NCBI GenBank assembly: GCA_902509905.1
Contig: CABWZI010000007.1
Span: 1-64,000 of the forward strand
Length of the DNA stretch: 64,000 nt
Direction of reading: 5' to 3'
Source: an uncultured Gammaproteobacteria bacterium
Lineage (GTDB): Bacteria; Pseudomonadota; Gammaproteobacteria; PS1; Pseudothioglobaceae
The translations under genes and the position numbers were made by a program. Position 1 is the stretch's first letter, and every line of letters starts with the position of its first letter. Under the pieces are notes generated by a model. That model searched no databases. It saw only the letters and a list, made by a program, of their open reading frames with translations, and was not told the DNA's origin. This document shows, piece after piece, positions 1 to 64,000 of the stretch.

Positions 1-126
1 CATCCTGTCAGTTGCCTGAAAACGATCATCAAAGGTTTGTGATTGAGAAAGTAATTTATCAACTAACGTCGTCTTGCCATGATCTACATGCGCAATGATT
101 GCAATATTTCTTAATTTAACTGCCAT
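1..126 (-). CDS. typA: Ribosome-associated GTPase BipA/TypA, 5' end only (partial)
   Basis: Only the first 42 codons are inside the window; the gene runs off the left edge. The reading frame starts at ATG (124-126, minus strand) and shows the typical start of a translational GTPase: [20 protein letters not shown], with the P-loop AHVDHGKT at residues 12-19. The wording [17 protein letters not shown] is characteristic of BipA/TypA, a ribosome-binding GTPase that helps 50S assembly and stress adaptation; EF-G and LepA differ in the flanking residues. It is divergent from rlmE, with a 140-bp gap between them that should hold both promoters. Confidence 0.85.
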
Positions 127-266
127 AATGACTACTTAATGAAAAATCAATGGCACATTATCCCGGAAAAGTTTCGTGAACCATGACTTAAATCAAAAAT
201 CAATTTAATAATGTTCAAAGAACTTCTCTTATAAAATAATTCTATTCATTTCACATAATTTAAATC

Positions 267-884
267 GTGGCTAAAAAAGGAAGCTCTCGACGCTGGATGC
301 ATGAACATCTGAGCGATGAATTTGTTAAAAAAGCCCAAAAAGAGGGCTATCGTTCCAGGGCAGTATACAAATTGCTAGAGATTATCGAAAAAAATAATGT
401 CATTCATAATGGTGATATAGTTTTGGACCTTGGTGCAGCTCCAGGAGGGTGGTCTCAGGTAGCTGCAAAATTTGTTGGAGAGAAAGGTAAAGTGATTGCC
501 AGTGATATCTTGCCGATTGAGGATATCAATGGTGTGATCTTTCTTCAGGGTGACTTTACTGAAGAGTCAATTTACGAAAAATTACTAGAATTAACAGGTG
601 ATTTCAAGGTTAACGTAGTTTTATCTGATATGGCGCCAAATATGAGTGGTCAATTATCAGTTGACCAACCAAAATCAATGTATCTTGCCGATCTTGCAAT
701 TGAAATGGCTATTAAAACTTTGGATTTAAATGGAAATTTCATAGTCAAATTGTTTCAAGGTGAAGGATTTGATGCTTTTGTACAAACTACGAGAAAATCA
801 TTTAAGAAAGTCTCTGTATTAAAACCAAAAGCCTCTAGACCGAGATCTAAAGAAGTTTATTTATTAGCAAGTCAGTTAAAATAA
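267..884 (+). CDS. rlmE: 23S rRNA (uridine-2552-2'-O) methyltransferase RlmE (FtsJ)
   Basis: A 205-residue protein, the usual length for RlmE/FtsJ, which methylates the 2'-O of U2552 in the A loop of 23S rRNA late in 50S assembly. The SAM-binding motif [15 protein letters not shown] lies around residues 52-66. [10 protein letters not shown] near residue 118 carries the catalytic Asp, and IVKLFQG near 159 the catalytic Lys. The start is GTG at 267; no earlier in-frame start fits the N-terminal motif [19 protein letters not shown]. It lies 6 bp before the prenyl synthase gene and is probably co-transcribed with it. In many Gammaproteobacteria it is followed by ftsH, which is not the case here. 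Confidence 0.95.
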
Positions 885-890
885 TTCCAT

Positions 891-1862
891 ATGCAAAGTT
901 TTACTGAAATACAAGCTCTTATGAAGAGCGAACTTGACCTGATGAATAAGATTTTAGTCGATCGACTTGACTCAAATGTAGACCTTATTAATCAAATGAG
1001 TCACTACATTATTAATTCTGGCGGAAAGCGTATAAGGCCTCTTCTTCTTCTTATTTGTGCTAAAGCCACTGAATATAAAGGAGACTATCATTACTCGATG
1101 GCAGTTGTTATTGAACTCATTCACACAGCAACACTCCTTCATGATGACGTTGTTGATCAATCGAAAACGAGACGAGGTCACGAAACTGCTAACGAGTTAT
1201 GGGGTAATGCTCCAAGCGTATTAGTTGGTGATTTTTTATATTCCAGAGCATTTGAAATTATGGTTGAGCCAAACTCGATGTCAATTATGAAGGTCTTGTC
1301 AAAAGCTACAAATCAAATTTCAGAGGGTGAAGTTCTTCAATTATTGAATATAAAAAATGCCAAAGTGACTCAGGCTGAATACTTTAAAGTCATTGAGAGA
1401 AAAACTGCCTGTTTATTTAAGGCTGCATGCCAGATTGCTGGAATTTTATCTAAATCTGATCAACAAACCATTAATTCATTAGGAAGCTTTGGAATGCACC
1501 TTGGTAATGCTTTTCAAATCATAGATGACACTTTGGATTATGAATCAGACTCAAGCATTATTGGAAAGGAAATAGGCGATGACTTATCTGAAGGCAAGGT
1601 GACACTTCCAATGATCTATGCACTGGAGAAAACAAAAAAAGTTGAAAATAAAATTCTAACAGATGCGATTAATAATGCAGACGCGTCAAATATTAACCAG
1701 ATTGTCGATATACTTTTAGATGTTAATGCTTTTCAATATAGTCGTGACATTGCCAAGGCCCAATCAAATATAGCACTGAAGTCAATTGCTCATCTTCCAG
1801 ACTCAAAATATAAAACTGCGCTCATACTTTTGTGTGAACTATCTCTTGAAAGAAGTGCCTAA
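891..1862 (+). CDS. ispB: Polyprenyl diphosphate synthase (IspB-type, ubiquinone side chain)
   Basis: A 323-residue trans-prenyltransferase that elongates farnesyl diphosphate with isopentenyl diphosphate to the C40-type chain used for ubiquinone. The first aspartate-rich motif is LLHDDVVDQSKTRRG (about residues 82-96) and the second is IIDDTLDYES (about 208-217); GGKRIRP near residue 44 binds the diphosphate. Length and motif spacing match octaprenyl diphosphate synthase. The exact chain length cannot be read from sequence alone. It sits between rlmE (6 bp upstream) and the dinG-like helicase gene (8 bp downstream), so probably in one operon. Confidence 0.9.
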   Translation: MQSFTEIQALMKSELDLMNKILVDRLDSNVDLINQMSHYIINSGGKRIRPLLLLICAKATEYKGDYHYSMAVVIELIHTATLLHDDVVDQSKTRRGHETANELWGNAPSVLVGDFLYSRAFEIMVEPNSMSIMKVLSKATNQISEGEVLQLLNIKNAKVTQAEYFKVIERKTACLFKAACQIAGILSKSDQQTINSLGSFGMHLGNAFQIIDDTLDYESDSSIIGKEIGDDLSEGKVTLPMIYALEKTKKVENKILTDAINNADASNINQIVDILLDVNAFQYSRDIAKAQSNIALKSIAHLPDSKYKTALILLCELSLERSA

Positions 1863-1870
1863 GCCCCTTA

Positions 1871-3928
1871 ATGCTTTCTCCTGAACTTAAACAACAGATT
1901 CGCTCCTCTTTTGATGGCGCGAAAACTCAGCTCAATAATTTTAGTAATCGATCATCTCAAAACAAAATGATTGCTGAAATTTCCAAAACCCTGATGGGAG
2001 AATATCCTAATTCAAATCCTATCATTTGTGTTGAAGCTCCAACAGGAACTGGAAAAACAATGGCTTACCTTGTCAGCTGTCTGCCGATTGCAAAAGCTCT
2101 AAAAAAGAAACTTATTATTGCATCTGCTAATGTAGCGCTTCAAGAACAAATTCTGAATAAAGATATTGTTGAAGCTACAAAATATGCATCTGTAGATTTT
2201 GAATTTGCATTAGCTAAAGGAAGATCAAGATATGTCTGCATTAGAAACTTAATTAATTTGACGGAAGAAAATTCAAACTCTACAGAGCTATTCGAAGATG
2301 CTCTTCTTTGGGATGAAAAGCCAACTAAAAATGATCTTGATATCCTTTCAGAGATGGTTGAAAGCTACTCCTCTAAAAGCTGGAGTGGTGAAATTGATGA
2401 TTTAGAAAGTCCTCCAGAAAATAGTCTCTGGCAAAAAATTGCATGCAATAGATTCACTTGCAATTCAAAAAATTGTGAATTCTATAATGATTGCTCTTTT
2501 TTTAAAGCTAGAAAGAGAGCCTCAAATTCGGACGTAATTATTGCTAACCATGACTTGGTTCTTGCTGATATTATCAATGGAAATAATGTCCTGCCTGATG
2601 TTGAAGATTGTATTTTTATTTTTGATGAAGCGCACCACTTATCTCAAAAAGCTTTGTCTCATTTTTCAATTGGAGGAAGCACTGAGTTTATGAAAACCTC
2701 AATACGTCAAAGTCAGGGCTCAATAGAACAAATTATTAAAATTACTAAATCAAAAGCTGCAGACAGTTATATTGAAAAAGTTGATGAGTCAATTAAAGAT
2801 TTGATCGAACTAATTTCTGAGCTTGATTTCAAAGATGATACTTTCCTTTTTTCAATTAAGGGAATACCTAATGAAATAACCAACTTAACTAAAAAATTGT
2901 TTGTTATATTTAACTCAGCTTACAATGACTTTTGTCAATTTAAGGAACAGTGGGAAGAGTTTGTCAAAGCAAATAAAATAGACCAACCAACTACAGATAA
3001 TATCAACAACATAGTTGGCCAAAATAATCAAAATCTTTCGTCAATTTTATCTCTTCTATCTACATTTAATCAAATCCAAGACCCTGAAAAACCACCACTA
3101 AGTAACTGGATAAATCAGTCCAGACTTGCAAATAAGAAATATAATTATCAGTTAAATTCTGCCAAAATTGATGTCTCAACTTCTTTGAAAAATATGATTT
3201 GGTCAAAGGCAGCAGGAGTTGTTTTAACATCTGCAACTCTGACCGCTCTTGGCAGTTTCGATCGACTTAATCAGCAAATTGGATTAAATGCGCTCGACAA
3301 TCAATACCTCAGATTGCCTTCACCATTCGATCATAAGTCTGTTGAATTTATAGTTGGAAAGATCAAGTCAAGTCCTACTAATACCTATGAGCATTCACAG
3401 GAAGTTGCGCAGGAACTAATCAAGAGAATAGATTCTCAATCCGCATCATTGGTTTTATTTGCCTCTAACAACCAGATGCAGGAGGTGGCAGACTTATTAG
3501 AAAAATCAGTAGACTGTGAGCTTCTAATTCAGGGCGAATATAGTAAAAAAAATATTTTAGAGAGGCATATTCAAAATCGTAAAAATGGCAAAGGGAGCAT
3601 TATCTTTGGGCTAGATAGCTTTGCTGAAGGAGTGGACTTGAAGGGTGATAATTTAAACCATGTCTTTATCTCTAAGCTTCGTTTTAGTGTTCCAACTTCT
3701 CCGATAGAAATGACTACCCAATCCTACCTTGAATCAATGAACCGAAATGCATTTATGGAAATATCACTTCCAGATGCCTCTTTGAGACTAATCCAAGCAT
3801 GCGGAAGACTCATTAGAACTGAAACTGACTCTGGAACAATTACAATTTTTGATAATAGACTAATAACAAAGTTTTATGGCAAACTTCTGCTAAAAGCTCT
3901 TCCTGAATTTAAGATTGTGGTTGAATAA
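1871..3928 (+). CDS. dinG: DinG-family ATP-dependent DNA helicase
   Basis: A 685-residue superfamily 2 helicase of the DinG/XPD-like group, which unwinds DNA 5'-3' and resolves R-loops and damaged structures. Walker A is EAPTGTGKTMAYLV near residue 55, the DEAH box IFDEAHHLSQKA near 251, and helicase motif VI QACGRLIRTE near 641. Iron-sulfur ligands are visible: one Cys in RYVCIRNL, then three in the stretch CNRFTCNSKNCEFYNDC. E. coli DinG is 716 residues and YoaA 636, so the paralogue assignment is not firm. It ends 11 bp before the convergent peroxiredoxin gene, with no terminator visible. Confidence 0.88.
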   Translation: MLSPELKQQIRSSFDGAKTQLNNFSNRSSQNKMIAEISKTLMGEYPNSNPIICVEAPTGTGKTMAYLVSCLPIAKALKKKLIIASANVALQEQILNKDIVEATKYASVDFEFALAKGRSRYVCIRNLINLTEENSNSTELFEDALLWDEKPTKNDLDILSEMVESYSSKSWSGEIDDLESPPENSLWQKIACNRFTCNSKNCEFYNDCSFFKARKRASNSDVIIANHDLVLADIINGNNVLPDVEDCIFIFDEAHHLSQKALSHFSIGGSTEFMKTSIRQSQGSIEQIIKITKSKAADSYIEKVDESIKDLIELISELDFKDDTFLFSIKGIPNEITNLTKKLFVIFNSAYNDFCQFKEQWEEFVKANKIDQPTTDNINNIVGQNNQNLSSILSLLSTFNQIQDPEKPPLSNWINQSRLANKKYNYQLNSAKIDVSTSLKNMIWSKAAGVVLTSATLTALGSFDRLNQQIGLNALDNQYLRLPSPFDHKSVEFIVGKIKSSPTNTYEHSQEVAQELIKRIDSQSASLVLFASNNQMQEVADLLEKSVDCELLIQGEYSKKNILERHIQNRKNGKGSIIFGLDSFAEGVDLKGDNLNHVFISKLRFSVPTSPIEMTTQSYLESMNRNAFMEISLPDASLRLIQACGRLIRTETDSGTITIFDNRLITKFYGKLLLKALPEFKIVVE

Positions 3929-3938
3929 TCAGATTAAC

Positions 3939-4538
3939 TTAAAGATTATCAGCATTTTTTGATAAATACTCTGCGACACTCTGAGCACTCTCATTCATCC
4001 CATCATCGCCCTTGTTCCATCCAGCTGGACAGACTTCACCATTTTCAGTATGAAAATCAAGTGCATCAACCATTCTCAGCATTTCATCTACATTCCTACC
4101 TAATGGATGATCATTTACTACTTGGTGACGAACAACAAAATTCTCATCTACTAAAAAAGATGCTCTTAATGCTGTTCCTTCAGGGTGTTCAATTCCATAT
4201 GAGCTCATAATTGAGTGATTCATATCTGAAACTAATGGAAAGTCTATTGCTCCTATTCCTCCATCATTAATATTAGTATTTCGCCAAGCATTATGAGTGT
4301 GCTTAGAGTCTATTGAGACTCCAATAAGCATAGTATTTCTCTCATCAAAAGCTTTAACTCTTTTGTGATGAGCCAAAATCTCAGAAGGGCAAACAAATGT
4401 AAAGTCCAGTGGATAGAAAAAAAGTACTATTTTTCTCCCTTTGAATTTTGATAGTTGAAAGTCATCAACAATACTCCCATCAGCAAGAATAGCGGATGAA
4501 ATAAAGTCAGGTGCTTGTTTAGTAACCAATATGCTCAA
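3939..4538 (-). CDS. Typical 2-Cys peroxiredoxin (AhpC/Prx1 type)
   Basis: A 199-residue thiol peroxidase that reduces hydrogen peroxide and organic peroxides. The peroxidatic Cys is residue 50 in FTFVCPSEI and the resolving Cys is residue 170 in GEVCPAGW, the spacing of typical 2-Cys peroxiredoxins. A GGIG loop near residue 93 resembles the GGLG motif of overoxidation-sensitive enzymes, but the C-terminal YF motif is absent. The start is TTG: the Shine-Dalgarno sequence AGGAGAA lies about 5 bases upstream and there is no ATG nearby. The TTG overlaps the TGA of a small upstream frame (4535-4768). The Fur-box promoter and terminator at 4739-5019 lie upstream on the same strand, so read-through could link this gene to iron status. 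Confidence 0.93.
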   Translation of the reverse strand: MSILVTKQAPDFISSAILADGSIVDDFQLSKFKGRKIVLFFYPLDFTFVCPSEILAHHKRVKAFDERNTMLIGVSIDSKHTHNAWRNTNINDGGIGAIDFPLVSDMNHSIMSSYGIEHPEGTALRASFLVDENFVVRHQVVNDHPLGRNVDEMLRMVDALDFHTENGEVCPAGWNKGDDGMNESAQSVAEYLSKNADNL

Positions 4539-4768
4539 AGTATTCTCCTGTTTAATGTTCTCGGGCTTTTGTAATAGGAATCTAATTCTTGCTTAAAGTC
4601 ATTTTTCACTTGATCTAAGAGTATTTGACCAATAATTTTCTTTGGAATACCATGTTGCCTCATCGAAATAAAACTCAAACGATTGGCTTTCTTTAGTAAA
4701 TAGATTTTGTAGCTATACCAATATTTCATTTTTAGTTTAAAAAAAGCCCTATGGAAGGAGGAAGACAT
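4535..4768 (-). CDS. Hypothetical small basic protein upstream of peroxiredoxin (doubtful)
   Basis: An open frame of up to 77 codons that ends TGA inside the TTG start of the peroxiredoxin gene, the arrangement expected for translational coupling. The first ATG lies inside the 5' arm of the terminator hairpin at 4739-4773, so a real product more likely starts at Met14 (4729), giving 64 residues. The sequence is basic and helical (KKANRLSFISMRQHGIPKKI), vaguely like a RecX helical repeat, but I do not recognise the family. No good ribosome binding site precedes either ATG. It may be only a leader region of the peroxiredoxin mRNA. Confidence 0.3.
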   Translation of the reverse strand: MSSSFHRAFFKLKMKYWYSYKIYLLKKANRLSFISMRQHGIPKKIIGQILLDQVKNDFKQELDSYYKSPRTLNRRIL

Positions 4769-4773
4769 AGGGC
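4739..4773 (-). terminator. Intrinsic terminator with CCUCC-containing loop
   Basis: Perfect 8-bp stem GCCCTATG / CATAGGGC (4746-4753 with 4766-4773) around a 12-nt loop. On the minus strand it is followed by seven T (4739-4745), a complete Rho-independent terminator. On the plus strand no T-run follows. The only upstream minus-strand transcript it can end is the one starting near 4984. Confidence 0.8.
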
Positions 4774-4838
4774 CAATTAATTACAAATAGGGAGTTATTA
4801 AAGGAAGTAAATAACTATGAATGTAATTAAAATATCAC

Positions 4839-4955
4839 TTACTTAAAATCTCCTTTGATATTTCGCTTCATACTAGTTCGGAGGGCTATTCTGAAGCAGT
4901 TGAAATGATCAAAAATAAAACGAAGATTGAGGAAGTCAGTTTTATAAATAATCAT
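4839..4955 (-). CDS. Possible 38-residue small protein inside the Fur-regulated transcript (doubtful)
   Basis: An ATG-initiated frame (start codon 4953-4955) with AAAGG about 7 bases upstream and a TAA stop at 4839-4841, lying wholly inside the candidate sRNA. The product is small and basic at the C-terminus (ending TSMKRNIKGDFK), with one Cys. It resembles no family I know. It overlaps the imperfect hairpin with the CCCUCC loop, so it could be a chance frame in an sRNA, the protein part of a dual-function RNA, or the only real product of the unit. Confidence 0.25.
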   Translation of the reverse strand: MIIYKTDFLNLRFIFDHFNCFRIALRTSMKRNIKGDFK

Positions 4956-4990
4956 TTCAAACCTTTAAAAAATTTAATGTTTTCAATTTA

Positions 4991-5019
4991 ATGATAATGA
5001 TACTCATTCTCATTTGCAA
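4991..5019 (-). promoter_or_regulatory. Minus-strand promoter overlapped by a Fur box
   Basis: GATAATGATACTCATTCTC at 4993-5011 matches the 19-bp Fur consensus at 17 positions. Read on the minus strand, TTGCAA (5014-5019) and TATCAT (4991-4996) form -35 and -10 boxes with a 17-bp spacer, so Fur bound here would cover the whole spacer and the -10 box. The plus-strand CDF metal exporter gene starts about 115 bp to the right and could share the site. A fur gene of the E. coli type is present at 17617-18024. Confidence 0.75.
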
Positions 5020-5125
5020 TTGCAAGTCTTTTTTAAAAAAAAATTGTAATATTTACTATGGAGTTCAAAAATCGTAATAACATAACCTAAAATATAACTA
5101 TAAAACTTTCAATAATTAGTACTGA

Positions 5126-6262
5126 ATGGATTTAGGAAAACGCAGCAAGGAAAGTCAAAAAGTAACCATTGTTGGGGCTTCAATTGATTTATTTCTTTCG
5201 ATCATAAAAATTGTATTGGGTTACATTGGACAATCAAGCGCTCTAATTGCTGATGGAATTCACTCTTTTTCTGATTTGCTCACTGACTGGGTAACCTGGT
5301 ATGCTTCAAAACTTTCTGGTGACGCGCCAGACGACGATCATCCTTATGGTCATGAGCGATTTGAAACTGTAGCAACGCTTGGTATCAGTATTTTTCTAGC
5401 TATTGTTGGAACTATAATTATATTTGATGGCTTTGAACGCTTCTCAAATCCTAATGAGCTTCAATATGGCAACTGGTTAATTGCTGCTGCTGCTTTATCT
5501 ATATTGAGTAAAGAAGGGCTTTATTGGTATACACTTAAAGTTTCAAAAAATATAAAATCTGACCTTCTTAGGGCAAACGCTTGGCATCACAGAACGGATG
5601 CCTTATCCTCTATAGTTGTAGTTATAGGAATCATTGGTGCTGTTAACGGATACTCTTTCCTAGATAGTGTAGCCGCTATGATTGTTGGAGTATTAATCAT
5701 ATATATTGGATGGCAACTTGGCTTCGAAGCCACTAAGGAATTAGTTGATACGTCAATCGATCAAGAAGATATAAAAGCGCTGCGTTTAGCTTTGTCTGAG
5801 ATTAAAGGTGTCAAAAGTGTTCATACTCTCAGAACAAGAAAGGTTGGCCATAAAAAGTCTGCCGATGTCCATGTCCAGGTTAATCCTTTTTTGTCTGTTA
5901 GTGAGGGTCATATTATTAGTGTAAGTGTTGAGCGTGTTGCTAAAGAATGCATCGAAGAGCTTGATGACGTTACTGTACATATAGACCCAGAAAATGATGA
6001 AGAAAAAGAGGATGCACCTTATAAAGACTTACCTGAGCGTGCACAGGCTCTAAAAATTATTAGTCAATCTTTAAAACTTGAAAACTTAAATTTTGAAATT
6101 GAGAAAACACAGCTTCATTACTTGGACGGGGAAATATTGGTTGATTTTTACTTATCAATTGGTTATTTAAAAAATAAAACAACTGAACAGATTCAGTCAG
6201 AATTCAGTTCAGCTCTTGAAAAACTTCCAGGGTTTGGAGAAGTTAAGGTCTATTACAGCTAG
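5126..6262 (+). CDS. Cation diffusion facilitator (FieF/YiiP-like metal exporter) with extra C-terminal domain
   Basis: A 378-residue CDF transporter, an inner-membrane proton antiporter for Zn(II), Fe(II) or similar divalent metals. About six hydrophobic segments occupy residues 12-205. The transport-site residues are visible as ADGIHSFSDLLTD (about 41-53) and HHRTDALSS (about 153-161). The cytoplasmic domain HVQVNPFLSVSEGHII binds metal in relatives. E. coli FieF is 300 residues; here some 85 extra residues follow HIDPENDEEKED, looking like a second small alpha/beta domain. A Fur box lies 115-133 bp upstream. No clear Shine-Dalgarno sequence precedes the ATG. Confidence 0.9.
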   Translation: MDLGKRSKESQKVTIVGASIDLFLSIIKIVLGYIGQSSALIADGIHSFSDLLTDWVTWYASKLSGDAPDDDHPYGHERFETVATLGISIFLAIVGTIIIFDGFERFSNPNELQYGNWLIAAAALSILSKEGLYWYTLKVSKNIKSDLLRANAWHHRTDALSSIVVVIGIIGAVNGYSFLDSVAAMIVGVLIIYIGWQLGFEATKELVDTSIDQEDIKALRLALSEIKGVKSVHTLRTRKVGHKKSADVHVQVNPFLSVSEGHIISVSVERVAKECIEELDDVTVHIDPENDEEKEDAPYKDLPERAQALKIISQSLKLENLNFEIEKTQLHYLDGEILVDFYLSIGYLKNKTTEQIQSEFSSALEKLPGFGEVKVYYS

Positions 6263-6266
6263 TAGA

Positions 6267-6737
6267 CTAAAGTGCATGATAACCATGGCAAATAGCTCCT
6301 GCAAGTGCATCTCCAGCATCTGCTTGAGGCGCTTTATTAAGTTTTAAGAGTTGTTGCACCATGAATGAAACTTGCTCCTTAGTAGCATGCCCTCTTCCCA
6401 CAACAGCTTTTTTTATTTGATTAGCAGTGTAATCAATAATTGGAATCCCTTTTCCCCCAGCAGCTGAAATTATTGCACCTCGGGCATGACCAAGCTTTAT
6501 TGCAGCATCAGGGTTTGGCCTATCAGGCCTCATGAATACTCTTTCAACTACAACAATATCAACTTCGTGTTTATCAATGATTTCCTTAATTCCCTCATAG
6601 ATAGTAATTATTCTTTCATTAAGCTCACCTTGTGTTCTTATACATCCACTATTAATATATGAAAACTTTAGCTTATTGGCTTCAATCAAGCCGAAACCAG
6701 TAATTCTAGAGCCAGGATCTATGCCAAGTATTTTCAT
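6267..6737 (-). CDS. ruvC: Holliday junction resolvase RuvC
   Basis: A 156-residue endonuclease that cuts Holliday junctions together with RuvAB. The first catalytic Asp is residue 7 in ILGIDPGSRITGFG, the Glu is in VVVERVFM (about residue 66), and the last acidic pair is in QADAGDALAGAICH near the C-terminus. Compared with E. coli there are about three extra residues after VFM (VFMRPDRPNPDAAIKLG). It is convergent with the CDF gene (4 bp between stops) and lies 7 kb from ruvB, so the ruvCAB cluster is broken up here. Confidence 0.95.
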   Translation of the reverse strand: MKILGIDPGSRITGFGLIEANKLKFSYINSGCIRTQGELNERIITIYEGIKEIIDKHEVDIVVVERVFMRPDRPNPDAAIKLGHARGAIISAAGGKGIPIIDYTANQIKKAVVGRGHATKEQVSFMVQQLLKLNKAPQADAGDALAGAICHGYHAL

Positions 6738-6789
6738 AAAGCTATTCTATCAGCTCAGTAAAAACAAGCCAGTATTTTAGTAAAAAAGA

Positions 6790-6825
6790 TATAATGCGGT
6801 TTGATTTTAAATTAAGAGGGGAACT
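6790..6825 (+). promoter_or_regulatory. Promoter -10 box and ribosome binding site of the thioredoxin gene
   Basis: TATAAT at 6790-6795 lies 30 bp before the ATG at 6826, and the purine stretch AAGAGGGGAA ends a few bases before it. The -35 box is not obvious. Confidence 0.5.
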
Positions 6826-7185
6826 ATGTCTGTTATCGAGCTCAAGCAATCTAACTTTGACGAAACAATAAGCAGTAATGATATTGTTATTATTGATTTT
6901 TGGGCTCCATGGTGTGGGCCATGTCTCCAATTTGCTCCTACCTTTAAGGAGGCCTCAGAAAAAATTGATGGGGTCACTTTTGCGAAAGTAAATACTGAAG
7001 AAGAGCAATCACTTGGCGCTCACTTTGGAATCAGATCAATCCCTACCTTAATGATATTTAGGGAGCAGATTGGAATATTCTCGCAACCTGGATCGATGAC
7101 TGCTAAGGATTTAGAAGATTTGCTTGATAAGGCGAAATCAATTGACATGGATGAAGTTAGAAAGGAACTTGAAAGTCAAAAGTGA
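6826..7185 (+). CDS. Thioredoxin family protein
   Basis: A 119-residue single-domain thioredoxin, a cytoplasmic dithiol reductant. The redox site WCGPC is complete (Cys30 and Cys33) and the cis-proline lies in IRSIPTLMIF. The tail of about 12 acidic and basic residues is longer than in E. coli TrxA (109 residues). The loop after the beta-hairpin reads QPGSM rather than the usual VGA, so this may be a specialised thioredoxin rather than the main TrxA. It stands alone on the plus strand between ruvC and the ArsC/Spx-like gene. Confidence 0.9.
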   Translation: MSVIELKQSNFDETISSNDIVIIDFWAPWCGPCLQFAPTFKEASEKIDGVTFAKVNTEEEQSLGAHFGIRSIPTLMIFREQIGIFSQPGSMTAKDLEDLLDKAKSIDMDEVRKELESQK

Positions 7186-7187
7186 CT

Positions 7188-7529
7188 TTATAACAGAAGC
7201 TCAGAATATTGTTTCTCGCTAAACCCGACCATCACATCTCCATTCTGAATTAAAACAGGCCTTTTAATAAGAGTTGGATACTTGGATACAAGCTCATAAC
7301 CAATGTTTTGTTTTTCATCGTCAGTTAATGACCTATAGGTGGAGGAGCGTTTATTAATAAGAATCTCAAGGCCTACCCTCTGCACCATTTTTTTATAGAG
7401 ATCTTCAGATATTAGGTTTTCTCTGAAGTCTATAAATTCATGCGGTAATGACTTACTTGAAAGAAACTTTAAAGCTTTCTTGACAGTATCACAGTTTTTT
7501 ATTCCATAAATGGTCAATGAGGTAGTCAT
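7188..7529 (-). CDS. ArsC/Spx/YffB family protein
   Basis: A 113-residue thioredoxin-fold protein of the ArsC/Spx family. GIKNCDTVKKALKFL near the N-terminus holds a single Cys with no CXXC partner, and KRPVLIQNGDVMVGFSEKQY near the C-terminus is typical of YffB-like members. True arsenate reductases use the downstream Arg triad and usually sit in ars operons, absent here, so an arsenic role is not supported. The substrate is unknown. It starts 4 bp after dtd ends, and dtd and glyS precede it on the same strand. Confidence 0.85.
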   Translation of the reverse strand: MTTSLTIYGIKNCDTVKKALKFLSSKSLPHEFIDFRENLISEDLYKKMVQRVGLEILINKRSSTYRSLTDDEKQNIGYELVSKYPTLIKRPVLIQNGDVMVGFSEKQYSELLL

Positions 7530-7533
7530 TAAG

Positions 7534-7971
7534 CTAAACCTCTAACAGAAAGGTCACAGGACCATCATTAACTAGTGAGACTTTCATATCAGCACCAAAA
7601 ATTCCAGTCTCAACTCTAAGGCCTGAACTCCTTGTGTTCTCTACAAAGTAGTCGTAAAGACTCTCTGCATCCAGAGGGGGCATAGCAGTTGAAAATCCAG
7701 CTCTGGTTCCATTTTTTGTATCCGCAGCCAAAGTAAACTGAGAAATAATTAAGATTTCCCCATTGATATCCTTGAGACTTAAGTTCATTCTTTGATTTTG
7801 GTCAGGAAATAATCTATAAGAGATAATCTTGTTAATCATCTTATCTGCCATAGGCCTTGTATCTTGTTTCTCTAAACCCAAAAAAACTAATAGGCCTTCT
7901 TCAACTGATCCAACTAACTTTCCATCAACTTTTACCTGTGAGGAGCCTACTCTCTGAATTAAAGCTTTCAT
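7534..7971 (-). CDS. dtd: D-aminoacyl-tRNA deacylase
   Basis: A 145-residue homodimeric enzyme that hydrolyses D-aminoacyl-tRNAs, and Gly-tRNA(Ala) in many bacteria. The family motifs are LIQRVGSSQVKVDG at the N-terminus, the SQFTLAADTKNGTRAGF segment with the catalytic Thr (about residues 76-92), and NDGPVTFLLEV at the C-terminus, which carries the conserved Gly-Pro. Length matches E. coli Dtd (145). It starts 3 bp after glyS ends; placement next to a glycyl-tRNA synthetase subunit fits its proofreading role. Confidence 0.95.
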   Translation of the reverse strand: MKALIQRVGSSQVKVDGKLVGSVEEGLLVFLGLEKQDTRPMADKMINKIISYRLFPDQNQRMNLSLKDINGEILIISQFTLAADTKNGTRAGFSTAMPPLDAESLYDYFVENTRSSGLRVETGIFGADMKVSLVNDGPVTFLLEV

Positions 7972-7974
7972 TGA

Positions 7975-10008
7975 TTATGATGATAGATGTGAAATATCTG
8001 CAACAGAAAGAAATAGATGTCTCACTCTTCTTATGAGGGCCAGCCGAGAGCTTTTAACCTTATCATCCTCAGCATTGACCATTACATTATCAAAGAATGA
8101 ATCAATTGAGTCTTTTAAGTTCAATAAAGATTTCATTATCTCTTTGTAATTCTTGCTGCCTGATAATTCTTTTGTTAGGGATTCAGTTGCCTTATATAGA
8201 ATCTTTTCAGAATCTTCAAGAAGCATATTTGAATTCAATTCTTCTAGCTTCTCGTCTGAGTCTTTCAAGATGTTTGCAATTCTTTTATTCGCCTCAATTA
8301 GACTTTTTGAATCAGCGCTCTGAGTAAATTCATTTAAAGCATCTATCCTGTAATGAAAGTCTAAAGGAGAATCTGGCGAAACTGCCAGAACAGCTTCATA
8401 AATATTTGTATCAATATTGGCGTCTCTGTAGTAGGCTTTGAGTCTATCCATCATAAAGTTATAAATATCACCTGCACACTTTCGATCTACTTCTTTGAGG
8501 TGAAGACTCAAAGCGAAATCAATGAGTGACTTCAAGTTTAACTCTATTTTTGCTTCTAATAAAATTCGGAGCATGCCAAGCGCTGTTCTTCTTAGAGCAT
8601 AAGGGTCTTTAGATCCAGTAGGTCCCTGGCCGATTCCATAAATTCCAGTTAAAGTATCCATCTTATCTGCCAAAGAAACCGCAATTCCTGCATCAGTTGA
8701 GGGCAGACTATCCCCTGCAAATCTTGGCTGATAATGCTCTCTTATTGCAACCGAGACTTCTTTTGATTCACCATCATTAAGAGCATAATAACCACCCATA
8801 ATCCCTTGAAGATCTGCAAACTCCCCGACCATTTCACTCAAGAGATCTGTCTTCGATAATAAGCCAGCTCTCTGTGCAATTTCTTTATCGAATCCAGCCA
8901 AATCTGAGATATTTGAACTAAGTTTTTCAATACGTTTAGCTTTCTGACCCATTGAGCCAAGAGACTTCATAAACATAACACTATTTAAACCAGCTAATCT
9001 TTCTTCCAACTTGATTGCTTTATCTTGATTCCAGAAAAATTCAGAATCAGCCAGCCTAGGATGAATAACTCTTTCATTGCCATCAATAATTGCCTGGATA
9101 TTCGATGATTCAATATTAGCAACAGAAATAAAAAGAGGCAATAATTTTTCCTTACTATCAACCAAATGAAAATATTTTTGGTGGGATTTCATTGCAGAAA
9201 TAATTGCTTCTTGAGGAATATCTAAGAATTTTTTGTCAAAACCCCCTGAGAATGCTCTCGGATACTCAACTAAAGCGCAAACTTCATCAAGAAGAGACTC
9301 ATCGATAACGACCTCAGCATTATTTGTTTTAGCAACTGACAATATTTGGTCTCTTATGAGCTCTTTTCGCTTATTAAAATCAACCAATATCTGAGCCTTC
9401 TGACTCATCAAATTCTCATATTCATTAGCATGTGTGAATTTAAGGATTGAATCCTGAAACCTTAAACCTTTAGACTCTCTTCCGCTTTTAAGCCCCATAA
9501 TATTAGCATTAACGACATCCTTATCTAACATTACGACTAACCAATGCACAGGCCTAACGAATGAGAAGTCTGAGTCACCCCATTTCATTGATCGAGTGAT
9601 TGGTATGTCTTTAATCGACCTTTCGATGATCGATGGAAGAAGATTCTTAATGCTTTGACCGGGCTCCTCTTTAGAATAGAAAAAATACTCTTTTCCTGCA
9701 AGTTCTTTTTTCTCTAGTTCATCAACGCTCACACCACAAGACTTTGCAAAGCCATTGATTGCCATTTCTGGTGATTGAGTTGAAGGCCCTTTCTTTTCAA
9801 TAACTTGATCTTGCTGCTTACTTTGAAGCTCAGAAATAGTAATAGCCAATCGTCTGGGTGTCGCAAACGCTTTAATATTATTAAAGTTAAGATTTAATTT
9901 ATTGAGCTCTTGCTCAAAGTTATCTCTGAGAGAGTTAGATAGCTTTAATAATAGCTTAGGAGGCAATTCCTCAGTGCCAAGTTCTAATAAAAAGTCGTGC
10001 GTTTTCAT
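7975..10008 (-). CDS. glyS: Glycyl-tRNA synthetase beta subunit
   Basis: A 677-residue subunit of the tetrameric (alpha2beta2) glycyl-tRNA synthetase; it binds tRNA(Gly) and carries HD and anticodon-binding-like domains. Typical motifs are FLLELGTEELPPKLL at the N-terminus, KKGPSTQSPE, FVRPVHWLVVMLD near residue 150, HPRLADSEFFW near 316 and GPTGSKDPYALRRTALG near 462. I place the start at ATG 10008; a TTG two codons earlier (10014) is less likely. The alpha subunit gene glyQ lies 13 kb away on the other strand, although the two are usually adjacent. Confidence 0.93.
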   Translation of the reverse strand: MKTHDFLLELGTEELPPKLLLKLSNSLRDNFEQELNKLNLNFNNIKAFATPRRLAITISELQSKQQDQVIEKKGPSTQSPEMAINGFAKSCGVSVDELEKKELAGKEYFFYSKEEPGQSIKNLLPSIIERSIKDIPITRSMKWGDSDFSFVRPVHWLVVMLDKDVVNANIMGLKSGRESKGLRFQDSILKFTHANEYENLMSQKAQILVDFNKRKELIRDQILSVAKTNNAEVVIDESLLDEVCALVEYPRAFSGGFDKKFLDIPQEAIISAMKSHQKYFHLVDSKEKLLPLFISVANIESSNIQAIIDGNERVIHPRLADSEFFWNQDKAIKLEERLAGLNSVMFMKSLGSMGQKAKRIEKLSSNISDLAGFDKEIAQRAGLLSKTDLLSEMVGEFADLQGIMGGYYALNDGESKEVSVAIREHYQPRFAGDSLPSTDAGIAVSLADKMDTLTGIYGIGQGPTGSKDPYALRRTALGMLRILLEAKIELNLKSLIDFALSLHLKEVDRKCAGDIYNFMMDRLKAYYRDANIDTNIYEAVLAVSPDSPLDFHYRIDALNEFTQSADSKSLIEANKRIANILKDSDEKLEELNSNMLLEDSEKILYKATESLTKELSGSKNYKEIMKSLLNLKDSIDSFFDNVMVNAEDDKVKSSRLALIRRVRHLFLSVADISHLSS

Positions 10009-10073
10009 GCCCAATATTTTAGCTTATTGTGTTGAATGTTATTAAGTTTGATTTGGCAAGTATGCTACTTAGC

Positions 10074-11744
10074 TTAATTTACACCAAATATAAAAATAAG
10101 TTCTTTGTCAAAAACTGCCTCATCTGGGGCCGATGGTAGTGGTGATGCCTTGTAAACTGCTCTCCTTATAGAGTCTTTAAATACTTTTGCTTTATTGCTA
10201 TCATCAACATTTGCATTTCGAACATCAACAGCAACAACAGTTCCATCTCTATCCTGAACCACATATACTTCTGCAGTCCAATCGTCTTCAGCGCCCTGAT
10301 AACGCCAGAATGATTTAACTCTTGCAGCAATATTACTCACATATGCTGATTTCAAAGTATTCAATTGATCTTCAATAACTCTAAGCCTTTCTTGATCTTG
10401 TTCAGCCTGAACCTCTTGAGTAAGAAGGCGATTATATTGCTCATTTTCATAAGCAAGCTGTTGTGCAGTCCTCTCAGCCTCTAGCTCATCAAGCCTAATT
10501 CGTTCTTCTTCAGCAAGCCTTTTAGCCTCATCTTTTTCTTTTTCAGCTAACTTAGCTTTTTCTTCCTCAAGCTTTCTCTTCTCTTCAGCTTCTTTTACCT
10601 TTTCTTCTTCAAGCTTTCGCTTCTCTTCTTCTAGCTTACGCTTCTCTTCAGCTTCTTTTGCCCTAGCCTCTTCAGTCTTTCTCTTTTCTTCTGCTTTCTT
10701 AACTTGCTTTGCAACCTCTTGAGCAAGTATTTCTGCCTCTCTGGCTTTCTCTTCAGCTAATTTTTCAGCTTCTTTGACCGCATCCTTAGCCTTCAGCTCT
10801 TCTTCAATACGTTTCTCTTCAGCCTCTTTGGCTAGTATTTCAGCTTCCTTGGCTAGTATTTCAGCTTCCTTGGCTTCTTTTGCAGCTTCTTCTGCTAACA
10901 ATTCAGCTTCCTTGGTCCTAGCTTCCTCTGCCTTGCGTTTCAACTCAGCAAGTCTAGTTTTAACTTCTTCAGCCTTTCTAAGAGCTTCAGCAGCTGCCTT
11001 TTGTTTTTCTGCCTCTAGCACCTGAATTTCAGCCTCTTTTGTTTTAGCTTCTTCTGCGATACGCTTTGCTTCAGCTTCTTTTGCCTTCAACTCTTCAATT
11101 TTTGCCTTGCTTTCAGCTTCAGCTATCTTTTCTACTGCCTCAGAGGCTAATTTTTCTGCCTCTTTTGCTTTCGCCTCCTCTGCTTTTCTCTTCACTTCAG
11201 CAAAGACTTTTTGCGCTTTAGCTTTTAGTGCTTCTTGCTCAGCAACCTTTTGATCCTTCTTTGCTGTCTCAGATCGCTTCTCTTCGTTTTTAAGTTTTTG
11301 TTGCTTCTGTTTTTCGACATCCTTTAGTCGATCCTGTTCAGCTTCAATGATTTCCATATCAATCATTACTGCCTGAACTGGAGCTGCCTGAGATACTGAT
11401 GAAGCCTGCTGTGGAGCATCCCATCTCTCAACGTTAGCATAAAGAAGTCCAAACAGAAGTGCTGCATGCAAAATGACCGCTGCCCAGAACGCTATTGGGT
11501 GTTTCTTTGAAATTTTTACCATCGGTCTCATCATCGTATTGATGAGTCCCAAAATAAAGATAAATAACTTCTTTAAATATTTATAGAGGAAAGCGGAAGC
11601 TTTCCTTAAAAAAACAAGAAACTTTGAGTCGCCAGAAATTTTCTTTTCTTTAGAGATTGTCTGATCATCACTTTCATGAGTTGAGTCAGTTTTTTTAGAA
11701 ACAAGACTTCTAAAAAAATCAGCAATCTTTTTAACAAAATTCAT
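10074..11744 (-). CDS. tolA: TolA, envelope-spanning protein of the Tol-Pal system
   Basis: A 556-residue protein linking the inner-membrane TolQR motor to Pal/TolB at the outer membrane, needed for outer-membrane constriction at division. A charged N-terminal region is followed by one membrane segment at about residues 82-102 (FWAAVILHAALLFGLLYA), a very long Ala/Glu/Lys coiled coil (about 130-470) and a C-terminal domain (about 480-556, AARVKSFWRYQGAEDDW). E. coli TolA is 421 residues, so the helical arm is longer. A 21-bp tandem duplication lies in the coil. It follows tolR by 13 bp. tolB and pal are not in the window. Confidence 0.93.
   Translation of the reverse strand: MNFVKKIADFFRSLVSKKTDSTHESDDQTISKEKKISGDSKFLVFLRKASAFLYKYLKKLFIFILGLINTMMRPMVKISKKHPIAFWAAVILHAALLFGLLYANVERWDAPQQASSVSQAAPVQAVMIDMEIIEAEQDRLKDVEKQKQQKLKNEEKRSETAKKDQKVAEQEALKAKAQKVFAEVKRKAEEAKAKEAEKLASEAVEKIAEAESKAKIEELKAKEAEAKRIAEEAKTKEAEIQVLEAEKQKAAAEALRKAEEVKTRLAELKRKAEEARTKEAELLAEEAAKEAKEAEILAKEAEILAKEAEEKRIEEELKAKDAVKEAEKLAEEKAREAEILAQEVAKQVKKAEEKRKTEEARAKEAEEKRKLEEEKRKLEEEKVKEAEEKRKLEEEKAKLAEKEKDEAKRLAEEERIRLDELEAERTAQQLAYENEQYNRLLTQEVQAEQDQERLRVIEDQLNTLKSAYVSNIAARVKSFWRYQGAEDDWTAEVYVVQDRDGTVVAVDVRNANVDDSNKAKVFKDSIRRAVYKASPLPSAPDEAVFDKELIFIFGVN
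10831..10872 (-). repeat. 21-bp exact tandem duplication inside tolA
   Basis: A 21-bp unit occurs twice back to back (10831-10851 and 10852-10872), adding one seven-residue heptad (AEILAKE type) to the TolA coiled coil. Being exact at the DNA level, it is either recent or prone to slippage. The copy number is a multiple of one heptad, so the coil register is kept. Confidence 0.85.
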
Positions 11745-11757
11745 AAATATAAATCAG

Positions 11758-12210
11758 TTAATTTGGGTTCTCAGTCATAAAGCCAACCTTATCGATCTTG
11801 CTATATTGCTTAAGTATTGCAATGATTTCAATGACTTTTTCGTATTCAACCTTTTTATCACCCCTAACAAATACTTGCATATCAGGGAAGATTTCTTTAC
11901 GAGCAAGAATTTGATTAATGGCCACATTTAATGATACTGGCTCTAAATCCTCAATTTCATCAACGCCTGGGCTCGTCATTGGATTAATGAAATAATTACC
12001 ATCAACATCAACTGAAATTATAGAAGGCTGTTGATCTTGATAATCGACGACATTAGCTGGTGCACTAGGAAGATCCACTTCAACGCCCTGTTCAATAATT
12101 GGAGTAGTCATCATAAAGATCACCAAAAGAACAAGCATTACATCAATGTATGGAACAATATTGATATCTGCATGGATATCTGGCCTAGAACGCTTTGGTA
12201 GCTCTATCAT
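11758..12210 (-). CDS. tolR: TolR, proton-channel subunit of the Tol-Pal system
   Basis: A 150-residue ExbD/TolR protein with one membrane segment near residues 18-38. The functional Asp lies in NIVPYIDVMLVLLVIFMM, and the periplasmic domain ends with the FVRGDKKVEYEKVIEIIAIL motif. It works with TolQ to convert the proton gradient into force on TolA. Its ATG overlaps the TGA of tolQ by 4 bp. The segment after the membrane helix (DLPSAPANVVDYQDQ) is typical of TolR rather than ExbD. Confidence 0.93.
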   Translation of the reverse strand: MIELPKRSRPDIHADINIVPYIDVMLVLLVIFMMTTPIIEQGVEVDLPSAPANVVDYQDQQPSIISVDVDGNYFINPMTSPGVDEIEDLEPVSLNVAINQILARKEIFPDMQVFVRGDKKVEYEKVIEIIAILKQYSKIDKVGFMTENPN

Positions 12211-12878
12211 TTTTGTCTCTGAAGTATTACAAATATTTCCTCAACAAAAGCGGTGTATCTGTTTCCAATGTCTTCGACTTGTGAAACGAGCCTGTTATAA
12301 GCAATCGTTGCTGGTATTGCTGCAAACAGACCAAAAGCTGTCGCAATTAAGGCCTCAGCAATACCCGGCGCAACAACCGCAATCGTAGCCTGCTTCACTG
12401 AAGCAAGACCAATAAATGAGTGCATGATTCCCCAGACAGTTCCAAAGAGACCAATGTAAGGGCTAGAGGAGGCAATCATTGCAAGAATTGATAGGCTAGA
12501 ATCTAATCGATCAATCTCATTGCTAGCAGAGGTATTCATCGCTCTGTATGCTCTCTCAGAGTTCATAATCAGAGACTGGTTAGAGGTTGACTTTGTATGA
12601 GTGAATTCTTTATACCCTGAACCAAAAATATCTTCCATTGCGCTCCAGTCTGAGGCAAGTGGAGGGAGATTTTTATAGAGTTTGTCTAGTTTGTCATTTC
12701 TTTCAAACTCTTCATGGAAAGTGTCAATGTCGCTTGATGCATCCATTAGAATCTTTTTCTTGGACATAATAACTGTCCATGAATAGATCGACATCAGAAC
12801 CAAAATAATCATAACTAGCTGAACAACCAATCCAGCATTAAAGATTAAACCGACGATTGATAAACTATTTTCTTCCAT
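12207..12878 (-). CDS. tolQ: TolQ, motor subunit of the Tol-Pal system
   Basis: A 223-residue MotA/TolQ/ExbB-type protein with three predicted membrane helices (about 12-34, 130-155 and 165-190). Conserved segments include GLFGTVWGIMHSFIGLA and PGIAEALIATAFGLFAAIPA, whose Thr and polar residues line the proton path with TolR. E. coli TolQ is 230 residues. The gene overlaps ybgC by 14 bp and tolR by 4 bp, so the four genes are tightly co-transcribed. Confidence 0.94.
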   Translation of the reverse strand: MEENSLSIVGLIFNAGLVVQLVMIILVLMSIYSWTVIMSKKKILMDASSDIDTFHEEFERNDKLDKLYKNLPPLASDWSAMEDIFGSGYKEFTHTKSTSNQSLIMNSERAYRAMNTSASNEIDRLDSSLSILAMIASSSPYIGLFGTVWGIMHSFIGLASVKQATIAVVAPGIAEALIATAFGLFAAIPATIAYNRLVSQVEDIGNRYTAFVEEIFVILQRQK

Positions 12879-13269
12879 TAAGTTTCTCCATGATTTCTTG
12901 AGGAATAGCGCAAGGTTTTAAATTATTAGTTGAGACAGAAACAACCTTGACTTCCGCCTTAAATAATACCGTATTTTTCTCCAAACTCAGAATTTTCTGA
13001 ACAAAAACTAGACTAGCATTTTTAATTGAATTGATGTTTGTTTGAACTTCAACCATGTCATCTAAATATGCAGGCGATAAATAATCTGCACTCAAAGATT
13101 TAACTACAAAAACTACATTTTTTTGATTGGCTAAAACGCTTTGATCAAAACCAAGATCTCGAAGATACTCAGTCCTTCCCCTTTCTATAAATTTAAGATA
13201 GTTGGCATAAAAAACTACACCACCAGCATCAGTATCTTCGTAATAAACTCTGAATCTCTGCTGGTTCAT
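12865..13269 (-). CDS. ybgC: Acyl-CoA thioesterase YbgC (Tol-Pal associated)
   Basis: A 134-residue hot-dog-fold thioesterase. The YbgC signature [26 protein letters not shown] occupies residues 9-34, with the catalytic Asp in DTDAGG. It hydrolyses acyl-CoA or acyl-ACP thioesters and heads the tol operon in most Proteobacteria, as here. The start ATG overlaps the ruvB stop by 4 bp, giving ruvB-ybgC-tolQ-tolR-tolA as one run. Confidence 0.93.
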
Positions 13270-14294
13270 TTACTAAATAAATCTTGGTCCTTTGCCTGTC
13301 TGAGCTCACCGAGATGCGAAAAAGCAAGGTCGGTTGCAATTCGGCCTCTTGGCGTCCTCATTATAAAACCTTGCTGAAGAAGGTATGGCTCTATCATATC
13401 TTCTAAGGTACTTCTTTCTTCTCCCAGGGCTGTTGCTAAAGTATCTAAACCTACAGGACCAGCAGAAAATTTTTGAATTATTAAGCTCAAATAATCCCTA
13501 TCGAGTTGCTCGAGTCCTGCCTCATCAACCTTTAAAGCCTCAAGAGCCTCTTTTGCAATCTCAACATTTATGATTCCTTTAGTTTTGACATCTGCAAAAT
13601 CACGGACTCGCCTCAAAAGGCGATTCGCAATTCTTGGCGTTCCTCTAGATCGCTTTGCTATCTCTTCTGAGCCTTGTTTTTCTATCTTTATTTTTAAAAT
13701 AGATGCTGACCTTTCGATAATTTCTTGAAGCTCTTTCATGTTATAAAAAGCTAACCTGTGGACAATTCCAAATCTATCTCTGAGAGGGGATGTAAGCATT
13801 CCAGCTCTAGTAGTTGCTCCAATTAAGGTAAACGGGGGCAATTCAAGTTGAACTGAGTGTGCAGCCACTCCCTCACCAACCAGAATGTCTAACTTAAAAT
13901 CTTCAAGCGCAGGATACAAGATTTCCTCTACGACCGGATTCAGTCTGTGAATTTCATCGATAAAAAGAATGTCATATGGCTCAAGCTTGGTTAGAATAGC
14001 AGCTAAGTCTCCAGAGCGCTCAAGAACAGGACCAGAGGTCTGCTTAATTCCAGCAGCCATTTGATTAGCAATAACATTTGCCAAGGTGGTTTTGCCAAGT
14101 CCAGGAGGTCCATAGATGAGGCAATGATCAAGAACATCTTCACGAGACCTTGCAGCCTCGATGAACAGAGTCATTTGCGATTTGACGTCCTCTTGTCCAA
14201 TGTAATCTGCGAAAGAATTGGGTCTGACTGAGGCAGCCTTGAGATCTTCATTTGACTGATTCTCACCACCAATCAATCTATCCTCTTCTATCAT
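13266..14294 (-). CDS. ruvB: Holliday junction branch migration ATPase RuvB
   Basis: A 342-residue AAA+ motor that drives branch migration with RuvA. Walker [12 protein letters not shown] is at about residues 62-72, Walker [13 protein letters not shown] at about 110-121, and sensor/arginine-finger residues lie in [19 protein letters not shown] near 155-173. The C-terminal winged helix carries [10 protein letters not shown], typical of RuvB. It is divergent from hemA. ruvA is not adjacent, and ruvC is 7 kb away. Confidence 0.96.
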
Positions 14295-14395
14295 GCAAAT
14301 TATTTAATTAGTTAGATTATGATATGTATTTTAGACCAATCGATACTAAGGTTGATTGTTTATACATAACTAGAAGTTGGACATTGATGCATAAA

Positions 14396-14438
14396 TTGGA
14401 AAGGAATTGAAATGAAAGGTATAATTAATCGATTAATT
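14396..14438 (+). promoter_or_regulatory. hemA promoter with a 16-bp palindrome downstream of -10
   Basis: TTGGAA (14396-14401), an 18-bp spacer and TATAAT (14420-14425) form a good sigma-70 promoter about 30 bp before the hemA ATG. The perfect palindrome AATTAATCGATTAATT (14423-14438) covers the expected transcription start and could be an operator. In AT-rich DNA a palindrome of this length can also arise by chance. Confidence 0.5.
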
Positions 14439-14454
14439 TTTTATCACCTGTTCA

Positions 14455-15723
14455 ATGTCAAATATTGCAGTTCTAAGTATTAGTCATCAATTGGCTCCAG
14501 TGGAAATCAGGGAGAAAGTGGCATTTGCTTCAAGTGAATTACCCACTGCCATATCTAATTTATTATCACTCAGTGATATTAAAGCATGTGTGATATTTTC
14601 AACTTGCAACAGGTCTGAGATTTATGTTTCTCATAATTCTAAAAATATTCGTGATGTCCTATTAAAATTTTTGGCCACCACCCATGCTATTGATCATTTC
14701 TCGCTTGTTGAATATGTTTCATTCTTTGAATCTATCGAGGCCTTGAGTCATATCTCTAAGGTGGCTTGTGGTCTTGAATCATTAGTCCTTGGTGAGCCAC
14801 AAATCCTAGGCCAACTCAAAGACGCATATCAAGTTTCAAAAGCACAAGGAGCTTTAGATAAAGTTCTTGAAAAACTATTCCAACATGTTTTTAAAACGGC
14901 TAAAAAAGTCAGAACAGATACAAATATTGGTTCGTCCCCAATATCTGTAGCTTATTGCGCAGTTAAGCTTAGTGAAAAAATCTTTACTAATTTAGAAAAT
15001 CAAACAGTACTATTGATTGGTGCCGGAGAAATGGTTGAGTTAAGCGCTCAACATCTCAGTAAAAGAGGTGTTAAGGACATGATTTTTGCTAACAGAACTC
15101 TTGAGAATGCTCAGCCAATTGCCATTAAACACAATGCTGAGGCGATTGCTTTGAAAAGTTTATCAGAAAACCTTCATCGCGCTGATATCGTAATCTCATC
15201 TACTGCTGCACCAATTCCAATAATTGGCAAGGGGCTCATAGAAACTGTTCTTCTTCAAAGAAAACATCAGCCTATGCTTCTGATAGATTTAGCGATTCCA
15301 AGAGATATTGAGCCCGAAGTGAATCAACTTGAAGATGTATTTCTCTACACTGTTGATGATTTACAACAGATTGCAAACAGTAATCTTGAAGAAAGACTCA
15401 AAGAAAAAGTTGATGCTGAAAAAATAATCAATTTAAGTAGTATTGAATTCATGGAATGGATCAATAACATTCCTAACGAAGAGGTTATAAAAAATTATAG
15501 AAGACAGGCCAATTTACTTAAGGATGAGTTACTTCAAACCGCAATTAGGAAACTTAAATCTGGCTCAAGTCCAGACCTAGTTGTTGAAGAGCTTGCTGAC
15601 AAACTGACTAATAAATTGTTGCACCAATCCCTAGAAAAAATAAAGAAACCTTCAAAATCTCTATACAGCTCTAAGGTCATAGCCGATAAAGACCCCAACA
15701 AACACTCAAAGATAGAAAGTTAA
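14455..15723 (+). CDS. hemA: Glutamyl-tRNA reductase
   Basis: A 422-residue NADPH enzyme that reduces glutamyl-tRNA(Glu) to glutamate-1-semialdehyde, the first committed step of haem synthesis by the C5 route. The catalytic Cys51 lies in STCNRSEIY, the specificity helix and [13 protein letters not shown] near residue 108 are intact, and the NADPH site [14 protein letters not shown] is near 186. Length matches E. coli HemA (418). Its last base overlaps the prfA start, so the two are co-translated, the usual gammaproteobacterial order. Confidence 0.96.
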
Positions 15724-16811
15724 TGAATCAATCTATTCTTTCTAAGTTAGAGCAATTATCTATGCGCTTAGAAGAAATCAATGCACTTCTATCAGATCAA
15801 TCAGTTGCTGCTGATCAAAATAAATTTAGAGAACTTTCAATTGAGCATTCGCAGCTAACCCCAGTGAATGAAAAATATAAAGAGTACTTAGCGACCTTAG
15901 AAGACATCGAAACTGCAGAAAAATTATTAAACGAGCCAGACGAAGAGATTAAAGAAATGGCTCAGGAGGAGATTTCATCTGGTCAAGAGGTTTTGCAGCA
16001 ATTGGAGCTAGACCTAAAAAAAGCCTTACTGCCAAAAGATCCGAATGACTCAAGAAACATTATTATCGAGATTAGAGCTGGGACGGGAGGCGATGAGGCT
16101 AGTATCTTTTCAGGTGATCTTTATAGAATGTACACTCGTTATGTAGAAAAATCTAAATGGCAGCTTGAGATTCTAAGTTCAAGTGTTGGAGAGCATGGCG
16201 GGTTTAAAGAAATAATTGCAAGGATTAGTGGGACTAATGTTTACTCAAAACTAAAGTTTGAATCTGGTGCTCACCGCGTTCAAAGGGTTCCAGAAACTGA
16301 ATCCCAAGGAAGAGTGCATACATCTGCTTGTACTGTTGCGGTGATGCCAGAAGTTTCAAATATTGAAGAGGTTGATATCAACATGAACGATGTGAGGGTA
16401 GATACTTTTAGAGCTTCAGGGGCTGGCGGTCAGCATGTTAATAAAACAGATTCTGCGGTTAGGGTTACCCATATTCCAACTGGAACAGTTGTTGAATGCC
16501 AAGACGGAAGATCGCAGCACAAAAACAAAGCTCAAGCTCTGTCAGTTCTTGCCTCAAGAATTTTAGACGCACAACAACAGGATCAGCAAAAGGAGCAAGC
16601 CTCTCAAAGAAAAGAGCTTGTTGGAAGTGGCGACAGATCCCAAAGAATTCGGACTTATAACTACCCCCAAGGAAGAGTAACTGATCATCGAATCAATCTG
16701 ACTCTTTACAAACTCAACGAGGTCATGGAAGGTGAATTAGAATCAATAATTGATCCACTTATTATTGAGCAGCAAACCAATCAGTTGACGGAGCTCAACG
16801 CAAGTCTTTAA
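15723..16811 (+). CDS. prfA: Peptide chain release factor 1
   Basis: A 362-residue class I release factor that ends translation at UAA and UAG. The codon-reading tripeptide is Pro-Glu-Thr at residues 190-192, in the PxT form diagnostic of RF1 rather than RF2 (SPF). The catalytic GGQ is at residues 235-237 (SGAGGQHVN). Length matches E. coli (360). prmC, which methylates the GGQ glutamine and usually follows prfA, is not here; the next gene is convergent znuB, whose stop overlaps by 4 bp. Confidence 0.97.
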
Positions 16812-17593
16812 ACCTTTTTTGGTATAAATTGAGCTATAAAAAATATAGCCCCAAGAGTGATTACAATGGTTGGCCCAGTTGCCAGATCAAAATCAATAGA
16901 TAGATAAAGGCCTACGAGAACAGAAAATATAGAGACTATCATAGAAGCAAATATCATTACAACTGGTGAATTTGAAATGACTCTAGCAATTGCCGGAGGG
17001 ATAATTAAGAGTGAGGTTATGAGAAGAACTCCTACAATTTGAACTGATACAGAAACTGCTAGTGCAATCAAAAACATAAATAGAAGATCATAATACAATT
17101 TATTTATACCTTCGGCCTTGGCCAACTCTTCGTTAAGAGTAAGTAATAATAATTTTTTCCAATTAGATACTAGAATTGCGATAACTATGACTGCGACTGA
17201 AAAAATCCAATAGAGATCTTTTGATGTAATTGAGAGAATATCGCCAAAGAGATAAGCAAAATAATCAGTATTTTGATTTCCAATAATTCCAAGAACCACT
17301 ATTCCTAACGAGAGTGATATGTGCGAGAATATTCCAAGAACCGCATCACTTGACCAAAACTCTTTCTGTTGAAGATAAACAATTAGAACTGCAAACAAAA
17401 CGCCAACAATAACTAAGCCTAAGTTAATTCCGAGTCCAGTGGCCAGACCAAGTGCAACCCCTAAAAGAGCACTATGTGAAATTGAGTCAGAGAAATATGA
17501 TAGTCTTTTCCAGATCACAAAACAACCAAGCGATCCTGCAATCAAAGAAACTCCAATCGAAGCAATAATTGCTCGATATATAAAATCATCCAT
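16808..17593 (-). CDS. znuB: ZnuB-like metal ABC transporter permease (ABC-3 family)
   Basis: A 261-residue permease with about seven to eight hydrophobic helices. Conserved segments include FLWKRL-like [21 protein letters not shown] near residue 25 and [15 protein letters not shown] near residue 190, both typical of ZnuB and related Zn/Mn permeases. It imports divalent metal with an ATPase and a periplasmic binding protein, but znuA and znuC are not in the window. It lies 23 bp downstream of fur on the same strand, an unusual pairing. The metal cannot be told from sequence. Confidence 0.9.
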
Positions 17594-17616
17594 AATCTAT
17601 AGTATCAACAGCAAGG

Positions 17617-18024
17617 TTAATGACAATCCTTGCATAGGCCATAGAGATACAAAGAGTGGTCAGTTAACTCGAATCCATGTTTTTTTGCAATTTGAATCTG
17701 ATGCTGCTCAATCACATCATCTTGAAATTCAATAATCTTATTACATTTGACACAAACCAAGTGATCATGGTGATCGGCTCCACACAACTCATAAACTGCT
17801 TGATTGTTTTCAAAGTTTAATTTTTGCACAATGCCTGACTCTTCAAACTGCGATAGAACACGATAAATTGTCGCAACACCAACCTCTTCATTTTGCTCAA
17901 TCAGAACCCTATAAATATCCTCAGCACTGAGATGATGGCTTGGAGAGCTCTCAAGAACTTCTAAAATTTTGAGCCTTGGCAGGGTGACTTTTAGACCAGC
18001 ACTTTTTAAATCTTCTGCATCCAT
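17617..18024 (-). CDS. fur: Ferric uptake regulator Fur
   Basis: A 135-residue metal-dependent repressor. The N-terminal winged helix (AGLKVTLPRLKILEVLE, residues 9-25) and the dimer/metal domain match E. coli Fur much better than Zur. Metal ligands are visible: the HHDH cluster at about residues 85-88, Cys91 and Cys94 in HLVCVKCNK, and a second CXXC (Cys131, Cys134) at the extreme C-terminus. Divergent fur and bamE (omlA) is a classic gammaproteobacterial arrangement and supports Fur. A strong Fur box at 4993-5011 shows a likely target in the same window. Confidence 0.92.
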   Translation of the reverse strand: MDAEDLKSAGLKVTLPRLKILEVLESSPSHHLSAEDIYRVLIEQNEEVGVATIYRVLSQFEESGIVQKLNFENNQAVYELCGADHHDHLVCVKCNKIIEFQDDVIEQHQIQIAKKHGFELTDHSLYLYGLCKDCH

Positions 18025-18076
18025 TAAAAAATCCTTAAGGTAAAATCCTCTTTATATTTTATATGTTTAACAATAG

Positions 18077-18520
18077 ATGAATAGATTAACTTTTATTTTG
18101 CTTGCTGCGATTGTGCTAACTGGATGTTCTAGTAGCCTTCCAAAGGCTCCTGAACTTCCAAAGATGCCCAAGTTTTCAATGCCTGAGCTTCCTAAGATGC
18201 CTAAGCTATCTTTGCCAAGTTGGGCAAAACCCAAATTGCCATCCATTGAAGTCTATAAGCCTTCCATTATGCAAGGGTCGGTCCTTGAAATGAGTGATGT
18301 CAATCTGCTTCAAATCGGTATGACTAAGAATCAGGTTATGGATTTAATTGGTTCGCCAAGCATCATTGATCCATTTCATCAGTATCAATGGGACTATATT
18401 AACCACTCATCAATTGAGGGTGAAACTAAGATTCAATACCGCTTGAGATTGATATTTGATGGTAATATCCTTGGTGAAATTGATAAAACTGGTCTTTCGG
18501 GCTTATTGGTTAATAACTAA
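18077..18520 (+). CDS. bamE: BamE/OmlA outer-membrane assembly lipoprotein with Pro/Lys-rich insert
   Basis: A 147-residue lipoprotein of the BAM complex, which folds outer-membrane proteins. The signal peptide ends in the lipobox LTGCSS, with lipidated Cys17. The BamE domain is at residues 57-140 (YKPSIMQGSVLEMSDV, QIGMTKNQVMDLIGSPSIIDPF). Between them lie about 35 residues of repeated Pro/Lys/Met units (PELPKMPKFSM then PELPKMPKLSL). E. coli BamE is 113 residues and lacks this linker. The insert may act as an extended spacer toward the cell wall. It is divergent from fur across 52 bp. Confidence 0.9.
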   Translation: MNRLTFILLAAIVLTGCSSSLPKAPELPKMPKFSMPELPKMPKLSLPSWAKPKLPSIEVYKPSIMQGSVLEMSDVNLLQIGMTKNQVMDLIGSPSIIDPFHQYQWDYINHSSIEGETKIQYRLRLIFDGNILGEIDKTGLSGLLVNN

Positions 18521-18590
18521 TCCCTCAATTCTGAAAATCTGCTTGCTAGATTACTCCTTGATAATTTGAGGTATCAATTAAAATAGACGG

Positions 18591-19193
18591 ATGTCGAAAC
18601 TTAAAGTAAACAACTTAAGCTGTCAAAAAGGTTACAACCTTCTATTTGAGAATCTTTCATTCGAGATTAACTCTGGTGATGTGTTAAAAATTTCTGGACC
18701 AAATGGTTCGGGAAAAACCTCACTACTAAGAATTATTGCAGGGCTCAGTTCTTTCGAGTCAGGTGAAATACACTATGACTCTTATAAATTGAATAGTGAG
18801 CAATATAAACTTGATTTTCTTTATCTTGGTCATTTAGCCTCATTGAGTCCAGAATTAAGCTGCATTGAAAACTTAAGATACAGCTCTCTTCTTGACGCAA
18901 ATGACTTAAATAATGATCACTCCATGGCGCTCAAGCAAGTAGGTCTAGAGAAATATGAGAATGACCTTGTTGGCACCCTATCTGCTGGCCAGAAAAAAAG
19001 AATTGCCCTTTCAATTCTCTTTATTACTAGCTCAAAGGTCTGGCTACTTGATGAGCCTTTTTCAGCGCTTGATTCAAAGGCAATTAAGATCTTTGAAAAT
19101 AAAATTGAGGACCATTGCAAGCAAGGTGGAATATGCATTTTGACTACTCATCAAGAATGCAACATTAATAACCTAAGGGAGATTTCACTATGA
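18591..19193 (+). CDS. ccmA: Cytochrome c biogenesis ATPase CcmA
   Basis: A 200-residue ABC ATPase of the haem-handling complex CcmABCD, which releases holo-CcmE during System I cytochrome c maturation. Walker A ISGPNGSGKTSLLRI is at about residues 35-49, the signature LSAGQKKR near 134 and Walker B VWLLDEPFSALD near 156. Short length and the wording SAGQKKR (in place of SGGQ) are typical of CcmA. It overlaps ccmB by 4 bp. ccmC and the rest of the ccm set do not follow and must be elsewhere. Confidence 0.9.
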   Translation: MSKLKVNNLSCQKGYNLLFENLSFEINSGDVLKISGPNGSGKTSLLRIIAGLSSFESGEIHYDSYKLNSEQYKLDFLYLGHLASLSPELSCIENLRYSSLLDANDLNNDHSMALKQVGLEKYENDLVGTLSAGQKKRIALSILFITSSKVWLLDEPFSALDSKAIKIFENKIEDHCKQGGICILTTHQECNINNLREISL

Positions 19194-19855
19194 ATATCTT
19201 TCTAACCACTATATCAAGAGATTTAAAAATGGCAGTCAGGAATCCTTCAAGCTTCCTAAATCCTTTAATGTTTTTTGTAATTTCAATATCTTTATTTCCA
19301 ATAGCGATAAGTCCAGAGGCTGAAACACTAACCAGAATGGCTCCAGGAATTTTTTGGGTAATTACGATGCTATCCGTTCTTCTATCGCTAAACACATTAT
19401 TTCATTATGATTTTGATAATGGAGTTCTTGAGCAAATGATCATTTCTCATCACTCACTTTCACTCATCCTCTTGGCTAAAACCACAGCTCATTGGATTCT
19501 CTCGGGTCTTCCAATTATTATCTTGTCGCCCTTTCTTGGTATGGCACTTTTTCTCAGCTCTGAGAGTATCATTATTTTGATATTGACCTTGATTATAGCA
19601 ACCCCCTGTTTGAGCCTTATTGGATCAATAGGCGCCTCTCTTGTAGTTGGAATTAAAAACTCTGGAATGCTTTTATCTCTGCTGATACTCCCCCTCTATA
19701 TTCCCATTTTGATATTTGCAACCAGTGCAATCTCTCATGCCCAATCACACCAAGCGATTGATGGTCAATTATATTTTTTAGGTTTTTTTCTAGTGCTGAG
19801 CCTTATCATTACTCCATTTCTTAGTGCATTATCTTTAAAAATTAGCCTCGAATAG
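19190..19855 (+). CDS. ccmB: Haem exporter permease CcmB
   Basis: A 221-residue integral membrane protein with six predicted helices. The CcmB hallmarks are RDLKMAVRNPSSFLNPLMFFV at the N-terminus, MAPGIFWVITMLSVLLSLNTLF near residue 50 and the DFDNGVLEQMIIS segment near 77. It pairs with CcmA, whose gene overlaps its start. It is followed by the metK promoter, so the ccm cluster stops here after two genes. Confidence 0.92.
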   Translation: MNIFLTTISRDLKMAVRNPSSFLNPLMFFVISISLFPIAISPEAETLTRMAPGIFWVITMLSVLLSLNTLFHYDFDNGVLEQMIISHHSLSLILLAKTTAHWILSGLPIIILSPFLGMALFLSSESIIILILTLIIATPCLSLIGSIGASLVVGIKNSGMLLSLLILPLYIPILIFATSAISHAQSHQAIDGQLYFLGFFLVLSLIITPFLSALSLKISLE

Positions 19856-19857
19856 TC

Positions 19858-19885
19858 TTTACATTAATTCTCTTAAGGCTATAAT
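19858..19885 (+). promoter_or_regulatory. metK promoter
   Basis: TTTACA (19858-19863), a 16-bp spacer and a perfect TATAAT (19880-19885). The predicted start is at about 19891, immediately before the riboswitch stem, which fits an RNA-controlled leader. The -35 box touches the end of ccmB. Confidence 0.6.
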
Positions 19886-19889
19886 AAAT

Positions 19890-19983
19890 CAACGCTGATT
19901 TGTACCGATTGCTAGCGTAGTCGATTAAACGACTAAAACAAGCTAAAGCTAATTATTTTTTTCAAAAATTCTTCTTTAGCTTT
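19890..19983 (+). promoter_or_regulatory. SAM-II/SAM-V-like riboswitch in the metK leader
   Basis: The metK leader has the core of SAM-II-type pseudoknot riboswitches: stem ACGCU (19892-19896) with AGCGU (19914-19918) around the conserved loop GAUUUGUACCGAUUGCU, then a downstream GCUAAA strand (19942-19947). A small hairpin AGUCG-AUUAAA-CGACU (19919-19934) sits between them. The 3' strand AAGCUAAAG (19940-19948) is also a perfect match for CUUUAGCUU (19974-19982), and AAAGCUAA (19945-19952) for UUAGCUUU (19976-19983), so ligand binding and this second hairpin exclude each other. I infer SAM-dependent repression of metK. SAM-II and SAM-V share this core and I cannot separate them. Confidence 0.72.
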
Positions 19984-20009
19984 AATTTGAACTAAAAAAG
20001 GATTTTAAA

Positions 20010-21143
20010 ATGATTTTTACCTCTGAATCTGTCTCTGCAGGTCACCCCGATAAAGTTTGTGACCAAATTTCTGATGCCATTCTTGATGCTGCCCTTGAAC
20101 AAGATCCAGGCTCGAGAGTTGCTGTTGAAACTCTAGTTAAAGATAGCCAAGTTGTTTTGGCAGGCGAAATAACTACTGCCGCTGAAATAGATTACGATGC
20201 CATTGTAAGGAAAACTATTCTTGGAATTGGGTATGACAAAGAGGAGTATGGTTTTAATGGGGCAACCTGCTCAATTACGAACCTCCTTGGAAGACAATCT
20301 CAAGATATTTCAATGGGTGTTACAGAGAGTGAAAACCATGAACAAGGTGCTGGAGATCAGGGGCTAATGTTTGGCTATGCTGAAAATTCAACTGAAGAGC
20401 TCATGCCAGCACCAATAATGCTCTCGCATCAACTTGTAAGACAACAAGCTGATTTGATGCTCAATGGCTCAATACCATGGCTTCGTCCAGATGCAAAATC
20501 ACAAGTTTCTTGTATTTATGAAGGTAATCAGATTGTTGGAATTGATGCTGTTGTTCTGTCAACTCAGCATGATGGCGATGTTTCATTAAATGAACTTAGA
20601 GAAAGCGTTTTTGAGAATATCATTAAACCCATACTTCCAGAAAAATGGCTTACCAAGGAAACTCAATACCACATCAATCCAACTGGTAATTTCGAGATTG
20701 GTGGCCCTGTAGGAGATGCTGGACTTACTGGTAGAAAAATTATAGTGGACACATATGGTGGCATGGCAAGACATGGGGGTGGAGCATTTTCAGGTAAAGA
20801 TCCTTCAAAAGTAGATCGCAGTGCTGCCTATGCGACTCGATATGCTGCTAAAAACATTGTTGCTGCTGGCATTGCTAAGCGTTGTGAAATTCAAGTTTCA
20901 TATGCGATTGGCGTTGCAGAGCCGACTAGCATCAGTGTTGATACTTTTGGTACAGGAGAGATGCCTAATCATGAAATTGTCGCCTTAATCAGAGAACATT
21001 TTGACCTTCGTCCAAAAGGTTTAATTGCAATGCTAGATCTGAAACGACCTATTTATCAGCAAACTGCCAGTTATGGTCATTTTGGTAGGACTGAAGAATC
21101 AATAAGCTGGGAAAAAACAAATAGAGCCGACAGGCTAAAATAG
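20010..21143 (+). CDS. metK: S-adenosylmethionine synthetase
   Basis: A 377-residue enzyme making SAM from methionine and ATP. Characteristic segments are [21 protein letters not shown]-type start (residues 3-20), [12 protein letters not shown] (about 111-122), the DAKSQVS signature near 160, and the phosphate loop [19 protein letters not shown] near 251-269. Length is close to E. coli (384). The start has the SD sequence AAAAAAGGA 5 bases upstream. It is controlled by the SAM-II/V-like element in its leader and followed by ahcY behind its own SAH riboswitch. Confidence 0.97.
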
Positions 21144-21162
21144 TTTCTTTTGTTTTTGTTTT

Positions 21163-21171
21163 TGGTATAAT
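21163..21171 (+). promoter_or_regulatory. ahcY promoter, extended -10
   Basis: TGGTATAAT at 21163-21171 is an extended -10 element (TG, one base, TATAAT). The -35 is weak. The predicted start at about 21178 lies just before the SAH riboswitch. Confidence 0.6.
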
Positions 21172-21178
21172 CAGCATC

Positions 21179-21243
21179 CTGCCAAGGAGCGTTGCAATGG
21201 GAAAAATTCTCAATCAGGCTTGGCAATCAAAACGACGCTCATT
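21179..21243 (+). promoter_or_regulatory. S-adenosylhomocysteine (SAH) riboswitch
   Basis: The ahcY leader matches the SAH riboswitch consensus closely. Stem GCCAAG (21181-21186) pairs with CUUGGC (21219-21224). The conserved GGAGCGUUGCAAUGGG follows the first strand. The pseudoknot strand GAGCGU (21187-21192) pairs with ACGCUC (21235-21240) in the conserved AACGACGCUC. In studied relatives SAH binding turns on ahcY, which removes the inhibitory SAH. A run of eight T follows at 21242-21249, and the Shine-Dalgarno sequence AAGGAA comes after that. Confidence 0.93.
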
Positions 21244-21268
21244 TTTTTTCAACTAACAAGGAAATTAA

Positions 21269-22696
21269 ATGAGTAATTCAACAGTTAATAGTAAAGACTT
21301 TAAGGTTTCAGATCTTGACTTAGACAGCCTAAGTAATGACTTCAAGGTTGCCGACATAAACCTTGCTGAATTCGGGCGCAAGGAAATCGAGCTAGCTGAA
21401 TCTGAAATGCCTGCTTTAATGGCGCTAAGAGAAAAGTACAGTAAAGAGCAGCCATTAAAAGGCGCGAAGATTATGGGCTGTATCCATATGACAATTCAAA
21501 CTGCTGTTCTTATGGAAACATTGATTGATCTTGGTGCAGAAATACGCTGGTCATCGTGCAATATTTTCTCAACTCAGGATCACGCAGCCTCTGCTATGGC
21601 TGCTAGAAATATTCCTGTTTTTGCTTGGAAAGGTGAAACTGAAGAAGAGTTTTTGTGGTGTATTGAGCAAACCATTCTTCATAATGGTAAACCATGGGAT
21701 GCCAATATGATTCTTGATGATGGCGGTGATTTAACTGGTATGGTTCATGACAAGTATCCTGAAATGCTTGATAAGATTCATGGCATTAGTGAGGAGACAA
21801 CAACTGGCGTTCATCGCCTCTTAGAAATGATTGAAAGTGGCGAGCTTAAAGTTCCTGCAATCAACGTTAATGATGCTGTCACTAAAGCAAAAAATGATAA
21901 CAAATATGGATGTCGTCATTCTCTAAACGATGCCATAAAGCGTGGCACCGATATGTTGATGTCTGGAAAGAAAGCTCTTCTTATTGGTTACGGAGATGTT
22001 GGTAAAGGTTCTGCAATGTCACTTCGCCAAGAAGGCATGATTGTTAAGATTTCTGAGGTTGATCCTATTTGTGCTTTCCAAGCCTGTATGGATGGTTTTG
22101 AAGTGGTTTCACCTTATATTAATGGTATCAATACAGGCTCTGTGGACTGTATCAATAAGGAGCTGCTAGCTAACACTGATTTAATTGTTACGACAACGGG
22201 CAACACCAATGTGTGCGATGCAGCAATGCTTCAATGCCTTAAAGCTGGCTCTGTTGTATGCAACATTGGTCACTTTGATAATGAGATTGATACACTCTAC
22301 ATGCGGAATAACTGGAAATGGGATGAAGTAAAGCCCCAAGTCCATCGCATATATCGATCAAATGATAACAACGATTACTTGATTCTGCTGTCTGAAGGCA
22401 GACTCGTAAACTTAGGCAATGCAACTGGACACCCATCTAGAATTATGGATGGATCTTTTGCCAACCAAGTACTTGCTCAGATGCACCTTTTTGAAAAGAA
22501 GTTTGCGGATTTACCTAAAGACCAAAAGGCAGCCAATGTCTCTGTAGAACTTCTACCAAAGAAACTTGATGAAGAAGTAGCAGCAGGAATGGTTGGAGGC
22601 TTTGGCGGTGTTTTAACTGTAATGACCGACGAGCAAGCTAAGTATATTAATACTCCGAAAGAGGGTCCATTCAAATCTGAGGCCTATAAATACTAA
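21269..22696 (+). CDS. ahcY: S-adenosylhomocysteine hydrolase
   Basis: A 475-residue NAD-dependent enzyme that splits SAH into homocysteine and adenosine, relieving inhibition of methyltransferases. The NAD site [18 protein letters not shown] is near residue 233, substrate residues lie in [13 protein letters not shown] and [14 protein letters not shown]-like [15 protein letters not shown], and the C-terminal ends KSEAYKY as is usual (PFKxxxYRY). Length matches the bacterial long form with an insert near residue 160. It is preceded by the SAH riboswitch and ended by a strong intrinsic terminator. Confidence 0.97.
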
Positions 22697-22718
22697 GTTT
22701 CTTATGATGCTTAAAAAG

Positions 22719-22746
22719 TGCGGGATTATTTTCCCGCATTTTTTTT
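22719..22746 (+). terminator. Intrinsic terminator after ahcY
   Basis: Seven-bp stem TGCGGGA (22719-22725) with TCCCGCA (22732-22738), six-base loop, then eight T. It closes the ahcY unit and separates it from glyQ. Confidence 0.92.
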
Positions 22747-22828
22747 ATTTCTTTTGCCATAAAATTTAAATGTCAGCCCTAGGATAAATTGGTGGGGTAA
22801 AATTTTATTATTTCTCAGTTCGGATTGA

Positions 22829-23725
22829 ATGTCTAATTTAGAGCTCGATACAACCAAGTCATTTCAAAACCTTATCCTTAAGTTACAAAGTTTCTGGGCT
22901 GAAAATGGTTGTGCTATTGTTCAGCCATTCGATATGGAGGTTGGCGCTGGTACCTTTCATCCAGCAACGTTTATAAGGTCGATAGGACCAGAGCCCTGGA
23001 AAGCAGCCTATGTTCAACCATCCAGAAGACCTGGAGATGGTCGTTATGGTGAAAACCCTAATCGCCTTCAGCATTACTATCAATTTCAAGTTTTATTAAA
23101 ACCTTCACCAAAAAATATTCAAGATCTTTATCTTGATTCTTTAACGGCTATTGGTATTGATTTAAAAATGCACGATGTGAGATTTGTGGAAGATAATTGG
23201 GAATCCCCTACTTTGGGAGCCTGGGGGCTAGGCTGGGAGGTCTGGCTAAATGGAATGGAGGTTAGCCAATTTACTTATTTCCAGCAAGTTGGCGGGCTCA
23301 CTTGTAAGCCTGTCTCTGGGGAACTTACCTATGGCCTTGAAAGGCTAGCAATGTATCTACAAGGCGTTGATAGTGTTTATGATCTTGTTTGGACTGATGG
23401 CCTTACTTATGGTGATGTATACCATCAGAATGAAGTTGAACAATCTAAATACAACTTTGAGATTGCAGACACAGCTGTTCTATTTAGACAGTTTGATGAG
23501 GCTGAATCAATGAACTCAAAACTTATTGAAGAGAATCTATCCTTTCCTGCTTACGAGCAAACTATGAAAGCCTCTCATATTTTTAATCTTCTAGATGCAA
23601 GAAAAGCAATAAGTGTAACCGACAGAGCGAGATTCATTAGAAGAGTGCGGGCAATGAGTCAAAAAGTAGCTCAAGCCTATTACGAGTCCAGAGAGCGACT
23701 GGGCTTCCCTATGCTTAAAAAATAG
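22829..23725 (+). CDS. glyQ: Glycyl-tRNA synthetase alpha subunit
   Basis: A 298-residue catalytic subunit of alpha2beta2 glycyl-tRNA synthetase, which activates glycine. Conserved class II motifs are [20 protein letters not shown] near residues 23-42, [20 protein letters not shown] near 53-72 and ERLGFP at the C-terminus. Length matches E. coli (303). glyS lies 13 kb upstream on the other strand, so the two subunits are made from separate transcripts. It follows the ahcY terminator and should have its own promoter in the 80-bp gap. Confidence 0.95.
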
Positions 23726-23740
23726 ACTCTCGAACTCCTG

Positions 23741-24319
23741 ATGAGGCCTTTTCACTCCATTTATAACAAAATTTTAGATTGGTCTTCTAGTCGATTTGCC
23801 ATTATGTGGCTTTCAGTCATAAGTTTTTTTGAATCGGTCATTATTCCGTTGCCACTTCAAGACTTGTTATTGGCATCCATGTCGTTAAGAAATAGATCAA
23901 AAGCCTTCTATTTTGCTGCAATTTGTACTGTTGCATCAGTTTTAGGTGCAATTCTAGGTTATTACATTGGTGTGCAAGCAGAAAACTTTATCATGCCATT
24001 ACTCATTAACTTAGGCTATGAGGCAAAATTTGAAACTGCACAAATATACTTCCAAACTTATGGCATCTATATTATTTTAATTGCTGGTTTTAGCCCAATT
24101 CCGTACAAACTTTTTACAATTTCTGCCGGAATGATGTCAATGTCTCTATTTCCGTTTATTGTTTTTTCATTAATTGCGAGAGGCTCTAGATATTTTTTAA
24201 TATCTTTTATTGTCAGAAAGTTTGGAAAAATGGCTGATGCATGGTTAAATAAATACATTGATTGGCTCGGATATCTTCTAATTATAGCGGTAGCTTTATT
24301 TTTATGGTATGGACACTAA
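23741..24319 (+). CDS. DedA/YqaA-family membrane protein (VTT domain)
   Basis: A 192-residue inner-membrane protein of the SNARE-associated/DedA superfamily. Four or five hydrophobic segments are visible, with the family motif FESVIIPLPLQDLLLASM near residue 30 and the GFSPIPYKLFTISAGMM segment near 108 that holds the conserved F-x-P-x-P-x-K. Members are implicated in membrane lipid scramblase and proton-motive-force homeostasis; the specific role of YqaA-type members is not settled. It starts 15 bp after glyQ and overlaps the lipoprotein gene by 11 bp. Confidence 0.85.
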   Translation: MRPFHSIYNKILDWSSSRFAIMWLSVISFFESVIIPLPLQDLLLASMSLRNRSKAFYFAAICTVASVLGAILGYYIGVQAENFIMPLLINLGYEAKFETAQIYFQTYGIYIILIAGFSPIPYKLFTISAGMMSMSLFPFIVFSLIARGSRYFLISFIVRKFGKMADAWLNKYIDWLGYLLIIAVALFLWYGH

Positions 24320-24806
24320 ATTAATAACACTGGTTGTTTTTATCTGCCTATCAGGCTGCCTAACTAACCAGCCTGGCCAAGTTGTTGTTGAAGAAAAATC
24401 TTTCAATATGGTTGAGTCTTCTAGCCAAGTCAGTAAAACTCAATCTAAAAAGACAGATGTTAAAAAGAATTGGTCACTACCTGTCGACTCTCCAATTCAA
24501 AAAAATTATTCTGAAAAAGATGGACATTACGGATTAACTTTTGATAATGCTCCAGGTCAAGAAGTTAGGTCTGTAAGAAAGGGCGAAGTTGTTTATAGCG
24601 GTGACAGAATGGCTAGCTATGGCAAAATGATCATAATTAAGCATGCCTATGGCTTTTATAGCATTTACAATCAGAATCAAGAGTTGCTGGTGAGCGAGGG
24701 TGACGCCATTGAAAAAGGTGAGTTGATAGCAATCACTGGCGACAAACCTTTTTATTTCGAAATGAAAAAATATGAGGAGCCCATTAATCCTTTAAAATAT
24801 CTCTGA
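24309..24806 (+). CDS. Degenerate LytM/M23-domain lipoprotein (NlpD-like)
   Basis: A 165-residue lipoprotein with lipobox LSGC (Cys about residue 16) and a C-terminal M23/LytM fold (residues 70-165, PGQEVRSVRKGEVVYSG to FYFEMKKYEEPINPLKYL). The metal ligands of active M23 peptidases are eroded: the HxxxD site reads HYGLT, the HxH site reads YSIYNQN, and the final LHFE reads FYFE. Such domains (NlpD, EnvC) activate amidases in E. coli rather than cutting murein. Unlike NlpD it has no LysM domain, so it is short. It lies between yqaA-like and mscS genes, overlapping the latter by 1 bp. Confidence 0.75.
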   Translation: MDTKLITLVVFICLSGCLTNQPGQVVVEEKSFNMVESSSQVSKTQSKKTDVKKNWSLPVDSPIQKNYSEKDGHYGLTFDNAPGQEVRSVRKGEVVYSGDRMASYGKMIIIKHAYGFYSIYNQNQELLVSEGDAIEKGELIAITGDKPFYFEMKKYEEPINPLKYL

Positions 24807-25840
24807 TGAATGATTTTATCCACAATATAAGTCCGCTTCAAACGATTGCAGTTCTCCTAGTGATTACGATTATTACTCATTTTGTTTTGGGTAAGATTTT
24901 AAAGCAGATTACGAAGCACTCTGGAAGCACTAAGACCCAGATAGACGACTATTTAATCGGAGCTATTTCAGCTCCACTTAAACTTTTAATTTGGTATGGC
25001 TGGCTCTACTTTTCATTGAAAGAGTTAACCTCTGAAATACAATCTTTAAATGATATAGTTGGCTATATAGCTATTGCTCCAGTATTTATTTTAACTTGGG
25101 GGATCTTGAGACTAATTTCAAGTGTTGAGAGCTTTTTGTTAGAGGGCGAGGGAAGCGTTGACAAAGACTCAATAAGACTATTTACTCGTCTCGTTAAAAT
25201 TCTCTTTGTATTTGCAATAATTTTAGGTGTTGCTCAATTTTATGGTTATGCTGTTTCATCGATACTAACACTAGGTGGTGTTGGAGGTATCGTTGTAGGT
25301 TTTGCTGCGAAAGACATGCTAGCAAATGTTTTTGGTGGCCTTATGATACAAATGGATAAGCCGTTTTCGACTGGTGACTGGATTAGAACTACCGACAAGA
25401 GCATTGAGGGTGTTGTTGAAAAAATTGGTTGGAGAATGACTCGAATTAGAACTTTTAACAAGAACCCCGTTTATGTTCCTAATTCTATTTTTGCCACCAT
25501 TCCTATAGAAACTCCATCAAGAATGACAAATAGGCAAATTCATGAGGTTATAGGTATTCGTTATGATGATATTGCGCAAATGGAAAGCATTATAGAAAAA
25601 GTCGAAGACCTTCTAGCCAAGAGTGAGCATATTGATAATAATCAACCCTGTAGAGTAAATTTTGACTTGTTTAATGCTTCGTCACTCGATTTTGTTATTT
25701 GGGCATTTAGTTCACTAACGGATGCTGGTGAGTTTAAAAAGTTCAAAGGTAAATTACTTCTCGATATTGCCCAAATCATTGCTGATCATGGGGCTGAGAT
25801 TGCATACCCAACCCAGACTTTACATATACAAAAATCCTAA
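24806..25840 (+). CDS. MscS-family mechanosensitive channel
   Basis: A 344-residue small-conductance mechanosensitive channel protein that vents solutes on hypo-osmotic shock. The N-terminal part has about four hydrophobic helices. The pore helix and following segment (TLGGVGGIVVGFAAKDMLAN near residue 152-171, then NVFGGLMIQMDKPFSTGDWI) give the MscS signature. The beta domain follows (RTFNKNPVYVPNSIF). It is longer than E. coli MscS (286), with extra N-terminal helices, more like YnaI-type members. It ends directly before the miaB start. Confidence 0.9.
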   Translation: MNDFIHNISPLQTIAVLLVITIITHFVLGKILKQITKHSGSTKTQIDDYLIGAISAPLKLLIWYGWLYFSLKELTSEIQSLNDIVGYIAIAPVFILTWGILRLISSVESFLLEGEGSVDKDSIRLFTRLVKILFVFAIILGVAQFYGYAVSSILTLGGVGGIVVGFAAKDMLANVFGGLMIQMDKPFSTGDWIRTTDKSIEGVVEKIGWRMTRIRTFNKNPVYVPNSIFATIPIETPSRMTNRQIHEVIGIRYDDIAQMESIIEKVEDLLAKSEHIDNNQPCRVNFDLFNASSLDFVIWAFSSLTDAGEFKKFKGKLLLDIAQIIADHGAEIAYPTQTLHIQKS

Positions 25841-27163
25841 ATGAGTATCTCTAAGCTTCACATCCGCACCTTTGGGTGTCAAATGAACGAGTATGACTCC
25901 AATAAGATGGGTGATGTTCTCAAAGCATCTCATAACTTAGATCTGACCGAAGATATCAATGAAGCTGATGTATTATTGATTAATACATGCTCAATCAGGG
26001 AAAAGGCTGAGGATAAGTTATTTCATCAATTGGGTCGCTGGAGGAAACTAAAAGAGAAAAATCCTAATCTAGTGATTGGTGTTGGAGGATGCGTAGCCTC
26101 TCAAGAAGGTGACCTCATCCTCAAGAGAGCGCCATATGTTGATATGATTTTTGGACCTCAAACCCTTCATCGTCTTCCGAATATGCTTAACGAGGCACTA
26201 AACGATCACGAGATAACAGTTGATATCTCATTTCCAGAAATTGAAAAATTTGATCACTTGCCTGAACCTCACAGTGATGGCGCCTCTGCTTTTGTCTCCA
26301 TTATGGAGGGGTGCAGTAAATATTGCACTTTTTGTGTGGTTCCGTACACAAGAGGTGAAGAGATTTCAAGGCCATTTATTGATGTTTTTCGAGAGGTGGA
26401 GCTATTAGCTGAACAAGGAGTGAAAGAGGTTAACCTTCTTGGGCAAAATGTTAACTCTTATAGAGGTCTAATGGATGATGGAGAAGTTGCAGATTTAGCT
26501 CTTTTAATTTCGATTATTGCTCAAATTGAGGGGATTGATAGAATTAGATTTACCACGTCTCACCCAGTCGAATTTAGTGACAGGCTGATTGACACTTATG
26601 CAGAAGTTCCTGAGCTCGTGTCTCATCTACACCTTCCAGTCCAAGCTGGCTCAGATAAAATTTTAAGCTTAATGAAACGTGGTCATACTGCAATTGAGTA
26701 CAAATCTAAAATACGCAAGTTGAAGCAGGTGCGACCAGACATTTCTATTTCTTCAGACTTCATTATAGGTTTCCCTGGTGAAACAGAAAATGACTTTAAT
26801 GACACCGTTAGCTTGATTGATGAAATTGGATTTGATAAATCATTCAGCTTTATATACTCTAAAAGGCCTGGCACAATTGCCTCAAGTTTTCCCGATGATG
26901 TCAGTGCGGAAACAAAAAAGAAGAGACTTGCTATTGTTCAAGAGAGGTTGAATAGCAATACAGAGGAGATATCAAAATCCATGATAGGCAGTATTCAAAA
27001 AGTTTTAGTAGAGGGCTTCTCAAAAAAAGGAAATACTCTCTCAGGTAGAACAGAGAATATGAGAACTGCTCACTTTGAAGGTGGAGAAGAGCTTATAGGA
27101 CAAATAGTATCCGTTAGAATAGTAGACGGAATCGCAAACTCTTTGACAGCCGAGCTTATTTAA
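25841..27163 (+). CDS. miaB: tRNA-2-methylthio-N6-dimethylallyladenosine synthase MiaB
   Basis: A 440-residue radical-SAM methylthiotransferase acting on A37 of tRNAs that read UNN codons. Three Cys of the auxiliary cluster lie in [10 protein letters not shown] (Cys11), [10 protein letters not shown] (about 47) and [11 protein letters not shown] (about 81). The radical-SAM cluster is CSKYCTFC near residues 155-162. A C-terminal TRAM domain ([20 protein letters not shown]) binds tRNA. Its partner miaA, which makes the i6A substrate, is at 42498-43427. Confidence 0.97.
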
Positions 27164-28182
27164 AGCCTCAACCACAGCTTTGAGAACCAATAGTAACGTC
27201 CATTTTCCTTATAGGGCATAGTGCAGTTGTATCGGCTCCTTCCAACACCAAGAGGTTCATTTGCAGTGATACTGACAGATTGTAAGCCATTCCATTCTAA
27301 TTTAGCTTTATTTTGACCTGAAACATAGCAAGCAAAATTATCTCTCTCAAATTTGGTTAATGGTCTTAAAAAAACTAAATCTAGAACAGGCATAAAGCTA
27401 TCTGAAATAATCATAGATTTTGGCTCAGTACTCTTTAATGGCATTTCTACGGTCTTGACTTTAAGAATAAAGCTTTCCATTTTTGCGTATGGTCCTGACA
27501 TTGAAAATCTAGGAATATTTAAAAAATCACTATTCTGACTTGCAACACCAGATTGCTGCCCAAATGCGATGTAATCATTTAATTCTAGAAATGAATAAGT
27601 CTGATCATCATACTCACCATATGGGTAAGCTAAATACTTATCCTCCACTCCCAACTCTTTTGAGATCGTATCTTGTGCAATATGGATTTCATTCTCAAGG
27701 TTTTCTTTCGATAGATTTACTAAGTGGGGATGATTTACGGTGTGATTAAATACGTCTACTAATGGGGCCATCTCACGCAACTGATCCCAGGTCATCATTG
27801 ATTCGTAATTTTTATCAATAGCATTGGTTGAAACAAAAATGGACATCGGGAACTGGTACTGAGTTAACAAAGGAAAAGCCTCTTTGTATATCGATAAAAA
27901 CCCATCATCTGCAGTCAAGCTGACGCAGTTAAGGGGCAGCCTTTCTTTAGATTGAAGTTTTTTTATAACTGTTTTTAAAGGAAGAACTGTAAACTCATTG
28001 TCTTGTAAATAGGCCAAGTGTTGATTGAAAACCTTTGGTGAAGTACTTGTAGATTTAGGACCTTCATCCGAAAAGCGATGATACACAAGGACGATACAGT
28101 CAGTCTCCGATGCATTTGAAATTGACGGCAAACAAATTGAAACCAGAAGCAACAATTTAAAGAATATTTTGAACTTTTTCAT
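27160..28182 (-). CDS. Secreted polysaccharide deacetylase (NodB homology domain)
   Basis: A 340-residue protein with an N-terminal signal sequence ([20 protein letters not shown], about residues 6-25). The NodB fold begins [11 protein letters not shown]. The first motif reads LTADDGF (usual TFDDG), keeping both Asp, and the metal-binding HTVNHPHL motif is near residue 141. AYPYGEYDD near 200 is the third motif. Such enzymes remove acetyl groups from extracellular polysaccharides such as PNAG or peptidoglycan; the substrate is unclear. The last 100 residues form an additional beta-rich region. It is convergent with miaB (4-bp overlap) and divergent from phoH. Confidence 0.85.
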
Positions 28183-28263
28183 GAGTTAAATGATAAATCA
28201 ATTAGTCTTCAAAATCTTGCAACTTAACATTTGTTTTCAAACTAATTCAGTAAAATATAATTC

Positions 28264-29181
28264 ATGAAATTTTCTTTAGATATTAAACGCTCTGAACAGC
28301 TTGCCAACATTTGTGGGAGTCTTGACAAAAACCTTGAAAATATTGCAAACAATCTAAATGTAACCATAAGTAACAAAGGTGCTGATTTCAATATCAAGGG
28401 GAATAATGCAGCTGAAGCGGTTTCTGTTCTCCAAGACCTTTTGTTAATCTCAGAAAAGAAAACAATTGATTTTAGTGATATAGACTTAAGTATTAAATCA
28501 CTCAACAACCCAAATGGTGAAGCTCCATCTATTACAATTAAAACCAGTAAAAAACATATTCATATTAGAAGTGGCAATCAGCAAAAATACGTCAATGCTA
28601 TTTTAGAAAATGATGCGGTTTTCGCTGTTGGGCCAGCAGGAACTGGCAAAACTTACCTGGCAGTTGCTAGAGCTGTTGAGGCACTAGAAAATTCAAATGT
28701 AAAAAGAATAGTTTTAGTTAGACCGGCTGTAGAAGCTGGTGAAAAGTTAGGTTTTTTGCCAGGAGATTTGAGTGAGAAGGTTGATCCTTATCTTCGACCA
28801 ATCTATGATGCATTGTATGAATTTATTGGCTTCGAAAGGGTCAATAAATTAATCGAAAAGCATGTTATCGAGGTTGCTCCATTGGCATTTATGAGAGGAA
28901 GAACCTTGAATGAATCATATATCATTCTTGATGAGGCTCAGAATACGACCATTCCTCAAATGAAGATGTTTTTAACAAGAATGGGTTTTGGCTCAAAGAT
29001 GGTGATAACTGGTGATATTACTCAAATTGACTTACCCAACCCAAGCCAATCTGGACTGACTGATGCCATAAAGATTCTTAAAAATATTGATCATATTTCC
29101 TTTTGCAACTTTGATGCTAATGATGTTGTAAGGCACCAACTCGTGAAAAAAATTGTTAGTGCTTATGACCAAGCTAAATGA
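28264..29181 (+). CDS. PhoH-family ATPase (YbeZ-like)
   Basis: A 305-residue P-loop protein with a KH-like N-terminal half and the PhoH ATPase domain. Walker A is [17 protein letters not shown] near residue 122-138, followed by [24 protein letters not shown] and Walker [11 protein letters not shown] near 222. The usual bacterial order is miaB-ybeZ-ybeY. Here the deacetylase gene separates it from miaB, and ybeY is missing, replaced by mnmA, whose start overlaps by 4 bp. YbeZ is thought to act with YbeY in ribosome maturation. Confidence 0.92.
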
Positions 29182-30266
29182 ATAGCAAATCTAAAGTAAT
29201 TGTTGGTCTTTCTGGAGGAGTTGACTCCTCAGTTGCCGCATATTTACTTCTTAAGCAAGGTTATAAAGTAGAAGCATTATTCATGAAAAACTGGGATGAA
29301 GATGATGAAGATGAATATTGTAGTGCCTCTGAAGATTTAGCCGATGCACAGCAGGTTGCGGATGCATTGGGAATAAAGCTTCATACCGTCAATTTTTCTC
29401 ATGAATACTGGGAAGATGTTTTTGAACATTTTCTGGCTGAACATAAAAAAGGACGCACTCCTAATCCTGATGTTTTATGTAATCAAAGAATCAAATTTAA
29501 AGCATTCCTAGACTACGCCAAAGATCTTGGGGCAACAAAAATCGCTACAGGACACTATGCAAGGATTAGTGAAGAAAATGGAAAATACTTCCTAAGAGCT
29601 GGTATCGATGGTAACAAGGATCAAAGCTACTTTCTTCATTTGCTTAATCAAGAACAGCTTTCACAAAGCTTATTCCCTCTTGGAGAAATTGATAAAAGTG
29701 AGGTTCGTGATATTGCAAAAAATAATCACTTTGTCACCGCAGATAAAAAAGATTCAACGGGCATCTGTTTTATAGGCGAAAGGCCATTTTCAGAGTTCCT
29801 AACGACATTTCTGCCTAAAAAGAAAGGTGACATTGTTGATCAGGATGGGTCTTTTATTAAGCACCATAATGGACTTCCTTTCTATACTATTGGGCAAAGA
29901 AAAGGCCTTGAAATTGGAGGCGGATACGGTAAATCTCAAGAGCCTTGGTTTGTAGCCGACAAATTAACTGAATCAAATCAAATAGTTGCTGTTCAAGGAG
30001 ATCACCATTTACTTTATCATGATTCATTGATAGCTGATGACATTCACTGGATTGATGATGAACCTGAAATGCCAATGAGATGTAGTGCTAAAATACGTTA
30101 CCGTCAGGCCTCACAAGACTGTACTGTTTCAGTTGGTGAAGACCAAACTATAAAGGTTTTCTTTGCAGATTCTCAAAGAGCCATAACTCCAGGTCAATCA
30201 GTAGTTTTTTATGATGGTGATAGATGCCTTGGTGGAAGTGTAATTAAATCTAGACACAATGAATAA
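29178..30266 (+). CDS. mnmA: tRNA-specific 2-thiouridylase MnmA
   Basis: A 362-residue enzyme adding sulfur to U34 of tRNA(Lys/Glu/Gln). The PP-loop [15 protein letters not shown] is at residues 9-23, the first catalytic Cys in [12 protein letters not shown] near 101, and the second in [12 protein letters not shown] near 197. Length matches E. coli MnmA (368). It overlaps phoH by 4 bp and hflD by 8 bp. The mnmA-hflD order is conserved in Gammaproteobacteria. Confidence 0.96.
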
Positions 30267-30864
30267 GTCAGCAAAACAAACTATAGCCCTTGCAAGTATT
30301 TTTCAATCATCCGCACTAGTTCATCAGCTTGCTATTTCTGGAGAGTGCGATAGTCATACCAATAAAGCAAGTCTGAACAGTATTGTTAGTTCGAGTGACT
30401 CTATCGATGAAATTTTTACCTCACCTGAAGATTTAAAAACTGGTTTTGATTCTTTAAAGCTCATTCTTGAGAAAAAGACAATAGAAATGCACAATGTGAT
30501 GGTCTATGCGACAGCTTTGATTAATCTAGAAAAGAAATTAATGAAAAAACCCAATCTATTGAATCAGATTTCAGAGGAAATTACTCTCATAAACAAACAG
30601 GAATTTTTTGATGTATACCACAGCAATTCGATTGCCCGTCTAGCTGAACTTTACAAAAACACCCTCGGAAGCCTCAACCCTACCATTATGGTTCGTGGAG
30701 AACAAATTTATTTATCAAATCAACATACTGCCAATCACATTAGAGCGCTACTCTTGGCCGGTATTAGGGCGGTTTCATTATGGAAAACTCAAGGTGGAAA
30801 GACTTGGCACTTATTGTTTGGTAAAAAGAAAACATTGCAACATCTCAATTCACTTGCAAGTTAA
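30259..30864 (+). CDS. hflD: HflD-like protein (DUF489)
   Basis: A 201-residue all-helical protein. It starts with the family pattern [18 protein letters not shown] and ends [24 protein letters not shown], both typical of HflD. In E. coli HflD associates with the membrane and with phage lambda CII; its cellular role is unsettled. Position directly after mnmA is the conserved context. It is followed by 80 bp and rpsT. Confidence 0.88.
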
Positions 30865-30945
30865 CTTAATCATATTTAATGCTTGCATAATTGCAGGTGA
30901 GACTCTATAATTCATGTTTTCTTAATTTAAGCATAATTTAATTAT

Positions 30946-31206
30946 ATGGCTAATTCAGCAGGCTCAAAAAAACGCGCAAGACAAGCAGTAAAGCGCAACA
31001 AACATAACTCACAGATTAGAGCAAAAGTTCGTACTTTTATCAAGAAAGTTACTTATGCAATTGAGGCTGGAGATAAAAAAGAGGCTACAAGTGGCTTTGC
31101 TGATATGCAGAAAAATATTGATCAAGCAGTCAGCAAGGGTTTAATTCATAAAAATCTTGCTGCTAGAAAAAAATCTCGTATTAGTAACCAAATTAAAGCT
31201 CTATAA
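30946..31206 (+). CDS. rpsT: 30S ribosomal protein S20
   Basis: An 86-residue, Lys/Arg/Ala-rich protein of the small subunit that binds the 5' domain and helix 44 of 16S rRNA. The start MANSAGSKKRARQAVKRNKH and the C-terminal KGLIHKNLAARKKSRISNQI are diagnostic. The ATG follows a 14-base AT-rich stretch with little Shine-Dalgarno character; E. coli rpsT is also weakly initiated (UUG). A terminator lies about 53 bp downstream. Confidence 0.97.
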   Translation: MANSAGSKKRARQAVKRNKHNSQIRAKVRTFIKKVTYAIEAGDKKEATSGFADMQKNIDQAVSKGLIHKNLAARKKSRISNQIKAL

Positions 31207-31248
31207 AGAGGGTTTAGCCCTAGGTTTACTTCTAGATTATCAAATCAT

Positions 31249-31281
31249 TGCTATAATTAAACCCTCACTGAGGGTTTTTTT
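31249..31281 (+). terminator. Intrinsic terminator after rpsT overlapping a promoter for the Smr gene
   Basis: AAACCCTC (31259-31266), a three-base loop and GAGGGTTT (31270-31277) followed by T make a compact terminator for rpsT. Just before it, TGCTATAAT (31249-31257) is an extended -10 element whose transcript would begin around 31264, inside the hairpin. A transcript from this promoter would lack most of the 5' arm and escape termination. Confidence 0.75.
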
Positions 31282-31303
31282 ATGTTTGAAGGTTTTTAAC
31301 GCC

Positions 31304-31798
31304 ATGATTAATGAAAGCGATAAGTCCTTGTTTAGGTCAACAGTTGAACATCAGCAGCCAGTTGACAAGGACAGCTCTAGAGAGAATAAAACCATTAAAA
31401 CAAAATCAGAAAGGCCTTTTGAAAATTATAGTTTTCTTTATGAGCCAAATATTTCTGGCTCTCAAGAAGTCATTCATAATGTTGATGGCCTTTCTCCAAA
31501 AACATTAAAAAAGATGAAGCAAGGCAATATTGGTCATACCCCATCTATTGACTTACATGGATACAAAATAGAAGAGGCTTGCCGATCTTTGTCAGACTTT
31601 ATTCATTTTCACTCAGATAAACGGTTTATCCAAATTATTCATGGCAAGGGATATCATTCTAATAATGGACTCTCAATTATGAAATCTCAAGTGATTCATT
31701 ACTTAAAACAACACCCCAATGTTCTAGCCTTTTGCTCGTGCCCCCAAGACATGGGAGGAACCGGTGCGGTATTTGTTCATTTAAAAGCAAATGTTTAA
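31304..31798 (+). CDS. Smr-domain protein (SmrA/YdaL-like)
   Basis: A 164-residue protein with a disordered N-terminal half and a C-terminal Smr domain. SIDLHGYKIEEACRSLSDFI and IIHGKGYHSNNG give the conserved DLHG and HGKG motifs, and the end GGTGAVFVHLK is typical. Small MutS-related domains are nicking or RNA-cleaving endonucleases in some relatives. I place the start at ATG 31304; the frame is open back to 31157, but that part crosses the end of rpsT, the promoter and the terminator. It overlaps xseA by 8 bp. Confidence 0.88.
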   Translation: MINESDKSLFRSTVEHQQPVDKDSSRENKTIKTKSERPFENYSFLYEPNISGSQEVIHNVDGLSPKTLKKMKQGNIGHTPSIDLHGYKIEEACRSLSDFIHFHSDKRFIQIIHGKGYHSNNGLSIMKSQVIHYLKQHPNVLAFCSCPQDMGGTGAVFVHLKANV

Positions 31799-33056
31799 CC
31801 TTGAGGAAATATACTCAGTCTCCGACTATATTAAGTTGTGTAAAAACACGATTGAGAAAAATATACCCCAGTGCTTTGTCCAAGGCGAAATCTCCAACTT
31901 ATCAAAGCCCTCTTCAGGCCACTGGTATTTCACTCTTAAAGATAAAAATGGACAAGTAAGATGTGCTTTTTTTAGATTAAATCAAAGAAAAATTAAATTC
32001 TCTCCTGAAAATGGAATGTCCGTAATCATTAGAGGGGCAACAACTCTTTACCCTCAGCGGGGTGATTTTCAACTTATCATTCAGCAGATGGAGCCTGCGG
32101 GGATTGGAAACCTTCAGTTGGCATTTGATCAGTTAAAAAATAAGTTACGAATAGAAGGATTATTTGATTCAGATAGCAAAAAAAATATTCCTTCACTCCC
32201 CAAAAAAATTGGCGTTATTTCTTCTGCATCAGGTGCAGTCATTAAAGATATTATCAAGGTATTAAAATCACGCTATCCATTTGCACAAATACTCCTCTAT
32301 GACACCATAGTTCAAGGCGAAAATGCTCATAAAAAAATTATCAAAGCGCTTAAGGCGGCTGATCAATCTAAGAATTGTGACGTCATCATTCTTGCACGAG
32401 GCGGAGGCTCATTAGAGGATTTGTGGGCTTTTAATGAAGAAGATCTTGCAAGGGAAATATATGGATGCTCAACACCTATTATTAGTTCTATAGGGCATGA
32501 GACTGATACAACGATTGCTGATTTTGTCTCAGATCTCAGAGCTCCAACACCTTCTGCTGCTGCCGTAGCAGCAACTCCTGATATAAATACAATCCTTTAC
32601 AATGCCTCAAAACTCAAGCAATATCTATGTGATTCTATAAAACAATCTATTGAATTAAAGAAAAATACTTTGGCACTCCTCAAGCTTAAAATTATTGATC
32701 CAAGCCAACAACTTCATCTCAACGCTCAAAAACTTGATGAATACGAATTAAGATTATTAAAACTTAACCAATCAGTTGTTAATGACCACAAAGAATACTT
32801 AAAGCAATTATCTTCTCAATTAAGAGTCCTGTCACAAAACTTTATTAAAACGAATCAGAATGATCTTGCTAATTATGGAAATTCACTGAACTTGCTTTCA
32901 CCCCTTAATACCCTCTCTAGAGGCTATACAATGACTCAAAATAAAAAAGGAAAGATCATTACATCAGTCAAAAAAATAAAGGCCAATGACTTAATTTTTA
33001 CTAAATTTCATGATGGAAAAGTTACTTCAAAAGTTGTCAATAAAGAGGATAATTAA
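31791..33056 (+). CDS. xseA: Exodeoxyribonuclease VII large subunit
   Basis: A 421-residue subunit of the ssDNA exonuclease Exo VII. An OB fold covers about residues 5-100 (QGEISNLSKPSSGHWYFTLKD), then the nuclease domain with IGVISSASGAVIKDI near 138, ILARGGGSLEDLWAFNEE near 200 and SSIGHETDTTIADFVSD near 230, and a helical coiled-coil region. Length is slightly below E. coli XseA (456). The small subunit xseB is not next to it. Confidence 0.95.
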   Translation: MFNLEEIYSVSDYIKLCKNTIEKNIPQCFVQGEISNLSKPSSGHWYFTLKDKNGQVRCAFFRLNQRKIKFSPENGMSVIIRGATTLYPQRGDFQLIIQQMEPAGIGNLQLAFDQLKNKLRIEGLFDSDSKKNIPSLPKKIGVISSASGAVIKDIIKVLKSRYPFAQILLYDTIVQGENAHKKIIKALKAADQSKNCDVIILARGGGSLEDLWAFNEEDLAREIYGCSTPIISSIGHETDTTIADFVSDLRAPTPSAAAVAATPDINTILYNASKLKQYLCDSIKQSIELKKNTLALLKLKIIDPSQQLHLNAQKLDEYELRLLKLNQSVVNDHKEYLKQLSSQLRVLSQNFIKTNQNDLANYGNSLNLLSPLNTLSRGYTMTQNKKGKIITSVKKIKANDLIFTKFHDGKVTSKVVNKEDN

Positions 33057-33082
33057 AACATATAAAAGTAAATAATTTACAT

Positions 33083-33487
33083 ATGAAATCCGATGTCACA
33101 CTATTCAGGAGAATTGGCTCAATAAGCTATGATTTTTTCCTAGTATTTTCATTTGTTTTCTTTGTTGCTGGTGTTGTAATTCTTGTCAACAATAAAGAAC
33201 CAATTACAAATAGTTTTTTCTTTTTTTTAGTAACACTTCCTGCAATTTTTCTTTATTTTTCAATATCTTGGGTTAAAGGAAGGCAGACTCTTGGAATGAG
33301 AGCATGGAAATTTGAAATTGTTCAGAAAAATGGGGCAAATATAACTTTTAAACAATCTTTTGTTCGCTTTTCGTTGGCTGTTGTATCTCTAATTGGAATT
33401 GGTTTAATCTTTCAACTCCTTAACAAAAATAGATTGCCCATTCACGACTACTATTCTAGAACATACCTGAGCTCAATTTATAAATAA
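33083..33487 (+). CDS. RDD-family membrane protein
   Basis: A 134-residue inner-membrane protein. It opens with the RDD-like pattern FRRIGSISYDFFLV and has three hydrophobic segments (about 14-34, 43-62 and 93-112). KGRQTLGMRAWKFEIV is the conserved loop of the family, and the end reads IHDYYSRTYL. The function of most RDD proteins is unknown; some act as ion antiporters. It lies between xseA and ftsB on the same strand. Confidence 0.82.
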   Translation: MKSDVTLFRRIGSISYDFFLVFSFVFFVAGVVILVNNKEPITNSFFFFLVTLPAIFLYFSISWVKGRQTLGMRAWKFEIVQKNGANITFKQSFVRFSLAVVSLIGIGLIFQLLNKNRLPIHDYYSRTYLSSIYK

Positions 33488-33520
33488 AATGTCGCGCAAC
33501 CATTTACTACTACTCTAATT

Positions 33521-33880
33521 TTGAAGCCTAAAGTACAAACTGGTTTTATTGCTTTTATCTACAAGAATAAAATTACTCTTGCCTTGATTGTTGTATTGAT
33601 AGCATTAGTGAAGCAAAATATTTTTGAAAATAATTTTCCTGGTGTTGTATTTGAAAGAGAGAGATCAATTGATCAAATTAGGGCCAACAATGCCAATTTA
33701 GCTTCTGAAAATACTATTCTTGAGAGTAAGATCAAAGGCTACACCGAAGAAGACTTGAATTTAATCGAATCCAAAGCAAGATTTAAGTACGGATTAATTA
33801 AAGAAGGAGAGTTTTTTTTCAAGGTTAATAGGATAGTTGAGACAGAAGCATCAACAGAAAATGACGAGGCTACATTATAA
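33521..33880 (+). CDS. ftsB: Cell division protein FtsB
   Basis: A 119-residue bitopic protein of the FtsQLB complex. One membrane segment (about 15-36) is followed by a coiled coil (about 45-75, RERSIDQIRANNANLASEN) and the DLNLIESKARFKYGLIKEGEFFF segment typical of FtsB. The start is TTG at 33521 with no strong Shine-Dalgarno sequence, so it is not firm. ftsB followed by ispD and ispF is the E. coli order. Its partner ftsQ is at the end of the same gene run (38208). Confidence 0.88.
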   Translation: MKPKVQTGFIAFIYKNKITLALIVVLIALVKQNIFENNFPGVVFERERSIDQIRANNANLASENTILESKIKGYTEEDLNLIESKARFKYGLIKEGEFFFKVNRIVETEASTENDEATL

Positions 33881-33921
33881 TTGAGTGAATTGATCAAAAT
33901 TGCCTGGGTGTAACCTCAAAT

Positions 33922-34626
33922 ATGAATAAAGATAAATATTTTCTTGTCGTCCCAGCAAGTGGAATTGGCCAAAGAATGAATTCCACAATTCCAAAGCAAT
34001 ATATTATTTTAGAAAATGGCTTAACCATTCTTGATCAGTGCCTCAATACCATCTTGTCAAATGATCTAATCTCAGGATTTATTGTTGCTCTTGATAAAAA
34101 AGATTCATACTTCAAATCTTCCAATTTTGCAAAAGACCCCAAACTGATTTCAATCGCTACTGGTGGCAAAGAAAGATTTAATTCTGTTCTGAACGCATTA
34201 AATGCTTTAGATCAAAATGCAAAACCAAATGACTGGGTGTTGGTGCATGATGCAGCAAGACCTTGCATTAGAAAAGAAGATATCAATAAGCTTATTGAAG
34301 AGGTTGCGGATGATAAGGTGGGTGGTATTCTTGCCAATAGAATAGTTGATACAGTTAAACAAATAAACAATGGTGGACTTGTTTCAACGATCGATAGACA
34401 AAAACTTTACATAGCACAAACACCTCAAATGTTTAGATATGCTATTTTGAAAGATTCCATTGAAAAAGCAATAGAAAGCAATATGCATATAACTGATGAA
34501 TCTGAAGCTCTTGAAAATCTAAATTATTCAATTAGAATTGTTGAAGGCTCATCTAGTAATATTAAAATTACAACTCAAGAAGATATCCATCTAGCAAACT
34601 ATTTTTTGAAGCATCATGAAAATTAA
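33922..34626 (+). CDS. ispD: 2-C-methyl-D-erythritol 4-phosphate cytidylyltransferase
   Basis: A 234-residue MEP-pathway enzyme that joins CTP to MEP. The nucleotide loop PASGIGQRMNSTIPKQY is at residues 10-26, TGGKERFNSVLNAL near 80 and VHDAARPCIRKEDI near 109. Length matches E. coli IspD (236). It overlaps ispF by 11 bp, keeping the two steps linked. Confidence 0.94.
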   Translation: MNKDKYFLVVPASGIGQRMNSTIPKQYIILENGLTILDQCLNTILSNDLISGFIVALDKKDSYFKSSNFAKDPKLISIATGGKERFNSVLNALNALDQNAKPNDWVLVHDAARPCIRKEDINKLIEEVADDKVGGILANRIVDTVKQINNGGLVSTIDRQKLYIAQTPQMFRYAILKDSIEKAIESNMHITDESEALENLNYSIRIVEGSSSNIKITTQEDIHLANYFLKHHEN

Positions 34627-35092
34627 AACAGGCATTGGCCAAGACTCTCATCGGTTTGAAAATCAAAAAGGAAAGCCTTTAATGCTAGGCGGTATTAAAT
34701 TTACGCACCCATTTGGGTTAAAGGGAAATAGCGATGCTGATGTAGTTTTTCACTCAATAACTAATTCAATTTCCAGTATTACAGGTAAAAATATCTTGGG
34801 TGATGTCGCAGATCAACTTGCACAAAATGGACATAAAGACAGCAGCGAATATTTGAAACTTGCACTGAGTGATCTGGCTGAATGGAAAATAAACCACATA
34901 GCCGTTGCCATTGAGTGCCAAACTCCAAAAATATCTCCACAAATTAGTGCTATGAAGGAGAATATTGCACAAATATGTAAAATTAATACCACCGATATTG
35001 GAATTACCGCAACCACTGGTGAGGATCTAACTGCCTTTGGGAAAGGCGAAGGAATTCAAGCCATCACAATAATCACAGTAAGTAAGTCATGA
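34616..35092 (+). CDS. ispF: Divergent 2-C-methyl-D-erythritol 2,4-cyclodiphosphate synthase
   Basis: A 158-residue enzyme of the MEP pathway that closes the cyclodiphosphate ring with release of CMP. The metal site Asp-Ser-His in GQDSHRF (residues 10-12) and the His in DVVFHSIT are present, and ATTGEDLTAFGKGEGI near 137 matches the C-terminal signature. It departs from the usual form: the start is IGQDSHRF rather than GHGYDVHRF, GNSDAD replaces HSDGD, and the segment that normally reads FPDTD is replaced by LAQNGHKDSSEYL. Position after ispD supports the function, but the gene may come from a different lineage. Confidence 0.87.
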   Translation: MKIKTGIGQDSHRFENQKGKPLMLGGIKFTHPFGLKGNSDADVVFHSITNSISSITGKNILGDVADQLAQNGHKDSSEYLKLALSDLAEWKINHIAVAIECQTPKISPQISAMKENIAQICKINTTDIGITATTGEDLTAFGKGEGIQAITIITVSKS

Positions 35093-36498
35093 CTCTAATA
35101 GACAACCCTACTCGATCAAAAATTAAAAAAATTCATTTTATAGGTATTGGTGGATCAGGTATGAGTGGTATTGCTGAAGTACTTGTTAACCTGGGTTATG
35201 AGATATCCGGATCTGATATTCAATCTAGTGATGCTACTAAAAAACTTGAAAAGCTTGGATGCACTATCAACTATTCCCAAAAAGCAGAAAATGTTTTAGG
35301 AAAGCAAGCAGTTGTTGTGTCGTCAGCAATCAATAAAAATAATCCAGAGCTTCAGGAGGCGAGGCAGCAAAAATTACTAATAGTTCCTAGGGCAGAAATG
35401 CTAGGAGAATTGATGCGATTTCGATTCGGGATTGCAGTTTCTGGAACTCACGGGAAAACAACTACAACAAGCCTTATTGTTCAAATTTTGAGTGAGGCAA
35501 AACTTGATCCAACCTATATTATTGGTGGAATTATTAATGCAACTGGAATGAATGCAAAATTAGGCAATAGTGACTACCTCATTGCTGAAGCAGACGAGAG
35601 TGATGCCTCATTCCTTCATCTTCAGCCAATGTTGAGTGTCATAACCAACATAGATGAAGACCACATGGCAACTTACAATCACAATTATGAAAAACTGACA
35701 GAAGCTTTTATTAACTTCACATCAAATCTTCCATTCTATGGAATTTGCGTTGCCTGTACTGATGATCAGGGCGTAAGAGATATCCTTAAAAAAATTCATA
35801 GACCTGTTTTAAGTTATGGATTTAGCGATGATGCAGACGTAAAAGCCTTAAACATCTCTCAAGACAAAATGAAAATGACATTTGATGTTAGTTGTCAAAA
35901 ATATCAAAAGAGCTTTTCAGTTTCTCTCAATTTAATTGGTAGACACAATATCCTTAATGCACTTGCAGCAATAAGCGTTTCATTAGAGCTTGATATTAAT
36001 ATCGAAGATATTCAAAAAGCCCTATCCCACTTTAGTGGTGTATCTAGGAGGTTAGATTATCACCATGGACTAAAAATAAACAATGAAGATATTCCTTTAT
36101 TTGATGATTATGGACATCATCCAAATGAAATTTCTGAGGTATTCAGCACCCTAAGAAACACTTTTCCAGACAAGAGACTTGTCGTCATTTTTCAGCCCCA
36201 TCGTTACTCTAGAACTAGAGATCTATTCAATGAATTTGTGAGCAGTCTCTCTAAAGTTGACGCATTAATCCTTCTTAATATTTATTCTGCAAATGAAGCA
36301 CCAATAAATACGATAAGCTCATCAACACTTGCTGATTCAATCAGAAGAAGAAGCTCGATAGATCCTATAGTTGCTAAAGATATTGCGGAAATTATTGAAA
36401 TCATTCCAAATATTAGTTCAGAAAATGACGTGATTCTTACACTTGGCGCAGGAGATGTAAACAAAATTCCTCACCAGCTCAAAGAGCATTTTTGTTAG
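35089..36498 (+). CDS. murC: UDP-N-acetylmuramate--L-alanine ligase
   Basis: A 469-residue Mur ligase that adds L-Ala to UDP-MurNAc. The N-terminal FIGIGGSGMSGIAEVL (residues 17-32) binds UDP, the ATP loop GTHGKTTTTSL is near 119, and EADESDASFLHLQP and ITNIDEDHMATY follow. A C-terminal FQPHRYSRTRDLF is also diagnostic. It overlaps ispF by 4 bp and murB by 7 bp. Confidence 0.97.
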   Translation: MTLIDNPTRSKIKKIHFIGIGGSGMSGIAEVLVNLGYEISGSDIQSSDATKKLEKLGCTINYSQKAENVLGKQAVVVSSAINKNNPELQEARQQKLLIVPRAEMLGELMRFRFGIAVSGTHGKTTTTSLIVQILSEAKLDPTYIIGGIINATGMNAKLGNSDYLIAEADESDASFLHLQPMLSVITNIDEDHMATYNHNYEKLTEAFINFTSNLPFYGICVACTDDQGVRDILKKIHRPVLSYGFSDDADVKALNISQDKMKMTFDVSCQKYQKSFSVSLNLIGRHNILNALAAISVSLELDINIEDIQKALSHFSGVSRRLDYHHGLKINNEDIPLFDDYGHHPNEISEVFSTLRNTFPDKRLVVIFQPHRYSRTRDLFNEFVSSLSKVDALILLNIYSANEAPINTISSSTLADSIRRRSSIDPIVAKDIAEIIEIIPNISSENDVILTLGAGDVNKIPHQLKEHFC

Positions 36499-37340
36499 AA
36501 AGGAGCATGCTTAAAATCAACGAACCAATGTCAAAACACTGCTCCCTTAGATCTGGTGGAGAGACGAGTGAATTTTTTCAGCCTCTTGACACTCTTGAGC
36601 TATCAAAGTTTTTACAAAACAACTCAAAGCCCATCCTCATGGTCGGTTTAGGAAGTAATCTTTTAGTCCGCGACAAAGGCTTTGATGGCGTCACAATCCA
36701 TACCAAAAATCTTAAAGAACTCAATATGTCTGATAACTTTATTGAGTCTGGTGCTGGAACTTCACTAGCAAAGTTGTCAAGATTCGCTTTAGCTAATTTT
36801 AAATATGGTGCTGAATTTCTAAGTGCAATTCCTGGATCAGTTGGAGGAGCGCTTGCAATGAATGCAGGTGCATTTGGCTCTGAAATTTGGCAATATGTCG
36901 TGTCGGTTAAAACGATGAGTTACTCAGGAGAAATTAAGGACAGAAAACCTAGTGATTTTGAGATTACTTATCGCTCCACTATCCATAAAAATAGCAATGA
37001 GTTTTTTGTTAGTGCTGTTTTTAATTTCAACTTAAAGGAGCAGAATGATGATGTAAGTGAATTACTCAAAAAGAGAAACTCTACCCAACCTATTGGACTT
37101 CCAAGTTGTGGAAGTGTATTCAAGAATCCAAAAAATCATTTTGCTGCAAAACTTATAGAGTCTAGTGGACTCAAGGGTTATTGCATCGGAGGAGCTTGCG
37201 TTTCAGAAAAACATGCTAACTATATTATTAATCAGGATAATGCAACGGCCCAGGATATTGAAAATTTAATTGCTCACATTCAAGATGTAATTAAGCAGCA
37301 ATTCGACATAGAACTTGAAACGGAAATAATAATTATATGA
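36492..37340 (+). CDS. murB: UDP-N-acetylenolpyruvoylglucosamine reductase
   Basis: A flavoenzyme of 282 residues that reduces UDP-GlcNAc-enolpyruvate to UDP-MurNAc. LVGLGSNLLVRDKGFDG and SAIPGSVGGALAMNAGAFG bind FAD, and SSGLKGYCIGGACVSEKHANYIIN carries substrate residues. The short form with INEPMSKHCSLRSGG at the start matches the type IIb MurB. The start is uncertain: TTG 36492 has AAAGAG at proper spacing, while ATG 36507 has AGGAG only one base away. It ends inside the ddl start. Confidence 0.94.
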   Translation: MLERSMLKINEPMSKHCSLRSGGETSEFFQPLDTLELSKFLQNNSKPILMVGLGSNLLVRDKGFDGVTIHTKNLKELNMSDNFIESGAGTSLAKLSRFALANFKYGAEFLSAIPGSVGGALAMNAGAFGSEIWQYVVSVKTMSYSGEIKDRKPSDFEITYRSTIHKNSNEFFVSAVFNFNLKEQNDDVSELLKKRNSTQPIGLPSCGSVFKNPKNHFAAKLIESSGLKGYCIGGACVSEKHANYIINQDNATAQDIENLIAHIQDVIKQQFDIELETEIIII

Positions 37341-38215
37341 TTGCTGTTTTAATGGGTGGCTATTCTGCTGAACGCGAAATATCTCTTTTGAGTGGAGAAG
37401 CAGTTTATCAGGCTCTTTGTAAAAGCAGAATTGATTGCTTCTCATTTGATCTGAACGATCAGAATCTTCAAGAACTTTGGAAGATCGACTTCAATAAGGC
37501 ATTTATTGTTCTTCATGGACGTGGTGGTGAGGATGGCTTTATACAATCTGAGTTGACTAAAAAAAATATTCCATTCACGGGATCAGATGCAAAATCCTCA
37601 AGTTTGTGCATGGATAAAGCTCTAACGAAAGACCTATGGAAGAACAATAACCTACCATTGTCTAATTCAATAGTTGCATCCAAAGGAAAACCACTTGACA
37701 CTATTTCTTTCCCTTTGCCATGGGCAGTCAAACCCACTTTGGAGGGTTCAAGCATAGGGATAACTAAAGTGACAAATGAATCGGAACTAGATTCTGCACT
37801 AAAAGAAGCATTTCAATATGGTAATCAAGCCTTAATAGAGGAGTGGATTGATGGTGATGAATATACTGTTTCAATCTTGAATAATCATGCCCTTCCAAGC
37901 ATCAAGATAACATCGGATCATGAGATTTATGATTATCATTCAAAATACTTCAGCAACAAAACTGAATACCTTTGTCCTTCAGATTTAACTAGCGAGCAAG
38001 AACTTAACCTTCAAAATATAGCTCTAGAAGCATTCAATTTAACTGGAGCTTCTGGCTGGGGGCGAGTTGACTTTATACTTGACAAGGATAGAAATCCTTT
38101 TCTTTTGGAGATTAACACTGTTCCTGGAATGACTTCTCACTCTCTTGTACCAATGGCAGCCAAGGCTTCAAATATGAGTTTTAACGATTTAGTTATCAAA
38201 ATACTTAATGGCTAA
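37337..38215 (+). CDS. ddl: D-alanine--D-alanine ligase
   Basis: A 292-residue ATP-grasp enzyme making the D-Ala-D-Ala dipeptide for peptidoglycan. VLMGGYSAEREISLLSG is the N-terminal signature, LHGRGGEDGFIQ follows near residue 58, KPTLEGSSIGITKV near 132, and the C-terminal LEINTVPGMTSHSLVPMAA carries Mg and substrate residues. It overlaps murB by 4 bp and ftsQ by 8 bp. Confidence 0.96.
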   Translation: MIAVLMGGYSAEREISLLSGEAVYQALCKSRIDCFSFDLNDQNLQELWKIDFNKAFIVLHGRGGEDGFIQSELTKKNIPFTGSDAKSSSLCMDKALTKDLWKNNNLPLSNSIVASKGKPLDTISFPLPWAVKPTLEGSSIGITKVTNESELDSALKEAFQYGNQALIEEWIDGDEYTVSILNNHALPSIKITSDHEIYDYHSKYFSNKTEYLCPSDLTSEQELNLQNIALEAFNLTGASGWGRVDFILDKDRNPFLLEINTVPGMTSHSLVPMAAKASNMSFNDLVIKILNG

Positions 38216-38936
38216 GGAAAGAAAAAATCAAGTCAAAAAACAAAAAACTCCCGTAACTAGTGTTGTTAGAAAACTAGCTAGAAAACTAGCTTATTTGGTC
38301 TTAGCCCTTGCCTTCATTTTTGTGATTTATTTAGTTGATCGCTCAAAACTCCTAGATCCAAAAATTTCCTGGGAGATTGATGGTGTTTTAGTTACCGACG
38401 CCCAACGATATGAAGATTTAATTAAACCATTAATTGATAATAAATACCGAATAAATCTTAATCAAATAAAAATGAAGTTAAGAGAGAGTCAACGAGTCTC
38501 CAATGCAGAAGCTAAGAGGATTTTTTGGAATCAAATTAAGGTATCGATCCAAGAGCATGATATTGCTATGCGGTGGGGCTCTGATGGCTATATCTCATCT
38601 AAAGGAGTTCTATTTAAGCCAGACTTCACAATCAGATCAGAAGCGCCTCTAGGTCTTTTTTCAGAGTCAAATGTAACTGACGCTTTCTTTGACTTTAGAC
38701 AATATCAAGCAATTTTAGACCCAGTTAAAATTTCTATCTTTGAAAGAACATCAATCGACGAATTAACTCTTGAAAACAATATAAAAGTTATTTTAGGACA
38801 CCAAAGACAAGATGAACGCTTAAAGATATTTGTTAAATCTTTTGAGAAACTAAAAAAATATAAAAAAATTAGAACAAGAGGTATTTTTGATATGCGATAC
38901 CCTAATGGCTTTGCGCTGAGTTATTCGCCAGAATAA
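38208..38936 (+). CDS. ftsQ: Cell division protein FtsQ
   Basis: A 242-residue bitopic division protein. A basic cytoplasmic start, one membrane helix (about 26-43, LVLALAFIFVIYLV), a POTRA-like segment and the FtsQ domain (GVLFKPDFTIRSEAPLGLFS, LDPVKISIFE, LGHQRQDERLKIFVKSFEKL, DMRYPNGFALSY) are visible. It recruits FtsL and FtsB. It ends the cluster: ftsA and ftsZ do not follow, and its last 35 bp overlap a convergent gene. Confidence 0.9.
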   Translation: MAKERKNQVKKQKTPVTSVVRKLARKLAYLVLALAFIFVIYLVDRSKLLDPKISWEIDGVLVTDAQRYEDLIKPLIDNKYRINLNQIKMKLRESQRVSNAEAKRIFWNQIKVSIQEHDIAMRWGSDGYISSKGVLFKPDFTIRSEAPLGLFSESNVTDAFFDFRQYQAILDPVKISIFERTSIDELTLENNIKVILGHQRQDERLKIFVKSFEKLKKYKKIRTRGIFDMRYPNGFALSYSPE

Positions 38937-39576
38937 CCCTATAGCAAAGTGCAAAACTAATTGCCATCCAGTAAACAATCAAGCCCATAACAACCCAAAA
39001 GATCACTTGGCCTACTCCTAAGAGAATTATCAGGCCGAGCAGTATAGCTGGAACTCCTAATTTAATTATTAAAACACCAAATTGAACACTAAGGGAGAGT
39101 TTGATTTTTGTGAAGGAAGCATCATTTGCTAAACCAACTAGGTTAAGAGACATGGGAATGAGTAAAAAATAAATAATAGGGACCAAGAAAGGTGAAATAA
39201 AAATTGGAAACTGAGTAGCTAATGACAAAAATAAAAACAATAGAAAAAAACGACCCAACCTTAGATTTGGAAAAACGACGCCAAGTCTTGCAACTGCCTG
39301 ATCACCTTTAACGACCAGTCTATAGATATTGATAATGAGTGCCATGTATGCATAGTCAAACATTATCAAATATAGTTCATAGAACCTCGGATACTCTTGG
39401 ACTTCACCCACACCAAATAATTGAGCTTGGAGAGTCACCATTACTTCGGGCAATATAGTTATGAAAGGTATAGCAGCAAGAAGAGGAAATATACTCACTT
39501 CTAGTATCTTTTGCCAATTGGAATAAGAGAAAGCTAAGGTTGCAAGAATTGTTTGTTTAATTGGAATATTGTTCAT
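38902..39576 (-). CDS. Uncharacterised multi-pass membrane protein
   Basis: A 224-residue hydrophobic protein with about five or six membrane segments (roughly residues 22-45, 65-90, 105-128, 130-150, 168-190 and 192-215). I do not recognise the family; overall it resembles small unknown inner-membrane proteins of the YciC type. It overlaps mltD by 4 bp upstream and ftsQ by 35 bp at its end in the opposite direction. Confidence 0.75.
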   Translation of the reverse strand: MNNIPIKQTILATLAFSYSNWQKILEVSIFPLLAAIPFITILPEVMVTLQAQLFGVGEVQEYPRFYELYLIMFDYAYMALIINIYRLVVKGDQAVARLGVVFPNLRLGRFFLLFLFLSLATQFPIFISPFLVPIIYFLLIPMSLNLVGLANDASFTKIKLSLSVQFGVLIIKLGVPAILLGLIILLGVGQVIFWVVMGLIVYWMAISFALCYRVILANNSAQSH

Positions 39577-41114
39577 GATAAATTTGAATTTACGACATTA
39601 ATTGTAATAGTTAACTTATCTCCTGGTTGCAGAATATCTTTCTCATTTAGGTCATTCCAATCTCTAATCTGAGAGACTTTAACTTTATATCTTTGAGCAA
39701 TTAAAGAAAGGTTATCTCCGCTTTTAACTGTGTAGACTATTTTTCTATTTATATCAATTCCAGTATTTGTTATTTTAGCTAACTCTGTCTTCTCTTTATC
39801 ATCAATCAAAATAACTAATTCTTTACCAATCTGTAGAGGTGCTTTTGGAGCTATCTTATTCCACCTAACAAGTTCATTAATAGTCACACTGAACTCATTT
39901 GAAATCTTCCATAGACTATCGCCAGATACAACTTTATAGATTAATTTTTCTGAATTTTTGGTTGCATTTAATCTACTTTTCTCTCTTTGTATTTCAGACA
40001 ATGAGTAATAGCCTTCTTTCTCTCTAGCCAAGGGCACAATCAGATAGCTGTTGGCTCTAATTAAGTTGCTCTTAATGTCATTTACACTCTGAATTTGGTT
40101 AATTGTAGTATTAAAGTTTTGAGCTATGACACTTAAGCTGTCGCCCTCTTTCACCTTATAGCGAGTCCAACTCACCTTAGGTCTATTTTTTTGGTTAGAT
40201 AAAGTCTCAATGAAGTCATCTACCACATCAACAGGCAACAAAATTGTGTAAGGCAGGGTCTCAGGCGTTGCCCATCTTTTAAGGCCGGGATTAAATGAGT
40301 ATATCTCATCAATACTTAAGTTTGTCCACTGGGCAATTAGGGCTAAATCGAACTGGGATTGTAACTTAACTGGCTCTAAGTATGGTTTATTTTCAATCAT
40401 GGTAAGTTTCTGATTGAAGCGATCAGGATCTTTTAAAACCTTTGCTACTGCCAAAAGCTTTGGAACATATTTTTCTGTTTCTTTGGGCAGGTCTAGGCTC
40501 CAATAATCGATCTTTTTACCTTGCTTAATATTATTATCAATGGCCCTTTGAACCCTTCCTGGTCCCGCGTTATAGGCTGCAATTGATAGAAGCCAATCCC
40601 CATCAAACATTTGATTTAAATCTTTTAAATATTGCACTGCTGCCTTTGTAGAGGCAAGAACATCTCTCCTATCTTCGTGCCACCAGTCCTCATCAAGCCC
40701 ATACATTCTCCCGGTTGACGGAATAAATTGCCAAATGCCAGTTGCCGTGCCGTGCGAATATGAAAATGGATAGTAATCAGACTCGACGATTGGTAGCAAT
40801 GCGATTTCAATCGGCATCTCTTCTTTCTCAACCTCGGAAACAACGAGATACAGAAAGGGCTCAGCCCTTTTTGAGATACTGGCTAAGTAATCTGGTCGCT
40901 GGGTAATCCAATCGATATGACTTTGAATTCTAGGATTTTCGTCCACATTAATTGCTTGATTTTCAGCAATGATTCTCCATAGATCATGATTATCAGAATA
41001 ACCAGCACTTTCAGAAGTATTAGGCTCGAATATGGCTAATTTGTTACTATCAACTATGCCCTTGCAACCAGACAGAACTAAAACTATGATTAAAAGTAGT
41101 GATCTTACAATCAC
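39573..41114 (-). CDS. mltD: Membrane-bound lytic transglycosylase D with three LysM domains
   Basis: A 513-residue lipoprotein (lipobox LSGC, Cys17) that cuts murein between MurNAc and GlcNAc. The SLT domain has the catalytic Glu111 in PIVESDYYPF, then GTATGIWQFIPSTGRMYGL and LSIAAYNAGPGRVQRA. Three LysM repeats bind peptidoglycan: YKVKEGDSLSVIAQNF (about residue 316), YKVVSGDSLWKISNEF (about 394) and YTVKSGDNLSLIAQRY (about 460). E. coli MltD is 452 residues with two LysM domains. It overlaps bolA by 4 bp. Confidence 0.95.
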   Translation of the reverse strand: MIVRSLLLIIVLVLSGCKGIVDSNKLAIFEPNTSESAGYSDNHDLWRIIAENQAINVDENPRIQSHIDWITQRPDYLASISKRAEPFLYLVVSEVEKEEMPIEIALLPIVESDYYPFSYSHGTATGIWQFIPSTGRMYGLDEDWWHEDRRDVLASTKAAVQYLKDLNQMFDGDWLLSIAAYNAGPGRVQRAIDNNIKQGKKIDYWSLDLPKETEKYVPKLLAVAKVLKDPDRFNQKLTMIENKPYLEPVKLQSQFDLALIAQWTNLSIDEIYSFNPGLKRWATPETLPYTILLPVDVVDDFIETLSNQKNRPKVSWTRYKVKEGDSLSVIAQNFNTTINQIQSVNDIKSNLIRANSYLIVPLAREKEGYYSLSEIQREKSRLNATKNSEKLIYKVVSGDSLWKISNEFSVTINELVRWNKIAPKAPLQIGKELVILIDDKEKTELAKITNTGIDINRKIVYTVKSGDNLSLIAQRYKVKVSQIRDWNDLNEKDILQPGDKLTITINVVNSNLS

Positions 41115-41419
41115 TTTTGGGACTTGCTAGCGCATTCAGGAGAATCAGGCGCTGCCTTTCTCTTCTCCCATTCGTTAGGGGTATAGGTGTGCATTGCTAG
41201 AGCATGAATCTGTTTAAGCTCTTCAGAGAAGAGCTTATTTATAAAACGATGTCTATCAATCAGCTTCATCTCATCAAAGTCTGAGCTAACTACAACAATC
41301 TTGAAATGAGACTCAGTTGCAGGCCCAGAATGCTGGCTTGATTCGTTCACCACTTCACAGTACTCTGGCTCAAGTGCAAGCTGAAGTTGATCTTCTATGT
41401 GGCTTTGCATACTAATCAT
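41111..41419 (-). CDS. bolA: BolA-family protein
   Basis: A 102-residue protein of the BolA family, which bind [2Fe-2S] clusters with monothiol glutaredoxins and affect morphology and stress response. The core ESHFKIVVVSSDFDEMKLIDRHRFIN and the EELKQIHALAMHTYTPNEW segment are typical of BolA proper, including the C-terminal HTYTPxEW. Met4 is an alternative start. It overlaps the ferredoxin reductase gene by 8 bp and mltD by 4 bp. Confidence 0.9.
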   Translation of the reverse strand: MISMQSHIEDQLQLALEPEYCEVVNESSQHSGPATESHFKIVVVSSDFDEMKLIDRHRFINKLFSEELKQIHALAMHTYTPNEWEKRKAAPDSPECASKSQK

Positions 41420-42428
41420 TATCTGTGCTCACATTGGCATACTCAAAGGAGTCAGAAAAGAAATTTTCTTTCTTTAATTTATTGTCTATACAGCTTTGAG
41501 CAGCAGCCTTGACCATAACAGGAGGGCCACAGGCGTATACTTCAAAATCAATTAAATCCTCAAAATCATTCATGACAGTCTCATGCACAAAGCCAGATCT
41601 TCCCTTCCATGAATTATCAGGCTCTGATAAAACTGGAATAAAGTTAATATTAGCATGTTTTTCACTCCACTCATCAGGCAGATTTAAATAAAAGTCTTGC
41701 TTGGTTCGAACGCCCCAGTATAAGTAAACAGTCCTCGTCGAATTCATCAAAATTAAATGCTCAATGATTGCCTTAATGGGGCCGAATCCAGTCCCTCCTG
41801 CTATAAATATGATTGGGCAATCACTATCATCTCTGAGAAAGAAACTACCCTTAGGTCCCTCAATCCTTAAAATTGTTTTCTCAGTCAAGGTATTGAATAC
41901 AAAGTTTGTGAACTGTCCTCCTTCAACCAAACGCACGTGAAGTTCAAGTAAATTTGAATTGACCGGAGCATTAGCAATTGAAAAAGCCCTAGGATCAAAG
42001 TCAGGATGCTCAATGTCAAGGTACTGACCAGCCAAATATTGAAGAGATTGTGACCCAGGAATCTTCAAAATCAGTTGAACTACGTCATGGTTTAAATGAT
42101 TGACCTCTTCAACACGACAAGGCATACTTCGTATCTGAATATTGGCAAGAGAGTCTAACTCATCAACCGCAATATACAAATCACTCTTAGCTTTGCATTG
42201 ACACAATAGAGCAATGTTAGCATCCTGATCTTCCTCAGTTATCGCCTCAGGTGTTGGCCCATCATAATCGATTTCACCGTTCAGAATAACAGCTTTACAT
42301 TGACCACAAAATCCATTTTGACATCCATATGGAAAGTTAAAACCATTGCTTAGTGCGCCATCTAAAACGGTCTCATCACTGCCGCATTGAAAAGATTTTC
42401 CACTAACCTGATTCAAAACCGTATACAT
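41412..42428 (-). CDS. Ferredoxin-domain flavin/NAD(P)H reductase (AscD-like)
   Basis: A 338-residue electron-transfer protein. An N-terminal plant-type ferredoxin domain holds a [2Fe-2S] cluster (YGCQNGFCGQCKA, with the fourth Cys in LLCQCKA near residue 76). An FAD-binding domain follows (RAFSIANAP, about residue 148), then an NAD domain (FIAGGTGFGPIKAIIEHL near 205 and YACGPPVMVKAA near 300). This layout matches CDP-6-deoxy-glucoseen reductases and phenol hydroxylase/methane monooxygenase reductase components. No oxygenase or sugar operon is nearby, so the partner is unknown. Confidence 0.85.
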   Translation of the reverse strand: MYTVLNQVSGKSFQCGSDETVLDGALSNGFNFPYGCQNGFCGQCKAVILNGEIDYDGPTPEAITEEDQDANIALLCQCKAKSDLYIAVDELDSLANIQIRSMPCRVEEVNHLNHDVVQLILKIPGSQSLQYLAGQYLDIEHPDFDPRAFSIANAPVNSNLLELHVRLVEGGQFTNFVFNTLTEKTILRIEGPKGSFFLRDDSDCPIIFIAGGTGFGPIKAIIEHLILMNSTRTVYLYWGVRTKQDFYLNLPDEWSEKHANINFIPVLSEPDNSWKGRSGFVHETVMNDFEDLIDFEVYACGPPVMVKAAAQSCIDNKLKKENFFSDSFEYANVSTDND

Positions 42429-42497
42429 CGTTTTAGAGATAAAGAAATAAAGCTGACATTATAATGTAGGTCATACAAATATAAGCTTAGTATTGAT

Positions 42498-43427
42498 ATG
42501 ACTATTGGGTCAAAAAAATTTGTTTTATTTTTGATGGGGCCTACTGCCTCTGGGAAGACAGAGTTAGCTATTGAAATAAGCAAAACTATTGATTCAAAGT
42601 TAATCAGCGTTGACTCAGCCCTCATCTATAAAGGCATGGATATTGGCACTGCTAAGCCGGATAAAAAAACACTCAAAGAATTTCCACATGAACTCATAGA
42701 TATTTGTGAACCTGAGGATAGTTTTTCTGTCAATGACTTCATTGACCTAGCAACTACACAAATTGAATTAGCTTTCAAAGAAGGCAAGCTTCCTATTTTG
42801 GTTGGAGGAACCTCTTTCTATTTTAATGCACTCGAGCATGGCATATCTAACCTCCCAGCGTCGACGGATAAATCTCGTAAACATTTCAATGAGCTACTGA
42901 AAAAGCATGGCAGTGAAAAGTTACACAATAATTTGAAAGAAATTGATCCAAAATCTGCTGAGCGAATTCACCCTAATGACTCTCAAAGAATAACGAGAGC
43001 ACTCGAAGTGTATGATCTTTCAGGGGAAATTTTAAGTAGCTTGCAGGGCCAAAAAAATCACAAGAAACTCAATGCTCAAATTAAAAAAATTATTCTGATG
43101 CCTAAGAGATCAGAGCTGCATGAAAGAATCGAAGAACGTTTTATTGATATGCTGAAAAATGGCTTTTTAGATGAGGTAGAAACTCTCAGGAACAATAAAA
43201 AACTTAATCTTGATTTAGCTTCAATGAGGTGTGTTGGTTATAGGCAAGTTTGGAATTACTTTGATGGGAAATATAACAAAAAAGAGATGATTGAAAAAGC
43301 CATCGTTGCTACCAGACAGTTATGCAAGCGACAATCCACTTGGCTCAAGAATGAGAAGGAAGGACTATTATTAAGTCATAGTGATATCAATAGAGCAGTT
43401 AATTTCCTTCAATCACATGATGCTTAA
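42498..43427 (+). CDS. miaA: tRNA dimethylallyltransferase MiaA
   Basis: A 309-residue enzyme placing the isopentenyl group on A37 of tRNA. The P-loop GPTASGKTELA is at residues 14-24, DSALIYKGMDIGTAKP near 38-53 and the conserved MRCVGYRQVWNYFDG near 242. It makes the substrate for MiaB (25841-27163). Its last 29 bp overlap the 3' end of convergent murD. hfq, which often follows miaA, is absent. Confidence 0.96.
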   Translation: MTIGSKKFVLFLMGPTASGKTELAIEISKTIDSKLISVDSALIYKGMDIGTAKPDKKTLKEFPHELIDICEPEDSFSVNDFIDLATTQIELAFKEGKLPILVGGTSFYFNALEHGISNLPASTDKSRKHFNELLKKHGSEKLHNNLKEIDPKSAERIHPNDSQRITRALEVYDLSGEILSSLQGQKNHKKLNAQIKKIILMPKRSELHERIEERFIDMLKNGFLDEVETLRNNKKLNLDLASMRCVGYRQVWNYFDGKYNKKEMIEKAIVATRQLCKRQSTWLKNEKEGLLLSHSDINRAVNFLQSHDA

Positions 43428-44703
43428 ATTGATCTCCTCGATCATTAAAATCATCAAACATATCAAAACTAGCGCATGCCGGCGAGAGAACAATAGCACC
43501 ACCCTTAGCTAATGATTTAGATAGGCCAACAGCCTCCTCCATGGACCTTGCAATTTTTAGGGTTGGGACAGAAAGTTGCTCAGAAAAAACCTTACTAGAC
43601 TCTCCAATAAGAACAACAGTTTGAACTTTTTCATTTACTAACTCTATGAGTTCTGAATAATTTTCTTTTTTTGCTATTCCCCCTAATATTAAAACTACTT
43701 GACTGTATTTTTCAAGGAGTGAATTAACAGCAGTTATAGTTGAAACAGCGTTTGTTGATTTAGAATCATTGTAAAAATCAACTTGGTTAATCGAAGTTAT
43801 AAATTCTAATCGATGAGGCAAACCTTTAAAAGTTTTAGCTGCTTTTATCATTTCATCTATTGGTAATCCAAATTGATAACCCAAGGTTAGTGCAGCCAAT
43901 AAATTTTCAATATTATGCTTTCCAACAACTAATAATTCATTACTACTAACTAAGCACTTGTCTTTATAGAAAACTTCATAGGAGCTACCCGCTTGCCTTG
44001 CCAAAAAACTACAATTTGAATTATTTTTTTCAATTGCAAAATAACTATCCCCTGCCATGTCACTTTGTAAAGGCTCATCAAGGTTGATAATTACGTTTTC
44101 ACAATAAGGGTAAATTGATAGCTTTGAAGCAATATAGGCCTCATAGTTAGGATATCTATCAAGGTGATCTGGTGAAATATTAGTAATAACTCCAGCGAAT
44201 AAATCTAGTTCACTTGTGTAATCCAACTGGTAACTTGAAAGTTCAACGATATAAAGATCTGCAGTATCACTGATGCTTTCCATAACAGGACTTCCAATAT
44301 TACCGCAAATAACAGCATTTAACCTACTTGCTAAAGCCATCTCACCCAAGAGTTGAGTGACTGTAGATTTTCCATTTGAACCTGTAATTCCGATAATAGG
44401 CGCATTCGAATGACGCCCAAATAATTCAATGTCACTTAAAAGTTTTATTTTTTTTTCTCTAATCCATTGAACAATAGTTTCTGACTGAGCTATTCCAGGA
44501 CTTATAATAACTTCATCAATGTCCTCCAAAATTGACTTACTCCATTCACCCATATAACAATCATCAAGCAAATGTTCTTTTTGGAAAGTTTTTAATAGCG
44601 AAGGCTCTTTTCTAGAATCAGCAATTCGAAAAATCTCATTATTATTGGTAAAAAATCGAGCAACTGACAGTCCCGTAATGCCCATTCCTAAAATAAGTTT
44701 CAT
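43399..44703 (-). CDS. murD: UDP-N-acetylmuramoylalanine--D-glutamate ligase
   Basis: A 434-residue Mur ligase adding D-Glu to UDP-MurNAc-L-Ala. The ATP loop GITGSNGKSTVTQLLG is near residue 105, ISPDHLDRYPNYEAYIASK near 176-194 and YNDSKSTNAVSTITAVNSL near 302 give the MurD pattern, and LSPACASFDMFDDFNDRGDQF near the end is diagnostic. It is separate from the murC-murB-ddl run, so the dcw cluster is dispersed. Confidence 0.96.
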   Translation of the reverse strand: MKLILGMGITGLSVARFFTNNNEIFRIADSRKEPSLLKTFQKEHLLDDCYMGEWSKSILEDIDEVIISPGIAQSETIVQWIREKKIKLLSDIELFGRHSNAPIIGITGSNGKSTVTQLLGEMALASRLNAVICGNIGSPVMESISDTADLYIVELSSYQLDYTSELDLFAGVITNISPDHLDRYPNYEAYIASKLSIYPYCENVIINLDEPLQSDMAGDSYFAIEKNNSNCSFLARQAGSSYEVFYKDKCLVSSNELLVVGKHNIENLLAALTLGYQFGLPIDEMIKAAKTFKGLPHRLEFITSINQVDFYNDSKSTNAVSTITAVNSLLEKYSQVVLILGGIAKKENYSELIELVNEKVQTVVLIGESSKVFSEQLSVPTLKIARSMEEAVGLSKSLAKGGAIVLSPACASFDMFDDFNDRGDQFKHHVIEGN

Positions 44704-44766
44704 GAAAACCTTGTGTTTTCGACCAAAATTGACTATATTTTACACTTTTACTTTTACAATATTATT

Positions 44767-45426
44767 ATGCCAACAAACGTTCAAACAACTTCAAGTTCGA
44801 TTGCGATTAATCGAACGCTAAGAAATACATATCAACTTCTATCCGCAACGCTTCTTTTTAGTGGCTTAATGGCATACCTTTCTATGTATCTGAATTTGCC
44901 ATATTTTGGGCTTTTAATAACACTTGGAGGTTACTTCGGGTTATTATTTCTAGTCACAAAACTTAGGAATTCTGCCTCTGGAATACTAGCAGTGTTTGCA
45001 CTCACTGGCTTCATGGGCTTGACACTTGGTCCAATTATTGGCGCTTATACAACGGCCTTTTCTAATGGATCGGAGCTTGTCGCAATGGCTATGACAGGGA
45101 CTGCAGCAATATTTTTATCGCTTTCCTTCTATGCCATTGTTTCACAAAAAGACTTTAGCTTTTTAGCTGGCTTTCTGACTGCGGGAATTATCGTGGCATT
45201 TCTAGCAGGAATTGCTGCTTATTTTTTCCAGATCCCAGTGCTCTCTTTAACAGTTTCTGCTGCTTTCATTTTATTGATGAGCGGCTTGATTCTATATGAA
45301 ACAAGTAATATTATTCATGGCGGGGAAACCAACTACATCATGGCGACTGTCACGTTATATATTTCAATCTATAATCTGTTTTTGAGCTTACTTCAGTTGC
45401 TGGGTGTTTTCTCTGGCAATGACTAG
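44767..45426 (+). CDS. Bax inhibitor-1/YccA family membrane protein
   Basis: A 219-residue protein with seven hydrophobic segments. The start MPTNVQTTSSSIAINRTLRNTY fits YccA/YbhL-type members; the C-terminal ILYETSNIIHGGETNYIMATVTLYISIYNLFLSLL is the family signature. Relatives modulate FtsH or leak calcium. The frame is open back to a GTG at 44713, but the sequence there is promoter-like (TTGACT, TACAAT), so I use ATG 44767. Its stop TAG overlaps the GTG of rppH. Confidence 0.88.
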   Translation: MPTNVQTTSSSIAINRTLRNTYQLLSATLLFSGLMAYLSMYLNLPYFGLLITLGGYFGLLFLVTKLRNSASGILAVFALTGFMGLTLGPIIGAYTTAFSNGSELVAMAMTGTAAIFLSLSFYAIVSQKDFSFLAGFLTAGIIVAFLAGIAAYFFQIPVLSLTVSAAFILLMSGLILYETSNIIHGGETNYIMATVTLYISIYNLFLSLLQLLGVFSGND

Positions 45427-45959
45427 TGATTGACAGCGATGGATATCGCGCTAATATTGGTATTGTAATTACCAATGACAAAAAACAGATACTATTAGCA
45501 AAGCGATTCAAGCAAAGCGGGTGGCAACTTCCTCAGGGCGGAATTGATGAAGATGAAACTGAGTTAGATGCTCTTTATCGAGAGCTTCAGGAGGAGGTTG
45601 GCCTTGATTCTTCTCATGTCACTCTGATTGCCAAAACTCCTAAGTGGCTCAGATATGAACTTCCAGATGAGCACGTCAGAAGAACTCAAAAACCTATGTG
45701 TATCGGTCAAAAACAAGTCTGGTATTTGCTTAAACTTGACTCAAGTGATGATGAAATCTCTCTCGATTTACATGATGATGTTGAGTTTGATGACTGGAAA
45801 TGGGTAGATTATTGGAAGCCTGTTGATGAGGTAATTAATTTTAAAAGGGATGTCTATGAAGATATGCTCAAGGCCTTAGCTCCAATTCTTTTTGAAAATG
45901 AGCACAGTATTCCTTCAAAATTTTCAAGGCCTCTTCAATTTACTGCTATTAAGCTATGA
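45426..45959 (+). CDS. rppH: RNA 5' pyrophosphohydrolase RppH
   Basis: A 177-residue Nudix enzyme that removes pyrophosphate from mRNA 5' ends and starts decay. The start DSDGYRANIGIVITND and the Nudix box GGIDEDETELDALYRELQEE (catalytic Glu in REL-QEE) match RppH. The start is GTG, overlapping the previous stop by two bases. Its stop overlaps the ATG of the glutarate hydroxylase gene by 4 bp, an unusual coupling to a catabolic gene. Confidence 0.94.
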   Translation: MIDSDGYRANIGIVITNDKKQILLAKRFKQSGWQLPQGGIDEDETELDALYRELQEEVGLDSSHVTLIAKTPKWLRYELPDEHVRRTQKPMCIGQKQVWYLLKLDSSDDEISLDLHDDVEFDDWKWVDYWKPVDEVINFKRDVYEDMLKALAPILFENEHSIPSKFSRPLQFTAIKL

Positions 45960-46891
45960 CAAACTCTAGTCAAAATAGCCAATCCTTTACTGAAGAAACA
46001 AGTCCGAGCCAACCACGTTTAAAGGTAATTAAACTTTCAAAAGGTATCACTGAAAATTTCAAAAATGCTATAAAGAAATTTAATGTCCAGTCGATTGAAT
46101 ATAAGCCCTTTCTTCGCTTTCATATTGCCAATACTCTCAATGAGCTAACTCACAACAAATTAGGCTCCCTCCTTCTTGATAATCTTCATAATCGATCAAC
46201 TGGAGCAATATTATTAGAATGCGAGGGGGCTAGCGATGAGGACACTAAAAGTGAGGATTTCATAGACTTTAATATTCTTCTCTCAACTGCAGTTTCGCAT
46301 TTAATTGGAATGCCAAATCTTGACTCCATGTCTGGTAAGTTCTATGCTAGATTTAGCGTCAAAAATGACGATAACAGTGATAGCTATCTTCGACAAGCTC
46401 ATAGAAGAATGGAGCTTCATAATGATGGGACTTATGTGCAGGAAAAAACTGACTGGGTGCTCATGCAGAAAATCATAGAATCAAATGTTGAGGGTGGAGA
46501 GTCGCTATTACTTCACCTTGATGATTGGACTGACTTGCAAAAGTTTTATGAACACCCATTGGCTAAAGAAAACCTTCAGTGGGGCTCACCATCAAGTAAA
46601 AATGTTGATTATAAGACCACTCATCCTATTTTCTTAGATGAAGATGAGAATGGAAAGCCAATGATGTCATATATTGATCAATTTGTTGAGCCGAAGAACA
46701 TGGAGCAGGGTCTTTACCTCTATGAGTTAGGGGAATCTCTCGAGAATGATAGTGCCACCTACAGTGTCAAACTAAATGAGGGCAGCATGCTTATAATTAA
46801 TAATTACTTTTGGCTTCATGGAAGAGATAAATTTACTGCCAATAAAAATCTTCATCGTGAACTACTTCGCCAAAGAGGTGTTTTTAATTAA
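45956..46891 (+). CDS. glaH: Glutarate 2-hydroxylase GlaH (CsiD)
   Basis: A 311-residue Fe(II)/2-oxoglutarate dioxygenase that hydroxylates glutarate to L-2-hydroxyglutarate in lysine/cadaverine breakdown. The iron ligands are His155 and Asp157 (RMELHNDGTYV) and His288 (FWLHGRDKF); RQRG at the C-terminus supplies 2-oxoglutarate contacts. The order of motifs and segments such as MSGKFYARF, LLLHLDDW and YIDQFVEPK match E. coli CsiD closely. The next gene, lhgO, uses its product, as in the E. coli csiD-lhgO-gabDTP operon. Confidence 0.93.
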   Translation: MTNSSQNSQSFTEETSPSQPRLKVIKLSKGITENFKNAIKKFNVQSIEYKPFLRFHIANTLNELTHNKLGSLLLDNLHNRSTGAILLECEGASDEDTKSEDFIDFNILLSTAVSHLIGMPNLDSMSGKFYARFSVKNDDNSDSYLRQAHRRMELHNDGTYVQEKTDWVLMQKIIESNVEGGESLLLHLDDWTDLQKFYEHPLAKENLQWGSPSSKNVDYKTTHPIFLDEDENGKPMMSYIDQFVEPKNMEQGLYLYELGESLENDSATYSVKLNEGSMLIINNYFWLHGRDKFTANKNLHRELLRQRGVFN

Positions 46892-46942
46892 CCTTTATCA
46901 ACAGACTATATAATCATTTAGTATTTCTTTCATATTATCGAT

Positions 46943-48160
46943 ATGTCTAAAGGCGAACTCTTTGACTATGTTGTTTTGGGTGGAGGTATTGTTGGCGTTT
47001 CTACAGCGCTTTCAGTGAAAACCAAGCACCCTGAAAAAAGAGTATTGCTTCTAGAAAAAGAAGGGTCTTTTGCACAACATCAAACTGGCCATAATAGTGG
47101 TGTGATTCATGCAGGTGTTTATTATGAGCCCGGCAGTTTGAAAGCAGAGTTTTGCAGAGAAGGACTTAAAGAAACAATTTCATTTTGTAATACTCATAAC
47201 ATTCCCTTTAAGCAATGTGGCAAATTACTTGTAGCCACAAATGCTCTTGAGCTAGAAAGAATGAACAAACTATTTGAAAGATGCAAGGCTAATCAAATAG
47301 AGGCTGAGATATTAGATCAAGAAGAACTCCATAAAATCGAGCCTAATATTGCTGGAATTGGAGCGATTCTAGTCAAATCAACTGGCATTGTTGACTACAA
47401 ATTAATCACAAAAAAAATGATAGGAGAGTTCGAATCCATTGGTGGAGAATTTTTACTAAACACAAAGGTTGTTAATTTAGAAGAGAATCAAGATCAAATC
47501 AAGATAATCACTTCAAATGAGCAAATCTGTTCAAAGTATCTCATTTGCTGCGCTGGACTTATGGCCGACAGAGTTGCAAAGTTACTTAACATCAAAATTA
47601 ACTTTCAAATCATCCCTTTTCGAGGCGAATACTACAGACTTAAAAAACACCACAATAGCCTTGTTAAGCATTTGATCTATCCAATCCCTGATCCCAATCT
47701 ACCTTTCTTGGGTGTGCATTTAACTAGAATGATTGATGGAAGCATTACAGTTGGTCCAAATGCAGTTCTAGGATTTAAGCGCGAGGGTTATAAAAAATTT
47801 AATTTCAGTATAAAGGATACTCTTGGGTTCTTATCCTTTAGAGGGTTCCACAATGTGCTAAAAAAGAACTTTCGGTCTGGCGTATATGAAATGAAAAATT
47901 CATTATTTAAAAGGGGCTATCTAAAAGAAGTACAAAAATATAGCCCTCAAATTAAGCTGAATGATCTGAAGCCTTACCCAGCAGGAATAAGGGCTCAAGC
48001 AGTATTAGAAGATGGCACCCTTGTTCATGACTTTTTATTTGCAGAAAGCAAGCGATCTATTCATGTCTGCAATGCGCCATCTCCAGCTGCCACATCAGCC
48101 ATTCCAATTGGAAAATACATTACTGAAAAAGCAACAAAAGCTTATAACAATTTAACCTAA
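46943..48160 (+). CDS. lhgO: L-2-hydroxyglutarate dehydrogenase/oxidase LhgO
   Basis: A 405-residue FAD enzyme that oxidises L-2-hydroxyglutarate to 2-oxoglutarate and feeds electrons to quinone. The dinucleotide site VVLGGGIVGVSTAL is at residues 11-24, followed by HQTGHNSGVIHAGVYYEPGSLKAEFC, which is diagnostic of LhgO. GPNAVLGFKREGY near 270 is also typical. It follows glaH by 51 bp, a gap with a TATAAT at 46909-46914. Its 3' end overlaps the convergent amidotransferase gene by 9 bp. Confidence 0.94.
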   Translation: MSKGELFDYVVLGGGIVGVSTALSVKTKHPEKRVLLLEKEGSFAQHQTGHNSGVIHAGVYYEPGSLKAEFCREGLKETISFCNTHNIPFKQCGKLLVATNALELERMNKLFERCKANQIEAEILDQEELHKIEPNIAGIGAILVKSTGIVDYKLITKKMIGEFESIGGEFLLNTKVVNLEENQDQIKIITSNEQICSKYLICCAGLMADRVAKLLNIKINFQIIPFRGEYYRLKKHHNSLVKHLIYPIPDPNLPFLGVHLTRMIDGSITVGPNAVLGFKREGYKKFNFSIKDTLGFLSFRGFHNVLKKNFRSGVYEMKNSLFKRGYLKEVQKYSPQIKLNDLKPYPAGIRAQAVLEDGTLVHDFLFAESKRSIHVCNAPSPAATSAIPIGKYITEKATKAYNNLT

Positions 48161-48865
48161 AAAAAACTGCCTAATTGTCTCAGCAAACTGTTTAGACTGA
48201 ACAGAATCAGGGGAAGAATTTAGTTTTACAAGTGCTGGGTCAACAAACTCCTTGGGAATGGTTACTTCCCTTCTCGCACTTAAGAGTGCCTTAATAAAGT
48301 CAACCAAAAACTCTGGATGAGCTTGCATTGTTAAAACTTTATCATTGATATAAAAGCCAGCATTTTCACAAAACTCTGAAGACGCATAAATCGTTGCGCC
48401 CTCTGGAACCTGAAGCACTTGGTCTTGGTGACAAATATTTAGAGTTACTTCCTCTGTCAAATTACCCATATAATCTGTTTTATTATTGATTTCATAGGTG
48501 TGCAGTCCCAAGCCCCAGCCCTTGATTGATTTTTCTACATGACCGCCAAGAGCCTGAGCAATAAGTTGATGTCCAAAGCACACTCCAAATATTGGAATCT
48601 TTGAACGATAAATATCATTAATCAAATCACTGACCTTTGGAATCCAAGAATGATCCTCATAGACACCGTGAGGAGAACCAGTAACTATCCAGCCATCGCA
48701 CTCTAGGTGATTCTCAGGAAACACTGAATCAAGAATATTAAAGGTTTTGAATTTAAAATCATGTTTTTCAGAGCTAATAAGAGCAATGAGCATTTCAGCA
48801 TAGGTACCATATTTTTCGACTAAATCATCAGACGCTCTGCCTACTAAAAGTATTCCTATTTTCAT
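48152..48865 (-). CDS. Class I glutamine amidotransferase-like protein (possible gamma-glutamyl hydrolase)
   Basis: A 237-residue single-domain class I amidotransferase. The nucleophile Cys lies in FGVCFGHQLIAQALGG (about residue 98) and the His in MQAHPEFLVDF (about 188). It resembles GMP-synthase-like amidotransferases rather than the PuuD/peptidase C26 family (GVCRG). It follows agmatinase, the PuuB-like oxidase and the aminotransferase on one strand. Since no PuuD homologue is present, I infer it may remove glutamate from gamma-glutamyl intermediates of the PuuA route. Another unknown hydrolase role is possible. Confidence 0.85.
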   Translation of the reverse strand: MKIGILLVGRASDDLVEKYGTYAEMLIALISSEKHDFKFKTFNILDSVFPENHLECDGWIVTGSPHGVYEDHSWIPKVSDLINDIYRSKIPIFGVCFGHQLIAQALGGHVEKSIKGWGLGLHTYEINNKTDYMGNLTEEVTLNICHQDQVLQVPEGATIYASSEFCENAGFYINDKVLTMQAHPEFLVDFIKALLSARREVTIPKEFVDPALVKLNSSPDSVQSKQFAETIRQFFLG

Positions 48866-48883
48866 TATATTTATTGATTTAGT

Positions 48884-49855
48884 TTAGTTCTCTTGGTTTC
48901 TTTTTTGTTTTGCTCTAATGACTAGATAGTCATGAGCAATCGTTGCAGCTACAATTGCTGTTATATCGGCATGATCGTAGGCAGGTGCAACTTCAACAAC
49001 ATCCGCGCCTATAAAGTTAATACTTTCCAAACCTCTAATAATTCCCAAAGCTTGCGCTGAAGTTAGCCCACCTGCGACAGGAGTTCCAGTACCAGGAGCA
49101 TAGGCTGGATCAAGACCATCTATATCAAAGGTAAGGTAAGCAGGTCGATCCTTAACAGTTTCAATGATTTTGGCAATAACTTCCTTAACTCCATTTTCAT
49201 GTACCCATGGAGCGTCTAGAATTTTTACGCCTTTGGTATTACTGTTATGAGTTCTAATTCCAATCTGTATAGAGTGCTCAGTATCAATTAAGTTCTCTTT
49301 AATGGCTCTTGAAAACATAGTTCCGTGATCAAGCCTTCCATCCTCGTCAGGCCATGTATCGGTATGTGCATCAAAATGAACTAAAGCTATAGGACCATGT
49401 TTCTCAGCATGAGCTCTTAAAAGTGGATAGGTTACAAAATGATCGCCTCCAAAAGTGAGCATCTCAACTCCAGCGTCAAGAATAGTTTTTGCATGATTTT
49501 CTATCTTAGAAACGATATTGCCATGAAAACCATAATCTAATTCGCAATCACCATAATCTGAAACTGCTAACGTCTTAAAAGGATCTATCCCATCAGGAAA
49601 AGCTAGTAACTCAGCGAGCTGGACTGATGCCTCTCTAATAGCTTTGGGGCCAAATCTTGCCCCTGGCCTGAAACTAGTTGCAGCGTCATAAGGTATTCCA
49701 CTTACAGCAATATCCACACCCTTAAGGTCTTTTGTGTATTTGCGCCTAAGAAAACTCAAAGCACCGCCATAAGTCATCTCATTAGCTCTTCCATAAAGAC
49801 TTTTTTTAGTAAAAGCCTGGTCCGTTTTCATGTCTTCAAAGTCATCAATACTCAT
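48884..49855 (-). CDS. speB: Agmatinase (ureohydrolase)
   Basis: A 323-residue Mn-dependent enzyme that splits agmatine into putrescine and urea. Metal ligands are in FGGDHFVTYPLLRAHA (about residue 143), VHFDAHTDTWPDE (about 166-178) and TFDIDGLDPAYAPGTGTP (about 250). The wording matches E. coli SpeB closely, but related guanidinobutyrase and guanidinase enzymes share these motifs. Neighbours for putrescine uptake and glutamylation support agmatinase, with putrescine as product. It lies 12 bp downstream of the PuuB-like gene. Confidence 0.88.
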   Translation of the reverse strand: MSIDDFEDMKTDQAFTKKSLYGRANEMTYGGALSFLRRKYTKDLKGVDIAVSGIPYDAATSFRPGARFGPKAIREASVQLAELLAFPDGIDPFKTLAVSDYGDCELDYGFHGNIVSKIENHAKTILDAGVEMLTFGGDHFVTYPLLRAHAEKHGPIALVHFDAHTDTWPDEDGRLDHGTMFSRAIKENLIDTEHSIQIGIRTHNSNTKGVKILDAPWVHENGVKEVIAKIIETVKDRPAYLTFDIDGLDPAYAPGTGTPVAGGLTSAQALGIIRGLESINFIGADVVEVAPAYDHADITAIVAATIAHDYLVIRAKQKRNQEN

Positions 49856-49867
49856 AAACTTCTCTCT

Positions 49868-51136
49868 TTATATTCTGTCTAGTAATGAATAATAAAGCAT
49901 ACCAATTTTCATACTTGGGTTTCGTAAAAATCTTCCCCCAGGGAAACTTTGTCTAGGAACTTTAGACATAATATCAAAAGTCTCTCCATTTCCAGTTATT
50001 TTCTCTGAAACTATTTTTCCAGAATAGCTTGCTAAGGCGACACCTTGGCCTGAGTAACCTTGGGCTGATATGACTTTGTCGTTATAAAGCGTTGTGAAGA
50101 ATGGGAGGCGGTTCATTGTTATTGCAAGCTTTCCTCCCCAAGCAAAATCGATTTTGATGTCTTTGAGAAATGGGTAAATTTTCTCTAAAGGCTTAGTTAC
50201 AATTGGCACGATATTTTTGGATAAATTTTTTGAATAGTTCTCTCCCCCTCCAAAAAGTAGGCGTTTATCAGCACTTAGACGAAAATAATTAATGACAAAT
50301 CTTGAGTCAGCAAAGGCTATATCTCTTGGATTGATCTTTTGGACTGTTTCGTCATCGAGAGGTTTGGTTGCTACGATATAGTTATTCATTGGTAAGATTT
50401 TTGATGTCAATCTCTTCTCTAAATTATCAAGATAACCATTACAGGCTAGAATAACTCGATCGGCCTTGATAGTGCCATTCTGAGTCTGAACTTTGACATA
50501 GCTATCATGAACCTTATAATCTATTGCAGAAGTATTTTCGTAGACTTTGGCACCTGCTGCTATGGCAGCCTTTGCAATGCCTAGAGCATAATTGAGTGGA
50601 TGGCAGTGGGCCTCACCTTCATCAAAACTACCCCCGTAATAGGTATCAGAACCCGTTACTTCTCTCATTTCATTGTCACTCAGATAGGTCATATCTTTAT
50701 AGTCATATTTATTAATCATATGATCAACATAGCGCTTTGACTCCTCGCAATATCTCTGCTTATGGTTTGGGTGAGCGATTCCCTTCTTGTAGTCACACTG
50801 AATTTTGTATTTATCAATCAAATCTTTGGCATGGTATTTTGCCTCTTCTCCAATACACCACAAAGCCTTGGCTTTTTGAAATCCCAAAGCTTTTTCTAAA
50901 TAGAATTGATCCCTCCTCATTCCGCCAGACACCTGACCTCCATTAGCTCCTGAAGCTCCAGATGCAATTTTGTTGGACTCAACAAGAACAACATTGACGC
51001 CCTCATTCGCTAAGTAAAGGGCAGATGATAAACCTGTATAACCGCCGCCTATGATGCAAACGTCTACATCATGTTCTCCATTGAGGACTGGCTGGTCTAT
51101 ATCAAAATTTCTTGTTGCCTGGTAATATGATTGCAC
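49868..51136 (-). CDS. Gamma-glutamylputrescine oxidase-like FAD oxidoreductase (PuuB-like)
   Basis: A 422-residue DAO-family FAD enzyme. The nucleotide site CIIGGGYTGLSSALYLANEG is near residue 27, GANGGQVSGGMRRDQ near 63, and FFTTLYNDKVISAQGYSGQGVALASYSGK near the C-terminus, a pattern typical of PuuB. It would oxidise gamma-glutamyl-putrescine (or the cadaverine analogue) to the aldehyde with hydrogen peroxide release. It sits between the aminotransferase (10 bp upstream) and agmatinase genes. Confidence 0.85.
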   Translation of the reverse strand: MQSYYQATRNFDIDQPVLNGEHDVDVCIIGGGYTGLSSALYLANEGVNVVLVESNKIASGASGANGGQVSGGMRRDQFYLEKALGFQKAKALWCIGEEAKYHAKDLIDKYKIQCDYKKGIAHPNHKQRYCEESKRYVDHMINKYDYKDMTYLSDNEMREVTGSDTYYGGSFDEGEAHCHPLNYALGIAKAAIAAGAKVYENTSAIDYKVHDSYVKVQTQNGTIKADRVILACNGYLDNLEKRLTSKILPMNNYIVATKPLDDETVQKINPRDIAFADSRFVINYFRLSADKRLLFGGGENYSKNLSKNIVPIVTKPLEKIYPFLKDIKIDFAWGGKLAITMNRLPFFTTLYNDKVISAQGYSGQGVALASYSGKIVSEKITGNGETFDIMSKVPRQSFPGGRFLRNPSMKIGMLYYSLLDRI

Positions 51137-51146
51137 TCTAAAAAAA

Positions 51147-52520
51147 TTATTTGATTGACTTGGCTGTCAAATCAAGACACTTCCACACCTTTTCAAGAAT
51201 TTCATCAATATGATCATTATTACAAATTAACGGCGGCGCTATAACCATCTTATTTTTGATAGCTCTCATGACTATGCCGTTCTCATAACATAAATCCCGA
51301 CAAATCCCAACAACCTCACCACTATTTTCAAATCGTTTACAACTCTCTTTATCTTCAACTATTTCAATAGCTGCAAGCATACCAAGCTGTCTTGACTCAC
51401 CCACCAAAGGATGATTCTCTAACTCCTTCCACTTGCTTGCCAAGTAAGGGGCAGTATTATTTTTAACTTGGTCGAGTATATTTGTGTTTTCCATTAGTTC
51501 AAGATTAGCAACAGCTGCAGCCATGCACGCAGGGTGTCCAGAATAAGTATAACCGTGAGCAAATTCTTGATTTGCAGCAACCAATACATCAACAATATCA
51601 TCTCTTACAATTACTCCGCCAACTGGCAAGTATCCGGAGGTTACGCCTTTAGCAAAAGGCATTAAATCCGGCTTAAAATTGAAGTGCCCTGAGCCAAACC
51701 ATTCTCCAGTTCTTCCAAAGCCACAGATCACTTCATCCGCCACTAGAAGAATGTTTCTCTCTTTACAAATCTTACTAATAGCAGGCCAATAAGTTTTTGG
51801 AGGGATAATAACACCTCCCGCACCCTGAATTGGTTCTGCAATAAATGCAGCAACGCGATCTTCGCCAAGTTCATCAATTTTATTAGCTAAACTCTGCGCC
51901 ATTTTTAGCCCAAATTCGTCGGCATCAATCTTTCCACCGGCCTCAACACATGCATCGTAATAATAAGGTTGATCTATATGCTCAATATCAGCTATTGGCA
52001 GACCACCCTGCGCATGCATAGCGCTCATTCCTCCCAGACTAGCTCCTGCCATGGTTGAACCATGATAAGCATTTGTTCTACTAATGATTACAGACTTAGA
52101 TTTATTCCCACGAGCTGCCCAATAGTGTCTTGCAAGCCTGACAACTGTATCATTTGCCTCAGAACCCGAGCCACAGAAATAAATCTTGTTCATTCCCTCA
52201 GGAGTTTTGTCAGCAATCATCTCGGATAACCTAATGGCTGATGGATGACTGGAGCCAAAAAAGTTATTGTAGTAGACAAGCTCTTTCATTTGTTCATTCA
52301 CTGCCTCAATGATTGATTGCTGCCCATAGCCCATATTAACGCACCATAATCCAGACATACTATCTAATATTTTTTTACCATCATTATCGTAAATATAAAC
52401 TCCATCTGCACGACTAATAATATGAGTTGACTCAGGATTTTTGATGTAACTTAAATCACTAAATGATTGAATTAAATGCTTTGCATTTTTTTGTTGAAGG
52501 GCTGAAGTACTTGCTGACAT
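51147..52520 (-). CDS. Class III aminotransferase (putrescine/omega-amine transaminase type)
   Basis: A 457-residue PLP enzyme. Residues typical of the family are SGLWCVNMGYGQQSIIEAV near 55, the cofactor segment FCGSGSEANDTVVRLARHYW near 116, Asp in VADEVICGFGRTGEWFG near 262 and the PLP Lys in FAKGVTSGYLPVGGVIV near 288. The sequence resembles Pseudomonas SpuC-type enzymes that transfer the amino group of putrescine or cadaverine to pyruvate, producing an aminoaldehyde. It is divergent from the glutamine-synthetase-like gene and heads the agmatinase run. Confidence 0.88.
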   Translation of the reverse strand: MSASTSALQQKNAKHLIQSFSDLSYIKNPESTHIISRADGVYIYDNDGKKILDSMSGLWCVNMGYGQQSIIEAVNEQMKELVYYNNFFGSSHPSAIRLSEMIADKTPEGMNKIYFCGSGSEANDTVVRLARHYWAARGNKSKSVIISRTNAYHGSTMAGASLGGMSAMHAQGGLPIADIEHIDQPYYYDACVEAGGKIDADEFGLKMAQSLANKIDELGEDRVAAFIAEPIQGAGGVIIPPKTYWPAISKICKERNILLVADEVICGFGRTGEWFGSGHFNFKPDLMPFAKGVTSGYLPVGGVIVRDDIVDVLVAANQEFAHGYTYSGHPACMAAAVANLELMENTNILDQVKNNTAPYLASKWKELENHPLVGESRQLGMLAAIEIVEDKESCKRFENSGEVVGICRDLCYENGIVMRAIKNKMVIAPPLICNNDHIDEILEKVWKCLDLTAKSIK

Positions 52521-52682
52521 ATTCTTTCCTTAAATAAGTTGAAATCACTAAAAAACTATCAATACTTTTTCATTCTTTTCTTTTAGATGATATAGTGTAA
52601 TCTTTTTTTACTTTCTGACAATAATTTTTTTCTATTTTGTCTTTAAATATTAATACTCTATAAAAATCAATTAAGATAATTT
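52521..52682. promoter_or_regulatory. Divergent intergenic region between aminotransferase and PuuA-like genes
   Basis: A 162-bp, very AT-rich gap that should hold promoters in both directions for the two polyamine units. I see an imperfect dyad GATGATATAGTGTAATC at about 52584-52600 that could bind a regulator, but it is weak, and no gene for a dedicated regulator lies in the region. Confidence 0.35.
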
Positions 52683-54044
52683 ATGAAAAACTTTGCAGAG
52701 AAATTTCTTGGCGCAAACCCCGAACTCAAAAAAATTGAATTCATATATGTAGATTTCAATGGCATCTCTAGAGGCAAAAGCGCTTCTCCAAAAACATTGA
52801 TTAAGGCAGCTAGTGGTGGGTTAAAAATGCCAGTATCAAGCTATGTTTTAGATATTTGGGGTGATAATCCTAAGGGAACAGGCCTGGTAATGACAACAGG
52901 TGATGGCGATGCAACTTGCAAAGTTGTTGAAAACACTCTTGCAGTAACGCCTTGGAGCTCAAATCGAACTGCCCAGTGCCTTGTCAGTATGGAAGATAAT
53001 GATGGAAACCCAATCTATGCTGATCCTAGAAACATACTTAAAAGTGTATTGAATCGATTTGATGAGCTTGGTCTTAGACCGGTCATTGCTCCTGAAATGG
53101 AGTTTTATTTAATCGATAACCAACTCACAAAACACGGACATCCTCAAATGCCACTTATTCCTGGAACGAATAGGCGATTCAAAGAAGTTCAATTACTTAA
53201 CCTTAATGTTATGGATGATTTTGAAGACTTCTTTGATCTGGTTGATAAAAGTGCTAAATCACTTGGTATCCCTTCAGAGACAGCAATTGCAGAGTGTGCC
53301 CCGGGTCAATTTGAAATCAACTTACTTCATCATGACGACCCACTTCTGATGGCTGACCAAGCTTTTTTAATGAAAAGATCCATAAAGAACTGCGCCAAAA
53401 AATTTAACCTAAATGCCACTTTTATGGCTAAGCCGTTTTCAGAGGAAGCAGGCAATGGTATGCATGCTCACTTAAGTATTATTGACAAAAAGGGTGGCAA
53501 TTTATTCAAGCTTGATTCAAATCATCAACCTCAAGGCATTTTTGCTGATGCGATTGCTGGTCTTCTAAAAACAACACCTGAATTTCTATCATTTTATGCA
53601 TCGCACTCAAATTCCTACAGGCGTCTAGTTCATAATGCCGATCATGCACCGACAACGCTCAGCTGGGGCCATGAAAATCGAACTGCCTTAATCAGAATTC
53701 CAGAGTCATCACCAAGCGCTACTAGATTAGAATTTAGGCTCCCAAGCGCTGACTCGAATCCTTATTTAGTTTTTGCATCAATTCTCTCGAGTGTACTCTC
53801 AGGCATTCAAAATAAATATCCCCTAAGCAAAGAGACGATTGGGAATGCTCATGCACAGCATAAAGCTGATTTGGGTATCACTTGGCGAGAGGCTGTTGAA
53901 AAAACTAGCAAATCAAAAATTGTAAAAGATTTTTTTGGAGAAGAATTCCAAAAGTCTTTTCAAGTTGTAAAAGAACACGAAATTAGCAGGTTTGAAAGCA
54001 CTGTTACTGATTTTGAATACAATTCATATTTAAGACATCTATAG
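52683..54044 (+). CDS. Glutamine synthetase-family gamma-glutamylpolyamine synthetase (PuuA-like)
   Basis: A 453-residue type I glutamine-synthetase fold protein. Metal and ATP motifs are APEMEFYLID (about residue 138), NGMHAHLSI (about 258), the NADHAPTTLSWGHENRTALIRI segment (about 317-338) and RLEFRLPSADSNPYL. The start WGDNPKGTGLVMTTGDGD and lack of the adenylylation Tyr loop separate it from housekeeping GlnA. In PuuA/SpuB relatives it links glutamate to putrescine or other amines. It is transcribed toward the potFGHI genes. Confidence 0.88.
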   Translation: MKNFAEKFLGANPELKKIEFIYVDFNGISRGKSASPKTLIKAASGGLKMPVSSYVLDIWGDNPKGTGLVMTTGDGDATCKVVENTLAVTPWSSNRTAQCLVSMEDNDGNPIYADPRNILKSVLNRFDELGLRPVIAPEMEFYLIDNQLTKHGHPQMPLIPGTNRRFKEVQLLNLNVMDDFEDFFDLVDKSAKSLGIPSETAIAECAPGQFEINLLHHDDPLLMADQAFLMKRSIKNCAKKFNLNATFMAKPFSEEAGNGMHAHLSIIDKKGGNLFKLDSNHQPQGIFADAIAGLLKTTPEFLSFYASHSNSYRRLVHNADHAPTTLSWGHENRTALIRIPESSPSATRLEFRLPSADSNPYLVFASILSSVLSGIQNKYPLSKETIGNAHAQHKADLGITWREAVEKTSKSKIVKDFFGEEFQKSFQVVKEHEISRFESTVTDFEYNSYLRHL

Positions 54045-54096
54045 TAGAAACTGAATTGTAATTAAAAAAAGGTGATTATTAAATACAAAAATTTAA

Positions 54097-54136
54097 TATA
54101 ATCCAATTAGTTAAAAGTAAAAATAAAAGGAGAAAT
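54097..54136 (+). promoter_or_regulatory. potF promoter -10 and strong ribosome binding site
   Basis: TATAAT at 54097-54102 and AAGGAG about 6 bases before the ATG at 54140. The -35 box is poor. A strong ribosome site fits a highly expressed binding protein. Confidence 0.5.
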
Positions 54137-54139
54137 AGA

Positions 54140-55231
54140 ATGAAAAATAAGTTAAATAGTCTGTTTATAGCTGGAGCACTTGTATTCTCAGCTCAAACAG
54201 CGATTGCAGAAGAAGTAGTTAACGTGCTTAACTGGTCTGACTATATTGATGAACAGGTCAACGAGGACTTTACAGCTGCAACAGGTATTAAAGTCGTTTA
54301 CGACGTATTTGATTCAAATGAAGTTCTTGAAGCTAAGCTTCTTGCAGGTGGTTCTGGATATGACGTGGTCGTTCCATCAAGTAGCTTCTTGGCGAGACAA
54401 ATTCAAGCTGGTGTTTTTCAAAAGCTTGATAAATCAAAATTATCCAACATTGGTAACATGTGGAGTGATATCGAAGACCAGGTTGCGCAGTTTGGCCCTC
54501 TCAATGACTACTCAGTCAACTATATGTGGGGAACAACTGGAATCGGTTATAACGAAGGCATGATTAATGAAAGAATGGAGAACGCTCCAACATCATCCCT
54601 TGCAATGGTGTTTGACCCAGATGTAGTTTCTAAATTTGCAGACTGTGGTGTTCACTTACTCAATGCGCCTACTGAAATTATTCCAGCAGCACTTGCCTAT
54701 CTCGGTGAGGATCCAAGAAGTACGGACTCTGACGTGATAGCAAAAGCTGAAGCTGTCTTAACTGCAGTTAGACCTCACATTCAAAAATTTCATTCATCGC
54801 AATACATTGATGCTCTTGCAAATGGAGATATCTGTCTAGTTGTTGGCTGGTCAGGTGATATCTTCATGGCGCAGTATGCTGCATGGGATGCTGAAAATGG
54901 CGTTGAAATCGTATACTCTATTCCTGAAGAGGGTGCGCTCATGTGGTTTGATCAGTTAGCAGTACCTAAGGATGCTCCAAACGCTGAAAATGCTCACAAG
55001 TACATCAACTGGATTATGGATCCTGAGCAGATTGCAACAGCTACAAACTATGTATGGTATGCAAACGGTAACTTAGCTTCTCAGCCACTACTAGATGAGG
55101 AGTTACTAAATGATCCAGCGGTTTATCCAACGCCTGAAGTCATGGCTGGGTTATACATTAGTCCTACTTATGACGCCAGGTCACAAAGAGTCATTACTCG
55201 GACTTGGACTAAAGTAACTACTGGTCAGTAA
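54140..55231 (+). CDS. potF: Putrescine/polyamine-binding periplasmic protein PotF-like
   Basis: A 363-residue periplasmic binding protein with a signal peptide (residues 1-23, cut after TAIA). VVNVLNWSDYIDEQV is the start of mature PotF/SpuD. Polyamine-contact residues are visible in NWSDY (Trp, Ser, Asp), YDVVVPSSSFLARQI, and LVVGWSGDIFMAQYAA near residue 236, whose Trp and Asp clamp the amine. Length matches E. coli PotF (370). It delivers the ligand to PotGHI, and a strong hairpin separates it from potG. Confidence 0.93.
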   Translation: MKNKLNSLFIAGALVFSAQTAIAEEVVNVLNWSDYIDEQVNEDFTAATGIKVVYDVFDSNEVLEAKLLAGGSGYDVVVPSSSFLARQIQAGVFQKLDKSKLSNIGNMWSDIEDQVAQFGPLNDYSVNYMWGTTGIGYNEGMINERMENAPTSSLAMVFDPDVVSKFADCGVHLLNAPTEIIPAALAYLGEDPRSTDSDVIAKAEAVLTAVRPHIQKFHSSQYIDALANGDICLVVGWSGDIFMAQYAAWDAENGVEIVYSIPEEGALMWFDQLAVPKDAPNAENAHKYINWIMDPEQIATATNYVWYANGNLASQPLLDEELLNDPAVYPTPEVMAGLYISPTYDARSQRVITRTWTKVTTGQ

Positions 55232-55246
55232 TCGTAAATCATAATT

Positions 55247-55279
55247 ACCTTCATGATGCCTAGCATCATGAAGGTTTTT
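55247..55279 (+). terminator. Intrinsic terminator between potF and potG
   Basis: A perfect 13-bp stem (55247-55259 with 55263-55275), three-base loop, then five T. It would end most transcripts after potF, so the binding protein can be made in excess over the membrane parts; read-through would supply potGHI, for which no good separate promoter is seen. Confidence 0.92.
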
Positions 55280-55295
55280 ACTCCATCTAACTTTT

Positions 55296-56426
55296 ATGTC
55301 TGAATTGCACTCGGTCAACCCATGGCTTGACCCGTCTCAAAAACCCTATATTCAAATTGAAAATGTAACCAAGAAGTTTGGTGACTTCACAGCCATAGAT
55401 AATCTCAATTTAGATATTTACAAGAATGAGTTTTTCTCATTACTCGGTCCTTCAGGATGCGGAAAGACAACTCTTCTTAGAATGCTTGCTGGTTTTGAAA
55501 AAGTAACTAATGGAAGGATCCTGTTGGATGGTGAAGATATTTCTGAGATTCCTCCTCATCTGAGACCCATCAACATGATGTTTCAGTCCTACGCTTTATT
55601 TCCTCACATGACGGTTGAAAAAAATATAGCTTTTGGGCTGAAGCAAGACAATCTCCCACCTAATGAAATCAATCAAAGAGTTGAGGAAATGCTTCAATTG
55701 GTTGAGCTTACAGATTTTGCCAAAAGAAAACCGAATCAGTTATCTGGCGGACAAAGTCAGCGTGTTGCTCTAGCTAGAAGTCTTGCAAAGAGACCTAAGT
55801 TATTGCTTCTTGATGAGCCATTGGGAGCGCTTGATAAGAGACTTAGAGAGCAAACTCAGTTCGAACTTATGGATATTCAAGAGAAACTTGAAGTGACCTT
55901 TGTTATCGTAACCCACGACCAAGAAGAAGCAATGACAGTCTCGAGTCGCATCGGTGTTATGGATTCAGGAAACTTAATTCAAGTAGCAACCCCTACAGAG
56001 ATTTATGAAGCACCAGTCAATAAGGATGTCGCTGACTTTATTGGAGACGTTAATATTCTTAGGGGAATCTACAAGGGTCAAAATGATGTAGGCACTCAGC
56101 TCCACTCAGATGATTCAGACTCGATTGTTTTTGCAACACAGGAGGTCGGTGCATCGACTGGAGATGAAATGTGGTTCGCAATTAGGCCTGAAAAACTTGA
56201 AATCTCAAAAAAGAAGCCAACAGATCAGTACAATATTTTAAATGGTAGGATCGAAGATATTGCTTATGGTGGTAGCTTCTCTACATATCATGTTCGGCTC
56301 GATAACGGTAGAATTCTCAAAGCGATTCGTGCCAATCGAGTCAGAACTGAAGAGCATCACCTGACATGGGAGGATGAAGTCTATCTTCATTGGGCTCCTC
56401 ACTCTGCGGTTGTTCTACTCTCTTAA
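55296..56426 (+). CDS. potG: Polyamine ABC transporter ATPase PotG
   Basis: A 376-residue ABC ATPase. Walker A GPSGCGKTTLLRMLAGFE is near residue 53-70, the Q-loop MMFQSYALFPHMT near 98, signature LSGGQSQRVALARSLA near 150 and Walker B LLLLDEPLGALDK near 173. A C-terminal TOBE domain (about 290-376) is typical of spermidine/putrescine importers. E. coli PotG has 377 residues. It is followed by potH after 3 bp. Confidence 0.95.
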   Translation: MSELHSVNPWLDPSQKPYIQIENVTKKFGDFTAIDNLNLDIYKNEFFSLLGPSGCGKTTLLRMLAGFEKVTNGRILLDGEDISEIPPHLRPINMMFQSYALFPHMTVEKNIAFGLKQDNLPPNEINQRVEEMLQLVELTDFAKRKPNQLSGGQSQRVALARSLAKRPKLLLLDEPLGALDKRLREQTQFELMDIQEKLEVTFVIVTHDQEEAMTVSSRIGVMDSGNLIQVATPTEIYEAPVNKDVADFIGDVNILRGIYKGQNDVGTQLHSDDSDSIVFATQEVGASTGDEMWFAIRPEKLEISKKKPTDQYNILNGRIEDIAYGGSFSTYHVRLDNGRILKAIRANRVRTEEHHLTWEDEVYLHWAPHSAVVLLS

Positions 56427-56429
56427 ATT

Positions 56430-57347
56430 TTGATGTTTACTAGTCAAAGAACTCAAAGCCTCTTGAAATCTATTTTCAATGGAAGGCGAGCTGTTATAGC
56501 AATTCCATATTTGTGGCTGTTAATGTTTTTTATGCTGCCATTTATCTTTGTTTTAAAGATTAGTCTTGCAGAGCCCATCATGGCAATACCGCCCTATACG
56601 GCACTTCTTGAGTGGGGCGACTCCTTACTTCCTTCTATTCGTGCCAGTCTTGAGAGTTACTTATTTTTATTCAGCGACTCTCTTTATATTAAAGCCTACC
56701 TCTCTAGCTTAAAGATTGCAATTATCTCTACGATACTCACGCTCATTATTGGGTATTCAATTGCCTATAGCGTTGCAAAGGCTCCAACTCGTTGGAGAGG
56801 AGTCCTATTGATGCTTGTAATTCTGCCCTTCTGGACTTCTTTTCTAATTCGGGTCTATGCGTGGATTGGAATCCTTAAGACTGAAGGCCTTTTGAATTTG
56901 GCTTTAATGTCTATTGGCATTATTGATAAGCCTCTCATCATAATGAATACTGACCTTGCTGTGTATATAGGAATTGTCTACTCCTACCTCCCATTTATGA
57001 TTTTACCTCTCTATGCTAATTTAGAAAAAATGGATATGAGCCTTTTAGAGGCTGCAGCAGATTTGGGGTGTAGACCCTTTAAAACTTTTTGGACTGTGAC
57101 TATTCCACTCTCAATACCTGGCATTCTTGCTGGCTGCTTTTTAGTCTTTATTCCTGTCATGGGTGAGTTTGTGATTCCAGACCTTCTTGGCGGCACTAAA
57201 ACCCTTATGATTGGTAAAGTGCTGTGGACAGAGTTCTTCTATAACAGAGACTGGCCGGTAGCCTCAGCAGTTGCGATAATATTGTTAGCCTTGTTGGTAG
57301 TCCCGATCATGCTTTATCAAAAGTCACAAGAAAAGGCAATCTCATGA
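56430..57347 (+). CDS. potH: Polyamine ABC transporter permease PotH
   Basis: A 305-residue permease with six membrane helices. The EAA loop EAAADLGCRPFKTFWTVTIPLSIPG near residue 207-231 contacts PotG, and the N-terminal IPYLWLLMFFMLPFIFVLKISLAEP matches PotH. Length is close to E. coli PotH (317). It overlaps potI by 4 bp. Confidence 0.95.
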   Translation: MMFTSQRTQSLLKSIFNGRRAVIAIPYLWLLMFFMLPFIFVLKISLAEPIMAIPPYTALLEWGDSLLPSIRASLESYLFLFSDSLYIKAYLSSLKIAIISTILTLIIGYSIAYSVAKAPTRWRGVLLMLVILPFWTSFLIRVYAWIGILKTEGLLNLALMSIGIIDKPLIIMNTDLAVYIGIVYSYLPFMILPLYANLEKMDMSLLEAAADLGCRPFKTFWTVTIPLSIPGILAGCFLVFIPVMGEFVIPDLLGGTKTLMIGKVLWTEFFYNRDWPVASAVAIILLALLVVPIMLYQKSQEKAIS

Positions 57348-58132
57348 AGAAGTTTGGAAACTTTAATATTGCTGCCCTAGTCATTGGATTTTCTTTTCTA
57401 TATATCCCGATCATATTGCTCATACTGTTTAGTTTTAATGAATCAAGACTAGTGACAGTTTGGGGCGGATTCTCTACAAAGTGGTATAGTGAACTGATGC
57501 AAAATCAGGGCATAAAAGATGCGGCTTGGGTTACGATCAAGGTTGCATTTGTCTCCTCTACTATGGCAACTATTCTTGGAACCATTGCAGGCCTAGTCAT
57601 GACTCGTTTTGGCAGTTTTAAAGGAAGGACTCTTTTTTCAGGGATGATCTACGCACCCATGGTCATGCCTGAGGTGATCATTGGTCTATCTACCTTACTC
57701 ATGTTTGTAGCGCTTGCTGTTGATAGAGGCGTATTTACTGTAACTCTTGCTCATATCACCTTTTCAATGTGCTACGTTGCTGTCGTTATACAATCCAGAA
57801 TGTCTAGTTACGATGACAGTATTACCGAGGCAGCGCTTGATTTGGGTTGTACACCGTTCAGAACTTTTATATTAATAACACTTCCAATCATACTTCCAGC
57901 TGTCATTTCTGGATGGCTATTATCATTCACCCTATCCCTTGATGATCTTGTGATTGCAAGCTTTACATCAGGTCCCGGCTCTACAACTCTGCCCATGAAA
58001 ATTTATTCAATGGTCAGACTTGGAGTTACGCCCGAAATCAATGCAGTTTCAACAATACTGGTTGGGCTTGTTACGCTTGGCGTTGTCACAGCATCGATTA
58101 TTGGCAGGAGACAAAAACAACAAACTATCTAA
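57344..58132 (+). CDS. potI: Polyamine ABC transporter permease PotI
   Basis: A 262-residue permease with six membrane helices. The EAA loop reads EAALDLGCTPFRTFILITLPIILPA near residue 163-187, and YIPIILLILFSFNESRLVTVWGGFSTKWY at the start is the PotC/PotI pattern. It completes the importer encoded by potFGHI. The gap of 80 bp after it carries a TATAAT (58173-58178) for the next gene. Confidence 0.95.
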   Translation: MKKFGNFNIAALVIGFSFLYIPIILLILFSFNESRLVTVWGGFSTKWYSELMQNQGIKDAAWVTIKVAFVSSTMATILGTIAGLVMTRFGSFKGRTLFSGMIYAPMVMPEVIIGLSTLLMFVALAVDRGVFTVTLAHITFSMCYVAVVIQSRMSSYDDSITEAALDLGCTPFRTFILITLPIILPAVISGWLLSFTLSLDDLVIASFTSGPGSTTLPMKIYSMVRLGVTPEINAVSTILVGLVTLGVVTASIIGRRQKQQTI

Positions 58133-58213
58133 TTCTGAGCAGTTTCAGGGACACTTTTATCCTCAAGGCTATTATAATTAGCCTCTTTCAATAAATATGA
58201 ACAAGGTTTAAGT

Positions 58214-59668
58214 ATGTTAACGAATTCTAGTCTTTTAAAAGAGCATGGCTATGTCAACGGTCAATGGGTTGGCGATGATGCGAATTCTCGCTTTGATGTC
58301 ACCAATGCCTATTCGAATGAGGTGATTAGCTCTCTTCCTGATATGGGTAAAAAAGAGACTGACGAGGCCATTGATGCAGCAAATAATGCCTGGCCTGAAT
58401 GGAGAGCCAGAACAGCCAAAGATAGAGCTGGCATTCTTAAAAAGTGGTTTGACCTTATCATGGCTAATCAAGAAGACCTTGCGATTTTAATGACAGCTGA
58501 ACAAGGAAAGCCAATTGCTGAGGCTAGAGGTGAGGTTGGATACGGAGCATCCTTTATTGAGTGGTTTGCTGAAGAAGGCAAGAGAACCTATGGAGATGTC
58601 ATCCCAACTCCTGCCAATGACAGAAGGATTTTGGTTATCAAACAGCCTATTGGTGTTGTTGCATCCATTACGCCTTGGAATTTCCCAATAGCTATGATTA
58701 CTAGAAAATGCGCGCCTGCCTTAGCAGCAGGTTGCCCAGTGGTCATTAAGCCAGCCGCTGAGACTCCTTTATCTGCACTGGCTATTGCCGAACTTGCAGA
58801 TCAAGCCGGAATTCCTAAAGGCATTTTAAATGTCGTTGTTGGAACCAACTCATCTGAGATTGGAAAGGCGTTGACTGACAGCCCAATTGTTCGCAAACTC
58901 TCCTTCACTGGATCAACCGCGGTTGGAAAAATCTTGACTCGAAACTGCGCTGATACAATGAAAAAAGTATCGATGGAGCTTGGTGGCAATGCTCCTTTTA
59001 TCGTTTTTGATGATGCTGATTTAGAATCAGCGGTATCTGGTGCACTTATTTCTAAATTTAGAAATACAGGGCAAACCTGCGTATGTACAAATCGATTTAT
59101 TGTTCAAGAAGGCATCTACGATAAATTTGTTGAAAAACTCGGTGAAGCGGTTCAAACTCTCAACGTAGGTTATGGAATGGATGAGGGAATCAACCAAGGC
59201 CCTCTCATCAGTTTTAAGGCTCTAGACAAAGTCAAAGATCACTTAGCAGATGCAGTCGACAGAGGTGCTGTCATTGTGGCTGGCGGCAAACCTCACGAGA
59301 ATGGCGGCACTATGTTTGAGCCAACCGTTATTAGTAATGTCGATACCTCAATGAAAATGGCCTCAGAGGAAACCTTTGGACCTCTTGCTCCCGTCTTCAA
59401 ATTCAAAACAGAAGACGAAGCAATTAAACTTGCAAATGATACTGAGTTTGGTTTAGCCTCCTACTTCTATACTCAAGATATAAATCGTATCTGGCGCGTT
59501 TCTGAAGCTTTAGAATACGGAATGGTTGGTATTAATGAAGGCGTTATCTCTAACGAAGTGGCTCCATTCGGCGGCGTTAAAGAATCTGGATTAGGAAGAG
59601 AAGGCTCTCACTATGGAATTGATGATTTCATGGAACTCAAATATATCTGTATGGGTGGACTTAAGTAG
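58214..59668 (+). CDS. gabD: Succinate/glutarate-semialdehyde dehydrogenase (GabD-like)
   Basis: A 484-residue NAD(P)-dependent aldehyde dehydrogenase. ITPWNFPIAMITRKCAPALAAG-type cofactor binding lies near residue 153, the catalytic Glu in SMELGGNAPFIVFDDAD near 258 and the Cys in RNTGQTCVCTNRFIVQ near 291. Length and wording match E. coli GabD (482). In this setting it can finish putrescine (succinate semialdehyde) and cadaverine/lysine (glutarate semialdehyde) degradation, feeding succinate or glutarate to GlaH. It has its own promoter (TATAAT 58173-58178). Confidence 0.92.
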   Translation: MLTNSSLLKEHGYVNGQWVGDDANSRFDVTNAYSNEVISSLPDMGKKETDEAIDAANNAWPEWRARTAKDRAGILKKWFDLIMANQEDLAILMTAEQGKPIAEARGEVGYGASFIEWFAEEGKRTYGDVIPTPANDRRILVIKQPIGVVASITPWNFPIAMITRKCAPALAAGCPVVIKPAAETPLSALAIAELADQAGIPKGILNVVVGTNSSEIGKALTDSPIVRKLSFTGSTAVGKILTRNCADTMKKVSMELGGNAPFIVFDDADLESAVSGALISKFRNTGQTCVCTNRFIVQEGIYDKFVEKLGEAVQTLNVGYGMDEGINQGPLISFKALDKVKDHLADAVDRGAVIVAGGKPHENGGTMFEPTVISNVDTSMKMASEETFGPLAPVFKFKTEDEAIKLANDTEFGLASYFYTQDINRIWRVSEALEYGMVGINEGVISNEVAPFGGVKESGLGREGSHYGIDDFMELKYICMGGLK

Positions 59669-59678
59669 GCTCTTTTTT

Positions 59679-59712
59679 GATAACGATTGAATAATTCTAC
59701 TCAATCGTTATC
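59679..59712 (+). repeat. Perfect 12-bp inverted repeat after gabD
   Basis: GATAACGATTGA (59679-59690) and TCAATCGTTATC (59701-59712) with a 10-base loop. As a terminator for gabD it lacks an immediate T-run (ACAACATTTTT follows), so it may be a weak terminator, an mRNA 3' stabiliser or an operator near the hom promoter. Confidence 0.7.
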
Positions 59713-59755
59713 ACAACATTTTTAAACATGATTTCTAGTGAGACATTTCGCTGGT

Positions 59756-59764
59756 TGGTATAAT
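59756..59764 (+). promoter_or_regulatory. hom promoter, extended -10
   Basis: TGGTATAAT (59756-59764) is an extended -10 sequence, 28 bp before the ATG at 59793. It is the same form as at ahcY. Confidence 0.55.
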
Positions 59765-59792
59765 GTCGCATTCGAATTTATAAATTACAAAA

Positions 59793-61070
59793 ATGAAAGT
59801 TGGAATTCTTGGCCTCGGAACAGTTGGAGGCGGCGTTGTAAATGTGCTCCAGAAAAATAGTAAGTCTATCAAGAGACGAACTGGAGTAGAGATAGAGCTT
59901 GTTATCGCTGGTGTTCGTGATATTTCTAAAAAACGCATTTGCGATACAAAAAAAATTCATTTAACGGAAGACCCATTTGAGGTAGTCAATCACCCTGATA
60001 TTGATGTAGTCCTCGAGCTTATTGGTGGCTTTGGGCTTGCCAAGGAGCTTGTTGAAAAGGCAATCAATAACGGCAAACATATAATCACTGCCAACAAAGC
60101 GCTTATAGGGAACCATGGAAATGAACTCATTAAGCTTGCAAACAAGAAGAAAGTTCGATTCCTCTTTGAGGCTTCAGTAGCAGGCGGAATTCCAATCATT
60201 AAAGCTCTAGAGCAAGGACTTAGTGCAAACAACGTTGAGTCGGTTGCTGGAATCATTAATGGTACCGGTAACTTTATCCTAACGGATATGAAAGAGAAAG
60301 GTAGAGACTTTAATGACGTATTAAAAGAGGCTCAAGCACTCGGATACGCTGAAGAGGATCCAACCTTTGATATCGAAGGGATTGATGCTGCTCATAAACT
60401 CTCGATATTGGCTGCCATTGCCTTTGGAACAGAAATTCAATTTGATAAAATCTATACAAAGGGTATCAGCAATATTTCAACTGAGGATATTCTTCATGCC
60501 ACAGAGCTCGGCTATACGATTAAGCATCTTGGAATTGCAAAAAGAGCTGAAAATGGGATTGAATTACGCGTTCACCCTACTCTCGTTCCCAACAATAAAC
60601 TCATCGCTCAGGTTGATGGGGTGATGAATGCTGTTATGGTTAAAAGTGATGCCTTAGGTACAAGCCTTTACTATGGTCCCGGAGCAGGAGATGAAGCAAC
60701 AGCCTCAGCAGTTATTGCAGACCTCAATGATATTATCAATAATCAAACCAGTAACCATACCTTGGGCTGGAAGTCACAACAAAAAATTAAAGTCGTTGAC
60801 AACAACTCGATTCATAGTGAGTTCTTTTTGAGGCTTTTAGTGACTGATGTCAAGGGGGTCCTTGCCAAGGTGACAGGAATATTTAATGATCACAACGTGA
60901 GTATTGAAGCCCTCATTCAAAAGCAAGTGGATGAAAACAATAATGCTCACATTGCAATCACTACGGACAAAGTCAGCACTAAAACAGTGATGAGCATTAA
61001 AGATAAAATTGAAGCAAGTGAATTCAATCAGGCTGACGTTCAAATTATTCATATTGAATTACTAGACTAA
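59793..61070 (+). CDS. hom: Homoserine dehydrogenase
   Basis: A 425-residue monofunctional enzyme reducing aspartate semialdehyde to homoserine, the branch point to threonine and methionine. The NAD(P) site VGILGLGTVGGGVVNVL is at residues 2-18, the substrate region IINGTGNFILTDM near 153, and the catalytic Lys region AAHKLSILAAIAFG near 198. A C-terminal ACT domain (about 345-425) suggests feedback control by threonine. thrC follows by 16 bp. Confidence 0.96.
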   Translation: MKVGILGLGTVGGGVVNVLQKNSKSIKRRTGVEIELVIAGVRDISKKRICDTKKIHLTEDPFEVVNHPDIDVVLELIGGFGLAKELVEKAINNGKHIITANKALIGNHGNELIKLANKKKVRFLFEASVAGGIPIIKALEQGLSANNVESVAGIINGTGNFILTDMKEKGRDFNDVLKEAQALGYAEEDPTFDIEGIDAAHKLSILAAIAFGTEIQFDKIYTKGISNISTEDILHATELGYTIKHLGIAKRAENGIELRVHPTLVPNNKLIAQVDGVMNAVMVKSDALGTSLYYGPGAGDEATASAVIADLNDIINNQTSNHTLGWKSQQKIKVVDNNSIHSEFFLRLLVTDVKGVLAKVTGIFNDHNVSIEALIQKQVDENNNAHIAITTDKVSTKTVMSIKDKIEASEFNQADVQIIHIELLD

Positions 61071-61086
61071 GTTTTTTGGGGTACAT

Positions 61087-62154
61087 ATGAGATATACAGG
61101 ATTAATTGAGAGATATAGAGACCGGCTGCCAGTCGGAGATAAAACTCGCCTCATTAGCCTAGGTGAGGGGAACACCCCTCTCATCAGACTTGAAAACATT
61201 CCTTGTGAAATGGGAACACAAGTTGAACTTTACATCAAGTATGAAGGCCTAAATCCAACAGGATCTTTTAAAGACCGCGGGATGACTATGGCTGTCACCA
61301 AGGCCGTTGAAAGTGGCTCAAAGGCCATTATATGCGCCTCTACAGGAAACACTTCGGCAGCTGCAGCAGCATATGCAGCGAGAGCTGGCATAAAAGCTTT
61401 CGTCGTTATTCCTGAAGGGAAAATTGCACTAGGAAAGCTTGCTCAAGCCATGATTCATGGGTCAACCATTATTCAAATTAAAGGTAATTTTGATGATGGA
61501 ATGCAGCTCGTCAAAGAAGTGGCAGAGTTTGCTCCAGTTTCGATTGTAAATTCAATTAACCCTTTTAGATTGCAAGGTCAAAAGACAGCTGCATTTGAAA
61601 TTATTGAAGAGCTTGGTCATGCCCCGGATTATCATTGCTTGCCCGTTGGAAATGCAGGAAATATAACAGCTCATTGGATGGGTTATAATGAATACTTTGA
61701 GGCGGGTAAGGCCTCATCAACACCTACAATGCTAGGGTACCAAGCTGAAGGCGCAGCCCCTTTTATTCATGGCTCAAGAGTGGAGAAACCTGAAACTATC
61801 GCAACAGCGATAAGAATTGGAAACCCACAAAGCTGGGACAAGGCATTAAAACTCAGCAAAGACTCCAATGGCTGGTTTGACTGCTTTTCTGATAAAGAAA
61901 TCCTTGCAACACAAAAACTATTGACTGAAAAAGAGGGAATTTTTTGTGAGCCAGCTTCCGCTATCTCGGTTGCCGGCGCTCTAAAAGACATCGAGTCTGG
62001 AAAGATTCCAGACGGATCTAGTGTGGTTTGTACTCTGACGGGTCATGGCCTTAAGGATCCAGATACGGCAATATCACAGTGTGATACTGGTGCAATGATT
62101 AATATTAGCCCAACGCTGGAAGAGGTTAAAAAAGCTATCCTTGATAATATGTAG
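61087..62154 (+). CDS. thrC: Threonine synthase
   Basis: A 355-residue PLP enzyme that converts O-phosphohomoserine to threonine. The PLP Lys is in PTGSFKDRGMTMAV near residue 61, the phosphate cup GNAGNITAHWMGYNEYF near 188 and ICASTGNTSAAAAAYAARAG near 83. The short form matches the Bacillus/Actinobacteria-like type I class, distinct from the longer E. coli ThrC (428). It lies 16 bp after hom. The ATG follows a GGGGTAC segment serving as ribosome site. Confidence 0.95.
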   Translation: MRYTGLIERYRDRLPVGDKTRLISLGEGNTPLIRLENIPCEMGTQVELYIKYEGLNPTGSFKDRGMTMAVTKAVESGSKAIICASTGNTSAAAAAYAARAGIKAFVVIPEGKIALGKLAQAMIHGSTIIQIKGNFDDGMQLVKEVAEFAPVSIVNSINPFRLQGQKTAAFEIIEELGHAPDYHCLPVGNAGNITAHWMGYNEYFEAGKASSTPTMLGYQAEGAAPFIHGSRVEKPETIATAIRIGNPQSWDKALKLSKDSNGWFDCFSDKEILATQKLLTEKEGIFCEPASAISVAGALKDIESGKIPDGSSVVCTLTGHGLKDPDTAISQCDTGAMINISPTLEEVKKAILDNM

Positions 62155-62196
62155 TTTTTTCTGGCTGTAAAAGTTTATGATACTATTTAAGGATTT

Positions 62197-63096
62197 ATGA
62201 GCAAACAGCACTACAAAACAATTGATGAATGCGTTGGAGGAACTCCCCTTGTTCGACTTCAAAGATTGAACCCAAATCCATCAAACATTATTCTGGCAAA
62301 GCTTGAAGGAAATAATCCTGCTGGCTCTGTAAAAGATCGTGCAGCACTGAACATGATCAACGAAGCTGAAAATAGAGGTGATATTAAGCCTGGAGATAGA
62401 CTTATTGAGGCTACAAGTGGAAATACCGGTATAGCTTTAGCAATGGTCGCAGCAATCAAAGGCTACAAGATGACTCTTATTATGCAGGAGAACTTGTCCC
62501 AAGAGAGACGGGATGCGATGACAGCATATGGTGCAGAGCTCATTCTGGTTTCTAAGGAGCTTGGCATGGAAGGAGCGAGAGATCTAGCCAATGAAATGAG
62601 TGATGAAGGGAAAGGTCTTCAGCTGAATCAGTTTGCTAATGAAGATAATCCAAAAGCTCATTTGTCTTCTACAGCTCAAGAAATATGGAGCGATACAAAT
62701 GGTGAGATTACTCATTTTGTGAGCTCAATGGGTACTACTGGAACTATTATGGGCGTTTCAAAATACTTAAAAGAAAAGAAACCTTCAATCCAAATTATTG
62801 GTATACAGCCTGATGGGGAATCTCATATACCAGGCATTAGGCGCTGGCCTGAGGGCTATCTTCCAACGATCTTTGACCCTTCAAGAGTTGACAGGATTAT
62901 GGATGTATCTCAAGCAAGTGCAGAGCAAGCCACCAGAGATCTCGCAACGCATGAGGGTATCTTCTCTGGCATATCCGCTGGGGGAGCTGTGGCATCCGCA
63001 ATTGAACTCTCTAAACAGGTTGATGATGCGGTAATTGTCACTATTATCTGCGATCGAGGAGATCGATACCTGTCCACAGGGGTTTTCAAGCCCTAG
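62197..63096 (+). CDS. cysM: Cysteine synthase B (O-acetylserine sulfhydrylase)
   Basis: A 299-residue PLP enzyme making cysteine (or S-sulfocysteine from thiosulfate) from O-acetylserine. The PLP Lys is in NPAGSVKDRAALNMI near residue 44 and the loop EATSGNTGIALAMV near 70. The wording GIRRWPEGYLPTIFDPSRVD is typical of CysM rather than CysK. Thiosulfate use would suit a sulfur-oxidising marine relative, but that is inference. It lies 42 bp after thrC. Confidence 0.93.
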   Translation: MSKQHYKTIDECVGGTPLVRLQRLNPNPSNIILAKLEGNNPAGSVKDRAALNMINEAENRGDIKPGDRLIEATSGNTGIALAMVAAIKGYKMTLIMQENLSQERRDAMTAYGAELILVSKELGMEGARDLANEMSDEGKGLQLNQFANEDNPKAHLSSTAQEIWSDTNGEITHFVSSMGTTGTIMGVSKYLKEKKPSIQIIGIQPDGESHIPGIRRWPEGYLPTIFDPSRVDRIMDVSQASAEQATRDLATHEGIFSGISAGGAVASAIELSKQVDDAVIVTIICDRGDRYLSTGVFKP

Positions 63097-63125
63097 AACC
63101 AAACTATTTTTTGCAACTTAATACG

Positions 63126-63151
63126 TTTTGATGACTAGATTAACATCAAAA
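63126..63151 (+). repeat. 8-bp inverted repeat upstream of the solute-binding protein gene
   Basis: TTTTGATG (63126-63133) and CATCAAAA (63144-63151), 10-base loop, in the 107-bp gap after cysM. No T-run follows, so it is more likely an operator or part of the promoter than a terminator. A TACAAT at 63158-63163 is a possible -10. Confidence 0.55.
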
Positions 63152-63203
63152 TATGTGTACAATTGTAGATTCGTAAATTCTTAAACACATAAAGGAGAAA
63201 TAA

Positions 63204-64000
63204 ATGAGTATTAAGTTAGGCTTTAAAAAGTCGTCAATTGCTATCACAGCATTACTATTATCAATAGGCATGACTGCTAAAGCAGGCGTCGTTTATGATT
63301 ATATTAAAAATAATAATGAGCTAATGATTGCAACTGATGCAAACTGGGCTCCATTTTCTTATATTAACGATGCAGGTGAGATGGAAGGTTTTGACGTAGA
63401 TGTTGCAAGAGAGATAGCAAAGCGTATGGGTGTTGAAGCGCGCTTTATTACTCCTGCATGGGATGTCATTACTTCAGGTAACTGGAATATGCGTTGGGAC
63501 GTGTCAGTTGGATCAATGACGCCAACTGCGAGCCGCTCTGAAGTGCTAAACTTCCCAGCTGTATACTACTACACTCCAGCAGCGTTTGCAGTTCATACTG
63601 ATTCGCCAGTGACTACATTAGCTGGCTTAAATGGTAAAAATGTTTGTACAACAGCTGCTTCGACTTGGGAAATGTATCTTCAAGGAAACCTTGACATGTT
63701 AGATGCTCCAGCCTTTACATACAAGGTCACTCCTGGAACAATTACTTCTCTGGTTGATGGCTCAGCCTGCTTAGATGATACGCGTCTTGGAGCTGGTGTT
63801 CGTAATGATGCGGTTATAGATTCAGTTCCTATGCTTCAAAATGCAATAGACTCTGGTTATCCTATTAAGTTCTTGGGTGATAACGCTTTCTATGAGCCTT
63901 TATCAATTGCTACTGACAAGGGCAATAATGATCCTGAGCTAGATGCTGAGATTGCTAGAATTATTGCAGAGATGCAAAAAGACTACACTTTGACAACTTT
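63204..64000 (+). CDS. Family 3 periplasmic amino-acid-type solute-binding protein (partial)
   Basis: The first 265 codons of an open gene that runs past the right edge. It has a signal peptide (about residues 1-29, ending MTAKAG), a strong ribosome site (AAGGAG 8 bases upstream of ATG 63204) and the family 3 start LMIATDANWAPFSYINDAGEMEGFDVDVAREIAKRMG. WDVSVGSMTPTASRSEVLNFP is the ligand-binding signature. Such proteins feed polar amino acids, diamines or related compounds to ABC importers. The ligand cannot be named. Permease and ATPase genes are expected downstream. Confidence 0.92.
   Translation, partial: MSIKLGFKKSSIAITALLLSIGMTAKAGVVYDYIKNNNELMIATDANWAPFSYINDAGEMEGFDVDVAREIAKRMGVEARFITPAWDVITSGNWNMRWDVSVGSMTPTASRSEVLNFPAVYYYTPAAFAVHTDSPVTTLAGLNGKNVCTTAASTWEMYLQGNLDMLDAPAFTYKVTPGTITSLVDGSACLDDTRLGAGVRNDAVIDSVPMLQNAIDSGYPIKFLGDNAFYEPLSIATDKGNNDPELDAEIARIIAEMQKDYTLTT

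Follow-up and report, generated by a model that had tools for sequence, protein, structure and literature searches.

The window, that is, the whole stretch of 64,000 nucleotides analysed here, carries on its minus strand a predicted structured RNA that lies behind a Fur box, ends at an intrinsic terminator and is followed by the gene of a small basic protein. The neighbourhood runs from ruvC and the cation transporter through the RNA and the small gene to the peroxiredoxin and the helicase. The features of the locus, and the fur gene of the same window, are as follows:

3939–4538, minus strand: AhpC/1-Cys peroxiredoxin gene, its start overlapping the stop of the small gene
4535–4729, minus strand: small basic protein gene (64 aa, pI about 10), starting 10 nt past the terminator
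4739–4985, minus strand: structured RNA of ~247 nt, 5' end inferred, with orthologs in nine other genomes
4739–4774, minus strand: stem-loop 4, the intrinsic terminator, with loop UCUUCCUCCUUC at 4754–4765
4777–4830, minus strand: stem-loop 3, with stem UUAAUUAC/GUAAUUAA, containing ACUUCCUUU (4800–4808)
4850–4856, minus strand: AAAGGAG, invariant and Shine-Dalgarno-like, placed by the alignment in the loop of a UAUCA/UGAUA hairpin
4865–4897, minus strand: stem-loop 2, with loop CCCUCCGAA at 4877–4885
4900–4960, minus strand: stem-loop 1, with loop CUUCCUC at 4929–4935
4991–5025, minus strand: sigma-70-like promoter, with -35 TTGCAA at 5025 or 5019 and -10 TATCAT ending at 4997 or 4991
4993–5011, plus strand: Fur box GATAATGATACTCATTCTC, overlapping the promoter
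5126–6262, plus strand: divergent cation-efflux transporter gene (FieF-like)
17617–18024, minus strand: fur gene (PF01475, 2.9e-46)

A promoter overlapped by a Fur box matching at 17 of 19 positions, and a fur gene in the same window, had already been proposed from the sequence alone, and both were recovered. The box GATAATGATACTCATTCTC departs from the consensus GATAATGATAATCATTATC at two positions, while only 0.08 sites with three or fewer mismatches are expected by chance per 64 kb, and the 1.52 Mb genome holds no second site as good. By itself, the consensus promoter match is at chance level (4 found versus 3.6 expected); the TTGCA of the -35 element is conserved in every ortholog. The position of the Fur box at the promoter is also kept in all ten orthologs, with a weaker box in one of them (G008, four mismatches, counted by eye). 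The locus thus shows the conserved promoter Fur box that marks the class of Fur-regulated, iron-sparing small RNAs. Elsewhere in the genome, boxes with three mismatches occur at four places. Since two of these are next to a ferritin-like and a DUF4856 gene, respectively, the motif plausibly marks iron genes. The first is immediately upstream of the ferritin-like gene (L066, 1427 and 1501–1525), which suggests that iron storage is under direct Fur control, and a Fur-like box lies between the genes for an ABC ATPase and the DUF4856 protein (L065, 1501–1562). Fur boxes were also seen ahead of feoAB look-alikes in the genomes G076 and G004 (L011 and L022).

The minus strand from 4739 to 4984 folds at -51 kcal/mol (z = -3.77), and none of 200 shuffles folded as well. 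Across the ten orthologs, the RNA measures about 230–260 nt and retains its terminator, with z values of -3.7 to -7.1, all better than the shuffles. The terminator announced by the sequence-only reading is present at 4774–4739 and consists of GGCCCTATG, a 12 nt loop, CATAGGGC and T7; one terminator scan missed it because the loop exceeds 8. By its sequence, the locus therefore has the non-coding RNA and intrinsic terminator typical of iron-sparing small RNAs. Two exposed loops had been described earlier, and both are as described, but the total is four CU-rich loops. In the ten orthologs, these four motifs are unpaired at 0.71–1.00, compared with 0.35–0.45 for the whole RNA (0.80–0.98 for the loop of stem-loop 1), and their sequences are either invariant or still CU-rich. 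Each ortholog contains four to six 5-mers complementary to the Shine-Dalgarno sequence (anti-SD), versus 0.8–1.7 in shuffles. Accessible C-rich loops of this kind, complementary to Shine-Dalgarno sites, are what the IsrR and FsrA way of working calls for. The AAAGGAG motif could base-pair with the CUUCCUUU loop, or it may serve as a protein site, for example of the CsrA type (GGA).

The stems show the compensatory changes that had been suggested as a check. Pair-keeping changes on both sides were found in hairpin 2 of G007 (C-G to U-A) and in the terminator of G008, and an A-U to G-C exchange in stem-loop 3 occurs in 5 of 13 distinct rows. Four pairs of the terminator have changes on both sides. 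When four divergent paralogs were added, 5 of 17 pairs changed on both sides. We counted 13 double-change cells, a number that none of 500 shuffles reached (3.9 in shuffles), in a test favoured by the fact that its structure was drawn from the same sequences. Pairing is kept in 96.8% of the stem cells and drops to at most 45% when the partners are slid. Fur box, stems and loops are kept in the ten orthologs.

DNA and model searches retrieved RNA orthologs from ten members of the genus, including the genome of the window, and none from 321 other sampled Gammaproteobacteria. A pattern scan, which was limited to the form carrying one additional A, found the hairpin in two genomes named as members of the SUP05 cluster, to which the genome of the window also belongs. 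The RNA is retained in G020, where the adjacent transporter is lacking, and in G011, where the peroxiredoxin is missing from this place. In G031, the helicase, transporter and ruvC are kept, the RNA and the peroxiredoxin are missing, and the small gene is reduced to a remnant. No Rfam covariance model, including those of RyhB and PrrF, matched at its gathering score, which agrees with the earlier statement that no sequence match to RyhB or NrrF was seen. The GcvB model, whose gathering score is 42, reached 16.8 bits, a weak match that we regard, like the other Rfam matches, as unrelated.

Divergent paralogs of the RNA were detected in G015, G028 and G030. They have the same 3' architecture and a -35 element of TTGCAA or TTGCAT, without a Fur box and without a gene for the small basic protein; they keep CU-rich loops, and some hold few anti-SD 5-mers (one or two). 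Copies of this kind number two or three per genome in G015 and G028, and G030 has one strong copy (L054, L055, L059, L060 and L081 for the three genomes). Four further weak matches to model R1 (L056, L057, L058 and L061) lacked a Fur box and were dropped.

In nine of the ten orthologs, the small gene starts 10–30 nt past the terminator; in G008 the distance is 43 nt. Its products are 59–64 aa long (100 in G007, by frame extension) and carry a charge of +7 to +14. No significant match was found in Pfam, NCBIfam, PDB or Foldseek; the AlphaFold model consists of helices (pLDDT 84). A short N-terminal similarity to a 220-aa protein was taken as chance. As a separate promoter would have little space there, the small protein is most likely made by read-through of the terminator.

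Taken together, the sequence evidence makes it probable that the locus encodes a trans-acting RNA, repressed by Fur and independent of Hfq, which blocks ribosome-binding sites. Under iron scarcity, Fur would leave the promoter at 4991–5025 and the RNA of ~247 nt would be made, its transcription ending mostly at the terminator (4739). The four CU-rich loops would then pair with the Shine-Dalgarno regions of target mRNAs, most likely those of iron-using proteins, and block ribosome entry, sparing iron without Hfq or ProQ. Some polymerases would read through and yield the small basic protein, plus the peroxiredoxin where it is present. Target prediction with the loops at ribosome sites, proposed earlier as a check, did not separate the loops from controls: for 422 genes (~445 kb), duplex energies of the real loops were similar to those of reversed-loop controls, and extended loop-complement patterns were no more frequent than reversed ones. 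An IlvD/Edd-type dehydratase ranked second of the 422 genes, which is not significant. Besides these target results, points that count against the explanation as a whole are the small gene behind the RNA in every ortholog, for which a cis role would account equally, the paralogs devoid of a Fur box, the scarcity of anti-SD 5-mers in some of them and the weaker box of G008. The candidate put forward by the sequence-only reading, a Fur-controlled, lineage-specific RNA with anti-SD-like loops, thus stands as regards its conserved box, co-varying stems and lack of an Rfam family, while iron sparing in trans is a step that we still infer.

The main rival is a cis-acting leader, in which a 5' region under Fur control would attenuate transcription of the small basic gene, and of the peroxiredoxin, and would have no targets elsewhere. 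It would account for the small gene lying 10–43 nt past the terminator in 10 of 10 orthologs, and in other genera this gene again comes after a folded region and a Fur box. However, the paralogs dispense with both the Fur box and the small gene; an RNA of this kind is therefore bound to neither, which speaks for trans action. One of them, L059 in G015, ends against a convergent neighbouring gene, leaving no downstream gene on which it could act in cis. Moreover, the most constrained unpaired parts are the anti-SD loops, and no alternative antiterminator fold was recognised, although no systematic search was made. On balance, we consider the leader unlikely, though it deserves to be taken seriously.

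Known systems offer precedents for the preferred trans-acting RNA. IsrR of Staphylococcus is Fur-repressed and Hfq-independent, ends at an intrinsic terminator, pairs through C-rich regions in its stem-loops with Shine-Dalgarno sites and also operates in an AT-rich host (PMC9410917). It belongs to another phylum. The SUP05 RNA differs further in its four CU-rich loops and in the small protein gene behind it. FsrA of Bacillus subtilis is likewise Fur-repressed and places a C-rich motif at the ribosome sites of its targets, and the small basic proteins under Fur, FbpA/B/C, have been proposed as its chaperones (PMC7430163). FsrA differs in its length of 84 nt, and in the SUP05 locus the small basic gene lies directly behind the RNA. 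RyhB and PrrF are Fur-controlled RNAs of Gammaproteobacteria, as the SUP05 RNA appears to be, but they work with Hfq (PMC9410917), and the SUP05 RNA matches neither in Rfam. We found no Hfq match in five genomes of the genus, two of them single-contig and 99% complete, and no ProQ match in seven genomes, with positive controls that worked, so the host partner expected of a RyhB or PrrF relative was not found in the five. The lack of Hfq and ProQ matches fits an IsrR-like way of working (PMC9410917). The SUP05 RNA may thus work like IsrR and FsrA by logic, an analogy that makes no claim to family membership. RNAs of the LhrC type also have several redundant CU-rich loops and occur in multiple copies, as here; they differ in being Gram-positive and are not known to be iron-controlled.

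The comparison with FsrA and FbpA/B/C raises a second alternative, a dual cassette in which the trans-acting RNA would be assisted by the small basic protein as an RNA-binding partner of its own. In all orthologs, the Fur promoter of the RNA also precedes the gene of a basic protein (pI about 10), the model of this protein is helical, and neither Hfq nor ProQ was matched. Yet the protein has no fold or family match, and the RNA paralogs do without it; this partnership seems to us improbable. We can safely set aside a short mRNA whose 38-codon frame (4839–4955, minus strand) would encode a small iron-regulated protein, as this frame, although open with a shared start in six orthologs, is broken in four of ten, has a pN/pS of 0.65 versus 0.21 for the 64-codon gene at 4535–4729, and starts within the stem of hairpin 1; it was rejected as a gene. 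The earlier statement that about 246 nt of the gap hold no convincing gene is accordingly true of the RNA itself, while the rest of the gap contains that 64-codon gene. Besides this basic protein, 10–43 nt after the terminator, and two of the four loops, the sequence-only reading had overlooked the recurrence of the arrangement in other genera.

In other genera of the family, relatives of the small protein are encoded about 400–680 nt downstream of same-strand Fur boxes, and G059 has an additional, stronger box at -743. A Fur box comes first there, followed by an ORF of 25–31 aa, the folded region, the Cys-rich peptide, the small basic protein and, in most cases, an exported protein. This Fur-controlled operon of tiny genes was found at L162–L167 and L169. 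Its folded region spans 120–347 nt (z -2.4 to -7.2) and carries CU-rich tracts, of which only a part is exposed. The Cys-rich peptide has ~41–46 aa, but no frame for it was called in G039, and the one in G053 is longer. In G053, a transporter resembling that of the window lies divergently upstream (by eye). None of the tiny proteins tested gave significant family matches. In G076, the feoAB look-alikes mentioned above are preceded by a 24-aa ORF that resembles, by eye, the first tiny ORF of this operon. In the operon of the other genera, the hairpin nearest the small gene mostly lacks a long U-run, also judged by eye. Models R1 and R2, run on these genera with filters off, gave only weak matches; two of these, in G071, fell where expected (E 0.094 and 0.072). 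In our reading, the SUP05 RNA descends from the embedded region of the family's Fur-controlled small-protein operon, a descent that the sequence models do not prove. A bolder version, to which we give rather little credence, is that of a self-contained, Hfq-free iron cassette, in which one Fur promoter would serve a multi-loop anti-SD RNA and its own RNA-binding protein, and which would have arisen from the RNA embedded in that operon once a U-run was added to its last hairpin, turning it into a terminator.

In oxygen-poor waters, SUP05 bacteria play an important part in the oxidation of sulphur. A literature search, mostly without subscription papers, retrieved none joining SUP05, small RNA and Fur. 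The SUP05 RNA is a previously uncatalogued small RNA that is apparently on when iron is scarce, and it may represent a separately evolved way of saving iron. If the trans-acting reading is true, it would be an iron-sparing RNA in bacteria where neither Hfq nor ProQ was found, working by the C-rich-loop route of Gram-positive bacteria. It would thereby provide a concrete candidate for iron management in a genome-reduced marine bacterium, as well as a testable case of an operon-embedded RNA becoming a free-standing regulator.
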